Positions 1 to 64,000 of a stretch of 64,000 nucleotides of DNA are shown one piece after another. A program made the translations under genes and the position numbers. Positions within the stretch are counted from its first letter, which is position 1. The number at the start of each line of letters is the position of its first letter. A model generated the notes under the pieces. It did no database searches, had not been told where the DNA came from, and saw nothing but the letters and a program-made list of their open reading frames with translations. The stretch covers positions 24,120,410-24,184,409 of the forward strand of contig NC_133223.1 in NCBI RefSeq assembly GCF_040436345.1, in the 5' to 3' direction. Source of the DNA: Pagrus major (lineage: Eukaryota; Chordata; Actinopteri; Spariformes; Sparidae).

Positions 1-850
1 ATCCTTGTCACCACAGTAACACAGCGTCAATGGCATCCTTTGAAAGGAGAGACATCTGTATAAATAAATATATAAATGGCTAAGTAAGTAAATTAATATG
101 CCACTAAATGCACAAAAAAAGAAAATGAATGTAGTCTGTTCATCCTAAGTACATTTTCTGTCTTCTTAGAGTGAGGGACAACGGCACAGCTTGCCTGACG
201 CTATGGCATTTGAGCGTCACATAGAGTAACTGTCTCATGTTTTTGTCTAGTCGGCTCTTCTGATTGGCCTTTTTAGACACCACCGATCGACCTACTTAAG
301 GCAAATATTGGTCGATAATGATCGGTGGCTGATCGATCGGAGCACCCTTATTTCTAGCTGATTTGATTTAAAACTATAGCCCTGTAAAAATAAATATGCA
401 GTTAATAGCCACATACATGATATAAAAAGCCTGAGGCTGAAACTATATCAGGGCATTTTTTTATATTGACTTTTAACTGCTATCAAATGTATAAAAGTTA
501 TTTATAATAAAACCCCCTGATGCCAAACTCACTTTGAAGGTTTTTCACATTTCACGCTACAAAGAATTTGTTCTGCGTAAGAACCAGAATTACTCTATAA
601 ACTGATCCACCAAATATTAACTCAAACAAACGTTGTTTTAGTTACTTCTCTCAGGCGCTACTGCCCGAATTCCCAGCTTGTGTTGAGTCATCAGAGACAG
701 ATGATTTGAACAGAGGACACTGGGAGTGTCAGTCACTCAGCAACAGGATGTTCGCTGCACAACTTACAACTCAAAGGTGTTTCTCTGATGTGACACTGTA
801 TGATCTGCACATATTCAGGGTTACTAACATTTGATGTGAAACTAATTTAA
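1..850. other. 5' flank of OR1, no gene seen
   Basis: No coding sequence is seen. From about 248 on, this is the left part of the OR1/OR2 tandem duplication. It carries a short block around 285-346 rich in GATCGATCGG/CCGATCGACC steps that resembles the end of a hAT-type miniature element, an identification I hold weakly. The last 300 bases before the OR1 start are copied almost unchanged before OR2, so the OR1 promoter probably lies here. No TATA box could be assigned with confidence. Confidence 0.5.
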
Positions 851-1807
851 ATGAATGAAATTGTGCAAGCTGAGATGATGAATAATGTTTCTGTACTTAC
901 ATTTTTTACACTTTCAGGATTAAATTACACAGTGCAACACAGAATCATTCTGTTTGCTCTCACTTTACTTTATTACTTCATCGTTTGGATAGTGAATGTT
1001 GTTGTCATCATAACCATCATTGTGGACCAAAGACTTCATGAGGCTATGTATATTTTCCTGTGTAATCTGTGTATTAATGGACTTTATGGGACAGCAGGCT
1101 TTTACCCCAAATTCTTCAAGGATCTTCTGTCTCCCTTTCATGTCGTGTCTTACGCTGGATGCCTTCTGCAGAGTTTTGTGATATACTCATCATTTGGAAG
1201 TGAATTATCAATTTTAGCTGTAATGGCCTTTGACAGATATGTGGCTATATGTCGGCCGTTAGAGTACCACTCTGTGATGACAAGGCAAAGAATATCTCTG
1301 TTGGTGGCTTTCTCTTGGCTTTTGCCTCTTTATTGCATGTTCAGTAACACAATGACAATTGTTCAATTGAAATTATGTGGCTCACACATACCTAAACTTT
1401 ACTGTTCAAACGCACTAATTGATAAACTGACATGCTCTACCTCTTCAGCACAAGCTAGTGTTCTATTTTTCAACATTGCTATTTACATTTTCCATTTTTT
1501 ATTTCTTTTGTGGACTTATATGTATCTGATCAGTACATGCCTAAAGTCCAAACATGGCAGGAAGAAGTTTATGAACACATGTGTGCCACATTTAGTCTCT
1601 TTAATCAGTTATAGCTTTGCTGTGCTTTTTGATGTAATGTACACACGATATGGTTCGAGTACGTTGTCACAGAGCCTGAAAAACTTCATGGCAATAGAAG
1701 TTCTTTTAATTCCTCCAATAATTAATCCTCTAGTATACGGGTTAAAACTGACCAAAATTCGAAACAGAATTCTTGGTTTTATTCAAGGACAGAAAGAAAG
1801 TGTGTAG
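851..1807 (+). CDS. Odorant receptor OR1 (teleost-type, 7TM GPCR)
   Basis: Rhodopsin-like G-protein-coupled receptor of the odorant receptor family, expected in the plasma membrane of olfactory sensory neurons; the ligand is unknown. Single coding exon, 318 residues from the first ATG. Visible marks: an Asn-Val-Ser glycosylation site near the N-terminus, the TM2 signature LHEAMYIFLCNLC, the end-of-TM3 motif MAFDRYVAIC at 125-134, a TM6-side KFMNTCVPHL, and the TM7 motif PPIINPLVY at 288-296. Cys104 and the Cys176/185/195 group fit the usual extracellular disulfides. Related genes here start at the equivalent of codon 10 (Met-Asn-Asn-Val-Ser), giving exactly 309 residues, so position 878 may be the real start. 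Near-identical tandem twin of the gene at 3009. Subgroup (perhaps delta) is inference. Confidence 0.95.
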   Translation: MNEIVQAEMMNNVSVLTFFTLSGLNYTVQHRIILFALTLLYYFIVWIVNVVVIITIIVDQRLHEAMYIFLCNLCINGLYGTAGFYPKFFKDLLSPFHVVSYAGCLLQSFVIYSSFGSELSILAVMAFDRYVAICRPLEYHSVMTRQRISLLVAFSWLLPLYCMFSNTMTIVQLKLCGSHIPKLYCSNALIDKLTCSTSSAQASVLFFNIAIYIFHFLFLLWTYMYLISTCLKSKHGRKKFMNTCVPHLVSLISYSFAVLFDVMYTRYGSSTLSQSLKNFMAIEVLLIPPIINPLVYGLKLTKIRNRILGFIQGQKESV

Positions 1808-3008
1808 CCAATATATTCAAAATTATATGTGGGATAAAAAGCAGCATACAAACTCCAGTGGCTCGTACTTAATGATCAAAATGTCTTTCTCGTTTGTGTC
1901 CTGATATTTCTTTAATTCATTTTGCTAAAGGCCTCTATCTGTGCAATTTCACTGTAGACACAACATATGTGCTTTAACATTTGCACTATCTGGAGAAAGA
2001 TAGTTGATTGTTGAGTGTCATTCTGAGAAAATTGTCTAGCCAATATATTTAGAAATTATTATTATTTAAAATTTTAAGTGGAATTTAAAAAATGGCATAA
2101 CAACTTAAATGGTTACCTGAAACTGAACCCAAATTTGTACCTGCCTTCAAGTCCACCAGTACCTTTTAGGGGGCACCTTTCTGTTAACTTAATAGATTCT
2201 ACTTCTGTTTTTATTTGCTGCATTAGCTTATTATGTTTTTTTGCCATGTTGGAGTTATGATTATTAATAATTAAGGTTACATTAGCTGTGTCCCGTGTAT
2301 AAAATACTGGACAGCCTCTCTCTAGATTCGGAGATACTCATATTGTTCCTGTTGCTGTGTGAGGGCTGCTTACAGTAAATTTACAAAAAGGAATAAACTG
2401 TCTACTCGGCTCTTCTGATTGGCCTTTATAGACACCACCGATCGACCTACTTAAGGCAAATATTGGTCGATAATGATCGTTGGCTGATCGATCGGAGCAC
2501 CCTTATTTCTAGCTGATTTGATTTAAAACTATAGCCCTGCAAAAATAAATATGCAGTTAATGGCCACATACATGATATAAAAAGCCTGAGGATGAAACTA
2601 TATCAGGGCATTTTTTTATATTTACTTTTAACTGCTATCAAATGTATAAAAGTTATTTATAATAAAACCCCCTGATGCCAAACTCACTTTGAGGGTTTTT
2701 CACATTTCACGCTACAAAGAATTTGTTCTGCATAAGAACCAGAATTACTCTATAAACTGATCCACCAAATATTAACTCAAACAAACTTTGTTTCAGTTAC
2801 TTCTCTCAGGCGCTACTGCCCGAATTCCCAGTTTGTGTTGAGTCATCAGAGACAGATGATTTGAACAGAGGGACACTGGGAGTGTCAGAGTCACTCAGCA
2901 ACAGGATGTTCGCTGCACAACTTACAACTCAAAGGTGTTTCTCTGATGTGACACTGTATGATCTGCACATATTCAGGGTTACTAACATTTGATGTGAAAC
3001 TAATTTAA
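1808..3008. other. OR1-OR2 spacer
   Basis: No gene seen. It contains the 3' flank shared by OR1-OR5 (from 1831, beginning GGGATAAAAAGCAGCATAC), which breaks off at about 2027. Then come about 370 bases of unique AT-rich sequence, and from about 2403 the duplicated promoter side of OR2. A 60-codon open frame at 2078 looks random. Confidence 0.6.
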
Positions 3009-3965
3009 ATGAATGAAATTGTGCAAGCTGAGATGATGAATAATGTTTCTGTACTTAAATTTTTTACACTTTCAGGATTAAATTACACAGTGCAACACAG
3101 AATCATTCTGTTTGCTCTCACTTTACTTTATTATTTAATCATTTGGATAGTGAATGTTGTTGTCATCATAACCATCATTGTGGACCAAAGACTTCATGAG
3201 GCTATGTATATTTTCCTGTGTAATCTGTGTATTAATGGACTTTATGGGACAGCAGGCTTTTACCCCAAATTCTTCAAGGATCTTCTGTCTCCCTTTCATG
3301 TTGTGTCTTACGCCGGATGCCTTCTGCAGAGTTTTGTGATATACTCATCAACTGGAAGTGAATTATCAATTTTAGCTGTAATGTCCTTTGACAGATATGT
3401 GGCTATATGTCGGCCATTAGAGTACCACTCTGTGATGACAAGGCAAAGAATATCTCTGTTGGTTGCTTTCTCTTGGCTTTTGCCTCTTTATTGCATGTTC
3501 AGTAACACAATGACAATTGTTCAATTGAAATTATGTGGCTCACACATACCTAAACTTTACTGTTCAAACGCACTAATTGATAAACTGGCATGCTCTACCT
3601 CTTTAGCAAATGCTAGCGTTCTATTTTTCAGCATTGCTATTTACATTGTCCATGTGTTGTTTCTTTTGTGGACTTATATGTATCTGATCAGTACATGCCT
3701 AAAATCCAAACATGGCAGGAAGAAGTTTATGAACACATGTGTGCCACATTTAGTCTCTTTAATCAGTTATAGCTTTGCTGCCCTTTTTGATGTAATGTAC
3801 ACACGATATGGTTCGAGTATGTTATCACAGAGCCTGAAAAACTTCATGGCAATAGAATTTCTCTTAATTCCTCCAATAATTAATCCTCTAGTATACGGGT
3901 TAAAACTGACCAAAATTCGAAACAGAATTCTTGGTTTTATTCAAGGACAGAAAGAAAGTGTGTAG
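3009..3965 (+). CDS. Odorant receptor OR2 (tandem twin of OR1)
   Basis: Single-exon 7TM odorant receptor, 318 residues from the first ATG, or 309 if translation starts at 3036 like its relatives. It differs from OR1 at only a few residues. These include Ser instead of Ala in the TM3-end motif (MSFDRYVAIC), Thr for Phe at the position 'YSS-x-GSELS' before it, and several changes in the TM5 region (residues 194-217). The TM7 motif PPIINPLVYG and the tail are unchanged. The reading frame is intact and nothing suggests a pseudogene. It lies in the second copy of a 2.16-kb tandem unit, with the same upstream 600 bases as OR1, so expression control is likely shared or very similar. Confidence 0.95.
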   Translation: MNEIVQAEMMNNVSVLKFFTLSGLNYTVQHRIILFALTLLYYLIIWIVNVVVIITIIVDQRLHEAMYIFLCNLCINGLYGTAGFYPKFFKDLLSPFHVVSYAGCLLQSFVIYSSTGSELSILAVMSFDRYVAICRPLEYHSVMTRQRISLLVAFSWLLPLYCMFSNTMTIVQLKLCGSHIPKLYCSNALIDKLACSTSLANASVLFFSIAIYIVHVLFLLWTYMYLISTCLKSKHGRKKFMNTCVPHLVSLISYSFAALFDVMYTRYGSSMLSQSLKNFMAIEFLLIPPIINPLVYGLKLTKIRNRILGFIQGQKESV

Positions 3966-4146
3966 CCAATATATTCAAAATTATATGTGGGATAAAAAGC
4001 AGCATACAAACTCCAGTGGCTCGTACTTAATGATCAAAATGTCTTTCTCGTTTGTGTCCTGATATTTCTTTAATTCATTTTGCTAAAGGCCTCTATCTGT
4101 GCAATTTCACTGTAGACACAACATATGTGCTTTAACATTTGCACTA

Positions 4147-4296
4147 TCTGGAGAAAGATAGTTGATTGTTGAGTGTCATTCTGAGGTCATCAAATACAGA
4201 CACTTTGGGTTAAAATTTCAGGCCGAATACCGACCCAAGGCGTTGATATATGACAACCTGGGAATGTGAGTCAATAATCAACTATCTTTCTCCAGA
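4147..4296. mobile_element. 150-bp inverted-repeat element (MITE-like), copy 1
   Basis: Flanked by near-perfect inverted termini of about 21 bases: TCTGGAGAAAGATAGTTGAT at the left and its complement ending ACTATCTTTCTCCAGA at the right. The interior is about 100 bases with no coding capacity. No clear target-site duplication was found. Other copies sit at the same place downstream of OR3, OR4 and OR5, so copies spread by segmental duplication rather than by fresh jumps. Confidence 0.7.
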
Positions 4297-4919
4297 ATTG
4301 CCTTCCCTACTTTTGCTTGGTCCACTCCTCTTCGTACTCTTCATGCTTCCCCTTGGTAACATCATATGCCGTCATGGTCTCCGCTTCCACTCCAATTTGT
4401 CAGGTTCGTCTGCAGGTGAGTTAGTGTGAAATGATTCAGGTGTGTTTTCACTCCACTGTCCACACCGGAGCCGCTGCAGCTGCACGCTCGTTAAATACAG
4501 TAAGCATTAGCTTAGCTTTAGCTACTAGCCGCTAACTTTACTCCCTATAGGCGTCCACGTTAACCGGAGCTGCGACCTCAGTTTGTCATATTTCACCGAT
4601 AAGGAGAGAAATCACTGAAAGATAGAGCAACAAGTCCTGAGTGCTGCTGTATTTCATTCAATCTGTGGAAAACTACAACACCGTTCAATATTGTCTGTTT
4701 TCAAGCATCGGTTTGCAATGCAGGACAACAGCAGGACTTTAAAAATTAAAGTCTTAATGTCTGAGAGCAAAACCAGTGGGAACAAACGACTCATTTCTGT
4801 TTCTGTGCTCCGGTGCTGAGTACAGTGAAATTGGCTGGACTCATTTTGAACCAGACTGCGGTGCTGAAAGTCTCAGGAAATGTAAAATTAAATGAAAGTC
4901 CTTTTTTTAAATCTTAGCT

Positions 4920-5262
4920 CAGCTGATATCTCTGAGCACAGTGGCACAAAACATTAAACCTGATGTGAAACTAGTAATAAACACAACACAGTGTCAGAAA
5001 ATAAATATAATAGTTGGTTATAATTTCTTAGAGCACATGGTGATGTCTTCAAATGTCATATTTTGTCTGATCAACAGTCCAAAATCCAAATATATTCAGT
5101 TTACTATCACGTATGACACAAAAAAGCTTAAAATCCTCCGATTTGAGAAGCTACAACAAATACATTTTGGCATTTTTCCTTATTTGGTTATCAAAATAGT
5201 TGCTGATTGATTTTCTGTCAGTTGACTAATCAATTAATCATTTCAGCTCATCCTGTTTTCAG
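4920..5262. mobile_element. Decayed hAT-type MITE-like repeat
   Basis: Contains the wording of a very common teleost miniature element: 'gtcagaaaata', 'gatgtcttcaaatgtc', 'ttcagtttactatca', 'gagaagct', 'atcaaaatagttgctgatt', 'gactaatcaattaatca'. A better-preserved relative lies at 51399. Terminal repeats are too worn to place exact ends. Confidence 0.5.
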
Positions 5263-5675
5263 CAGAAGGAAGTAAGTGAACATAAACAATGTCAGAAAAT
5301 AGTTGGATATGTCTGGGATGGTAATTGGGATGGATGGATATACTATGTGCCTAGCAAGAGCCATGTATCTACTTGCACACAGAAATTCTAGTGTCAAAAC
5401 GCTCCAAAAAGCGTAATTTGCATATTAAAATCACTAAAATTTGGATGGACCCCCCTACCTTGGTTTGGTTTCGGACCTTGTCACCTTTTTCACTCTCAGG
5501 AGTTTGCAGGTCTGATAAAATTAGGCATAATGTGTTAATTCACAATAGGAGATATGTTGTTACCTAACAGTTTTGGTGTAAAAAGCCTGCATATATCGGT
5601 ATCGGGTGATATCGGTATTGGAAATTAAGAGTTGGACAATATCGGATATCGGCAGAAAAGCCAATATCGAGCATC

Positions 5676-6310
5676 CCTAGTTACTACTTCTGTATCTCTT
5701 GCCCGATGGCAGCAGGGTGAACAGCCTATGGCTGGGGTGGGTGTTGTCTTTTAGTATCCTTTGGGCTCTGTGCAGACATCTCACTTCACTAATATCACCG
5801 ATGCTCGGTAAATGGGTACAAATGATGTTCTGGGCAGTTTTAATCACCTGCTGTGGAGCCTTCTCTTCCTCTTCATGAACCATGCCAGTTTGTTATGTAC
5901 TGTTTATAATGTCAGAATGCTTTGTATTACTCCTCTGTAAAGGTTTACAAGAATTTGGCTCTGGAATTTAAGTTTTTTAATTCTCACTGACTCATTCACT
6001 CCCAAGTAGTCAAATACAGCAGCTTAGTCTGGTTCACTGTGATGCTGATTCCCAGGAACCATAAACTGTAATTATTTCTGAAATCAACCATCAGCTCCTT
6101 GGTTTTGCAGACGCTGAGCAGTTGATTGTTCTCAATGCACCATTCTGCAAGAATGTTGATTTCCAACCATTAATCTCATCGTTGTTTGTAATGTGACCGA
6201 TGATTAAGGTGTCGTCTGCATACTTCACAGTAGAGTTCTCATGATGTTATTTGTGAAGTACTCAAACCCAGAGTGTTAATTTTCCAATCAGTTTCATGAG
6301 AATGTATTGA
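5676..6310 (-). mobile_element. Rex1-like LINE fragment, 3' half, decayed
   Basis: On the minus strand two pieces of LINE protein are legible: KTKELMVDFRN (RT thumb side, around 6095-6130) and the C-terminal stretch 'SHRLFTLLPSGKRYRSSN' (around 5680-5740), preceded by 'VIKTAQNIICTHLPSIGDI'. Those are typical of Rex1/Babar-type non-LTR elements of fish; the clade name is from memory. The fragment is broken by stops and internal loss and has no full domain. Confidence 0.65.
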
Positions 6311-6529
6311 ATCTTGAGTTTAATCAACAACATCTAGACTAACAACTAAAACAAACTAGAATAGCCACATCACGGTTGCATGCCTCTGTGCACCAATCAA
6401 GTTGCTGTTCCCGAATTGTGGCGTTAAATAATGACCAGAACATTTTTTTTACAAAATATAATGATGTCACAGTGTATTTAACCTCTGACCTTTTGGATAT
6501 CAAATGTCACAATTAATCATTTTATCCTA

Positions 6530-6725
6530 TTTGTGAGGTCACACACTGACCTTGACCTTTGGCCACCAAATTCTAATCAGCTCATCCTTGAGTCCAAGTT
6601 GACATTTTTACCAAATCTGAAGAAAGTCCCTCATCGCGTTCTTGAGATATCGTGTGCACAAGAATGGGACGGACGGACAGCCCCAAAACATAATACCCCC
6701 AGCCACGGCTATCACCAGTGGAGGC
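6530..6725. repeat. Common teleost interspersed repeat
   Basis: Recognisable wording 'accttgacctttggccacc', 'tcttgagatatcg', 'gggacggacggacagcccca', 'ccacggctatcacc', which recurs in many fish genomes. A shorter piece reappears at 14745-14812 and a fragment at about 8600-8640. Class unknown to me; no coding content. Confidence 0.5.
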
Positions 6726-6889
6726 ATGAGAAACAGAAAGACAGGAAGAGATTCTATGCATTTGTAGCAGTTTTATACAATTTAACATTGTGACCGCCTG
6801 CAGAGGAAAGGCTAAATAAAAGTACAGTTCTACAGGATATGTATCTGGGTACATATCCTGCATTTCAACAAATATTTTTTTAGAAAATG

Positions 6890-7204
6890 AAATGAATGTC
6901 TTGAGTATACACAATTAATTTAAATGTAATATTTTAAGTGCTTTAATAATTATGAATTTATCTAGTTTTAACATGAATAAGACTTTTCTGCGTCAGACTT
7001 TTATTCCCCCCTTGTCTCAAGAGTCAATGTTTAGCATATTGCTATGCTAAAAGAGAAAATAGAGTTTGAATTCCTCTGTGTTTTGTTGTTGTGGCAAAAG
7101 CTGTTACTAATATAAGTTGTAAAGGCAAACGCCCTGTACTCATATGACCATTTATGCTGTGAGACGGTGGAAGAAGAATTTGACAAGACGGGTGTTCTCT
7201 GATA
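6890..7204 (+). promoter_or_regulatory. Conserved upstream block of OR3
   Basis: About 300 bases directly before the start codon are shared with OR4-OR7. The block has several TAAT-type homeodomain cores (as in TTATAATTATGAATTTATC), a conserved GTCTCAAGAGTC box and the invariant stretch before the ATG (GAGACGGTGG...TGTTCTCTGATA). Unlike the other copies it lacks the TTGTTGTTGTAG acceptor-like sequence (TGTGGC here). Promoter role is inference. Confidence 0.45.
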
Positions 7205-8134
7205 ATGGATAATGTTTCTATTGTAAGAATTTTTATTCTAACAGGGTTAAATGAGACAAATAATTACAGAGTAGTTCTCTTCCCACTCACTTTACTGTAT
7301 TACTGTATGATTTTGTTTTTCAATATGACTATCATCATGGTCATCATTTTGGATAAAAACCTGCATGAACCTATGTATATTTTATTGTGCAGTTTTTGCA
7401 TTAATGGACTTTATGGGACCGCAGGTTTCTACCCTAAATTCATCTTTGATCTACTGTCTTCTTCTCATGAAATCTCATATGAAGCATGTCTCCTACAGGC
7501 TTTTGTCATGTACTCTTCTATTTGCAATGATTTGTCTATTCTTGCCGTCATGGCGTACGACAGATATCTGGCTATATGTCGACCGCTGCACTACCACTCT
7601 TTCATGACTAAGAGGAGGGTCTGTCAGATGGTGTGTTTCTCCTGGATAACACCTTTGTGCATCTTTTCCAACAATATTGTGCTGACGTCAAGACTCAGAT
7701 TGTGCAGTACAAACATGAAAAAAATTGTATGTTTGAATTGGATAATTGTTAAACTTGCATGCCCTGACGCTAACACTATTCCAAACAATATAACTGCATA
7801 TTTTACAATTTTCTTGTATGTGTCTCATGGGTTTTTCGTCATTTGGACTTATATGCATCTCATCAAAACTTCTGTGAGGTCCAAAGATGACAGAGTAAAG
7901 TTTATGCAGACATGCGTGCCCCATTTAGCCTCTTTAACTACATTTGTAGTTATAATAGTTTTTGATTTTATGTCCAAGCGATTTGGCTCCACAGATTTGC
8001 CTCAAAGCCTTCAAAACTTCATCTCTATAGAATTTCTGCTCATTCCTCCTGTTTTGAATCCTCTGATATATGGATTCAAACTGACCAAAATACGACACAG
8101 AATTCTGGGTTTTGTTTATGTTCAAAGAAAATGA
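7205..8134 (+). CDS. Odorant receptor OR3
   Basis: Single-exon odorant receptor of 309 residues, start Met-Asp-Asn-Val-Ser. Visible: N-terminal glycosylation sites (NVS, NET), TM2 signature LHEPMYILLCSFC, Cys95 for the conserved disulfide, TM3-end MAYDRYLAICRPLHY (116-130), second-loop Cys167/176/186, TM6 start KFMQTCVPHL, TM7 PPVLNPLIYG (281-290) and a short basic tail. It differs from OR4 and OR5 mainly in TM4 to TM5 (around 155-197) and has Ser-Lys-Arg-Phe at 257-260 where the sisters have Tyr-Met/Leu-Arg-Phe. Intact frame. First gene of the OR3-OR7 subfamily; ligand unknown. Confidence 0.95.
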   Translation: MDNVSIVRIFILTGLNETNNYRVVLFPLTLLYYCMILFFNMTIIMVIILDKNLHEPMYILLCSFCINGLYGTAGFYPKFIFDLLSSSHEISYEACLLQAFVMYSSICNDLSILAVMAYDRYLAICRPLHYHSFMTKRRVCQMVCFSWITPLCIFSNNIVLTSRLRLCSTNMKKIVCLNWIIVKLACPDANTIPNNITAYFTIFLYVSHGFFVIWTYMHLIKTSVRSKDDRVKFMQTCVPHLASLTTFVVIIVFDFMSKRFGSTDLPQSLQNFISIEFLLIPPVLNPLIYGFKLTKIRHRILGFVYVQRK

Positions 8135-8426
8135 CCTCTTTCTCAAAGTTTTGACAAAGATCAAAAGTTTTCTTTACTATATATTGTGATTTCTGGGTTA
8201 AGGTTTGTGTTTCTACGTGACTGATGAAAACAGATTTCAGTATATGTTGACCAACAAAACATTTAACTGGGATAAAAAGCAGCATACTAACTCCAGTGGC
8301 TCAGACTTCATGATCAGAATGTCTTTCTCGTTTGTGTCCTGATACTTCTTTAATTCATTATGCTAAAGGCCTCAATCTGTGCAATTTCACTGCAGACACA
8401 GCATATGTGCTTTAACATTTGCACTA

Positions 8427-8557
8427 TCTGGAGAAAGATAGTTGATTGTTGAGTGTCATTCTGAGATCGTCAAATACAGACGCTTTGGGTTAAAATTTCA
8501 GGCCGAATACTGACCCAAGGCGTTGATATATGACAACCTGGGAATGTCTTTCTCCAG
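8427..8557. mobile_element. Inverted-repeat element, copy 2 (shortened)
   Basis: Same element as at 4147, but about 19 bases are missing just inside the right end, so the right terminal repeat is cut to TCTTTCTCCAGA. The unique sequence that follows differs from the other copies. Confidence 0.6.
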
Positions 8558-8794
8558 AATAGCCAATAATGACAAGAACATTTTTTTTTACAAAATCTAT
8601 CACCAGCGTGGAAGCATAAGAAACAGAAAGACAGGAAGAGATTCTATGCATTTGTAGCAGTTTTAAACAGTTTAACATTGTGACCGCCTGCAGAGGAAAG
8701 GCTAAATAAAAGTACAGTTCTACAGGATATGTATCTGGGTACATATCCTGCATTTCAACAAATATTTTTTTAGGAAATTAAATGAATGTCTTGA

Positions 8795-9122
8795 GTATGC
8801 ACAATTAATTTACATGTAATATTTTAAGTACTTATAATTATGAATTTGTCTAGTTTTAACATGAATAAGACTTTTCTGTGTCAGACTTTTTTTCCCCTCT
8901 TGTCTCAAGAGTCAATGTTGATGCTGGCCAAACTAATGAGCTGGTTATTTTTGATAAGTGCTATGCTAGAAGAGAAAACAGAGTTTGAATTCCTCTGTGT
9001 TTTGTTGTTGTAGCCAAGCTGTTACTAATAGAACGTGTAAAGGCAAACACCCTGTACTCATATGACCATTTATGCTGTGAGACGGTGGAAGAAGCATTTG
9101 ACAAGACGGGTGTTCTCTGATA
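8795..9122 (+). promoter_or_regulatory. Conserved upstream block of OR4
   Basis: Counterpart of the block before OR3. It includes GTCTCAAGAGTC, CAAACTAATGAGCTGG (homeodomain-type TAAT core), and CTGTGTTTTGTTGTTGTAG, which reads as a splice acceptor for a 5' UTR intron about 95 bases before the ATG. Promoter and intron are inference from conservation. Confidence 0.45.
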
Positions 9123-10052
9123 ATGGATAACGTTTCTGTTGTAAGAATTTTTATTCTAACAGGGTTAAATGAGACAAATAATTACAGAGTAGCTCTCTTC
9201 ACACTCACTTTACTGTATTACTGTATGATTTTGTTTTTCAATATGACTATCATCATGATCATAATTTTGGATAAAACCCTGCATGAACCTATGTATATTT
9301 TATTGTGCAGTTTTTGCATTAATGGACTTTATGGGACCGCAGGTTTCTACCCTAAATTCATCTTTGATCTACTGTCTTCTTCTCATGAAATCTCATATGA
9401 AGCATGTCTCCTACAGGCTTTTGTCATGTACTCTTCTGCTTGCAGTGATTTGTCTATTCTAGCCGTCATGGCGTACGACAGATATCTGGCTATATGTCGA
9501 CCACTGCACTACCACTCTTTCATGACTAAGAGGAGGGTCTGTCAGATGGTGTGTTTCTCCTGGATAACACCTTTGTGCATCTTCTCCATCAGTGTTGTGC
9601 TGACGTCAAGACTCAGATTGTGCAGTACAGCTATGAAAAAAATTCTATGTGTGAATTGGATAATTATTAAACTTGCATGCCCTGACGCTAACACAGCTCC
9701 AAACAATATAATTGCATATTTTACAATTTTCTTGTATGTGTCTCATGGGTTTTTCGTCATTTGGACTTATATGCATCTCATCATAACTTCTGTGAGGTCC
9801 AAAGATGACAGAGTAAAGTTTATGCAGACATGTGTGCCCCATTTAGCCTCTTTAACTACATTTGTAGCTATAATAGTTTTTGATTTTATGTACTTGCGAT
9901 TTGGCTCCACAGATTTGCCTCAAAGCCTTCAAAACTTCATCTCTATAGAATTTCTGCTCATTCCTCCTGTTTTGAATCCTCTGATATATGGATTTAAACT
10001 GACCAAAATACGACACAGAATTCTGGGTTTTGTTTATGTTCAAAGAAAATGA
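9123..10052 (+). CDS. Odorant receptor OR4
   Basis: Single-exon odorant receptor, 309 residues, same architecture and start as OR3: TM2 LHEPMYILLCSFC, MAYDRYLAICRPLHY at 116-130, KFMQTCVPHL, and PPVLNPLIYG at 281-290. Distinctive residues lie in TM4/second loop (Ser-Ile-Ser-Val-Val around 155-159, Ala170, Leu175) and in Tyr-Leu-Arg-Phe at 257-260. The TM2-TM4 nucleotide sequence around 9477-9572 is identical to OR8, which suggests a shared conversion tract. Intact frame; upstream block and 3' flank match OR5, its duplicate. Confidence 0.95.
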   Translation: MDNVSVVRIFILTGLNETNNYRVALFTLTLLYYCMILFFNMTIIMIIILDKTLHEPMYILLCSFCINGLYGTAGFYPKFIFDLLSSSHEISYEACLLQAFVMYSSACSDLSILAVMAYDRYLAICRPLHYHSFMTKRRVCQMVCFSWITPLCIFSISVVLTSRLRLCSTAMKKILCVNWIIIKLACPDANTAPNNIIAYFTIFLYVSHGFFVIWTYMHLIITSVRSKDDRVKFMQTCVPHLASLTTFVAIIVFDFMYLRFGSTDLPQSLQNFISIEFLLIPPVLNPLIYGFKLTKIRHRILGFVYVQRK

Positions 10053-11311
10053 TCTATTCCTCAAAGTTTTGACAAAGATCAAATGTTTTCTTTACTATAT
10101 ATTGTGATTCTGGGTTAAGGTTTGTGTTTCTACGTGACTGATGAAAACAGATTTCAGTATATGTTGACCAACAAAACATTTAACTGGGATAAAAAGCAGC
10201 ATACTAACTCCAGTGGCTCAGACTTCATGATCAAAATGTCTTTCTCATTTGTGTCCTGATACTTCTTTAATTCATTTTGCTAAAAGCCGCTATCTGTGCA
10301 ATTTCACTGCAGATACAGCATATGTGCTTTAACATTTGCACTATCTGGAGAAAGATAGTTGATTGTTGAGTGTCATTCTGAGGTCTTCAAATACAGATGC
10401 TTTGGGTTAAAATTTCAGGCCGAATACTGACCCAAGGCCTTGATATATGACAACCTGGGAATGTGACTCAAAAATCAACTATATTTCTCCAGAATCGCCT
10501 TCCCTACTTAATCTTATAATCGAACATATTGAAAAAACAACTTTTTAATTACAGCTTGTAATTTGTTTGGGAATGATAGTTTGTCAGGTAACCATTATGC
10601 AGCAGTACACTCCATACAGTTTTCCTTAAACAAACAACACCTGTATATTTTTAACTCAAGAGCAGTGCCAGGGCATTTGATGTTCCATGCTGATTTCAAG
10701 CTTAAACTGCAGTTAGGTTGGTTAAATACAATATTGTCTTTAGCGTTGTTTGTTATCGTGTCCATGTTTCCACTCAGATTGTCTTTTTACTGTTTAATAC
10801 ATAAAAATTTGAAATGGATACATTTGTTTTTGGTAAAACACTTTTTTACAACAAGAATGTAAAGTCCTCAAGTATCTAATTATTCAATAATGAAGATAAG
10901 CAATAAAATTCATTATATACATTTTGCTTCATACTATTCTGAAATATCCAAGATGTCTTATTTCAAACAAATGCAACCACATTTCATGTAGTGTAGCTTG
11001 TGTTTTTCTCATTTTTTATCAAATTGAAATGTTAGTCTCTGCTTAGGGGACAACTTGTTTTGTGGGTGCTAGGCTGACATAACATCATATAAATTATAAA
11101 ATTATAAACACATGTATGTAATAATGTCACACTTGTGCAAAAGACCATTATCATATAAAACAAGAAAATGTTATTCATTTGAATGGAATCAGCACTTTTC
11201 TTAGTGAGAAATGTTTTTGCCGAAGTCTCAAGAATCAGTGAGTCTGAAAGTCATAACATGACATAAAATGTAACTAAGCTTTATTTTGAAAGGGTAACCA
11301 GACATTGTTAG
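10053..11311. other. OR4 3' flank and spacer
   Basis: No gene seen. The shared OR 3' flank (10186-10496) is followed by about 800 bases of AT-rich sequence repeated after OR5 (16697-17498). A 99-codon open frame at 10563 has no recognisable domain and is not kept intact in the OR5 copy, so I do not call it a gene. Confidence 0.55.
10344..10493. mobile_element. 150-bp inverted-repeat element, copy 3
   Basis: Same ends as at 4147 (TCTGGAGAAAGATAGTTGAT and ACTATATTTCTCCAGA), one substitution in the right arm. Confidence 0.65.
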
Positions 11312-11473
11312 TTAATCTCCTCGTTGTTTGTAATGTGACCGATAATTAAGGTGTCATCTGCATACCTCACAATGGAGTTCTCATGATGTTTGGGAGTGCA
11401 GTCATGGGTGTACAGTGTGAACAGGAGGGGGCTGAGCACACAGCCCTGGGGGGCTTCGGTGTTGAGCACCTAC
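11312..11473 (-). mobile_element. Rex1-like LINE, reverse transcriptase core fragment
   Basis: Minus-strand translation reads NTEAPQGCVLSPLLFTLYTH, then a short gap and VRYADDTLIIGHITNNEE. This is the reverse-transcriptase palm with the catalytic Tyr-Ala-Asp-Asp intact, without a complete ORF around it. A related 3' stretch follows at about 11530-11690, reminiscent of 6250-6380. Clade assignment (Rex1/CR1-like) is tentative. Confidence 0.7.
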
Positions 11474-11823
11474 AGAACATAGAGAAAGTGAAACTGTCAA
11501 TACAAACTTTCTGGTGTCTGCTTGTGAGGAAGTCCTATATCTATTTGTGAAGTACTCAAACCTAGAGTGTTAGCTTTCTAATCGGTTTCATGGGTGAGAT
11601 TGTATTGAATCTTGAGTTTAATCAACAACATCTAGACTAACAACTAAAACAAACTAGAATTACCACATCACGGTTGTATGTGTAAGGGGGGGGTTTAATG
11701 TAAGGGGGAAAGGTGGGTTCTTTTTTATCAGGTGGAGATCAATACTGAGGAGACCAAAGAGCCAAAGTTCAAGTTAAAAACAGTTCAAATGTATTTAACA
11801 CTTGTTTGAATGCATATAGTTAA

Positions 11824-11919
11824 GAGTCCCAAATATATTAAAATCCAGATTAAAAGAGTCCCAAATATGTTAAAAATCCAGTTCAGTTTAAAGGATCCCC
11901 AAATATATTAATATCCCAG
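11824..11919 (+). repeat. Three-unit imperfect tandem repeat
   Basis: GAGTCCCAAATATATTAAAA and two diverged repeats (units of about 33-37 bases) stand just before the L2-like LINE. The same set is found before the second LINE copy at about 18010-18108. Confidence 0.6.
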
Positions 11920-11942
11920 CATCCCTTAAAACCTGCAGTCCA

Positions 11943-13123
11943 GTGTATCAGAGAAAAGGTGGCGGCTCGTCAGTCTCCCTCTCGCCACCAGCCTGGTATA
12001 CCACCGTCCTTGCTCGGCACGGTGTAAAGCCACTCCTAAAGAAACCCACCCTAGACTCAGCTGACATCCAAAACTACAGACCTGTATCTCTTCTTTCATT
12101 CCTCTCTAAAAACCTGGAACGCGCCGTCTACAACCAACTGTCCTCCTATCTTTCACAAAACGACCTCCTTGACCCAAAACAGTCAGGCTTCGGGACTGCT
12201 CACTCCACTGAGACGGCCCTCTTCACAGTGACTGAGTTCCTCATTGCCGCCAGAGCCTCGTCCCACTCATCCATCCTCATTCTCCTCGACCTATCTGCTG
12301 TGTTTGACACAGACAACCACCAAATCCTCCTCTCCACTCTGGCTGAACTTGGCATCGCTGACTCTGCTCTAACCTGGTTCACATCATACCTGACAAATCG
12401 CACCTTCCAAGTCATTTGGAATGGCTCCTTGTCCAAACCCTGCTTTCTGGAAACTGGTGTCCCTCAAGGCTCAGTACTACGACCACTTCTGTTTTCACTA
12501 TTCACTAGATCACTAGGCTCTGCAATCACATCACATTGATTCTCCTACCACTGTTATGCAGACGACAACCAACTGTTCATCTCTTTCCCCCATCCTCTAA
12601 CACCCACGTTGCAACGCACATCTCGGAATGTCTGGCAGACATCTCCGCTTGGACAACTGCGCATCACCTCAAGCTCAACCTTCATAAATCTGAACTCTTC
12701 TTCATCCCGGGGAAAGACTGCCCTCGCATGGACCTGTCAATCACTATCGAGGACGTCACAGTATCGCCTTCATCGACTGCGAGGAACCTGGGTGTAATCC
12801 TCGACAACAGACTATCTTGCACCCCCATCATCACTGCTGTGGCCCGATCCTGCAGATTTGCCCTCTACAACATCCGCAGGATCTGGTCTTTCCTCACAAA
12901 GGACGCAACGCAACTCCTGGTCCAAGCGCTGGTCATCTCCCGCCTGGACTACTGCAACTCGCTCTTGGCTGGACTCCCAGCCTCTTCGACTGAACCGTTG
13001 CAGTGTATCCAGAACGCTGCAGCGCGCCTCATTTTTAATCTACCCAAATTCTCCCATGTGACCCCCCTCCTCCGTGACCTCCACTGGCTTCTTATTGCAG
13101 CCTGCATTCGATTCAAGACATTT
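11943..13123 (+). mobile_element. L2-like LINE fragment, copy 1 (reverse transcriptase)
   Basis: The frame at 11943-12539 gives RT fingers and palm: NYRPVSLLSFLSKNLERAVY, LLDPKQSGF, LLDLSAVFDT, GVPQGSVLRPLLFSL. It ends at an in-frame TGA (12537-12539) immediately before the sequence for FSYHCYADD. Further on, a shifted frame gives the thumb (LNLHKSELFFIPGKD, ARNLGVILDNRLSC, ISRLDYCNSLLAGLP). The 5' half (endonuclease) and the true 3' end are missing. Catalytic motif codons remain but the protein cannot be made. Clade L2/CR1 (Maui-like) is from memory of the motifs. Confidence 0.85.
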
Positions 13124-13200
13124 ACATTTACATTTAGGGCATTTAGCAGACACTTTTGTCCAAAGCGACTTCCAATAAGTACATTTGTCACAAAAAAGAA
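13124..13200 (+). repeat. Teleost interspersed repeat joined to LINE end
   Basis: ACATTTAGGGCATTTAGCAG followed by ACACTTTTGTCCAAAGCGAC is a very frequent fish repeat. It replaces the LINE C-terminus directly after IRFKTF. The same junction occurs at 19310. It marks an insertion or template switch that predates the duplication. Confidence 0.6.
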
Positions 13201-13337
13201 ACCACAACATATCACTGTCGATAAAGTAGAAAAGGAAAAATAGAAACAGTTTTCAAGCCCTCATCTGAGCATGGTAGATGCTATTTATCAAAGATACCTA
13301 AGTACATAAGTGCTATGGTTTAAGTGCTAAGGGTATT

Positions 13338-14632
13338 AGGGCCCGAGCAGGAAACCTGCTAGGTCCCTATTGTTTTTGTAGTGATCCTTTTTTTTTTCTT
13401 TGTCCCAAATAATCGCATTTTTCACTGCCTGAACATACCCCAAAACTCACCAAACTTAGAATATACATCACACCTGGCAAAAAATGTTATAATCTCTTGT
13501 CGTTGTGAATTTTCACCACTAGGTGGCGCTATAATCAAGGAAAGTGCGTTTTGCCTTATAACTGCCATATACTTTGTCGCACATTCAAAAACCTTATATC
13601 CATGCGTTCATGAATTGTGCTGAATCTCCTGATAATTTGCACGAAACTTTACACACAGCATCTGTGGACCCTTCTGACAAAATTTATTAAAAGAATTTTG
13701 ATATTCCAAAGAATACTCAAGTTATTAAATAACAACTTCCCGCAGATTTTGTTCCAAACAGAAGTGTTGCGTATCTCCACATTGGTTTGTCCAAATGACA
13801 TGAAACTCAGGTTACTACTTCCCCATGAGCCCCTAAGGCTCTGTGCAAAATTCTGGGCGATGAACACTAGGTGGCGCTCTTTAAATTGAAGCATTTTATA
13901 GCTCCACATCGGTTGCTCAGATTAACACGAAACTTGGTAGAATTATTGTCAATGCCCTCCTGAGGATATCCGTTGAAGGTTTTACCGATCCGACACTAGG
14001 TGGCGCTCTGGTGGCAGGCTAATTTAATATTTGGCACTGTGCCCACACCATAGCCCTTATGGATATGAAATTGATAGGGGTGGTATAGACTAACCCCTGT
14101 AACTCACACACCAAAAATGACCAGCAGGTGGCGCTATTATCAACAAAAAAAACGTTTTTGCTAATAACTCCCACATAATATGGCGCACATTGTTAAACCT
14201 TATATCTACGTGTTCCCTGCATTCAGCTGAATTGTGTGATATAGGCCACGCCCACTTTCTCGCTAAATTTCCATTCGCAAATTCACAAAAAATGAAAAAC
14301 CTACTTTTTTGAACTCCTCCCAGGCAATTTCTCCGATTTGCACAAAACTTTGCACAGAGTATTTGTGGACCCTCCTGAGAAAAAGTTATCTAAACAATTG
14401 TGATAGTCCAAAGAATGCCCAAAAAATAGAACAACAATTTCCTGCACATTGTGGTCAAACAGACATTCTTGCATATCTTCACCAAATACAGTCCGATTAA
14501 CACACGGACAATTAAGGCACGCATACACAATAATCGGGCAATTGGGCCGGATAAGCGCTACGCCCCGGCAGCAGCACACCCCGACGCGCGTTGACTGCGA
14601 GGGCCTGTTCATCACTGCTTGCAGTTTTAATT
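13338..14632. mobile_element. GGGCCCGAGC-type long teleost repeat
   Basis: Starts GGGCCCGAGCAGGAAACCTG and ends near GCGAGGGCCTGTTCATCACT. The inside is made of loosely repeated units with the phrases 'caccactaggtggcgct' and 'ttgcacgaaactttacacac'. I know this as an abundant fish repeat of unclear class. No protein is encoded; the open frames inside are chance. It carries the CTCF-like motif array. Confidence 0.6.
13516..14135 (+). promoter_or_regulatory. Four CTCF-like core motifs, same orientation
   Basis: Matches to the vertebrate CTCF core (CCASYAGRKGGCRS): CCACTAGGTGGCGCT at 13516-13530, ACACTAGGTGGCGCT at 13864-13878 and 13993-14007, CCAGCAGGTGGCGCT at 14121-14135. The first and last fit the consensus fully. 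All point the same way, inside one repeat between OR4 and OR5. Binding in vivo is inference. Confidence 0.5.
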
Positions 14633-14979
14633 TTTATTTATTTATTTTTTTTTTGGGGGGGGGGGGGGGGTCATGCTATGAGGGGTCCAGGTGAAGTCTG
14701 AACAAGTGGGTCTTGAGTCTTTTGCGGAAGATGGCAAGTGACTCTGTGATGGACGGACAGCCCCAAAACATAATGCCCCCAGCCACGGCTATCACCAGCG
14801 TGGAGGCATAAGAAACAGAAAAACAGAAAGAGATTCTCTGCATTTCTAGCAGTTTTCAACAGTTTAACATTGTGACCGCCTGCAGAGGAAAGGCTAAATA
14901 AAAGTACAGTTCTACAGGATATGTATCTAGGTACATATCCTGCATTTCAACAAATGCTGTCAAAATATTATTTTAGAAA
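14633..14979. other. Poly-T/poly-G tract and repeat before OR5
   Basis: A T-run followed by 16 consecutive G (14655-14670) that could form a G-quadruplex, then a piece of the common teleost repeat (14745-14812) and the CCTGCAGAGGAAAGGC block also seen before OR3 and OR4. No gene seen. Confidence 0.6.
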
Positions 14980-15324
14980 ATGAAATTAATGTCTTGAGTA
15001 TACACAATTAATTACATGTAATATTTTAAGTACTTATAATTATGAATTTATCTAGTTTTAACATGAATAAGACTTTTCTGTGTCAGACCTTTTTTTCCCC
15101 TTTTGTCTCAAGAGTCAATGTTGATGCTGGTCAAACTAATGACCTGGTTATTTTGATAACTGCTATGCTAAAAGAGAAAACAGAGTTTGAATTCCTCTGT
15201 GTTTTGTTGTTGTAGCCAAGCTGTTACTAATATAAGTTGTAACGGCAAACGCCCTGTACTCATATGACCATTTATGCTGTGACACGGTGGATGAAACATT
15301 TGACAAGACGGGTGTTCTCTGATA
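14980..15324 (+). promoter_or_regulatory. Conserved upstream block of OR5
   Basis: Same block as before OR4: TAAT cores, GTCTCAAGAGTC, acceptor-like CTGTGTTTTGTTGTTGTAG, and the invariant 60 bases before ATG with small changes (GACACGGTGGATGAAACA). Role inferred from conservation. Confidence 0.45.
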
Positions 15325-16254
15325 ATGGAAAATGTTTCTATTGTAAGAATTTTTATTCTAACAGGGTTAAATGAGACAAATAACTACAGAGTAGTTCTCT
15401 TCCCACTCACTTTACTGTATTACTGCATGATTTTGTTTTTCAATATGACTATCATCATGATCATCATTTTGGATAAAAACCTGCATGAACCTATGTATAT
15501 TTTATTGTGCAGTTTTTGCATTAATGGACTTTATGGGACCGCAGGTTTCTACCCTAAATTCATCTTTGATCTATTGTCTTCTTCTCATGAAATCTCATAT
15601 GAAGCATGTCTCCTACAGGCTTTTGTCATGTACTCTTCTATTTGCAGTGATTTGTCTATTCTAGCCGTCATGGCGTACGACAGATATCTGGCTATATGTC
15701 GACCACTGCACTACCACTCTTTCATGTCTAAGAGGAGGGTATGTCAGATGGTGTGTTTCTCCTGGATAACACCTTTCTGCATCTTCTCCAACAATATTGT
15801 GATGACATCAGGACTTAGATTGTGCAGTACAGCCATGAAAAAAATTGTATGTGTGAATTGGATGATTGTTAAACTTGCATGCCCTGATGCTAACACTATT
15901 CCAAACAACATAATTGCATATTTTACAATTTTCTTGTATGTGTCTCATGGGTTTTTCGTCATTTGGACTTATATGCATCTCATCAAAACTTCTGTGAGGT
16001 CCAAAGATGACAGAGTAAAGTTTATGCAGACATGTGTGCCCCATTTAGCCTCTTTAACTACATTTGTAGCTATAATAGTTTTTGATTTCATGTACATGCG
16101 ATTTGGCTCCACAGATTTACCTCAAAGCCTTCAAAACTTCATCTCTATAGAATTTCTGCTCATTCCTCCTGTTTTGAATCCTCTGATATATGGATTCAAA
16201 CTGACCAAAATACGACACAGAATTCTGGGTTTTGTTTATGTTCAAAGAAAATGA
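15325..16254 (+). CDS. Odorant receptor OR5
   Basis: Single-exon odorant receptor, 309 residues, starting Met-Glu-Asn-Val-Ser. It shares the TM2 LHEPMYILLCSFC, MAYDRYLAICRPLHY, KFMQTCVPHL and PPVLNPLIYG signatures with OR3/OR4. Private changes: Ser135 for Thr in the second intracellular loop (HSFMSKRR), Phe151 for Leu, Met160 and Gly163 in TM4/second loop (Val-Met-Thr-Ser-Gly-Leu), and Met179 in NWMIV. Intact frame. Its flanks are the second copy of the OR4 duplication unit, while the coding sequence is about as close to OR3 as to OR4. Confidence 0.95.
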   Translation: MENVSIVRIFILTGLNETNNYRVVLFPLTLLYYCMILFFNMTIIMIIILDKNLHEPMYILLCSFCINGLYGTAGFYPKFIFDLLSSSHEISYEACLLQAFVMYSSICSDLSILAVMAYDRYLAICRPLHYHSFMSKRRVCQMVCFSWITPFCIFSNNIVMTSGLRLCSTAMKKIVCVNWMIVKLACPDANTIPNNIIAYFTIFLYVSHGFFVIWTYMHLIKTSVRSKDDRVKFMQTCVPHLASLTTFVAIIVFDFMYMRFGSTDLPQSLQNFISIEFLLIPPVLNPLIYGFKLTKIRHRILGFVYVQRK

Positions 16255-17498
16255 CCTCTTCCTCAAAGTTTTGACAAAGATCAAAAGTTTTCTTTACTAT
16301 ATATTATGATTTCTGGGTTAAGGTTTGTGTTTCTACGTGACTGATGAAAACAGATTTCAGTATATGTTGACCAACAAAACATTTAACTGGGATAAAAAGC
16401 AGCATACTAACTCCAGTGGCTCAGACTTCATGATCAGAATGTCTTTCTCATTTGTGTCCTGATACTTCTTTAATTCATTATGCTAAAGGCCTCTATCTGT
16501 GCAATTTCAATGCAGACACAGCATATGTGCTTTAACATTTGCACTATCTGGAGAAAGATAGTTGATTGTTGAGTGTCATTCAGAGGTCGTCAAATACAGA
16601 TGCTTTGGGTTAAAATTTCAGGCCGAATACTGACCCAAGGCGTTGATACATGACAACCTGGGAATGTGACTCAAAAATCAACTATATTTCTCCAGAATCG
16701 CCTTCCCTACTTAATCTTATAATCGAACATATTGAAAAAACAACTTTTTAATTAAAGCTTGTAATTTGTTTGGGAATGATAGTTTGTCAGGTAACCATTA
16801 TGCAGCAGTACACTCCATACAGTTTTCCTTAAACAAACAACACCTGTATATTTTTAACGAGGGCGTTTGATGTTCCATGCTGATTTCAAGCTTAAACTGC
16901 AGTTAGGTTGGTTAAATACAATATTGTCTTTAGCGTTGTTTGTTATTGTGTCCATGTTTCCACTCAGATTTTCTTTTTACTGTTTAATACATAAATTTGA
17001 AATGGATACATTTGTTTTTGGTAAAACACTTTTTTACAACAAGAATGTAAAGTCCTCAAGTATCTAATTATTCAATAATGAAGATAAGCAATAAAATTCA
17101 TTATATACATTTTGCTTCATACTATTCTGAAATATCCAAGCTGTCTTATTTTAAACAAATGCAACCACATTTCATGTAGTGTAGCTTGTGTTTTTCTCAT
17201 TTTTTATCAAATTGAAATGTTAGTCTCTGCTTAGGGGACAACTTGTTTTGTGGGTGCTAGGCTGACATAACATCATATAAATTATAAAATTATAAACACA
17301 TGTATGTAATAATGTCACACTTGTGCAAAAGACCATTATCATATAAAACAAGAAAATGTTATTCGTTTGAATGGAATCAGCACTTTTCTTAGTGAGAAAT
17401 GTTTTTGCCGAAGTCTCAAGAATCAGTGAGTCTGAAAGTCATAACATGACATAAAATGTAACTAAGCTTTATTTTGAAAGGGTAACCAGACATTGTTA
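16255..17498. other. OR5 3' flank and spacer
   Basis: Copy of 10053-11311: shared OR 3' flank from 16389 and then AT-rich sequence. No gene seen. Confidence 0.55.
16547..16696. mobile_element. 150-bp inverted-repeat element, copy 4
   Basis: Same ends and interior as the copy at 10344, brought here by the segmental duplication. Confidence 0.65.
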
Positions 17499-17661
17499 GT
17501 TAATCTCCTCGTTGTTTGTAATGTGACCGATAATTAAGGTGCCATCTGCATACCTCACAATGGAGTTCTCATGATGTTTGGGAGTGCAGTCATGGGTGTC
17601 CAGTGTGAACAGGAGGGGGCTGAGCACACAGCCCTGGGGGGCTTCGGTGTTGTGCACCTAC
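17499..17661 (-). mobile_element. Rex1-like LINE RT fragment, duplicated copy
   Basis: Same reading as at 11312 (minus strand, Tyr-Ala-Asp-Asp kept), with a few substitutions such as GGTGCCATCTGCATACC for GGTGTCATCTGCATACC on the + strand. Confidence 0.7.
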
Positions 17662-18129
17662 AGAACATAGAGAAAGTGAAACTGTCAATACAAACTTTCT
17701 GGTGTCTGCTTGTGAGGAAGTCCTATATCTATTTGTGAAGTACTCAAACCTAGAGTGTTAGCTTTCTAATTGGTTTCATGGGTGAGATTGTATTGAATCT
17801 TGAATTTAATCAACAGCATCTAGACTAACAACTAAAACAAACTAGAATTACCACATCACGGTTGTATGTGTAAGGGGGGGTTTAATGTAAGGGGGAAAGG
17901 TGGGTTCTTTTTTATCAGGTGGAGATCAATACTGAGGAGACCAAAGAGCCAAAGTTCAAGTTAAAAACAGTTCAAATGTATTTAACACTTGTTTGAATGC
18001 ATATAGTTAAGAGTCCCAAATATATTAAAATCCATTTTAAAAGAGTCCCAAATATGTTAAAAATCCAGTTCAGTTTAAAGGATCCCCAAATATATTAATA
18101 TCCCAGCATCCCTTAAAACCTGCAGTCCA

Positions 18130-19309
18130 GTGTATCAGAGAAAAGGTGGTGGCTCGTCAGTCTCCCTCTCGCCACCAGCCTGGTATACCACCGTCCTTGC
18201 TCGGCACGGTGTAAAGCCACTCCTAAAGAAACCCACCCTAGACTCAGCTGACATCCAAAACTACAGACCTGTATCTCTTCTTTCATTCCTCTCTAAAAAC
18301 CTGGAACGCGCCGTCTACAACCAACTGCCCTCCTATCTTTCACAAAACGACCTCCTTGACCCAAAACAGTCAGGCTTCGGGACTGCTCACTCCACTGAGA
18401 CGGCCCTCTTCACAGTGACTGAGTTCCTCATTGCCGCCAGAGCCTCGTCCCACTCATCCATCCTCATTCTCCTCGACCTATCTGCTGTGTTTGACACAGA
18501 CAACCACCAAATCCTCCTCTCCACTCTGGCTGAACTTGGCATCGCTGACTCTGCTCTAACCTGGTTCACATCATACCTGACAAATCGCACCTTTCAAGTC
18601 ATTTGGAATGGCTCCTTGTCCAAACCCTGCTTTCTGGAAACTGGTGTCCCTCAAGGCTCAGTACTACGACCACTTCTGTTTTCACTATTCACTAGATCAC
18701 TAGGCTCTGCAATCACATCACATTGATTCTCCTACCACTGTTATGCAGACGACAACCAACTGTTTATCTCTTTCCCCCATCCTCTAACACCCACGTTGCA
18801 ACGCACATCTCAGAATGTCTGGCAGACATCTCCGCTTGGACAACTGCACATCACCTCAAGCTCAACCTTCATAAATCTGAACTCTTCTTCATCCCGGGGA
18901 AAGACTGCCCTCGCATGGACCTGTCAATCACTATCGAGGACGTCACAGTATCGCCTTCATCGACTGCGAGGAACCTGGGTGTAATCCTCGACAACAGACT
19001 ATCCTGCACCCCCAACATCACTGCTGTGGCCCGATCCTGCAGATTTGCCCTCTACAACATCCGCAGGATCTGGTCTTTCCTCACAAAGGACGCAACGCAA
19101 CTCCTGGTCCAAGCGCTGGTCATCTCCCGTCTGGACTACTGCAACTCGCTCTGGACTCGCTGGACTCCCTGCCTCTGCGACTGAACCGTTGCAGTGTATC
19201 CCGAACGCTGCAGCGCGCCTCATTTTTAATCTACCCAAATTCTCCTATGTGACCCCCCTCCTCCGTGACCTCCACTGGCTTCTTATTGCAGCCTGCATTC
19301 GATTCAAGA
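18130..19309 (+). mobile_element. L2-like LINE fragment, copy 2
   Basis: Duplicate of the element at 11943. It keeps the same TGA before FSYHCYADD and the same later frame shift. It also has its own damage in the thumb: after ISRLDYCNSL the frame runs into TRWTPCLCD and stops at 19182-19184, where copy 1 reads on through LLAGLP. Shared damage dates the insertion before the duplication and private damage came after. Confidence 0.85.
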
Positions 19310-19440
19310 CATTTACATTTAGGGCATTTAGCAGACACTTTTGTCCAAAGCGACTTACAATAAGTACATTTGTCACAAAAAAGAAACCACAACATATCAC
19401 CGTCAATAAAGTAGAAAAGGAAAAATAGAAACAGTTTTCA
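19310..19440 (+). repeat. Teleost repeat at LINE end, with duplication breakpoint
   Basis: Same GGGCATTTAGCAGACACTTT repeat as at 13124. Right after GAAACAGTTTTCA (19428-19440) the sequence switches straight into the OR6 promoter block. In the first unit the same point continues AAGCCCTCATCTGAGC. This is a visible rearrangement junction. Confidence 0.65.
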
Positions 19441-19753
19441 TTTACATGTAATATTTTAAGTACTTATAATTATGAATTTATCTAGTTTTAACTTGAATAA
19501 CACTTTTCTGTGTCAGACTTTTATTCCCCCCTTGTCTCAAGAGTCAATGTTGATGCTGCCCAAACTAATGAGCTGGTTATTTTGATAAGTGCTATGCTAA
19601 AAGAGAAAACAAAGTTTGAATTCCTTTGTGTTTTGTTGTTGTAGCCAAGCTGTTACTAATAGAAGTTGAAACGGCAAACGCCCTGTACTCATATGACCAT
19701 TTATGCTGTGAGACGGTGGAAGAAGAATTTGACAAGACGGGTGTTCTCTGATA
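19441..19753 (+). promoter_or_regulatory. Upstream block of OR6, truncated at its 5' side
   Basis: Begins at TTTACATGTAATATTTTAAG, inside the block shared by OR3-OR7, so upstream parts are lost at the duplication junction. Still present: TAAT cores, GTCTCAAGAGTC, the acceptor-like TTGTTGTTGTAG, and the invariant bases before the ATG. Confidence 0.45.
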
Positions 19754-20704
19754 ATGGAAAATGTTTCTATTGTGAGCATTTTTATTCTAACAGGGTTAAA
19801 TGAGACAAATAACTACAGAGTAGTTCTCTTCACACTCACTTTACTGTATTACTGCATGATTTTGTTTTTCAATATGACTATCATCATGATCATCATTTTG
19901 GATAAAAACCTGCATGAACCTATGTATATTTTATTGTGCAGTTTTTGCATTAATGGACTTTATGGGACCGCAGGTTTCTACCCTAAATTAATCTTTGATC
20001 TACTGTCTTCTTCTCATGAAATCTCATATGAAGCATGTCTCCTACAGGCCTTTGTCATTTACTCTTTTGCTTGCAGTGATTTGTCTATTCTTGCCGTCAT
20101 GGCGTACGACAGATATCTGGCTATATGTCGACCACTGCACTACCACTCTTTCATGACTAAAAGCAGGCTCTCTAAGATGGTGTGTTTCTCCTGGATAACA
20201 CCTTTGTGCATCTTCTCCATCAATGTTGTGCTGACATCAAGACTCAGATTGTGCAGTACAACCATGAAAAAACTTCTATGTTTGAATTGGATAATTGTTA
20301 AACTTGCATGCCCTGACGCTAACACTATTCCAAACAATATAATTGCATATTTTACAATTTTCTTGTATGGGTCTCATGGGTTTTTCGTCATTTGGACTTA
20401 TATGCATCTCATCAAAACTTCTGTGAGGTCCAAAGATGACAGAGTAAAGTTTATGCAGACATGTGTGCCCCATTTAGCCTCTTTAACTACATTTGTGGCT
20501 ACAATACTTTTTGATTTGATGTACATGCGATTTGGCTCCACAGATTTACCTCAAAGCCTTCAAAACTTCATCTCTATAGAATTTCTGCTCATTCCTCCTG
20601 TTTTGAATCCTCTGATATATGGATTCAAACTGACCAAAATACGACACAGAATTCTGGGTTTTTTTTCATGTTCAAAGAAAATTACATCTTCCTCAAAGTT
20701 TTGA
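19754..20704 (+). CDS. Odorant receptor OR6, altered C-terminus
   Basis: Single-exon odorant receptor, 316 residues. Core motifs are as in OR7, its duplicate: MAYDRYLAICRPLHYHSFMT, then SRLSKMVCFSW where OR3-OR5 have RRVCQMVCFSW, and Ser-Ile-Asn-Val-Val in TM4. All seven TM segments and PPVLNPLIYG are intact. Near the end a T-run is one base longer than expected (GGG followed by eight T) compared with OR7, so the last residues read SCSKKITSSSKF instead of HVQRK. This changes only the cytoplasmic tail and adds seven residues; function is probably kept. Confidence 0.93.
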   Translation: MENVSIVSIFILTGLNETNNYRVVLFTLTLLYYCMILFFNMTIIMIIILDKNLHEPMYILLCSFCINGLYGTAGFYPKLIFDLLSSSHEISYEACLLQAFVIYSFACSDLSILAVMAYDRYLAICRPLHYHSFMTKSRLSKMVCFSWITPLCIFSINVVLTSRLRLCSTTMKKLLCLNWIIVKLACPDANTIPNNIIAYFTIFLYGSHGFFVIWTYMHLIKTSVRSKDDRVKFMQTCVPHLASLTTFVATILFDLMYMRFGSTDLPQSLQNFISIEFLLIPPVLNPLIYGFKLTKIRHRILGFFSCSKKITSSSKF

Positions 20705-21474
20705 CAAAGATCAAATGTTTTCTTCACGATATATTATGATCTCTGGGTTAAGGTTTGTGTTTCTATGTGACTGATGAAAGCAGGTTTCAGTATATGTTGA
20801 CCGACCAAACATTTAACTTTTCTATTTTTATTAAAGATCATTCAACATGTTGTTTTTTTAATGTATTTCTGATATGCTACATGTGACAAATTTGTATCTT
20901 TCTTTTTGTTCCTGCATGTAATGTATTTAGAGTATTGTAAATCATCCTGATGTTTTCTCCATCACATAAAACAGTATAACACATGTATACTGGTGCACTT
21001 TAACTATGCACCTGATTTAACCTGACCAGAGGATGTGTTGATTAACATGTTCACTTATAAAACTCTCTGAATCAGAGCTCTCTTTGCTGTGGTGCCTCGT
21101 CCTGAAAGGGCTGAATATTTCATATATCGCCACACAGCATGGCATTTTACAGTTATTGTTATTAAAATATATATATATTTTAAAAATCTAGCAGAATTAA
21201 ATCTATATTAAACTGAATATTAGTGTTTGATATTTTACAAATATACAGAGACAAAGAGATGAGAAAAAATTGGTTTCTTATTTCCCTCATAATGACCCAC
21301 CCACAGTCTGGCTGCTGGTTTATAAACAACTTTGCAAAGAAGTTTATTAAGTTCCTGATAAATATCAGTTTTATATAGCAAGTGTCATACGGAAACACAA
21401 GGTACAAGGTTCAAGGTAAATTTAATGTTATGATTTTTAAACTAGGGTTTAAAGTCTTGATGATGAATTGAGGA

Positions 21475-21600
21475 GTGTCACGGCCTGGGGAGAGAAGCTG
21501 CTCTATAGTCTGGTGGTATGTGTGGTGTACCTCTGTATCTCTTGCCAGATGGCAGCAGGGTGAACAGACCGTGGCTGGTGTGGATGTTGTCTACAGTAAA
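21475..21600 (-). mobile_element. Rex1-like LINE 3' end fragment
   Basis: Minus-strand reading gives HGLFTLLPSGKRYRGTPHIP and RAASLPRP, the C-terminal signature of the same LINE family seen at 5676. Only about 125 bases remain. Confidence 0.6.
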
Positions 21601-22239
21601 TCTGCAAGTAATCTGAAGACAGTGTCATACAGGTATACTAACAAGTGTTAGGGGCCTCTAGTCTGAATCACAATGTTTGTATACAATAACGTTCTGGCAG
21701 AAAAACCCTGCATCACGCATTAGCTTGCATACAATTTCATTCTCTCTTTTCATGATGTTATCTCAAAGTGTATCCTGTACATTTAATTAAATCCAAATGC
21801 ACGTGTGATGCTTTCATATTTTATTATTAACAACACTTTCACTAACGTTAGGTCAGAGACCTAATTGACCTGTTGGGCCACAGACTAAAGAAAATGACAG
21901 CTTGAGTTTACCCGAAGCTAGCAGTTAGCATAAGATGTTGCATAAGACACTAGCAAAGCAACACAGTACATAAAATATCAGACAATTGTGTTTTACTATG
22001 TACCTTTGCACATTACAGTTATGGCTGAAAATGAACACAACTTGACAAGTTGGCCTCCTCGGAAGTGACTTTTTTTGTTAGCGCGACGTCATGGTGATTC
22101 ATTCGATAGCATGTCATCAACATTACACAAAAGGCCATTGAGCATGTAACACAGGCCTTTTTTTCACAGCAAACACGTCAGCTGTTGTTGGCCCTATTTA
22201 AACGTCCCAGTTAATTATGGCAGTGTGCGCCAGAATGCA

Positions 22240-22600
22240 CAGAAAGTACAGATATTTGTGTTCAAATGTAGTGAGTAAAAGTTAAAATAAATACTTAAGT
22301 AATGTACAGATACCTGAAAAAATCTACTTACGAACAGTAACAATGTATTTGTACAGCACATCATTACTTCCCACCACTGACCATATCTAAACACAGCATT
22401 GTCACAACATGAAATAAAGACTTGAACATAATGAAATGTAAAGTATCCATACTTTGCAGAAACGTACATATAATTATTGTTATGACCACATCAAATAAAG
22501 AGATAACAACTAAAACTGGTTAGCAAAATAGTGTTATGAAAATAGTCAGTAGTTGTAGCTTTAATGATAATAATATGTTTTTTTTGGATGGATGTTGTCA
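22240..22600. repeat. Block repeated before OR8, with hAT-like MITE
   Basis: About 350 bases, from GTACAGATATTTGTGTTCAA to TTTTTTTTGGATGGATGTTG, recur at 26612-26975. Inside is the minus-strand copy of a frequent fish miniature element (ATTACTTCCCACCACTGACC at its end), related to the one at 46747. Confidence 0.7.
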
Positions 22601-22604
22601 AAAT

Positions 22605-22962
22605 ATTATTTTAGAAAATGAAATTAATGTCGAGTATACACAATTAATTTACATGTAATATTTTAAGTACTTATAATTACGAATTTATCTAGTTTTAACA
22701 TGAATAAGACTTTTCTGTGTCAGACTTTTTTTTCCCCCTCTTTTCTCAAGAGTCAATGTTGATGCTGGCCAAACTAATGAGCTGGTTATTGTGATAAGTG
22801 CTATGCTAAAAGAGAAAACAGAGTTTGAATTCCTCTGTGTTTTGTTGTTGTAGCCAAGCTGTTACTAATAGAGCGTGTAAAGGCAAACGCCCTGTACTCA
22901 TATGACCATTTATGCTGTGAGACGGTGGAAGAAGCATTTGACAAGACGGGTGTTCTCTGATA
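22605..22962 (+). promoter_or_regulatory. Conserved upstream block of OR7
   Basis: Full-length form of the shared OR block: TAAT cores, GAGTCAATGTTGATGCTGG, CAAACTAATGAGCTGG, acceptor-like CTGTGTTTTGTTGTTGTAG and the invariant pre-ATG bases. TCTCAAGAG is preceded by TTTT here instead of TTGT. Confidence 0.45.
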
Positions 22963-23892
22963 ATGGAAAATGTTTCTATTGTAAGAATTTTTATTCTAAC
23001 AGGGTTAAATGAGACAAATAACTACAGAGTAGTTCTCTTCACACTCACTTTACTGTATTACTGCATGATTTTGTTTTTCAATATGACTATCATCATGATC
23101 ATCATTTTGGATAAAAACCTGCATGAACCTATGTATATTTTATTGTGCAGTTTTTGCATTAATGGACTTTATGGGACCGCAGGTTTCTACCCTAAATTCA
23201 TCTTTGATCTACTGTCTTCTTCTCATGAAATCTCATATGAAGCATGTCTCCTACAGGCCTTTGTCATTTACTCTTTTGCTTGCAGTGATTTGTCTATTCT
23301 TGCCGTCATGGCGTACGACAGATATCTGGCTATATGTCGACCACTGCACTACCACTCTTTCATGACTAAAAGCAGGCTCTCTAAGATGGTGTGTTTCTCC
23401 TGGATAACACCTTTGTGCATCTTCTCCATCAATGTTGTGCTGACATCGAGACTCAGATTGTGCAGTACAAACATTAAAAAACTTCTATGTTTGAATTGGA
23501 TAATTGTTAAACTTGCATGCCCTGACGCTAACACTATTCCAAACAATATATTTGCATATTTTACAATTTTCTTTTATGTGTCTCATGGGCTTTTCGTCAT
23601 TTGGACTTATATGCATCTCATCATAACTTCTGTGAGGTCCAAAGATGACAGAGTAAAGTTTATGCAGACATGTGTGCCCCATTTAACCTCTTTAACTACG
23701 TTTGTGGCTACAATAGTTTTTGATTTGATGTACATGCGATTTGGCTCCACAGATTTACCTCAAAGCCTTCAAAACTTCATCTCTATAGAATTTCTGCTCA
23801 TTCCTCCTGTTTTGAATCCTCTGATATATGGATTTAAACTGACCAAAATACGACACAGAATTCTGGGCTTTTTTCATGTTCAAAGAAAATGA
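22963..23892 (+). CDS. Odorant receptor OR7
   Basis: Single-exon odorant receptor, 309 residues, tandem duplicate of OR6. Signatures: LHEPMYILLCSFC, MAYDRYLAICRPLHY, KSRLSKMVCFSW, KFMQTCVPHL, PPVLNPLIYG and tail HVQRK. It differs from OR6 at few sites: Ile6-Arg-Ile for Ile-Ser-Ile at the N-terminus, Asn170-Ile in the second loop, Phe197 and Phe204 near TM5, Leu210 for Phe, Ile221 for Lys, and Thr242 for Ala. Intact frame with a normal family-length tail. Confidence 0.95.
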   Translation: MENVSIVRIFILTGLNETNNYRVVLFTLTLLYYCMILFFNMTIIMIIILDKNLHEPMYILLCSFCINGLYGTAGFYPKFIFDLLSSSHEISYEACLLQAFVIYSFACSDLSILAVMAYDRYLAICRPLHYHSFMTKSRLSKMVCFSWITPLCIFSINVVLTSRLRLCSTNIKKLLCLNWIIVKLACPDANTIPNNIFAYFTIFFYVSHGLFVIWTYMHLIITSVRSKDDRVKFMQTCVPHLTSLTTFVATIVFDLMYMRFGSTDLPQSLQNFISIEFLLIPPVLNPLIYGFKLTKIRHRILGFFHVQRK

Positions 23893-26599
23893 CATCTTCC
23901 TCAAAGTTTTGACAAAGATCAAATGTTTTCTTTACGATATATTATGATCTCTGGGTTAAGGTTTGTGTTTCTATGTGACTGATGAAAGCAGGTTTCAGTA
24001 TATGTTGACCAACAAAACATTTAACTTTTCTATTTTTGTTAAAGATCCTTCAACATGTTGTTTTTTTAATGTATTTCTGATATGCTACATGTGACAGATG
24101 CACATTTTTATCTTTCTTTTTGTTCCTGCATGTAATGTATTTAGAGTATTGTAAATCATCCTGATGTTTTCTCCATCACACAAAACAGTATAACACATGT
24201 ATACTGGTGCACTTTAACTATGCACCTGATTTAACCTGACCAGAGGATGTGTTGATTAACATGTTCACTTATAAAACTCTCTGAATCAGAGCTCTCTTTG
24301 CTGTGGTGCCTCGTCCTGAAAGGGCTGAATATTTCATATATCGCCACACAGCATGGCATTGTACAGTTATTGTTATTAAAAAATATATATTTAAAAAATC
24401 AGGCAGAATTAAATCTATATTAAACTGAATATTAGTGTTTTGACGTTTTACAAATATACCGAGACAAAGAGATGAGAAAAAATTGGTTTCTTATTTCCCT
24501 CATAATGACCCACCCACAGTCTGGCTGCTGGTTTACAAACAACTTTGCAAAGAAGTTTATTAAGTTCCTGATAAATATCAGTTTTATATAGCAAGTGTCA
24601 TACTGAAACACAAGGTACAAGGTTCAAGGTAAATTTAATGTCATGATTTTTAAACTAGGGTTTAATGTCTTGATGATGAATTGTGGAGTGTCACGGCCTG
24701 GGGAGAGAAGCTGCTCTATAGTCTGGTGGTATGTGTGGTGTACCTCTGTATCTTTTGCCAGATGGCAGCAGGGTGAACAGACCGTGGCTGGTGTGGATGT
24801 TGTCTACAGTAAATCTGCAAGTAATCTGAAGACAGTGTCATACAGGTATACTAACAAGTGTTAGGGGCCTCTAGACTGAATCACAATGTTTGTATACAAT
24901 AACGTTCTGGCAGAAAAACCCTGCATCACGCATTAGCTTGCATACAACTTCATGCTCTCTTTTCATGATGTTATCTCAAAGTGTAGCCTGTACATTTAAT
25001 TAAATCCAAATGCACGTGTGATGCTTTCATATTTCATTATTAACAACACTTTCAATAACGTTAGGTCAGAGACCTAATTTACCTGTTGGGCCACAGACTA
25101 AAGAAAATGACAGCTTGAGTTTACCCGAAGCTAGCAGTTAGCATAAGATGTTGCATAAGACACTAGCAAAGCAACACAGTACATAAAATATCAGACAATT
25201 GTGTTTTACTATATACCTTTGCACATTACAGTTATGGCTGAAAATGAACACAACTTGACAAGTTGGCCTCCTCGGAAGTGACTTTTTTTTGTTAGCGCAA
25301 CGTCATGGTGATTCATTCGATAGCATGTCATCAACATTATACAAAAGGCCATTGAGCATGTAACACAGGCCTTTTTTTCACAGCAAACATGTCAGCTGTT
25401 GTTGGCCCCTTTTAAACGTCCCAGTTAATCATGGCAGTGTGCGCCAGAATGTATTCATACCAAAACCCTGAAACTAAAGTAGCTAAATGTAATTCAGAAC
25501 TCATTTTCATTTATTTCATTTTATACTTCTGTGCTTTTCCTACTGTGAGATGTCAGATTGACTTCTAGCTAATTGGGAAAGGTCTTTTGAGCTTAATACA
25601 AATATTTGTGGTTTATTGATAAACACAGTATCACACACTTAGCTTGAGGTATTTTTTTTTTTTCATTGACCCATATTTCTCCCATGTTTTGCTTGTTTTG
25701 TTTTATTGTTTAATTACACTCTCATGTTATGTTGGTGTGTAAAGACTGATAGACTGTCATGTCTTTGACCCTCCTTGCAGTTTTGTTGCACTTCTTTGTT
25801 TGGGATAATTTAGAACTTACATTTTTTTTTATTTGTTTGTGAAGTTTGATGACTTTAGCCTGTGCAGAAGTTTAATTGGCCAGAATAAGTGGGAACATCT
25901 GTGTGGATGTGCTGGGCCTTTAAAAAGCAACTGAACACCGTGATTTAGCTTCAACACAACCCCATCACCAACGCAAAAAGTGCATTCTGAGCCCTGACTC
26001 AGAATTTTTATCGAAATAAAAACTGTCCCATGTAAACGATATTACCTGATTATTTACTGGCTGCCTTCTTTCTGCACATGTCCACCATCTTCACCTAAAC
26101 GTGTACTGATGTACGTTTCTCCACTTACCAAAGATGGCGGCTTCTAAGTTCAACTGGTCTGCTGCGGAGAGTTTGTCTTAGAGAAGTTAACATAGACGAG
26201 TACAGGCTATGAAATTTACTCATACTTAGTATAAAGTAAATAGTATCCCTCTGAAGGACATTTCTACCGGCCATTTCTGTACAAAACTAACTGACCCTCA
26301 CGTCATATTAATATAATTCAAAGACTACTAAACTTAAAGGTAGAATCAGTAGGATTTGTCCGAACTGTTCGTAAACACACCACAAATATAGTTGTATAAT
26401 TGTTCAGTCCCATTCCCAGGACGTTAAATACCGACATTTTGAGTTGGTAAAGCATCCCAAACAGCATACGCTTCATATATAAACACAGTTTTGTGATGTT
26501 GGGAAGGTGGCGTGCAATGACACAAAATTTTAAAAAATGAAAAAAAATAATTACCCTCATATGCAATTAAACTAAAGTAATAAATCCTGTTTTGAAAAT
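23893..26599. other. OR7-OR8 spacer
   Basis: No gene seen. To about 25451 it copies the OR6 flank, including a Rex1-like end at 24683-24810. From 25452 to 26599 it is single-copy within the window, with AT-rich sequence and short repeat scraps (for example 26340-26480). The 73-codon open frame at 24643 lies on the LINE scrap. Confidence 0.6.
24683..24810 (-). mobile_element. Rex1-like LINE 3' end fragment, duplicate
   Basis: Same as 21475-21600, one of the differences being TCTTTTGCCAGATGG for TCTCTTGCCAGATGG. Confidence 0.6.
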
Positions 26600-26980
26600 G
26601 TAAGGAGCGTAAAGTACAGATATTTGTGTTCAAATGTAGTGAGTAAAAGTGAAAAGTTGTCAAAAAATAAATACTTCAGTAAAGCAGAGATACCTGGAAA
26701 AAATCTACTAACCAACAGTAACAATGTATTTGTACAGCACTTCATTACTTCCCACCACTGACCATATCTAAACACAGCATTGTCACAACATGAAATAAAG
26801 ACTTAATGACATAATGAAACGTAAAGTATCCATACTTCGCAAAAACGTACATATAATTATTGTTATGACCACATCAAATAAATAGATAACAACTAAAACT
26901 GATTAGTAAAATAGTGTTATGAAAATAGTCAGTAGTTGTAGCTTTAATGATAATATTTTTTTTTTTGGACGGATGTTGGA
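26600..26980. repeat. Copy of the 22240 block, upstream of OR8
   Basis: About 350 bases matching 22240-22600, again ending in a T-run and GGA(C/T)GGATGTTG. It sits where OR7 has its promoter block boundary, but OR8 then has different sequence. Confidence 0.7.
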
Positions 26981-27180
26981 CTAGATGAATCTGCTGCCTG
27001 TAGTAATTACTTGGAGTCGGAACAATGATCTGAGTTTGAACTCCCAAGTGGAATGCTGTCATAGTCTAAGCTGGTAATAATAGATGGTGTGGAGGGAAAC
27101 CAGAGACACTCTCTGTAACTCTGTGATCACATCCTGTGTGCTGTGACACTGGACAGGTAGATTTTTTTGTTTGTGTAATC

Positions 27181-28110
27181 ATGGATAATGTTTCTGTTGT
27201 CAGAGTTTTCTCTCTCTCTGGGATAAATGAGACAATGAATTACAGAATCACCATCTTTTCACTCACTTTACTGTGTTACTGTGTGATTTTGTTTGTCAAT
27301 ATTGCTCTCATCTTGATTATTATTTTAGATGAAAACCTGCATGAACCTATGTACGTTTTATTGTGCAGTTTTTGCATTAATGGACTTTATGGGACCGCAG
27401 GCTTCTACCCCAAATTCCTCTTCGATCTACTGTCTTCTTCTCATGAAATCTCATATGAAGCATGTCTCCTACAGGCTTTTGTCATGTACTCTTTCGCTTG
27501 CTGTGAGATGTCCACTCTAGCCGTCATGGCTTACGACAGATATCTGGCTATATGTCGACCACTGCACTACCACTCTTTCATGACTAAGAGGAGGGTCTGT
27601 CAGATGGTGTGTTTCTCCTGGATAACACCTTTCTGCATGTTTTCTATCAGTATTATACTTACGTCCACGCTGAAGTTATGTGGTTCAAAAATTCAGAAAC
27701 TCTTTTGTGTGAACTGGATCATTTTTCAACTTGCCTGCCCTGAAAATGACACTCTTGCAAGTAGTATTATTTCACATGCAACAACTTTCATTTACGTGGC
27801 TCATGGGTTTTTCATAATTTGGACTTACATGCATCTTGTCGTAAAGTCTGTGAAGTCCAAAGATGACAGAGTGAAGTTTATGCAGACATGTGTGCCTCAC
27901 TTGACCTCTTTAGTCACTTTCCTTGTTGTAATAGTTTTTGATTTGATGTACATGCGATTTGGCTCCACAGATTTGCCTCAAAGCCTGCAAAACTTAATCG
28001 CTATAGAATTTCTGCTCATTCCTCCCGTCATGAATCCTCTGATTTATGGATTTAAACTGACCAAAATACGACATCGGATTTTAGGTTTAGTTTCTGTTGA
28101 CAGAAAATGA
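27181..28110 (+). CDS. Odorant receptor OR8, divergent subfamily member
   Basis: Single-exon odorant receptor, 309 residues from Met-Asp-Asn-Val-Ser at 27181. An in-frame ATG at 27136 would add 15 residues (CCDTGQVDFFVCVI...), but the family start favours 27181. Motifs: LHEPMYVLLCSFC, MAYDRYLAICRPLHY, KFMQTCVPHL, PPVMNPLIYG. N-terminus, TM1, TM4-TM5 (LKLCGSKIQKLFC, NDTLASSIISH) and tail (VSVDRK) differ clearly from OR3-OR7. The TM2-TM4 coding sequence (about 27345-27632) is almost identical to OR4, which points to gene conversion. Upstream DNA is unlike the other promoters, so regulation may differ. Confidence 0.95.
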   Translation: MDNVSVVRVFSLSGINETMNYRITIFSLTLLCYCVILFVNIALILIIILDENLHEPMYVLLCSFCINGLYGTAGFYPKFLFDLLSSSHEISYEACLLQAFVMYSFACCEMSTLAVMAYDRYLAICRPLHYHSFMTKRRVCQMVCFSWITPFCMFSISIILTSTLKLCGSKIQKLFCVNWIIFQLACPENDTLASSIISHATTFIYVAHGFFIIWTYMHLVVKSVKSKDDRVKFMQTCVPHLTSLVTFLVVIVFDLMYMRFGSTDLPQSLQNLIAIEFLLIPPVMNPLIYGFKLTKIRHRILGLVSVDRK

Positions 28111-29550
28111 CCTCTTTCATATTCAATATTCAAATTTCAACTCTTAAGTTTGGTTTAATTTCTTCATTTATTTGACATGAAGCCCCAAATGAACTGCATT
28201 TATTGTTTATAATAAGATTTTAATTTACAACACCTGTCCACAAGAGGTTTTTTAAATGTTAAATCTAGAAAGAAGAATGAAATACAGTCACAAATACAGT
28301 GCAATTACAAATGCAATGCAAGCAAAAATACAATAGAGGTATAAAAATATAAGTGTGCTTTTGTCTTAGGTGTGAGAACGGTGATGTTTCTCTTTCAGCC
28401 ATGTCTTCACGCCTTTGTTATAAACATTAAAGTTTTGAAGACTGATTGTCAAAGTGAGGTTTTGATCATTGCAATGTGACAGTTACCATTAAATAAATGT
28501 ATGTTATTTATTCTTACTCTTATTTGTTTGTTTATCCAACAAGAATTGTAAAGATGAACATTGTTTCATAGGAAAAAGTAACGCAACAGATGTGATGTTG
28601 TAATTTGTGCTGCTTGTTTCTCGTTAGACAATTATAGTCATCACGATAAAGAGTGAAACAATATATTTGATTTCAGGTTTGTATGTTTTATTCTGTTCAA
28701 GATGTATGAGGACTGCAGGCCTCAAAATGCCTTTTGACAAAGTGTTTAACTTTTCAATGTTTTTTAAGTAAATGAAACATAAATGAATATAAGCATATTA
28801 TTTTTTTCTGCTCTTTTTTTTGGAATACAACAAGCCTTACATCATACATTTATTTTTTCTGTTAAAGATCAAAAATAGAAACTTGTCTTAAACATTTAAC
28901 TCTTCAATGAGAGCTTTTGTTTGGGCCTTTGTGTAACTATAAATAATGGAATATTTTAGTTTTGACTGCATGACGTAGAACTGCCCTGACATGAGTTATT
29001 TACTGAGACTTCTCCAGAGCCAGAAAAGGCCTTTTACAACTGTTTTCACAGTCAATAGTAAGTATGTAAGTAGTGAACTGATTTCGCTGTGTAATATGAG
29101 TAGAGACATGTTTATTTATAAATGTATGCACATTTTACAAGTTACTAAAGCTACATTTTAAAGCTTTTTAGAATAAACACAGCTCACCCAGATGTTTTAA
29201 GTGTTTATTTATCAGATCAAACCTCTTCTCAGATTTTATTTAGTGTTCAAAAAAGTATTCCCAAGTCTTAATTTTCACCAGCAGACGAACATCAATACAA
29301 AGCTAGTAATCACTGTAGTATCAGTTAAATTGACAATGGTAGGGTCCAACTATCGAACTGAATCTATGGTGGTTGTTCAAAGTGTGAGGCTGCATCATTT
29401 TCACCCCTGTACTCATCACTCAGGAAGATCAACTTGCACCATCTTCTGGCGGTTTAAGGAAATGCAGTTAATTCTTTCAGTCTGACCAGAAGCAGAGATA
29501 ACACAAACTCCTCACACTGAAATTCACTCCAGCAGCATCTCAGTCATGCA
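28111..29550. other. Downstream edge of OR cluster
   Basis: AT-rich, no gene and no confident element recognised. Polyadenylation-type AATAAA at 28492-28497 could serve OR8, though this is weak. Confidence 0.5.
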
Positions 29551-29554
29551 TTTA

Positions 29555-29935
29555 TTTTCAGCAGGCTAGACTGCTGTAATGTTGTCTACAGGTCTTAAAT
29601 TTAAAAATCAATCAGACAGCTGCAGCTCGTCCCCACTGACTCCAAGAAAGTGGAGCACATACACCAATCTTTAAATGACTGCACTGGCTTCCTGTGTGTT
29701 AAAGAATAGATTTTAAAATCATGCTACTTGTCTATAAAGCTCTCAATGATCTCAAGCTTAAATACATCTTTGATTTACTTGTCAAAATGAATCATCTAGC
29801 CCCCTCAGGTGATCAAGGACAAGTTTATTCAGTGTTCCCAGGATCAAAACCAAGCAAAGTAACGAAGCTTTTAGTTTCTGTGCTCCTCACCTGTGAAACA
29901 AGCTTCCTGAACACCAGCGGTCTGTTAAACTGTTA
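29555..29935 (+). mobile_element. Decayed L2/CR1-like LINE tail
   Basis: Fragments of the LINE C-terminus read LDCCNVVYRS, then RIDFKIMLLVYKALNDLKLK, then TCETSFLNT, in changing frames. About 380 bases; no RT core. Unrelated copy to those at 11943 and 18130. Confidence 0.6.
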
Positions 29936-30307
29936 TTAAAAAATAAAGATCATGGCTTAAAATGTTTCTGATTATTGTGGCTTTTAAATAATTAGATTCA
30001 TAACTTCTTTTTTTATCGATAACTTTTTGCTTGTCTTATCTTTTAAATGCAATTTGATCTTTTTCTTAATGTCTTATTTATAATGTATTTTTAAAGTTTA
30101 GACAGCTGGACAGACAGCACAGCCACCTGAAGTTCTGGTACAGTCCACAAGTGCACATGCTCCTCAGAAAAAAGTGCACGGTGGTCATAGATAGTCTTTC
30201 CCAAGCTTTATCCAGGCGTCCTCTTGTAATCAAAGAAATGAATGTCCATGATCTGTCTAAAGACATCTCAAGTCTCACTCGCTGTTAGTGTTTGACTTCA
30301 TTAAACT

Positions 30308-33300
30308 CTACTGGGACGTGTCTCCTTGGATCAGTAAACTGCCCAGCAGAGCCCCAGAAAGAGCACCAACTGCTGCTCCCAGCACAGCGCCCCCAGCCCT
30401 CAGCTGCGACGGAGACCAGGCAGCCTCCAGTTGGCTCACTTGACTTGCAGCCTCTCTCTATGGACACAGAATCAGAATCAATATATCAACAAACCAGACT
30501 ATCATCCCAACATTCAGCACTATCAAGTGCACAGTGTCATGTCCAAATATAAACAAAGTAAAACAGTTTGTCATCAGTCAATGAAGATCTTTCTCTTCTG
30601 ATTACTTTTTGCGACATAATTATAAGATAGGTCACTTGTATCGCACCGGTATCTTTTTTCACTCACCTTCTCAGGTAGCATGATGCCATTGTCCAACACT
30701 GGCTGCCCTTTCTGTTCCATCTCTGTAACTAAGAGAAGTTTGTGGCATTTACCTGGCTATATGGTAACAATCAATCAGAGGATATTCATCATTTTGAGAA
30801 CTACACGAGACTTGGAGTCTGTAACACTGATTAGGTCGTACTCACTGGGTTTAACAGTGTCTCCAGTGTGACTCAGTGGCACTGTGGATGAACGTTTTTG
30901 TTGCTGGGCGATCATCTCCAATGACTTTTTCTGATTGTGCCTCTCCATCCCTTCGATTGTGGCTTCAAACTCCTTCTTTCTATCTTCACTTTCTCTCATC
31001 AGCTGTTCAATTGTCTCTTTAAGCTCCTCTGCTTCTCTTATGCGATTCATCATCATTTGGTCGATCTCTTTATCTTTCTTCTCAGTCTTTGTCTTCTCTA
31101 ACTCTTGTCCCTTCATTCTTGCCTCTTCCTCTCTTCGCACTTCCTCTTCCACCTCAATCATTTGCTTTGCAGCGTTAATCACATTATCTATCAGAGCACA
31201 TCTTTTACTCAGGCTTGATATCATTCTGTCTTTCCCCATTACATCTTCTTTGAGCTGGTTGTTCTCCATCTCAGCCTCCTCTATTCTTCTTCCAGTCTCT
31301 TCTTTGTACTCTTTGAATTCCCTGTCTCCTGTCTCCCTCTCCCTCTCAATTGTTGCCTTCAGAGATTCAATCTGCTCATCTTTCTCTTCAGCTGTCCTCA
31401 CCAAATCGTCTACTGTCCTCTCCTTCTCCTCGACTGTCTTCCTCAGGAGATCCCTGTTCTTCTTTGCCTTCTTGAGCTGTCTTGCAGTCTTTTTGGAGCT
31501 TTCATCGAGCCTCCTGTTGCTTTCTTGGAGTTCCCTGAAACTGTCCAGCAGGTGTCCAGAGTCATTCTTCACCTCCATTTCCTCAATCTTCGCCAGCAGT
31601 TCCTGAACGCCTCCGACCTTGTTTGAGTTGTCAAATACGTGATATCTATTCCCACATTTGTCAACTAACCACTGAAGGGCAGGCCATCTCTCAATGTGTT
31701 CCTCGATGGGAGTGTCTCCCAGTTTGTCGCCCCAGGTGAACAGCACAATGGTTCGAGTCCAACTCCAAATGCCAAGGAAGCTCAAGTGTTCCTCCACTTT
31801 CAACCGGTCGGTTGCAGTGAAAGTCTCATCGCTCCGTACAACCACCAGGACAGCATTAGGAAGGGGGTCACACAGAGATGCACTGTGGGTAATCTGCTCT
31901 TGTACCTCCCGTGGAGTGTCCTCTGGGCAGTATCTCCCATGCCAGCCAGGAGTGTCAACCACAACGACTCGCTTATTGTGAACATCAGCCTGGCTCTCAG
32001 TGGACAATGATGTTGGATGTCCTGTAGGAAAGACTTCATCACCAAGTATGGTGTTTCCAGCTGAGCTCTTCCCAACCTGCTTCTGTCCCACAATAAGAAT
32101 CTGAAGCAATGGAACCAATGGAAACTTTCCTGGATTAAAAGAAAAAGCAGGATATAAGCAACAACATTTTGCCAGGAATTTGTCAAGCTATGGTCCTGTT
32201 TTCATGTTTTATTGTGGTGACTAACTCCTCTCTCGTTTTAGATCCCCATCCTGTCCTTGTGTGTTTCCCACCAGTGTGATTGTCTGCCCCTCCCTGATGT
32301 GTTTCCCATGCATCCAATTATCCCCTCCTTCCTTGTGTATTTAGTCTGTGTGTTCCTCTGTCTCGTCGTCAGTTCATCTTTGTCTCTCCTAGCAAGCGTT
32401 CCTGCATTCTTCCTTGTGTGTTTTTGACTTCTCGTGTTTTTGACCCTGTTTAGGATACTCAGTCCTTTTGCCTGGCCGTTGTTATTTGTTTGCCTGATCT
32501 CTCTGTGGATTTCCTGTGTGCTGACCGATTTTTTAAGAAAAACTTGAACTGTCTCTGGGTCGTGCTATTGGGTTCCAACCTGTGCGCAACAAATTGTCAT
32601 CTCGGAAAAATCTCATGTTTTGATGCTGACCTTATTTCAGAAAAATATGTATGGTAGTGAATGGAGAGATTGTGCCATGAGCTACACACATGATGTTTGT
32701 GAATTAAAAAGAAAAATTTCAGATTAATAAAGTCGTAGTTTGTGGTAAATATGGTAAAATATCATCGGGTTTTGTGGTAAACAAATGTCAGTGAACTACA
32801 CTGTCTCGCTCAACACACGTCACCAACACCAAAATGGCCGCCGCCTCAGTGACAACTGCGGTTACATGAAAGGGGAGTTCATCAGTTCTGTGAGCTACGT
32901 AATATACAGGACCAGCTCTGCAAGGTTTCGGTTCAACGAGACGACGTCACTAACGCGACTGTTTAGTGTAGTCTTATAATTAGGTATGTTCACAGTCTTA
33001 TATTTCATGCTTCTCAAGTCAGAAAAATCATCTTTTCAATTTTCAGACATCGTACGTGTAATTCATAGCACAATTCAAGCAGGAATCTCCATTCACTACC
33101 ATACATATTTCTTCTGAAATGCGGTCCCATGGTGGTCCACTGGAAGGGGCGTGACTTCGGCTCTCTAACTTTACTAAGAGTAACCAACTTTAAAGCAAGC
33201 AGTTGCTGATTTCCACATTCACCAGATATGAAGCAATTTGAGCATTCATTTGTTGAGTTATAATTTAATAATCACTCTCTTTTTGGCTCAGTCTTTGGCT

Positions 33301-35597
33301 TCCAACAACTACTGAAGGAAAAATCTGGCTCTTCAGCTCCGAGTTTTTGGGGAACACTTTAAAATAACAGTCATTGAATGATTAAACTTTTATCGTTAAT
33401 AGTTATTTGACTGATCACAATCAATGAAGATTTATAAACCATTTATTAAGTAATTGTAAAGGTTTATAAACATCAGTTGCAGCTTTATAATGGCCATTCA
33501 AATAATGTTTGTACATAAACTACACAGTAAACTATTACCAAAATATTATAAACATCAGTTGCAACTTTTTTTATTCTGTTTTTGGCCTTTATATGGCTTT
33601 ATTGACAGGGCAAGCTTGAGAGATGACAGGAAACAGGATGAGAGAGAGGGGGAGTGACACGCAGCAAAGGGTCCCAGGCCGGGACTCGAACCCGGGGCCG
33701 CTGCAGCAAAGACAAGTCCTCTGTACATGAGACATGTCCTGACCTTGGGACTTTCACAGCCATTTTTGCGGTGACCGGGCAGACCATAAGCACAGCGTTG
33801 TGACTAGAGATAAATATAAAATTGAACCTAAACAAATGTCAAGTAGTAACATAAAGAAACGCTAAGTTTGTAAGTTTTGCCGTGGTTAAGTGGTTTCACA
33901 GAAACATACTTAACTGACATTTGTTCTGGTGATTGGGTTGTGTATTAGCTTTTGTTGTACACCACTGCCTTGTTTGATTTTATTGATGTTCGATACAAAG
34001 CTGTTTGTTTCATTGTGACGGCAGAGCTCTACACATGTAAAAGTGGCGCTTCAGGTGAAGGTAGAGCGTCATAGTTTGAAGTTTAAGTCCTTTGACGAAG
34101 CTGCTGTATTTGAAGAGTTGGGAGTGAGAACATGTTAGATTATTCTCTGTGGGTTCATCAGTACGATCAAGCTCTTTCTGCTCATTTGATTCAGTGTTGT
34201 TAAAAAAATATTGATTGTAGTCACTTTAAGTGATGCAGCATCACTGATGCTTACCCATTACACATCTGAGTGTATCTCTCTTCACCTCTGCATCCATTCG
34301 CCTCTGAATCGCCCTCTCTTCTACCTCTTCCCTTTCTCTCTCAGTTATTCTACAAACTTCCTCATCTGTAGTCACATAACCAACTCCTCCTGCCTGTATG
34401 TTTCCTGCAACCATTTCATCAATCTTCTCCAGAAGATCTGCAACCTGAGTGTTATCATCTTTTCTCCGTATGCTTGTGTCTAACAGGTGGTATCTATGCC
34501 CACACCTCTCCAAAACCGCCTTGAGAAACCTGCTACTTTCAGTGTAAGCCTCTACAGACGACTCATTCAGTCTCTCACACCTGGTGAATATCACTATTGT
34601 GCTTCTGCATACTCTGTCACTAAGCTGCTCAAGAGGTCCCTCTACTGTCCACTCCCTGCCTTGGTGAGAGATGACAGGTATGACCAAGAGGAAGGCGTGA
34701 GGTCCTGGGGGGCACATGTCCATACATGTTGACATGTTGGCCTTCACCAGGTCGGGCTGTTGGACTGAGTAGTGGATCCACCTTTCAGGGCTGTTGATTA
34801 CGAGGACTCGACGGCCATCACCGAGAACGCCACTTCGGCAAACACACATCTTCATGTCTCTGCTGGTATCAAACCTCTCTCGGCCGAGGATGGTGTTTCC
34901 TGTCAAACTCTTCTCCAGCCAGTCGTGTCCCAGGATGGCAATCCTCAGCTCCTGAGGACACTGTTTGTCCCCTGGTAGCAGACGGTGAAATAAGATAAGA
35001 CTTTATTGATCCCACACGGGAAAAATTTAATTGTTACAGCAGTTCAAGAGTCGGTAGCAGAGGGGAAAATGTGAAACAAGATGAAGCAAGACACTATAAT
35101 AGAAAAAGTAAGATAACAAACAAAGACTATATGTACTACATACAACTTTCACATATAATAATATTGATAATGTAATAATAATCTTTATTTATATATCACC
35201 TTTCCTAACAAGGTTAAGATGTGCTTGTATGGTGAAATAAAAAAATAAAAATATATAGACATGATTGATAATTGTGCCCATAACTGTAATGCACACGTTG
35301 TGTGTTATACAACCAATGATAATATGTCGTCATATTATCTTCCTGCTATAATACAGGCCTGTTTATTCTGCTGAGGATCAAATCCCAGAAGCAAAAATAA
35401 AGCTCATTAATATTAAGGTAACACTTTCAAATGTCATAATAAGTAGGTGGTAATTATTCTGCTACTTTCCACCAAGCAGTTAATAAATCACTGGTTATTT
35501 ATTCAATACATTTCCAGGAAACTGATGTTACGGCCTGTAAGATGTAGCAAATGTAATTCGGGAACATACCTGTCAGTGTCGGAGCTGTGCAGTCCAT
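30308..35597 (-). CDS. GIMAP8-like protein, two AIG1 GTPase domains
   Basis: GTPase of immunity-associated protein (AIG1) family; members act at intracellular membranes in lymphocytes and related cells. Five exons join in frame: 35597-35570, 34971-34255, 32129-30846, 30722-30667, 30457-30308 (744 residues). Every junction has GT/AG and compatible phase. Domain 1 (about 18-235) is degenerate: the P-loop reads GHDWLEKS at 24-31, lacking the usual Gly before Lys, and VINSPE stands where DTPG belongs. Domain 2 (about 258-430) is intact: GQKQVGKS at 263-270, DTPGW at 307, FTWGDKL at 379-385. Residues about 440-660 form a Glu/Lys/Arg-rich coiled coil. The last exon encodes a Gly/Ala-rich hydrophobic tail ([18 protein letters not shown]), a likely membrane anchor. 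No ATG opens the second domain exon, which supports one gene rather than two. Confidence 0.85.
32205..32600. repeat. Probable retroelement-derived repeat in GIMAP intron
   Basis: C/T-rich stretch with wording such as CCTTGTGTATTTAGTCTGTG and TGACCCTGTTTAGGATACTC that resembles 3' ends of fish retroelements. Family not identified. Confidence 0.3.
32634..33120. mobile_element. MITE with about 37-bp inverted ends, in GIMAP intron
   Basis: Left end ATTTCAGAAAAATATGTATG then GTAGTGAATGGAGA; the right end is the inverted copy (TCTCCATTCACTAC...ATATTTCTTCTGAAAT) at 33084-33120. No transposase. The inside includes a CpG-rich patch and short open frames without domains. Superfamily not assigned. Confidence 0.7.
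33577..33745 (-). mobile_element. tRNA-derived SINE
   Basis: On the minus strand a tRNA-like head with a B-box (GGTTCGAGTCC, complement of 33682-33692) is followed by CTGCGTGTCACTCCCCCTCT and the tail CTGTCAATAAAGCCATATAA. This is a widespread teleost SINE. No cloverleaf survives, so it is not a tRNA gene. Confidence 0.75.
34985..35150. repeat. Retroelement-tail repeat in GIMAP intron 1
   Basis: Starts GATAAGACTTTATTGATCCC, a phrase shared by many fish LINE tails, and continues into AT-rich sequence. Family uncertain. Confidence 0.45.
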
Positions 35598-37447
35598 TGA
35601 GACCCGTTTCGTCAAATATTTTATCAGAGCTGATACTCAGTGTTTTACCAACTGAGCATGTCAAGCAAAATGTCGTTAGTGATGACATGCTGAGTCTAGG
35701 CTTCATGAGTTCATTTAAGTGTCAACCCAACCCAGTCATATATATCTTTCCTTTGAGTAGCAATAAACAGTTGTGTTAATCATAGAAGAGAACATATACT
35801 GTATGTAACAGTGTGATTAACCTTTGTAACCATTATCTTTAATGCCAGGGAGTTCAGTGAAGCCCTTTATGCAACTTGTCCATACAGCAGAAAATCACAG
35901 GTACAAATATGGTGACAGAAGACAAGAGGACACAAAGTTCAGTGTCATGGGAGGGTTTTACTGCTCCTTACGTCAGCTTCGAGGCTGCTGAGGAAAAAAG
36001 CAGCCCCACTTGGTACGTCATTCTCAACTTTGAAGGACAAAAGAAACACAAGTACTGTGGATGATGCACTCTGTGGACGTCTATGTACACAAAGACACAC
36101 ACCTGCACCTGAAACTGTAATTACCTGACGTTTTTGTCGATAAACACACACAGATAAATCAAGGTTTGTTCATTAAAGATCAGCCCAGTCGCCAGGATAA
36201 AATGTCATGTCAATATCACGTTCACATTACATGTTCTTTATATGACTTTCATATCTTGAGGTGGAGGGGATGGTGGTGGAGATACAGGTGACAGCACTGC
36301 TAAGCCAGTGACCACAGTTACAGACGGAGTTTCAACATTTGTAAGTGTGGAGCCACTGGATGTTTTTAAGGAGACGTTGAGACAATTCCCAGCCATGTTT
36401 GTGGCGACAAAAACAGGTACTTGAAAATATTTTTTCTCCGTTGTTTCCACACACAGAACAAAATCACACATGAAAACATCATTTTCACTCAGTTCAAAAT
36501 TTATAACTCAGAAAATGGATCACCAGAAAAAAAATAAATTCTCACTTGACAAAAAAAAAATAAAAATCTTACTGAAAAACCTTTTCGTGTTCTCTCGCAC
36601 ATGATTTTTTTTCTCCTGAAATTAATTTTATTTTCCCCCCTGCGTTTTCTCAGATGGAAAAATAATTAAGGAACTTACAAAGATTATCCTGGCAAAACTT
36701 TTTTCCCACCAGTTGTCAAGTCATAAACACAGGAGAGAAAACATTTAGATCAGACTTAGAAAATGGACCACCAAAAGAACAAAAACAAGAAAAAAAAATT
36801 TTCACAGGCCCTTAAGGCTTCCGTAGTTTAATGAATAAAGTGATAGGAATTATCAATCAAAAGTGTGAGGTACTGGCATTTCAGTTATTATTAATGATGT
36901 AGTAGTATTATTTGTCTTTCTGCCCCATGTTGTTCACTGCAGCGGAGACACTTCTCAGCTGTGCCTTTGGCTTTGTTTGTCAGCCCCCTGTTTACATAGT
37001 TAACCGAATAATACATGTTTCATGGCTTCAGTCTCTTCTACCACTGTCGAGATCGTGTCTTTCTTAAAGTTTGATTTTCCAAAGCATATGCAGCCACTTC
37101 AGAACAGGTGTGCGCTAACACTTAGCAGCTACAATGAAGATTTTGGCTCAAAAAAGGATGTAAGTAACATTTTTGCAATTCAATCTGGGATCTCAGGGGC
37201 TTCCGGAGATTTGGATTTCCCCAGACGATCTGTGTGGAGACAGTTTTTTCAGTTATTTTAACACGTCTCCATCTACTTCAGATGTTTAGGAGAATGCTAC
37301 ATCTCTGTTTTGCTGTGAAGCTCCAGAATTTTTTTAAACTACGAAACTTCACCAGACTTTTCATGCACGGGGGTTAAAAGATACTGACTAAATTTTAATT
37401 TTTGCTTCAACTTAGCCTTTAAGTGTCTCTGAATTACTGGAGTTATA
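35598..37447. other. Upstream of the GIMAP gene, no gene recognised
   Basis: The GIMAP promoter should lie just above 35.6 kb, but no clear TATA box or CpG island is seen. A minus-strand open frame at 36238-36471 (77 codons, with a Pro-rich SPPPSPPPQ end) shows no domain and no convincing splice sites. A-rich runs around 36520-36560 and 36780. Confidence 0.45.
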
Positions 37448-37986
37448 CACTGATCAGACATAACATTATGACCACCTGCCTAATATTGTGAAGGTTCCCC
37501 TTGTGCAGCCAAAACAGCTCTGACCTGTCAAGACATGGACTTAAGACCTCTGAGGGTGTCCTGTGGTGTCTGGCACCAGGGCGTTTTGTAGTGGATCCTC
37601 TGGGTCCTGTATGTTGGGGGGTGGGGCCTCCATGGATCAGACCTGCTCCAGCACGTCTTACAGATGCTCGATCAGATTGGGATCTGGGGAATTCGGAGGC
37701 CCGGTCAACACCTCGGGCCCTTTATTGTGTTCCCCGAGCTGTTCCTGAGCAGTGTTTGCTGTGTGTCAGGGCACATTGTCCTGCTGGGGGGCCACTGCCA
37801 TCGGGTAGTGTTGTGATGAGGGGGTGTACTTGGTCCACAACAGTGTTTGGATGGGTGGTGCGTGTCAAGTGGCATTCACATGAATGCCAGCACCCAAGGT
37901 TTCCCAGCAGAACATCGCATTGTGATGAGATGATCAATGTTATTCACGTCACCTGTCAGTGGTTTTAGTGTTGTGGCTGTTCGGTG
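37448..37986. mobile_element. Internally deleted Tc1/mariner-type element
   Basis: Ends CACTGATCAGACATAACATT at the left and GTGGCTGTTCGGTG at the right (worn inverted repeats), flanked by TA on both sides, as Tc1/mariner insertions are. The interior matches a well-known fish element (GACAT GGACTTAAGACC, CTCGATCAGATTGGGATCTG, GGTTTCCCAGCAGAACATCG), but most of the transposase is gone: about 540 bases remain of an expected 1.2-1.6 kb. Long open frames here are chance. Confidence 0.85.
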
Positions 37987-38118
37987 TATATTGCTTATAC
38001 CTCCTTAAAGTAAATGTATATTATATCTTTTTTGTGTCTTTTCCTTGTTACAGCATGCTGATTGGCAATCATTTGGTGTGTGTAACAATGATGATGCTTG
38101 TTATTTGTAGAGGTTCAG

Positions 38119-38150
38119 TATATATATATATATATATATATACATATATA
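38119..38150. repeat. (TA)n microsatellite
   Basis: About 14 TA dinucleotides with one ACA interruption. Confidence 0.95.
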
Positions 38151-39602
38151 AAAAAGTTGTATGTTGATGTCACTAAACATCAGCTAAAGACTTTAAAGAA
38201 AACCAGTCAGCATTTTTGAACAATGGGTATAGCGTTAACAAAAAGGAAGAATCACACTTTGTCAGCTTCCTCAGAAAGCCTTTTTATTCAGGTTCAAATT
38301 CAGAGTTAATGCCACAGCTGTTGCATTGCCAGTCTGTAAAAGAGTCCCTGAGTCAGAAGTAACTCGATTCAGTGACTGTGCAGGAGTGCACATCATGCAA
38401 AAAGTAACAGACTACAGTAAGAAACCATGATTAATTACAAAGTTGGAAAAATGCTTTGTAAGCATCATCTGTGACTACAGCCTTCTGTCTGTGGCTTTAA
38501 TTAGAAGAGAGGCATCGCTGAAAGTATTTACAGCTCCAAACCTGAAGGTGAGATAGTGTCGAGTTTAACCAGCTCGTTTTAAATGTTCTGCTGTAGCCTT
38601 TTCCATCGGTGGTACATTTGGTTGTAGCCTGAACTCATGGCCCGTCATTCAAAAGAGCTATTGCAAAAGAACAGAAGAGCATCATACTCATCATTTACAT
38701 TATGTACATATTTATACAGTCTCTCAACATCCCGTCACACGTCTTGTGACTGTATTTCCAAAATGTCCTCGGGACATCTGATGGACGACTTGTTAACGTG
38801 TCATTCAAAAGGTCTACTGCAAAAGAACAGCTAAGTACATTTCTACAATTTCTAAAAGTCAGTGTGACATTCATCATTTACCTTATGTACATATTTTCAG
38901 TTTACACACAGTCTCTACATACTCGCGAGTGACTTTGTACTGTATCTTAATGGAGAGTAGTGAATGTGTCATGAGGGATGAAGGATGGATGTGTGCGCCT
39001 CTGTGAAGATGCTTCTGTTGATGGAGCAAAAAAAATGGAGGGAGGAAACATGTCGAGTGTGTATTCGGCTGGTGCCACGCTCAGCTGTATTCCTTTTATA
39101 TCTGAACTGCTGAGCAAAAAGAGAAACTCACACAAATCCAAATAAGTCAAAGAAGTAAGAGTTGATTTGTGATTAAATCCTTTAATATTCTCAAGTGTTT
39201 AAATTGAAGAAAAACATAAAAATAGCCTTAGAAAACAAAACAAAAGCTGACGACGCAAGAGGTGCCACTAACTGAATTATCTTCGAGATTTAAAAATAAG
39301 TCATAAAGTGGTGTTAACTTGTCATATTTGATTCCATTTGAGACTTCAGAAAGAAAGAAAAACAACCACAAGTTACATTTATATTTCTTTCCTGAATAAA
39401 AAACATCCAGTGTAAAAAGTTGTTTTGTCTAAACTTCTCAGCATCCGTCCTGCTTCTGGAATATGGTTTTTTACTGAATGACAGAATGAGTTTCTGATGT
39501 GTATGTCGAGGGAAAAAAAAAAAAATCAGATCTCTTAAAAAGAAAAAGATAACAAGCTAAGATGCTAATACATTTGAGGTAAAGCAACTCAAAGTGTCCT
39601 CT

Positions 39603-40126
39603 GTATGGAGGACTGCAACTGCCAAAATCAAAAACAAATAAAGAAATGGCTCAATAAATATATTAATATTAAACATGAATGTAGGTATAAATTAAATTAT
39701 AAAATGTGACATAAATTGATATTTCTGCTTTTATTACCTTTGTATTAGACCCCGTATTTATTTACTTTCCCATTTCATTTTAAATGTATTTATTACGTAT
39801 TTATTTCTGTATGGTATTCTTTTCCCTTGGCATTTTGCAAGACAATATATAATACATTAGATATAGAAATAGATACATGAATAAATAAAAAACATAAATT
39901 ATTCAATAAATAAAGTGGTAAAACAAATTAGTTCAATAGGGGAAAAAATACAAAGGTAAATAAATACAGAAGAAAATAAAACAAATATTAATTTATGTCA
40001 CATTGTAAAATATGTGAATGAATTCCTACATTTATTTTAAGTATTATTTGATGACATATTTACTTATTTATTAAGCCATTTATTTCTTTGTTTGGTTGTG
40101 ATTTTGGCAGTTTCACTCTTCCATAC
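39603..40126. mobile_element. Long palindromic MITE
   Basis: Left arm GTATGGAGGACTGCAACTGC... and right arm ...GTTTCACTCTTCCATAC are inverted copies over roughly 200 bases each (TGCCAAAATCA, AAATGGCT(C/T)AATAAATA, AATGTGACATAAATT all recur inverted). AT-rich, no protein. A second, one-armed copy begins at 53114. Family name unknown. Confidence 0.75.
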
Positions 40127-42512
40127 CTTCTTGTAAAAAATGTGAACTGATCACAAACAGAGCTCTTTGTACATAAGAGCGGACTTTATCAATTCTCATT
40201 TCACTTTAATTCTTCACGTTAAAACTTAAGATCAAGCTACTTGGCAACTAATCCCAGCAACCTGCTTGCTATCTTTCAAATTTTTAATCCTTCACTACCA
40301 CAGGGGGGGTGGGGGGCTCAGTTAGCGTCTACATTATCACACAAAAATTAAGCAGCACTGTCTATTAAGGCTTGCATGAAATCTGTCTGGGTGGAGAGAA
40401 CTCTACAGAAAGAGGAAGTTGCTGCTGAGGAGTGACGACCCCCCCTGAAAGTTAAACCAATAAATCAAAATATTTGATTAATACTACACGTGGCATGGGA
40501 GCGGGGGGGAAGGGAGGAGCATGTTCTTGCTACCATTTGTTTGCCTTTTGGACCTTTTTGTGTCCGGTGGCTTTTAACACTGGACGAGATCCACTCATGA
40601 ACTGCAGCAGCTAATGTGTAAAAACTCCGGGCTGACCGACTTTAAGATGGTGAAATGTGTGGAACAAAGCTGCCTGCGCGCATGACATGTAAACAGCTTC
40701 CTCTAACTACTAACGTACAGTCAACGGAACAACTTTCTAACCTTCCACTTTAAAATTGAAATGTTACACTCACTCATTCACTTTGGTAAATCAAACCAAT
40801 TGAATGCACACTACTCCATGATGGGAGGAGGATGTAGAGGTAAGAGGTGGGTGCCGTTTTTTTTTTTTTTGTTTTGTTTTTTAAAGGGGGTGGCGAATAA
40901 GCAATCCCTTGCCTGAGCAAGCTTGATTTAAGGCAAAGGTTAAAACATCACGACTACAGAGTCTATATCTGGACAGCAAAATAATATGCTAACAGCTGTG
41001 AGGCTACATGAAGACAGTTGGTGACCTTTTATCTGGAATCTGGAAGCAGAACAGTCACATTGTGCATTTCAGCTGTCGAGACTGGCGTCAGAGGGAGGGG
41101 AGGCGGCAGGTTGAACTACTTCAGTGTTTAGACTGGGACTGCTGGTTGAATCAACATCACATTTAGGGGTCCAATTATGATCTAAAAATGAAGGATAACA
41201 TGTATGACAAGTGAAAATAGGAGTAGAAACTGGAGAAATGTGGCAGAATGAAGGTGTTGGTGCGGCGGGCTACAAATGAGACCTGTAAAAGATGGTAGGT
41301 GTCCTTGATGAGGACAGTTTCACATTTGGAGCCCTTGCTGTAGTTTAATGGACACCAGCCTCTCCGAGACGAGACGTTGAAAAGGGTCAGTTCACCAAGA
41401 TTTCTAAATTTGAAAAGAAAGAAGAGATATCCCCACTTAACCCTCACGGTATCTAGTCCTAGAGATGATGTAGGATTTATATTTTGGGATCTCCTCCCGA
41501 CACTTCTGCTGCTAGACCTGAACAATGGAGGCGCAGTGTTTCCTCAAATTTTAGTTTATTTTTGATTGTTTCCAATTAAAATTCTTACATATTGCACCTT
41601 TAAATATATATTTTTTTCCTCTAGAAACATCTGTCGGGCCTACTTTGGGAAACCATGGGCGAGTGATTGAAATGTTTAGATGTGTTTCAAAGTATTAAAG
41701 TGCTGTAAAACTAAATATATAATGGCGTCTGTTACCTCATGTGTTGTTTTCCTTCTCCCTTTCATTCATAATGTAAAGAGACATCATGTTGTTACGGTCA
41801 GCCGCAACATTTGGATCACTTTTGGTCTTTCACCTGGAAGGCTTGAGGAGGAAATTTTGATCTCTGTAGTTGTCTAGATTAGTTTTGGTTCAAGAGCTAT
41901 AAATGACTGCAACTCATCTGTGTATATTTAGTTATTTGTTTAGGACTAAAGGGCTGCTTCTGCTTGTTTTTGTTTGTTATCTAGCTTACAATATTCAATC
42001 TCCCAATTTATCTACCTGTGGTGGTAATGTTCTTACTGTGGTGGTTCACCACTCCTGAATGAATGTAGAGGAATCACTGAGGTGGGTGCTCAAATGATTT
42101 TAAACAAAATTTATAAAAACCCAAGAGCAATGTCTCAAAACATACTACTCTGTCGATGATGTCAGTGTGGTCAGCTTTCATTATTGTTTTACATTTATAG
42201 ATAAACTGTCAGAATATCTGTTTCAACAAAGACATGCTGCTGTTAAGTTTATCAAATAATTTGAGCACCATTAACAACATTTTATCCAGCTGCATTGTAC
42301 CAAGTTGGCAGTAGAAGTGCCAGTGGGAAGATAAAAAACCCAAACTATCTGCCTGGCTAGACACCTAGGAGTCAAATGATAAGTGTGATTTGGGTGAAAT
42401 GACCCTTTAAGATTTAAGGAAACCAGGCTGGGCCTCAAGGCACCGGTTCCCATTACAAGTCCCACTTAGTGAAAGAAAAGGGAGGGAGATGTCCTGCCTG
42501 TTACAGATTGCT

Positions 42513-42527
42513 GCTGCCCCCTGACGG
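42513..42527 (-). promoter_or_regulatory. CTCF-like motif
   Basis: The minus strand reads CCGTCAGGGGGCAGC, a good fit to the CTCF core, in the presumed agpat3 3' UTR. It faces the four motifs at 13.5-14.1 kb. Confidence 0.4.
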
Positions 42528-43012
42528 AGGTTATACAGATACGGATCGCCTTGTGTTCTGTGGGTAAAAGGAACAAGCACGTCACCACTCCCTGATTGGC
42601 TGATGACAGGTAACAGGAAGTGGAGGTAGGTAGCTCAGGGCAGGAAATGGCTCCATGTGACCTCAGACAGGTTAGGAGCTTAACCTTGGGTGTCAGCGGG
42701 ATTTAACGGGACTGGACGGGGACAGTGGGTCGCTAGCTGGATTAAGAAAAGATGCAGGTGAGTACAGCAGGACTGCATCTCCCCCTTCGTATGTTCTGTG
42801 TTACACCAGAGAGCTTGAACCCCAGACCTTCATGCTCGCTCTTTCTCTCCCTCTCTCACTCTAGTGCCATTAGTATTTCTAACTCTGGTCTCTATTATTG
42901 TTTTCACAGCTGGGTCTCCTCCCCGGCCTGCCAACTGACTCAACAGTAGGAGGAGGATGGAGTTGGGTAGGGGTGAGACACCGCAGGGCCATCGGACACA
43001 CACACACACACT

Positions 43013-46000
43013 TTAGTTTTGTTTCTTGGCCTCCGGGTTGCCGTAACTGGAACCTGTTTTCTTCACCTCTGTGACTCCTATGAGGCGGCGGATAGCTATG
43101 GAGGCTGTGGGGAGAACAAAAGGAAGAGTGGAGTGAGCGATGACAAATCGAGCGAAAGAACGACTGCCTTCTGAGGAGGAGGCTGCTGCACTGTTAACCT
43201 ACCGAAGATGAGGAAGATGATAAAGCCGATGATGAGGAGGGGGGAGCCGCTGACGGCCACTCCACAAGCAAAGTTGATGAGGGGTGAAAGCAGCAGGGTG
43301 GCCCAGAACAAGAAGTTCAGCAGAGTCCATAACCTGCGAGGGGGGATTATTGTGGGTCCAGGGAACTTTCCTTCCTTGTTGTAGGTTTCCTGCAACGCGT
43401 CCTGAGCAGGAGAGGAAGAAGAAATGGTTTGTACTGTATGATGATCAAGTGATGTATCAAAACAGAAAATAAACAAACAAATAAAGAACCAACCACTCAA
43501 ACAAAGTCTCAAGGGCCAGAGGCGCATTAAAGGTGCACTAAGTAGTTTTGGGGAAGAAATGTTAATCAGAAGAAGAGAAGGAGAAGGAGATCTCCAGTGA
43601 CTGACATTTTTTATGCCTAAACAAACTCTCTTTGTTTTCATGACTGAATAAACTAAAAGTCTGAGTTTGGATTTCTTCTCCAAAACTACGTAGTGCCCCT
43701 TTAAGTGTCACTAAGGAAATTTCATAGCATAAAGCCACTATTCTGCAGACTTTCAAAGTAAAATACTAAAATTTAAATGTAATTTCTGTGCATGATGTCC
43801 AATATGTGATGCTAATATATAAGTCCAAGTGAGGTTTAGTGTCTCAGTGCTCCAATGTCATAGTGTTTGATAACCACATTTGAAGGATCATTGCAAAAAA
43901 TGTGTCTTAATATAGATATATTCTATGTATACAAGACTGTTGGCCGGTATTTTGATATAGAAATTTTGTGTTTTACTCCTCAATATTGTATGTTCAACTA
44001 ACTCAAAAATACAGAATCGGTTGGGCTCTACTTCGAAAACAAGAATCTAACAACCATGTTACAGCACATGTTAACAGGAAACACTTGTCTGCAAAAAGAC
44101 AGTCAGTCACTCTCAAATGTTGTGCTCTTGTTTACATTTTGATCACAGATTGAGCCTTTAATGCCGGTTTCCCCAGAACTTACCTTCTCCTGGTAGAGCT
44201 TATGCAGCCAGTTGGCACACTCCTGCTCATCATCTGGTATATCCTCCACAGGAAACCGCCTAGAGGGTAAAGAGTAAAAAAATCATATAGGAATGAATCA
44301 ATATTTATTTTTGTGTCATACACAGAAAGCTGCACAGCAAGAAAAGAAATATAAAGTGGATGACCAAACTATCTAAAAGAGCCATTGGGAAGTTATATAA
44401 AGTATTTACACATCATTTATGAGCACTGCACCTAATTAAAAGGTTTCTTACAGGACAAAGACAGAATTACTACATTCATCAGATGTGACAAATGAGGGTA
44501 TTCAGCTAAAACTATGAAAGAGTAAGACTCTTAACCATGATGTAATGGACAATAAGATGTCATACACATTTCATGATAAATCTCTTCAAGATGACACGCA
44601 GACTTTTAGTTTTCCTCCGGTCCTTTCAGAGAACAGCAAAAAAAATTGAATAACATCACTTGTGGTCTGTTATGTCAGTTTCTTACCACCAGGGGGCTCT
44701 CTCACCTTAAACCCACCTCCTCTCTGCAGAATGCATCATCTGTTAAGTGATTTCAGGCTCTAAACCTGCTCATACATTTATAGCCGTCTCCACTCTACTC
44801 TACTAAAAAAGTATCCTCCACTATAATCCTTTTTTTAAATCATTTTTCCACTTTATTTCTCTGGTTCAGTTGTGCTGTTCCAGTGTAGCCTGTGCTAAAG
44901 GAGATAAGAAAGGGAGCATTGAAGCACCTTTCCTTTGCATTTAGAGAGTTAGATCTGCTCTTGTCATGGCTGCCTCTTCCATACTTCCAAGTCATTTCAC
45001 CCTGTACAATAATATCAGCACATCACCTTTATAAGGCAATAAAGGCTCTAAAATTAAATGTCGACATCTGAAATGAACATTTCTGCTGATTTGACCGGCT
45101 GATAAAGAAGATGCTCTAATTAGAGTCCATACAGACAGCTTTCATTTTAGCATGGCGGTAGCTTCTTTGTAACAGTTCTCTATTAGCTGAGCTAGCTGGA
45201 TGACAGACTGTGGACAGAGCAGATTAAACTATTGCATTCTACAGTTTACAAGTTTACGCTTACGGTTATTTTATTACACCTACAGTAACGAGCGTAATTG
45301 TTGTCAACTTGAGAGAACTTCCAGTTATCTTCACTTCACTCTTTGTGGAGAAGCTCAGCAGAGGAGAGGCTGCAACTACGGGATAATCAATTAAACCAAA
45401 ACGCTGAGATGTACTGATAAAAAAAAGCTAATGTCGGAGCTTATCGATACAAGGGCCTTTAATAAAAAAACCTGTTTAATATCGGGTTTTGGTACCCTTC
45501 CCTAGATAAGATAAGGGGTAGGCAATTGAAAGTTTCGATGTTCTCTTCTGTTGGGTGGAAAAATATGTGCATATATATCCGGATTGGCATCAGCACTCAG
45601 GCTATATGATGTAAAAACTGTAGTATTTGCATATTGGGTAGTTTCAAACATCCAAGATTGGTCCTCCCTGTTTCGCTCAGTTAGGTGCCTTCCTGAGCAA
45701 AAGAGACTATCCGACCGCAGACATGTTTCCGAAGCCATTCCAGTGCGAGACATCCCATTGTGTTTCCATCTCATGTCCAGCTCTTTGCTCAGTTGAGTGT
45801 CCTGGCCATTAGTGTTATTGTTCTGAAACCATAAACGTGCTGGGAAACGAGCCAACATTTTGAGCGCTCTCACCGTCTCTCTCATTGTTACGGGACAAAA
45901 ATGCAGTTGGTCGGAGGCCAGAAGGTTTAAAAATACATTTTCCACTTGAAGAAACTCAGTACAGCTGGCAGTGTAATGCATCATTATCACAATAACTGAT

Positions 46001-49000
46001 GATGCAAACGTAAACGGAGTGTATCAGTGACACTCACCTTACGCTCATGTCAGCTTTGTATTGCTTGCCGTTGACGATGCCCAGCAGAGTGGGAGTCTGG
46101 TTGTCTTTGAAGTTGAGAGTCACGTCATACACAGCAGTTACTGTCGAGAGAGAAAAAGAAAGATTAAGAACAAAAGACTCGTGCATTGAGAGGATGATGA
46201 GGTGTGTGTGCGCGTTTGTAGTCTCTACCTGTGCCCTTAAGACACTGCAGCGTGGTGGTGAATCCTTTGGTTCGGGGCAGCAGGTGGTATTTGAGCTTGG
46301 GCAGGCCTTTACTCTCTGCTACCTGCATACTGATTTGGTGTTTCGTCTCTGTGAAGCGGGTGCCCTCGCAATACAGCAGGAACTGTGGAGGGAGAAGGGC
46401 AGTGTCAATACCCGCACTACAGATCGACTGATATGGTTTTTCAGGGCCGACACGGATACTGATTATTAGTGATCAAGAAGACTGATAACAAATATTTGCA
46501 GTTATTTGTGATTTCTTAGCTTCCTAGCCTCTACCTCCTGAGCTACAGCCTCGTTTCACTGAGGACATCATCACCTGACTGTAGTATCCAACTACAGTTT
46601 AGTCAATTTGCACAGTACGATTTTGAAGCTGCATTACTGTACTTTATACTTCCACTCCACTACATTTATTGGATTACTATAGTTAATAGTTACTTTGCAG
46701 ATTTAGATTAATCAGTGTTGATAGGCTATTACTTGTGATGTGTAACCAGAGGTGGGAAGTAACAAAGTACAAATACGTTGTTACTGTACTTAAGTAGATT
46801 TTTCAGGTATCTGTATTTTACTCCAGTATTGACATTTTAGAGCCTGTACTTTCTTACTTTTACTTGAGTAAAGCAGTTGAATCAGTACTTCTACTTTTGT
46901 ACACAAGTATCTTGAGTAAAGAATGTGTGGACTCTTGCCACCTCTGCATGTTACCACTCGGATAGTGTTGTGGGCGGGACATTGAGTGAAACCACAGTGT
47001 GGTGACAACAGACAAGAGAACAAAAGCTGCATCAGAGCCTGCATTGCATTTTAAAATTAATTTATATAACCGAAAAAAAAAAAAAAAACCCAACACGGAC
47101 ACCTCGGAAAAATGCTGAATAATGACCCTGATAATCCCCCAGGACGATAATTGGTCTATCCCTTACTTACACCCACACACACATATAAAGAAGTCTCACA
47201 CAGTCTTGAGGTGACCTCCTTTCTTTTGTCCCATCCACTACCGTACTTCTGCTTGGTTGAATTACAGATCAAGTACACCTCAATGTGGTGAACACTATGC
47301 TAAAATAAAGTCAACATCTTATCTCAACAAGGAGGCAGACGACAAGTCTAGTCAAGAGTGTTCAGATTGTTTATCTGAACACAGAAAAACTATGTCATTA
47401 GTGGTGGCCTGACGCCTGACTTAAGGGGTAATTAGATCAACTGCTGATCTGCCTAATCTCACTTGATGAACTAGTTGAGTCAGGGTGAAAATCTGTGACA
47501 CAAAGTGCTTCACACCATCGGTTAAGGTGTACAACACACAGCAGGACCTTCTGCCACCAGGTAAGATGCCATGAAAGTAAGACGCTTGCTTACTTAAACA
47601 AAAAAAGAGCTGTTTTGCCTCTCAAAGCCGACTGTTTATGCACAGTGGTGAGCCCAGTTCATGAGGTTTCACAGAAAAGAATAAACACAAGCCCTCCTGT
47701 TGAGGGATTTTAAATACAGCTGGTGCACTGTGTGAACTTATGTGTGTGTATCAGAACAGAGTCCAGCCTACTTAAGAGGAACTGGTCAAAGGGCAGCATC
47801 TGGAGTTCTTCTTTTTTTCCCCGTGAAACCCAAATACCTGACATCAACTGATTAAAAACTGAAAAACAAACTGACCTCAAAGGACGATGCAATTTCATAC
47901 CGTTTTACTTTGTTTATATTTGGCGGACCCTGCCACCTTTTCTAGCTTCAAACAGTGTTCTGGGGACCTTATTTTCCTCTGAGAACAGCTTGTTTACTTG
48001 TTATGGGAAAAAAAATATTTCTGAGTTTGTCTTATTACCTCATTAATATTGTAAATATTAAAATTCTGAGTTTGAATTTCTTCTCCAAAACTACATAGTG
48101 TCCCTTAAAAGGTGCATTAGGTAGTTTTGGAAAGGAATTAAAACTCAGAAAAGGTAATATTTACAACATTAATAAGGTTATAATACAAACTCAGAAATAT
48201 TTGATTTACTTCCATCCGATTAAACAAGTCTTTAAGGTCCCCAGAACCCTGTTTGAAGCTAAGGAGGCTACTTAGAAGGGTTCTTTCAGTTTTTGGAAGA
48301 AGCTTTGTATCACTACAGTTTTGGTAGTATATGCAAATACACTATGCATCAGGAGCCTCTCATTTTTTTCCTGGCAAAAATCTGACAAAACATGTCGTCT
48401 GGCAGCTGTAGGGCTTTTGTTTCAAATACAGATTGTTGTAATTTCGGATCACGTGCGGGGCGTCTAAACAAACAACAATCAAACTGTCAAGTTAGGCAGT
48501 GCGGATAAACTATATACCATGATCCTGTGACTGCACTGCTATGTCCTTTTATCACGTAGACGATCTGCATTTTAAACTTCCGTTGTCGTGACTCTCTCGA
48601 CTAAAGGGCTCTGATTCTCGGCTAAAACAAAGCACCAGCTTGCAGTATGTCACCCATCAGCTGGAGTGTTTTTTGGTCTGGTGGAGCAGAGTATTGCATT
48701 CTGGTTGTAGCATTTTTATGATGTACTCAGGTCACTACATATCTGTTTGTTACCAAGGTGTTAGTTCTCAGGGGATGTTTCACAATCCTGCTTGCCCAAC
48801 TGGGCTAAAGTTGACTGCAAAATCCCAAATATGGTATTTGAGCAAATGGATGTGTAGCAGCATGAAAATGAATCTAAGACAGCTGCTAAACCTTAAACAC
48901 ACACACAGCTTTCTACTACGCTCTTACACTCATGCCAGAAGAGAGAAGAACACAGCATGTCTGACGTGTACCTACCCACATACATTCAGGATAGTCTTTG

Positions 49001-49727
49001 AGCCTGGTCAGCCCTTTGAAGACAGTCTTTCGGTCCTCTTCCCACTTTCTTTTGCAGAAGACTATTTCTAGGAAGTACCAGGTCCAGCCAATCAGAGGCA
49101 CCTTCAGTAGCTCATGTTTGGCTAGCACTTTAGAACTCTAGAAAGGGAGGACAGGTGTGTGTTTTCGTTGACAAGCATTAATTCAGTCACATAAAAAACG
49201 AGAGGTTTAGGTATCTTTTTTTGAGAAGAACAAGAATCAAAGTCATATTTTGGTGCATTACTGACCCCTAGGATGCCAAATCTTTCACACATGGTCCAAC
49301 CACAAAGGAAGTCGATCTCGAAGTTGTGGTTGAGGATGACGATGACATGCTCTTTTCCAAACTTGTCCACCGTAGCCTGGTCGGTGTATAGGGTGCAGTC
49401 TGTGCCCGACCACCACTCCAGCAGCATCACCAGCTCTGCATGAAGACAACAACACATCAATATAAGTGATACATGCTGAAATGAGTCGTAAATGTAATGT
49501 CTGTCTGAGCCTCAGCTGCTACAACAATATAGGAATATCATCTACTCACGACTCCAGAGGGAGTAAGAGAGTCTGCAGTTGATTCTGCGATAGAGCTGCT
49601 TGTTGATGGGCCAGAGGATGCAGGTGCAGAGCTGAATGAAGTTTATGATGAGGCCGCTAACCACGAACACAAAGCCCATCAGCAGCTGCAGGATAAACAG
49701 GCTCTTCAGGTAGGCCAGAAGAGCCAT
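43013..49727 (-). CDS. agpat3: 1-acyl-sn-glycerol-3-phosphate acyltransferase 3 (LPAAT gamma)
   Basis: ER and Golgi membrane enzyme that acylates lysophosphatidic acid and lysophospholipids at sn-2 in glycerolipid synthesis. Eight coding exons, all with GT/AG and continuous phase: 49727-49550, 49435-49266, 49137-48976, 46382-46229, 46140-46038, 44259-44184, 43401-43203, 43104-43013, giving 377 residues (human AGPAT3 has 376). Visible: N-terminal TM (11-35), acyltransferase motif I NHNFEID at 95-101 (catalytic His96 and Asp101), KRKWEEDR, motif III FLLYCEGTRFTETK with EGTR at 176-179, a YHLLPRTKGF stretch, two C-terminal TM segments (about 318-360), and the conserved end RRLIGVTE then a Gly-Ser-Ser-Tyr-Gly-Asn tail. 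The start ATG has a strong context (GCCATGG). Identification as paralog 3 rather than 4 or 5 is from sequence memory. Confidence 0.95.
43527..43704. mobile_element. piggyBac-type MITE with TTAA ends, in agpat3 intron
   Basis: TTAA, then AGGTGCACTAAGTAGTTTTG, an interior of about 130 bases, then CAAAACTACGTAGTGCCCCT and TTAA: inverted ends of about 28 bases between TTAA target duplications. Lies in the intron upstream of the 43203-43401 exon. Confidence 0.75.
44687..44701 (+). promoter_or_regulatory. CTCF-like motif in agpat3 intron
   Basis: CCACCAGGGGGCTCT fits the CTCF core closely. Single site, + orientation. Binding is inference. Confidence 0.4.
45415..46037. other. Intron sequence with an unrecognised 162-codon minus frame
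   Basis: A minus-strand open frame, 45502-45990, has no domain that I recognise and no conserved motif. It sits inside an agpat3 intron next to a GGTACCC-type repeat scrap (45415-45505). More likely chance or an old element than a gene. Confidence 0.3.
46747..46946. mobile_element. hAT-type MITE in agpat3 intron
   Basis: Ends CAGAGGTGGGAAGTAACAAA and GCCACCTCTG form short inverted repeats. The inside has the familiar GTACTTAAGTAGATTTTTCA and TTTTACTTGAGTAAA phrases of a very common fish miniature element. No exact 8-bp target duplication is left. Confidence 0.75.
47943..48261. repeat. Long imperfect palindrome in agpat3 intron
   Basis: Left arm from TAGCTTCAAACAGTGTTCTG to CTACATAGTGTCCCTT, right arm AAGGTGCATTAGGTAG to CCCTGTTTGAAGCTA. 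Arms of about 155 bases are inverted copies with scattered mismatches and almost no spacer. The centre (CCCTTAAAAGGTGC) looks like two piggyBac-type ends, related to the element at 43527, meeting at a TTAA. In pre-mRNA it could fold into a long hairpin. Confidence 0.75.
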
Positions 49728-49780
49728 GGCTGAGGAGCCTGGAGAGGTGAGTAGGCTCCTCTCTATACACTACGACCAAC
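49728..49780 (-). other. agpat3: agpat3 5' UTR part of first coding exon
   Basis: Acceptor CTCTGTTCCCCAG precedes 49780; 53 untranslated bases without ATG lead to the start codon at 49727. Confidence 0.75.
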
Positions 49781-49885
49781 CTGGGGAACAGAGGAGGCAG
49801 TGGCACAGTGATGAATAACTTAACTGAGAGATATAAAAATAAACAAGCTCAAAATTCAGAGAAACTAGACAGCAGTGTTTCTTAC

Positions 49886-49942
49886 CACGGTGGATCCTTT
49901 TACAAGCCGCGTTTACACGGTCCTTCAGCCAATACTACAGAC
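49886..49942 (-). other. agpat3: agpat3 leader exon, 57 bases
   Basis: Acceptor TGTTTTCATCAG before 49942 and donor GTG|GTAAGAAAC after 49886. It carries the last 13 codons and stop of the small upstream frame, then 14 more bases. Confidence 0.65.
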
Positions 49943-52900
49943 CTGATGAAAACAGGAGAACAGAGGATGAGAAGATATAAAACATAAAAGCTTACAGTAC
50001 AGTGTCATCATTTAATAAAGTGCACTGTGCCCGTTTCATCAAAAAGGACAGGCTGAATCGTGTTAGCGGTTGTTCTTAGTGTGGGTGGCAAGTTAACATG
50101 CTGCACAATATGGTAAAAAAAACCCATCATGATGTGATTATTGTTATTTTGACAGATATCCCGATTGTTAAAGGATTCATGATTAGAGAGCATGATCATC
50201 TTTGCATCACAATTTCATTTTCACAATAAACAATAGAGCTTTTGCCCGTTTTGCAGCTTTTGCAATTTGGGTATTATGATAAAAAAATTGACTGATACAT
50301 TTTCGGTCCAATATTGGCATATTTCAGCATCTACACGCTCTGATACAGTTGGTAGCGGTATGCACCTTTTCAGTTGGTTTACAATCTGCCAATAAAGAAG
50401 AGGAAGAAGAAGAAAAAAAAGAAGCACAGCATGCAACGCAATACAGGTTCCGCAAGGGTTTGAAGAGGAAGGAAAAAGTGTACAAGTTTAAACACAACAA
50501 ATCTTATTATAGCTGCATAAACTACAGGCTAGGAACCTCTTTAAAATGCAAAAGCAAAATTATTGGTAATTTGGTATCAGCCATGAGAAACAGTTAATTA
50601 AAAAATGTTTGCATCCCTGTTTGTAACATTTTATAGTCTAACTGGAAAAATAACTGATTAATAACTAATAAAAATCACACAAATGCTCTTTAGTTACAGC
50701 ATACTCCACCAATGACAGACCCGTTGCCAGTGGAGAAAGTCTCAAGTTTTGTCTGAGCTTGTGTGAGTTTCCTCCAACAGGTCAAACACATTCAAGTCAG
50801 GTGAACTGGAAACATTTAATTTCCCCCAGGTGAGGATGTGACTGTGTTTGTCTGACTCTTAGTGACAGACTGGGAAACTGTCCAGGGAGTTTAGATGTTT
50901 GAGCAAAGCATGCTGGGATAGACTCCACCAGTCCATGTTGCTGAATAACAATAAGCAGGTATACAGAATAAATGGATGGGGAAAAGACTGGTATGTATTA
51001 TGCAGACAACCGCCACAGACATCTTTGTTTAGGATAGGTGCACATGAGATGTTTTTAGAGACAACATCTCATATTACACGATGTAGTGGCCAGAAACCTC
51101 TGCTTGTTTGACAACTGTTCACGAAAATGGAGCATTTTTTTAGGGGTGACAATTACTACCAATGAGCGTACCCATCAGGATGAACAGCACAGACCGTCCA
51201 GCCATGAATGGACTGATCCAACATATGCACCCAAGCCCATTAAAGTGTAGGTCAAGCCAACCTAAAGCTGTTCTGAGAAACATGTCTAATCTGAGTTAGT
51301 CTTTTGCAGATCTGTGTAACGACACCCAATCCACTTCAGGACTGTCAACTGGGCATCCACCTGCTGGGTTTTACATTGCAACTTTCTCTCTTTTGTATAG
51401 GCTGCAACTCAAGATTTTTTTTCATTGTCGATTAAACTGCAGGGTATTTTCTCAATCAACCGATTAGTTGCTTGAAAACGACGTCAGATGTCTTGTTTCA
51501 TCTACAACACAAAGATATTCAGAGAGTAGAAAATATTTACATTTCAGGAGCTGGAATCAGAGTATTTTCTTGATTTTTCTCTTAAAGATTATTGATATTT
51601 AACCAATCAATCAAATAACAAAATAGTTGTCAATTTATTTAATAGTTGACAACTAATCGATAAATCGTTGCAGCTCTACATTTTGATAATCGATTTCAGG
51701 CCTTTTTCAAGCAAAAGTGTGAATCTTTGGTGGTTCCAGCATCTTAAATGTAAGAATTTGCTTCTTTTCTATGTCATTCATGATAGTAAATGAAAAAGGC
51801 CACAACAGGGACATTTCAGTGTTATAGCAGCAAAGAGGATGGCAAAAAAAAAGAGATAAGCATCAACACAAAAACAAAAGAAATAAATGAGTAAATAAAA
51901 TAAGTAAAAAAAAGCAAGATATGAACAAGAGAACAAAATAAACAAGAAACAGAAACATAATAATGAGAAGATTTATCCATTACTAAAACAATTGTCAGTT
52001 ACAGCCTCAGGTCAACTGACTGTGGAATTTAAAATTGTGTCGTGCTCCCAGTTATACTACGATTAACAGTGCAGTGCTAGCTTAGCAACATCAACATATG
52101 TACAGTCAACTGCATTCACTGCTACAACTGTGTCAGCAAACTGGCAGAAAAGAGACCGTCTGGTGTTTGTTCTTTAGAACAACAGCCTGCATGCTAGACA
52201 ACAAGGGAGAGACAGAAACATTGTGTGCCTGCGTGTCACGCTGACAAACACAGACTCTCTCTTGTTCATAAAGTGTATGTAATGACTGCTTTCTTGTGTC
52301 TTGCATATCTTTTTCACAAATGCAACTACATAAAACAAACTGAAATGGATGCCAAAAACATAAATAACTTTCCATCCTAAAAAAAAATTAAATATGGATG
52401 ACCAGAAATCCTACACGCCTTTCTTTCCAAGCAATCCAACCATATTTATAGCCATCCTTTACCCAAAGTCTGCATCACATTTCCTTAAAATACCATCTCA
52501 GCTAGAGGACAAACCATCAACCTTAAATTAAGCCACATAGTTGACACAAGGCCAGCTCATTGTGAGTTGGCAATAAGTCTTCTCCAGTGCCATCAAACAC
52601 CGTAACACAATACAAAGACTAACAAAGTGTGAAGGAAATGAAATCTTACATGCACATCCACAGGACTTCAGCCCAGGCAACTGAGCAAAACGTGTCTTAA
52701 AGTATGAAGTTGAAGTGTTGAAATACTGCCACGTGAGCATGCGTGTCATCTATCGCCTCAGTGATCTGACTATCAGTCCAAACATCCACAGTTGTCTCTG
52801 CATCATGTTACAGATTTGACCTTTGTTCCTGGTGGTCAGAGAGTGACTGGGAGGGTTAAAATGACAGTACAGCACATTTCAATTGTGGCTCCTGTGACAT

Positions 52901-55900
52901 ATTTTGGAAGGATGGTGAGCTAAAACTAAACACTAAAGAATCAAAGAGAGCAGTGTGCCGTAAGTACACGGTACAACAACTGCTACAAGTGACTGTGATC
53001 AGTTCCTGGAAAGTTACTCAGCCTGACAGTTTTTAAACTGTATTTGTTTATACAGGTAATCTCCTGAATTTGACCTTTGGCCCAGAACATCAGATGTATT
53101 AGTAGATCAGAAGTATGGAGGACTAAAACTGCCAAAATCAAAAATACATAAGGAAATAAAAAAAAAAAAACGGCGTCATAAATAAGTAAATATGTAATTG
53201 ATTACAACAAATAATAACACTAAAAATAAATGTATTTTGACTTTTTTTTCTTAAAAAAAAAAATGCTCAAACTGATTAATCCATTATTAAAAACAGCTGC
53301 CGATCAAGTTAATAGTTGACATCTAATTGATTTATTGATTAATTGCTTTGATTGATTAGTATTGGGCATCTGAGTCATCACATTATTCATGCAAATAATT
53401 CATTTGTAGATGTTTGCATTTGTTGATTTACTCTAAAAAAGATACACAGACTTGGAAGAAAAAAGAAATTGCCTCAAGCCAAGTAATTAGCACTTTGGTT
53501 GGTACTTTAAGGGCTACATTTTTTTTTGGCTTGACAGTCTATTTATTAATTTAGTTATTGGTTTATTTGACCGGGATGATGCATGTGGGCATTGTTGCAT
53601 TTAAATAAAATGCAACTGATGCAATGAGGGACTTCTAGCAATCGCTTATTTGCAGTCCTTGTCCCTCATTATGTATTTTAGGAATAAAAACACTAAAACA
53701 ACACTCAACAAAAAAATAAAAAATGAAAACAGTCAGCTTTGTGTTGTTTGGCCACAAGCAGCCAATGGAGAAGTTCCCCATCAAACCTCTGCTGTGGCAA
53801 CAAGCAGCAACTGTGTGTGTGACCGCTCAGACAGACAGGGTAGATTTGCAGACAGGCCATGAACTTTGTTCTCATTTTCTTCCACACTCTCTTCTTTCTG
53901 CTCTTTCAGCTCCTGCCTCAGGAACAATTGTGGAGTCAGTCAACTTTGAACCACAAATTTTCACTCAAGCTGAAATTAAGGCCATGATTCACAGAGCCTA
54001 GAGAGAAGTGTGTCTTATTACTAACTTTGTTTGCATTTGTGTCACCTCTAAATATAACACCACTGTGAAAAATGCAACTAACCATTAGCACTCAACATAT
54101 TTGCTTCAAGAGTTGGTGCTGGGGCAACCAAGGTCTCCAGAGAACGTTACTCAAACCAAGTTCAGACATTTTTTCTTTATCTAAAACAAATCTCATGAGA
54201 ACGTTCTTATATTATTTTTTTGTTATTTTGTTTTATTTTAACGGAGATAAAGATGCTGCTTGATGACTCGCATGCCGTCAGTCGAACCACTGCACTTTTT
54301 GTTAGCTGCACAACATTGCAGGCTATAAACTTCATAAACCGAGTCAAAACTAACGAGGAACAGCGTAGCTCATGTTTAAGGCTCTCCGTTCCGGTGGTGA
54401 CTGTCAATGAAGTCCACAAAACTACTTTTGAAGCAGATGCTGGTTGAACCTCCTTTACTACTATCCACTGCGACTGAGTGTTCGACTGACAGTGGCATCA
54501 ACAGATCGGTCAGAGAGATGCTCTGTGGTTTGCTAAAATTTTAGAACTGAAATATGAGCTCAATGCACATTTTTACTTTTTCTGACTATGTGTTTTGTCA
54601 CAGATGATGAGCAAAACATGGGACTAATAAAGGCTTGGTATAGGAGTTTAGTGTCACTGAGTGGGCAAGGGAATGAATAGTATATTTCTCATATTTGTAG
54701 GCTTAGGCGCATTAAGACAAAGTATTAGTAATAATGTTAAGTAGGCTTGGGCCAATATTAGTAATATGGAATATCACGATATCTGCTGTCATATGCGATA
54801 TTTTACACAATATGTAATATCGAACAGCTGTTACGGCACCTTCTGGCTTTTATTTTGAAAAAAAAAAACGCAAGGCGCATCGATATTTGGGACGTTACAA
54901 GGGTTAACTGGCCTGATGTAGTGGCATGCACAGAGCGCTTTAACATACAGACATAGAGGACGCAGTCTGTGGGAAAGCCAGCTCGCCAATTTGGCAATAT
55001 TTCACATTTGAAGCGCGACAAAATGGCGAGCCATGGGATTCGAATGAGGCTACATGTCGTCGTAATCAGGTGTTAACTAAACCGGGCAACAACACAAATT
55101 TGAAGTCTCACCTCATTATCCCGCACAGTCGGCGAGTCCAACTTAGGGAATGAGCGGCTATAACATCGCCTAATGCGATGATATCATCTTCTGGATATCG
55201 CCCAAACCCAATGTTTAGTGTTTATAAAAACTTATCAAATAAAAATATCTATAACATATGCATGAATCAAAGAAGCACATGGCAAATTAATATACTGAAG
55301 ACAACCCCCTGACTTTACAGCGCCGACTCCGAAAATCCTGATTCGGGGACAGTCTTACTTCATTGATGTCAGGGAGTATGTTGTTTGCTTTTTGCACCAA
55401 ATGAATTATAAACATGATAAACTCTCAAATACACTACTCAAAATTAGTTAGGGAAATTGGGATATTTAAGTGTTTCACTTGATTGATTCTGCGACATATC
55501 TGAATTGTTGTTTTGTGACTATTTACAAAATTAATGCAACACATTTCATTTGACTTTTGTCAATATATACGCATCCATATCCCAATATCTCCAACTCATT
55601 TTGAGTAGTGTACTTGTGAAACTAAAATATGATTGCATTTTTAATGCAGAATAAATACAATATTTTCAATTATCCTTGTTTACTTTCAGTTAAACTATGT
55701 TTAAAGTACGGAGAGTGTACCAGACTCTTTGCCTTGTATTGTGAATTAAACTTCTGTTGAGCTGAAGGTATTTTGGGTCACGGATGTGTGTACATAGCTA
55801 ATGTTGAAATTTGACTTCCCTTTACACCACTGTTTCACCCAACAACGATCTTAACCACAGTAAAGGTTTAGAGCCAGACAAAAGCGTGTTTTTGAAACAC

Positions 55901-57071
55901 TGCAATAAATAAAGACATCAAATTAAGAATTTAATGAAGATCCTCTAAACTGGCTATCAAACAGTTCATTAAGGATATGTATTGAGTGGGACAGTTGAAA
56001 AACTAAAAAATTAGTCAGCGCTCCCTGGTAAACAAACTTTGAATGTGTGATACTGTTCGGCTAGCTTCGCTGCAAAACCAGTCTGTTCTACTCGATTTGT
56101 GTGAGACAAGAGCGCTATATGTCCTACAAAAAACACCATATATATCGTCTGTTATAATGTATTTACAAGCATGACCAAATAATGACAATATAAATGTTTG
56201 TCTATATGTGAGGTCAATAGATAAACAGCTCTTTGTTTCTCAGCCCAAGTGTATCAGTGCTCCATTTCAGCTATCCAGGTTAGTAGTAAAGTAGTCAGAG
56301 GAGGCATTTAAATCCCAAATTGATCAAAACGTTCACACTTTAACTCACTCCTCAAAACCCTCATCAGATGATAACAAAATATTGAGCTTCAAACATCACC
56401 ATGACTTCATCACCATGACGCACTAATCAATCAAATCAGCCTCTTCCTTGTGGTGTTCTGAAAGTGTTCTGGTTTAACCAAACTTCAGTTGTTCCCTTTC
56501 TCTTTTTGTCAAAGATGGAATAAAATGAGTTCAGAGAAACAAACATTGGGTTTGACCATGAAAACAACCGCGGGACCCTGTGGGTGCAGGGCCCCCTTGT
56601 GACCCCACTCAGCCTGGTAGAAAGATTAGAGACGCTGACTGGGTTAAAGCTGCTTAAGGCCGGACAGCCGCTTCTGCTCTGCATCACCTGAATACAGCTT
56701 CTACGCCCAACAAATGACTACTGCTTGCTAGGACTCTCTAACATGATAAGACTGTTGAAATGTGCATTAGAAGACATCAGCTAAATACTGGAAAACCTCA
56801 GGAAAATCTTGGCAGGTACCGCAACTTTGCAAAGTCGTTTTAATTCGGACAACTTCATTTGGCTTGCAAAATTTGAAAGGCTGATGCCCTGGAGTGCAAT
56901 GCTGACATCTCTCTTTTTCACAAGTTGTAAGAAATCTAGTGGGGCCCATCCTAGCCTAGCCAAACCACTTCTACTGAATTTAACTTACCAGTAGACATAG
57001 TAGGCCATTGCCATGACCACCAATGCCCCACAGATCCCAGTGAAGATCATCACAGCGCTCTGGTTCAGCAT
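49900..57071 (-). CDS. Predicted 41-residue membrane microprotein in agpat3 leader
   Basis: ATG at 57071 in good context (GCCAAGATGC). Exon 57071-56989 encodes 27 codons plus two bases, splices through TG|GTAAGT to the exon at 49942, completes a Trp codon, and reads 13 more codons to TAA at 49902-49900. The peptide begins MLNQSAVMIFTGICGALVVM, continues AMAYYVYW as the rest of one TM helix (about 6-27), and ends SVVLAEGPCKRGL. I do not recognise a family. The stop lies 67 spliced bases before the agpat3 ATG with no ATG between, so the two could share an mRNA and agpat3 could be made by reinitiation or leaky scanning. Clean splice sites, exact phase match and membrane-like composition favour a real product, but it could be a plain uORF. 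Function unknown. Confidence 0.5.
51399..51678. mobile_element. hAT-type MITE
   Basis: Ends GGCTGCAACTCAAGATT and ATCGTTGCAGCTCTA are inverted. The inside has GAAAATATTTACATTTCAGG and AGCTGGAATCAGAGTATTTT, typical of a very common teleost element. A worn relative is at 4920. Confidence 0.75.
53114..53240. mobile_element. One-armed copy of the 39603 MITE
   Basis: GTATGGAGGACTAAAACTGC then CAAAATCAAAAATACATAAG match the left arm at 39603; no right arm is present. Confidence 0.65.
54743..55210. mobile_element. hAT-like MITE, about 470 bases
   Basis: Left end AGGCTTGGGCCAATATTAG, right end TCTGGATATCGCCCAAACCC: imperfect inverted ends of the TTGGGCGATAT kind. CpG-rich interior, no transposase. 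Confidence 0.6.
55432..55610. mobile_element. Tc1/mariner-type MITE with TA duplication
   Basis: CACTACTCAAAATTAGTT at the left and AACTCATTTTGAGTAGTG at the right are inverted copies differing at one site. TA flanks both sides (55430-55431, 55611-55612). 179 bases, non-coding. Confidence 0.8.
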
Positions 57072-57131
57072 CTTGGCTGCTGGTTCTCTCACCGAATCAA
57101 AGCCAGAATAATAAAAACATACAGAAAAGGC
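56989..57131 (-). other. agpat3: agpat3 leader exon with microprotein start
   Basis: Acceptor CTGCTCTTTGCAG before 57131, donor CTACTG|GTAAGT after 56989. Contains a 7-codon upstream frame (ATG at about 57121) and then the ATG of the 41-codon frame at 57071. Confidence 0.65.
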
Positions 57132-60100
57132 CTGCAAAGAGCAGTGGACAGTCACAGGCTCTCCTGCTTCACAGCCATAATAATCCCACAGAACGAAAGA
57201 GGGAGATTATGATGATGACAGCAAGAACACAGACAGATCCCAGATCCTGTTGGAAGAACTGCCTAATCAGCACAAGAGTTTACTGAGAGCCAAATGACAT
57301 GAAAGTACAGATCTCTTGAGGTCCAAAATCTCCCAAAGGCGCCAGTGGATTCTTACAACAGTCCACCAATGAATGCTAGGAAGTCTGAAAGATGGCTCAC
57401 TTCTGGAAGGAGGGAGGCACACATGTACTGTAAGCAGTGTCTTACATGCATTCCCATCCTCTAATCCACTGGATCAGATTAGTGCTGATTAGCAGGCTAT
57501 GGGCACCCTGGATATGTCACATTTCATTAACATTAACAAAGAAGAAGGCCGGGCTCTCCCATACCAGCGTGGAGTTAGCAGAATGGCATCTGTTACGCCA
57601 AAGGAACCAATCACCACGTAGAGTTTCTCGCCTCACCTTGCCATTGGCCAACTGTTAGTGACACCTCGTATTAGGCAGAAGTGATAACCTCGAACAGAGG
57701 GCCAAGAGTTTCCTTAAACAACCTCTTCAGGTGTGTTGCCAAGCTGTGCTTTGTTTTGATCAAGTGTAATTAGGATGCATTAAGCCAAAGACTAGAAATC
57801 ACTGATACCTGGAATTCAGTACCTTTTTTCTATACTTTACTCTGTACAGACTTGCTCCTAGGATGGTCCCCCTTCCCGAGTTGGGAAGTCGTTCTTCCGA
57901 CTTCAGTGTGTTCATGGCATCAAGTCGGAATTCTGGAGTAACATGGAGGCCAAAAACTATGTTTTGATTTTTATCTCTCAGAGCATTTCAACAACACGTT
58001 GACGGCTGTATCCACTAATTGAGTGACAAGGTAGGGCAAACCCATCTATATAAACAACTGCCAAATAGAGCATCAATAACAAGCAGTAAAGGGCAGCAAT
58101 ACGCTGTTGCAACGTCTTGTCTGTCACATCCAAAAAAGAAGAAACACAGGAATTTTATCATGATGTCACAACAGCAGTGCTTGCATACTGCAATGTTTTC
58201 TTGCAAATTGTATGCAAGACACATACTGTTGGTTTGGGACTAAGTGAAAAAAACTCATACTGTTTTAGCGTACTAAACCACATGGTGGTAAGGAATTTCG
58301 GACGTAGCCAGTGGCTGAATTTTGGTCATAAAATAAGATAACGTCAACAAAGACAGTGAAAAAAGCCCAGTTATCTCCAATAACTTCTCCATCTAGCTAA
58401 CTAATTGCACACAGATGTCGATAAAGTTGTTGGTGCCTTGTCAACCTTGCAGGAGGGTTCAGGGGGGACCAAGCGTTCAGGCTTTCAAACACAGCACAAT
58501 CTTTAAATTATAGATATATAATAGAACGTGTTGCTCTGTCAGCTTTGCATATTTCATCACAAATATTGCAGCAAGTGTTGCCCTGACTCAACTTGCTCTA
58601 GGGCTGATACCTCAGTTGATTTATTGAGAATCAGTACTCTGTAGTACCAACATAATTTGGTTGGTACCCTTAAAATGATAGAATTCGGTACCCAACCTTA
58701 ATCCTCCTCTCGGATAGTTCTGGGCAGTATGACCTTGAAATAATAATTAGTTTTTGGCCATATGGCAATATATGATACATACCTTGATATTTATGAAGTG
58801 CTTTTCTCCTCAAAAGCACTTCATAAATGTTACAACTGGGCAACAAAAAACAAATACCACAATATTTTTGACCAAATGGCCACTTCTTTAATATTGCAAC
58901 AATATTGTGAGGTATTTTTTACAAAATATTAAGATTTCTGATAAATATTCATCAGAAATGTGGATGTAATGACTAAGTGGGTGAAGACAAGCATTAGAAC
59001 AAATACAACAGTCCGATACATATTGTATATATTGCCTGGCCGTACTCTCTCATCTTCTTGACAGTACCTTGAAACAGTATTTACAACATGTCTGTTTGGT
59101 TCACCCACACAGAGATGAAAAACAGAGCTGGTGGGAAAGCCAACAAAAGCCTTTGGGTTCCTACACAGAGCTAAAATCAAATGGGTGGTTCAGACAAGCT
59201 GGCAGAGAGATGCATAAATAAACTCCAGGGTTTACTGAAGCAAATGGGTCAAAGGTTAGAGTACAGTCCAGAGGCTCTGCCATGGGGCATCAAAGCCAAA
59301 TATAAAAAGAGATAAAAATACATTGTGATAGCTGGACAATGAAGGGCATTCATGTTTCAGAGCATGAAGTGCTTTCAGTCCTGCACCACTGTGCTGCTGA
59401 ACACTCACATTTTAAAGCCACACCACTAAACTACAACTACAGCCATGTTACCCCTTTCACGCTGAAAAAATCAAAACAGAACACCCACTAACATCTGGCT
59501 TATTTATTGAATAGGAAAGGCTACAATCGGCCTTCATTCTGGTCAACTGACTCTGCAGTAGTTATGAGTGTTTATCTGCTCCAGCTCCCATCAGCAGTGA
59601 TGGAAATGCTAATTTTCAGCCCAGTTTCAGTGCAATGCTATTATGTGCATTGAAGTAAAGGATACTGGTGCACAAATACTTTCCTGATTGTCTCCATTCA
59701 AGCAACACTTGACTGTGTTCAGTTGTCATTGAGTTTGAAAGAGAGACTCAAGTTAAATATCTTAAAAAGTAGCTGCCATAACATTATCACTGTACCCAAA
59801 CCTTGCCAGCTCCCTCATCGGTACTGCACATGTTCAATTGTCAACAGATATTTTAAGGCAGAATGACGTCTCACTCCTTCGCATCTTCCGTTATTAGCTC
59901 TGGAAAATATAATGCCTCTAATTCTGAATGTTATTGTTGAAGAGACTCTTTTAAAACAAGTTTTAACGTCTTCTTGAGGTAATCTGACGAGGTATATGGT
60001 CTGCTGCCTTCTACGGTTACCTGCTTTCTGTTCTCAGAAACACTCAAATACTCCATATAAAGACTTTGCAGAAGGGTTCACTATCTAAGAGAGGACAGAA

Positions 60101-62978
60101 AGTATTTAACAAATAAGGCAAAAGGCTCACGTAGGACGGCCTTGCGTTACTTAAACATGGTCACAACCCTGCTCTGGATGCAGCCATAGTAAGACATGAT
60201 GACTGATAAGGCTAAAGGATACACATGGCGTTTCTTGTTGTCAGCAATAAATTGGGACTCATGGCAAAAGTAGGAGCAGGGGTTAATGGGTGAAACTGTC
60301 AGACTGCTCAAGTATTGAAAGCTCAAAGTAGCTCTGCAGTTCACCAGATTGTCACTAAAATGATCAGGTTAACATTTTTTACAGTGCTAGCGTGTAATTA
60401 CAGTCCAAGATGGCACCACTTGGATAACAGCTTATCTTTGTATGTATGTCTCAAAGTCCTATAGGGCAATACTAACCCTAACCCTGACATGATGAGCTGA
60501 TAAAGAGTTCAATAGCTTACGTGCAAACAGTCATGTCACTGGACTTCGAACAGTTTCTTCAATTACCACATGCATTTATATGACTCGGATTATACAGCAA
60601 ATTATTTCTCTCTTGTAGGATATTTTAATTAGTTTGACACTGGTACAGTCCAGTTGTTCTGGATAGTAATGACCCAAGTTTCTCATCAGGTTGATGCCAA
60701 AAGGTTTTGAGGTTTTCAGTTTTTTGTACATTACAGTAGAGCCTGACTGAAACTGTAAACTTCACTGGGAATTTAATAATTATAAATTACCCCAAGCATC
60801 TTTTTCTGCATTATAATCTCCCCAAAAAACTTTTCACATCAGTGCATATCGGACAACATATACGCTGATACGATACTTCTGTCATTGGCCAATATATAGA
60901 CCAACCATCTCCAATGATAGTCACACAGTCATTAAGTCAGTTGCTACATGTTTTATCTGATTAATTGGGAATTTAAGTCCCTGCAGCCACGATTTCTAAC
61001 AATGCTGAAAGAAAAGATTAGACAGTAAAGAGCAAACTGTCTCAACAGAAAATGAACAGATTGTAATTAAGATAAGCTATTTGTCTTGGGCGTTTATCGG
61101 ATAATACCTAACAATTCGCAGCAATAATAATTAATCACTCATATTGCCAGCACTGAAGCAGTCTACACATCTCCCTGTCAAGGTCTGTTGCACGCAGACA
61201 CACCTTATTAGTGGCTCTACAATATCAGTATGGATGGATATACAATATACATATTAGAGCCTGACCGATATATCGGTTGACCATTGTATCAGCCGATACC
61301 GGCCTATTACAGATATATCGATATCAGCTTGTGTGTTGCCCGATATGAAAATTTACATTTAACACATCATAATGCTCCATTACATATCTTTGTCACAAAT
61401 TATAGAGGGATCATGACGAAAAAACTACACCTTCTCCATAGTCATATTCAAACAGTTTGAGCTTTTCCTGCAACTTACATCGGCGGTAAATTACATATCT
61501 ATTAACATACATATATACTAACAACGATTATCTCACTGCATCACTTAAAATGAGATGTTATTGTGCTATAACAATTACAATTACAACACAAAAAAGTTGT
61601 GCAACCTGTGTGTTAGTAGACTCGGCAGTCTATATAACTTGGTTATGGTCGTAACATATTGCAATATTTTGATGTCACTTTACTGTAATGCAGTCTCTTA
61701 AAACTAGGAAAAGACAAACGCCATATGACAAGACAACAAAGACAATAGCTAGTCTCATATCACAGTAGTGATGTATGACCGATAATACTGCCCAGCCCTA
61801 GCTGAGCCAATATAAAGCCATTAATCATCCCTGTGCATACCTTGAAAACACATTAAAATTCAAGCATTTGAAGGATTTCAAGCACCCGTACGAACCCTGT
61901 ATACCGATATTAAAATGTCCCTTTATCGGACCCAAAAATTGAGCATCAGTCAACCACTCCATATTCATTATTACTGTCTATCAAGACCAAACACTGTGTC
62001 CATCCTGTGACAACACAAAGCATGAACAGTCCCCAAGCATTCAAATGATCACTGCTAAACATCAAAACATCCTTTTTTTTAAAAAGACACTGCTGGCAAA
62101 AGCCTGTCATGAATGATCACAGTAACATCACTTGCCTGTAACGCTCTGCTCGCCTCGTTGGTTAAAATTAAAGCTGAAGCCTAAAGTTAGGACTGACTGA
62201 GGAGAGCTGCAGACTTGACTGAACTCTAGTAACCTCACGTCTGGATGTGTGGTACGACATTTTCACGCAGGTCAATGTGGAGTCACCTGGTCCACTTGAC
62301 GTACAGCGAGGCACAGACGGCTTGCAGTTTTTTTTTTTTTTTTTAATGAACCCAGAGGCACTTTGTCTACTCTGGCACACTGTATGCTACTTCTGTACAC
62401 TTTGTACCCCCTGAATAAAACCGTACAAGTGGACTGTATGTACCAGTGCGGCGAGGTTAGCTTAAAAAGCTAAATACCAAGTAGCCAGCATGCACCTTGC
62501 GTCCAACCAGTGACTGGGCTTATCTTTTGACACATGTCTCGACTGCGGCCGTAGATTAAGCTCAAAGTTGCAAACACACATCCTCACACGCCTCTGCTTT
62601 ACGTAGTGAAATCAACAAATATGTCCTGCTACTGCTATGAGTAACAGCGAATAAGTTAATAACACCAGCTGACAGGAGGCTAAGCCTGACGTGAGTGTGC
62701 AACTCAGCCGTGCAGCACAAGGGCAGAGTGAGCTGCTAGCGGTGCAAGCTAGCATGCTAAGTTAGCAAAACCCAGTGTAGCTAGGGTAATAATTGTATTC
62801 AGGGGGAGGGGGGGATGGAGTCGGCTGTTTTGGTTGTTCAGCCATTAAAAGAGTGCCAAATTCACCCACATTCATTAACTAAATATTCAACTGACCCGTG
62901 TCGCTTTCTAACAGCATGCTATGCTAGTCAGCGAGCTAACGCTAGCAGTCAGAGCAAGTGTCAGTACTCTGGGCTTAC
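57132..62978 (-). other. agpat3 leader intron 1
   Basis: No coding exon found. Contains a compact hairpin at 58789, scraps of GATATATCGG-type MITEs (about 60840-60910, 61254-61330, 61750-61800) and a short GGTACC-type scrap near 58640. Otherwise unremarkable AT-rich sequence. Confidence 0.5.
58789..58828. repeat. Perfect 17-bp hairpin, 6-base loop
   Basis: ATTTATGAAGTGCTTTT, loop CTCCTC, then the exact inverted arm. The surroundings (CAGTATGACC, ATGGCAATATATGATA) suggest it is part of a decayed MITE. Confidence 0.8.
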
Positions 62979-63240
62979 CTGAAAATTATTCACTTGGGAG
63001 GCGGGCGAGTCGGTAGATTTTGTTAGACTTGTTCGCTGCTTTCTGGCATTAAAGGGGCGTAAAAATAACCCTCCTGAAGAGTCCTTCTTGTTTAGTCCGT
63101 TTCCTGAAACGCAACAAAAATGACTTGAGCTAATGCGATTTGCAAGAGCGCTATTGTTTGTCGGTTAAAGCCCCACATTTCCTCAAAGCCCATCTGAAGG
63201 TAGCATGCCCTACATCCGGTCCGGCCCCTCAGTCACTCTC
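62979..63240 (-). other. agpat3: agpat3 first leader exon (5' end approximate)
   Basis: Donor TTTTCAG|GTAAGC after 62979. The upstream limit is a guess placed in the CpG-richer stretch near 63.2 kb. An 8-codon frame (ATG at about 63048) lies inside. Confidence 0.5.
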
Positions 63241-63250
63241 ACACAAATAA
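63121..63250 (-). promoter_or_regulatory. agpat3: Candidate agpat3 promoter
   Basis: GC-richer stretch just above the first leader exon. The minus strand has ACCGGATGT (complement of 63212-63220), an ETS-type site typical of housekeeping promoters, next to GGGGCCGGACC. No TATA box seen. Confidence 0.4.
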
Positions 63251-64000
63251 TTAATATACACTATATTTATAAGCAACGGGCCTCTGCAGCCCCACACCAG
63301 CCGACCAAAGTACCCCAAGTATAGATTAAAAGTAGCAGAAGTATATTTACTGAAATGGTCTTCCCCAAAATGTGTTTATTTGAGTCTACTGATGCCAGCT
63401 GTAATACATCAGTCCACTGTCCCTTGAATACATGAGACTTTATATGTTTAAATATATTTCTTCAATGTCTCAAAACATGAATTTGACATCAGTTATTCAT
63501 AACATGTAAAATATAAAATGCATGTTATCCACAAGTAATATTTTTGCGTTATAAACAGCGCATATAATATAATATATAATCTTTATTTATACAGCACCTT
63601 TAAAAAACAGAGTTTACAAAGTGCTTTGGCAATCGAGCAAAAAGCAGGAAACTAACAGGAAGATAATAGTTACAGAGTAGACACTCGAGCACAAGGAAGT
63701 CTGGTCTGAGGTGAGTTAAAACAAAGTCCAACTTATTATTACAAGTAAAATGAATAAAAGTGATAACACGGGCAAAGTCACAGAGAAGGAAGGGAGGGAG
63801 AAGAAAGAAAAAGAAAAGTTAAATAAAAAAATAAAATAAAAGTAGACAATTAATTTTAAAATGTGAATACAAAAAAATAAATAAATAAAAGAACAAAACA
63901 ATAAAGGTTATTACATGTTAGATATGCAGTATAACAGCTGCCCAATACCAGTAACAGCTTTCTTTTATTGTCTTAGCTGAAAATCAAATGATTCTGAAAA
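63251..64000. other. Flank beyond agpat3, no gene
   Basis: About 63570-63650 is a common fish repeat (CTTTATTTATACAGCACCTT, then AAGTGCTTTGGCAATCGAG), followed by A-rich sequence. No coding frame of interest. Confidence 0.5.

Follow-up and report, generated by a model that had tools for sequence, protein, structure and literature searches.

A candidate upstream open reading frame in the agpat3 leader of Pagrus major that may limit agpat3 translation and encode a small membrane peptide

Upstream of the agpat3 coding sequence of Pagrus major lies a candidate leader exon, exon A, in which an AUG opens a frame for a short hydrophobic peptide with coding-like codon choice. We tentatively propose that exon A belongs to the agpat3 leader, and that its translated upstream open reading frame (uORF) brakes agpat3 and may also make a small membrane peptide. 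The window is the whole stretch of 64,000 nucleotides analysed here (NC_133223.1, positions 24,120,410 to 24,184,409); all coordinates are positions within it, and the leader exons A, B and C lie on its minus strand (Table 1). The agpat3 product matches Pfam PF01553 (E = 1.1e-12) and PF16076 (E = 3.5e-28), and we take the gene to be agpat3 over agpat4 on the basis of human sequences and the neighbourhood with pdxk.

Table 1. Features of the agpat3 leader region, in window coordinates
Feature	Position	Strand	Description	Basis
CCAAT-type box pair, possible promoter	57605-57649		about 0.5 kb upstream of exon A	
Exon A, candidate internal 5'-leader exon of agpat3	57131-56989	minus	143 bases	splice scores, single-copy DNA
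7-codon upstream ORF in exon A	57120-57097	minus	MFLLFWL and stop; T at -3	
Leader ORF part in exon A	57071-56989	minus	83 bases: MLNQSAVMIFTGICGALVVMAMAYYVY and TG of Trp codon	translation, GC by codon position, codon test
Exon B, candidate leader exon	49942-49886	minus	57 bases	splice scores
Leader ORF tail in exon B	49942-49900	minus	last base of Trp codon, SVVLAEGPCKRGL, stop	codon choice not coding-like
Exon C, first agpat3 coding exon and 53 leader bases	49780-49550	minus	acceptor 9.3 bits; agpat3 ATG at 49727	agpat3 model
agpat3 coding sequence, stop codon included	49727-43013	minus	8 coding exons, 377 residues	spliced by script

In the sequence, exon A is bordered by ctctttgcag/GCCTT and CTACTG/gtaagtt, exon B by ttttcatcag/GTCTG and CACCGTG/gtaagaa, and exon C follows an acceptor reading ttccccag/GTTGG. 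Translation of the joined exons A and B gives 41 residues, MLNQSAVMIFTGICGALVVMAMAYYVYW followed by SVVLAEGPCKRGL and a stop. The preliminary description had reported two leader exons with good splice signals joining into 41 codons, which the sequence confirms, and a stop separated from the agpat3 ATG by 67 spliced bases, a distance which follows from the 14 bases left in exon B and the 53 leader bases of exon C; as it had also stated, this gap contains no ATG. Weight had further been placed on the exact phase of the join across a Trp codon. The join does occur in the spliced frame, but it is weak evidence and adds nothing, because read-through into the intron also gives TGG and because a direct reading of exon B finds a stop codon in all three frames, so that any frame entering this exon would close upstream of agpat3. 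If the intron after exon A is retained, TGG is followed immediately by TAA, giving a 28-residue peptide that ends in YVYW.

On the spliced model the leader ORF starts with AUG and ends before the main AUG, a relation that holds only when the cell joins exons A, B and C. Its start context, gccaagATGc, is favourable, with A at -3. The ATG of the 7-codon uORF, which the preliminary description had not mentioned, stands earlier in exon A in a poor context (ttctgtATGt). An N-terminal extension of agpat3 is ruled out, since the leader and agpat3 frames differ: the distance from ATG to ATG is 193 bases, or 136 without exon B, and both leave a remainder of 1.

The leader peptide has a single hydrophobic stretch at residues 6-28, with a highest 19-residue Kyte-Doolittle mean of 2.17, long enough to cross a membrane once, in agreement with the single-pass character first ascribed to it. 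Residues 6-24 score -0.31 on a biological insertion scale applied without positional terms. The core carries small residues (TGICGA) and has an aromatic end (YYVYW). Charges are few, and because K38 and R39 lie in the tail and the N-terminus is uncharged, the C-terminus is predicted to be cytosolic and the N-terminus lumenal.

Codon choice is coding-like in the exon A part of the frame and not in the exon B tail. GC by codon position in the exon A part is 0.44/0.33/0.78, compared with 0.42/0.32/0.80 in agpat3 exon 1 and 0.49/0.36/0.69 in the whole agpat3 coding sequence. With the intron as background its synonymous codon score was 8.14 bits and the null averaged -11.68 (P = 0.0004); with the local background the two values were 5.40 and -10.27 (P = 0.0024). 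The score falls in the range of agpat3 (P = 0.288 and 0.225). In the frame of the ORF the per-codon score rises from -0.43 upstream of the ATG to +0.20 between ATG and donor and drops to -0.32 beyond the donor; agpat3 windows average 0.43 (sd 0.21), against only 0.20 for exon A. When 26 codons of exon A are compared, the ORF frame scores 0.18 per codon and an antisense frame, which contains stops, scores 0.19; another antisense frame scores 0.11. The exon B tail scores poorly under agpat3 usage (P = 0.003 and 0.002), and so does the leader ORF as a whole (P = 0.015 and 0.011), although the whole ORF exceeds background (P = 0.0026 and 0.0088). As regards codon choice, the earlier suggestion of a 41-codon peptide is supported for exon A but not for the tail, and the useful information would lie mainly in the exon A part.

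An ordinary uORF is ranked nearly as likely as a brake combined with a peptide. Under this reading the leader exons would exist and initiation at the AUG may occur, with the peptide as an unselected chance product; start, length and distance alone would matter, and agpat3 would be mildly braked. When exons A, B and C were each shuffled apart with dinucleotides kept, a frame of at least 41 codons arose in 4450 of 20000 leaders (22%), and each exon B frame closes by itself. The codon usage of the tail also favours a chance product, as does the finding that the exon A codon score is reached or exceeded by 103 of 6016 stop-free 27-codon windows (50-64 kb, both strands, the windows of exon A itself included). 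According to the excerpt of PMC10908861, whose analysis took in 34 zebrafish samples, 5' leaders are translated in 62.8% of coding genes in human, and 37% of zebrafish coding genes show noncanonical translation; of the high-scoring noncanonical peptides of human, fewer than 1.5% have conserved counterparts in zebrafish and worm. What speaks against an unselected product is the synonymous codon choice and third-position GC of exon A, together with hydropathy: a frame of at least 41 codons at least as hydrophobic appeared in just 94 of the 20000 shuffled leaders, and one of at least 28 codons in 189. In shuffles of exon A, a frame of at least 27 codons open to the donor was found in 4850 of 20000, in 100 with the hydropathy added and in 0 with third-position GC added, under thresholds chosen after seeing the data.

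The lack of a relative in Pfam, PDB or the same genome, at the thresholds used, also fits an ordinary uORF. The leader peptide found no useful match among Pfam models (best E = 0.27) or PDB solved chains (best E = 0.59), in keeping with the original remark that no described family resembled it, and the leader sequence has no second copy in the same genome at E up to 0.001. Exon A is single-copy DNA, with one genome match at E up to 10 in a search that skips very common words and a self-match alone within the window, and we therefore rejected a transposon or repeat origin. An olfactory-receptor fragment, suggested by weak matches to the window's receptor cluster, was rejected since the top match within the masked window was equalled by 167 of 300 shuffles. 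Near agpat4 of the same genome, no peptide like the leader ORF was found in 20 kb made up of the first coding exon and some 19.4 kb of upstream sequence; a peptide shared with this region was rejected, its best match being reached by 180 of 200 shuffles.

It is unlikely, though conceivable, that exon A is coding and the transcript model wrong, with exon A belonging to another transcript, spliced directly to exon C or to an exon not seen here, or followed by its retained intron (the 28-residue form), so that neither the 41-residue peptide nor a bicistronic agpat3 mRNA would be made. The pairing of a coding-like exon A with an exon B that is not coding-like speaks for such an error. Because exon B is 57 bases long, skipping it lets the frame run on into exon C as W followed by LVVVYREEPTHLSRLLSHGSSGLPEEPVYPAAADGLCVRG and a stop, overlapping the agpat3 start; this continuation scores -8.6 bits overall, its first 13 codons being about neutral. 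The exon A frame is also open to the 5' end of the exon, and the model has no first exon, but no codon signal is seen 5' of the ATG. A better downstream partner for exon A was rejected: from 56.9 to 43 kb, 22 acceptors score at least 5, and none continues the frame with codons that are clearly coding, the highest score being +0.8 bits.

Splice signals were scored with approximate matrices, which gave exon A 7.2 bits for the acceptor and 6.4 for the donor, and exon B 8.7 and 3.8. By these matrices exon A, at 13.6 bits, is the top of five candidate exons on the minus strand between 49.85 and 64 kb, and exon B ranks third. Outside agpat3, on both strands, an ATG frame of at least 25 codons is open to the donor in two of 18 candidate exons, and exon A alone has one with the hydropathy of the leader ORF. 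That exon A is no exon, its frame and splice-like sites coinciding in intron or intergenic DNA, is very improbable given these last two rankings, even though the matrices are approximate, candidates of similar quality lie at 63103-62979 (13.2 bits) and 60084-60021 (11.3 bits), and no CpG-rich 300-base stretch occurs between pdxk and exon A. The CCAAT-type pair upstream of exon A is a weak hint of a possible promoter: such boxes have 11 matches in the window against 10.18 expected by chance, and this is the only close pair.

We infer from these features that the leader ORF is transcribed, spliced and translated, and that it brakes agpat3 and yields a product located in a membrane. The exon A AUG would start a translated uORF whose product, about 28-41 residues long, would cross a membrane once, and a ribosome starting there would terminate 67 bases short of the agpat3 AUG. 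Reinitiation should be rare after a 41-codon ORF and such a short gap. With few ribosomes reinitiating, agpat3 would be made mostly by those scanning past the leader AUG, and this dependence would make the leader ORF a brake. In vertebrates, nearness of a uORF to the coding sequence is associated with repression (PMC4890304, excerpt), and the human uORF peptides uINPP5F and uBPGM are found at the ER and also lower their main ORF (PMC10908861, excerpt). The initial reading of a bicistronic mRNA encoding a membrane peptide is supported as to candidate exon, AUG context, hydrophobic core and exon A codon choice, but a coding role for the tail in exon B is not supported.

Any action of the peptide on AGPAT3 is speculative. 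We consider quite unlikely the fullest version, in which the first cistron of agpat3 encodes a single-pass ER-membrane microprotein of fish, possibly of vertebrates at large, that both limits translation and binds the acyltransferase or its membrane neighbourhood. Were this microprotein real, a single mRNA would set the ER lipid enzyme together with a small regulator of it. Conservation of the peptide would place agpat3 among the few vertebrate mRNAs that make two proteins, with a membrane peptide paired with an ER lipid enzyme; if the brake alone is real, it would give a simple account of a post-transcriptional limit on agpat3 output.

Fragments of the leader peptide sought in the text of papers gave no match, and among the matches listed for AGPAT3 with microprotein, uORF or ribosome profiling there was no on-topic paper; PMC13240430 and PMC10558556, as excerpted, name AGPAT3 but were judged off topic. 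The human pairs STREMI-SLC35A4, MIURF-MIEF1, ASDURF-ASNSD1 and PYURF-PIGY (PMC13303939, excerpt) resemble the agpat3 model in that each mRNA carries a small protein ORF beside a conserved main ORF; AGPAT does not appear in the main text of that paper on bicistronic mRNAs. Like the predicted agpat3 leader peptide, STREMI is a membrane microprotein whose uORF governs main ORF translation as well, but it has 103 residues and resides in the mitochondrial inner membrane (PMC13303939, excerpt), whereas the agpat3 leader product would have 28-41 residues. These human cases passed tests of ribosome occupancy and purifying selection (PMC13303939, excerpt); the agpat3 leader ORF is a candidate known from its sequence. 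De novo membrane ORFs arising from thymine-rich DNA are, as it is, short and hydrophobic and lack known relatives (PMC7005711, excerpt); unlike them, the agpat3 leader ORF is not T-rich, having a lower T fraction than its intron (0.286 versus 0.328). With repressive vertebrate uORFs (PMC4890304, excerpt) it has in common a favourable start context and a short distance to the coding sequence, and no result of this analysis argues against counting it among them, the repression itself being predicted here. For uINPP5F and uBPGM, shown by tagged peptides in human cells, start codon changes raise the output of the main ORF (PMC10908861, excerpt), and it is to these ER-located uORF peptides that the agpat3 peptide may be likened in kind.

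The preliminary description of the agpat3 leader is correct in its essentials. Exons A and B, the two candidate 5'-leader exons, do carry good splice signals, with consensus sites at their ends. Translating their join gave the 41-codon frame described (the leader ORF), which stops 67 spliced bases ahead of the agpat3 ATG with no ATG in between. Scored with approximate splice-site matrices, exon A ranked first and exon B third of the 5 candidates found at 49.85-64 kb on the minus strand, and exon A is plausible as an exon. The join also runs in exact phase across a Trp codon, as claimed, but this carries little weight as evidence: by direct reading all three frames of exon B contain a stop codon, and the phase is thus no test. 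The Trp codon arises equally from unspliced read-through of the exon A donor, followed immediately by TAA.

Features of the agpat3 locus and neighbouring genes (window coordinates)
Feature	Position	Strand	Remarks
exon A	57131-56989	minus	consensus splice signals
exon B	49942-49886	minus	consensus splice signals; 57 bases
agpat3 CDS	49727 to 43013	minus	8 coding exons, 377 residues
CCAAT-type box pair	57605-57649		36 bases apart; ~0.5 kb upstream of exon A
olfactory-receptor-like ORFs	851-28110	plus	8 long ORFs, in tandem
LINE-like reverse transcriptase pieces	11892-13243, 18079-19371		repeated
RVT_1 match (Pfam)	11892-12536
UnaL2 LINE 3' element	19318-19371
AIG1-family GTPase ORFs	30775-32187, 34241-35002	minus	GIMAP-type

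Codon scores and their controls suggest that the exon A half of the leader ORF may be coding and that the exon B tail is probably either non-coding or unconstrained. GC by codon position was 0.44, 0.33 and 0.78 in exon A, which compares with 0.42, 0.32 and 0.80 for agpat3's first exon; the complete agpat3 CDS has 0.49, 0.36 and 0.69, and the exon B tail 0.53, 0.53 and 0.40. With a synonymous-codon score trained on agpat3, exon A lay far off backgrounds of intron and local composition (P 0.0004 and 0.0024) and within the coding range, while the tail scored at background level and fell short of coding values (P 0.003 and 0.002); the leader ORF taken entire was intermediate (P 0.0026 and 0.0088 versus background, 0.015 and 0.011 versus coding). 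The score in this frame was negative upstream of the ATG and also past the exon A donor. At 0.20 bits per codon, exon A falls about one standard deviation under the agpat3 mean (0.43, sd 0.21). Its score was matched or exceeded in 103 of 6016 stop-free 27-codon windows of surrounding DNA (its own included), and one of its antisense frames, which contains stops, equals the ORF frame (0.19 versus 0.18).

Frames of this kind also arise by chance. When exons A, B and the leader part of exon C (the first agpat3 coding exon) were shuffled separately with dinucleotides kept (n=20000), a frame of at least 41 codons appeared in 4450 leaders, and in 94 with hydropathy at least equal to that of the leader ORF; at least 28 codons with that hydropathy appeared in 189. 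Shuffling exon A alone left a frame of at least 27 codons open to the donor in 4850/20000, in 100 with the hydropathy and in 0 with third-position GC as well, all thresholds having been fixed post hoc after inspection of the data. In a genome with thousands of leaders, chance cases like this one must occur.

In line with the preliminary description, the peptide has no relatives in Pfam or PDB at useful E-values. A 73-residue open frame enclosing the exon A peptide had no relative in viral and prokaryote contigs; because control agpat3 exon 1 was likewise unmatched there and in phage and plasmid records, absence from these sets is uninformative on conservation. Within its own genome (785.9 Mb, 25 contigs; the window is C9:24120410-24184409), the peptide (E up to 0.001) and exon A DNA (E up to 10) matched only themselves. 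Exon matches there at E up to 0.001 numbered 15 and fell at two places only, agpat3 and C15:10206222-10209548, which we take to be its paralogue agpat4. Across 20 kb there (first coding exon plus ~19.4 kb upstream) we found no peptide similar to the leader ORF, the best match being reached by 180 of 200 shuffles; this negative is weak because both genes are old. Among the papers listed, no main text searched described a microprotein or uORF for AGPAT3.

The gene content suggests a bony fish. The agpat3 product has Pfam Acyltransferase and Acyltransf_C domains. The next recognised gene upstream, on the same strand, is presumably pdxk, judging by exon motifs, and ends near 67.1 kb (coordinates extended past the window). 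No CpG-rich 300-base stretch lies between it and exon A; the CCAAT-type box pair is a possible agpat3 promoter. Elsewhere in the window, olfactory-receptor-like ORFs were recognised by sequence (the two submitted to Pfam match 7tm_4), with the reverse transcriptase pieces between them and two GTPase ORFs adjoining the cluster.

At -3 the leader AUG is preceded by A, and the 7-codon uORF lying before it in exon A has a poor context, which would make a brake on agpat3 translation the leader ORF's most likely effect. The peptide would cross the membrane once, leaving its charged tail on the cytosolic side; placing it in the ER and not in mitochondria is guesswork, and any effect on AGPAT3 is speculative. 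Exon B has a length divisible by three, so that if it were skipped the leader frame would extend into exon C and overlap the agpat3 start codon, and the brake would then probably be stronger. As read from the DNA, the frame is real, the exon plausible and the coding signal present in one half. An ER-membrane microprotein, perhaps vertebrate-wide, that both limits agpat3 translation and binds the acyltransferase or its surroundings seems to us improbable. If real, the leader ORF would join a known class, the membrane uORF peptides encoded on bicistronic mRNAs.
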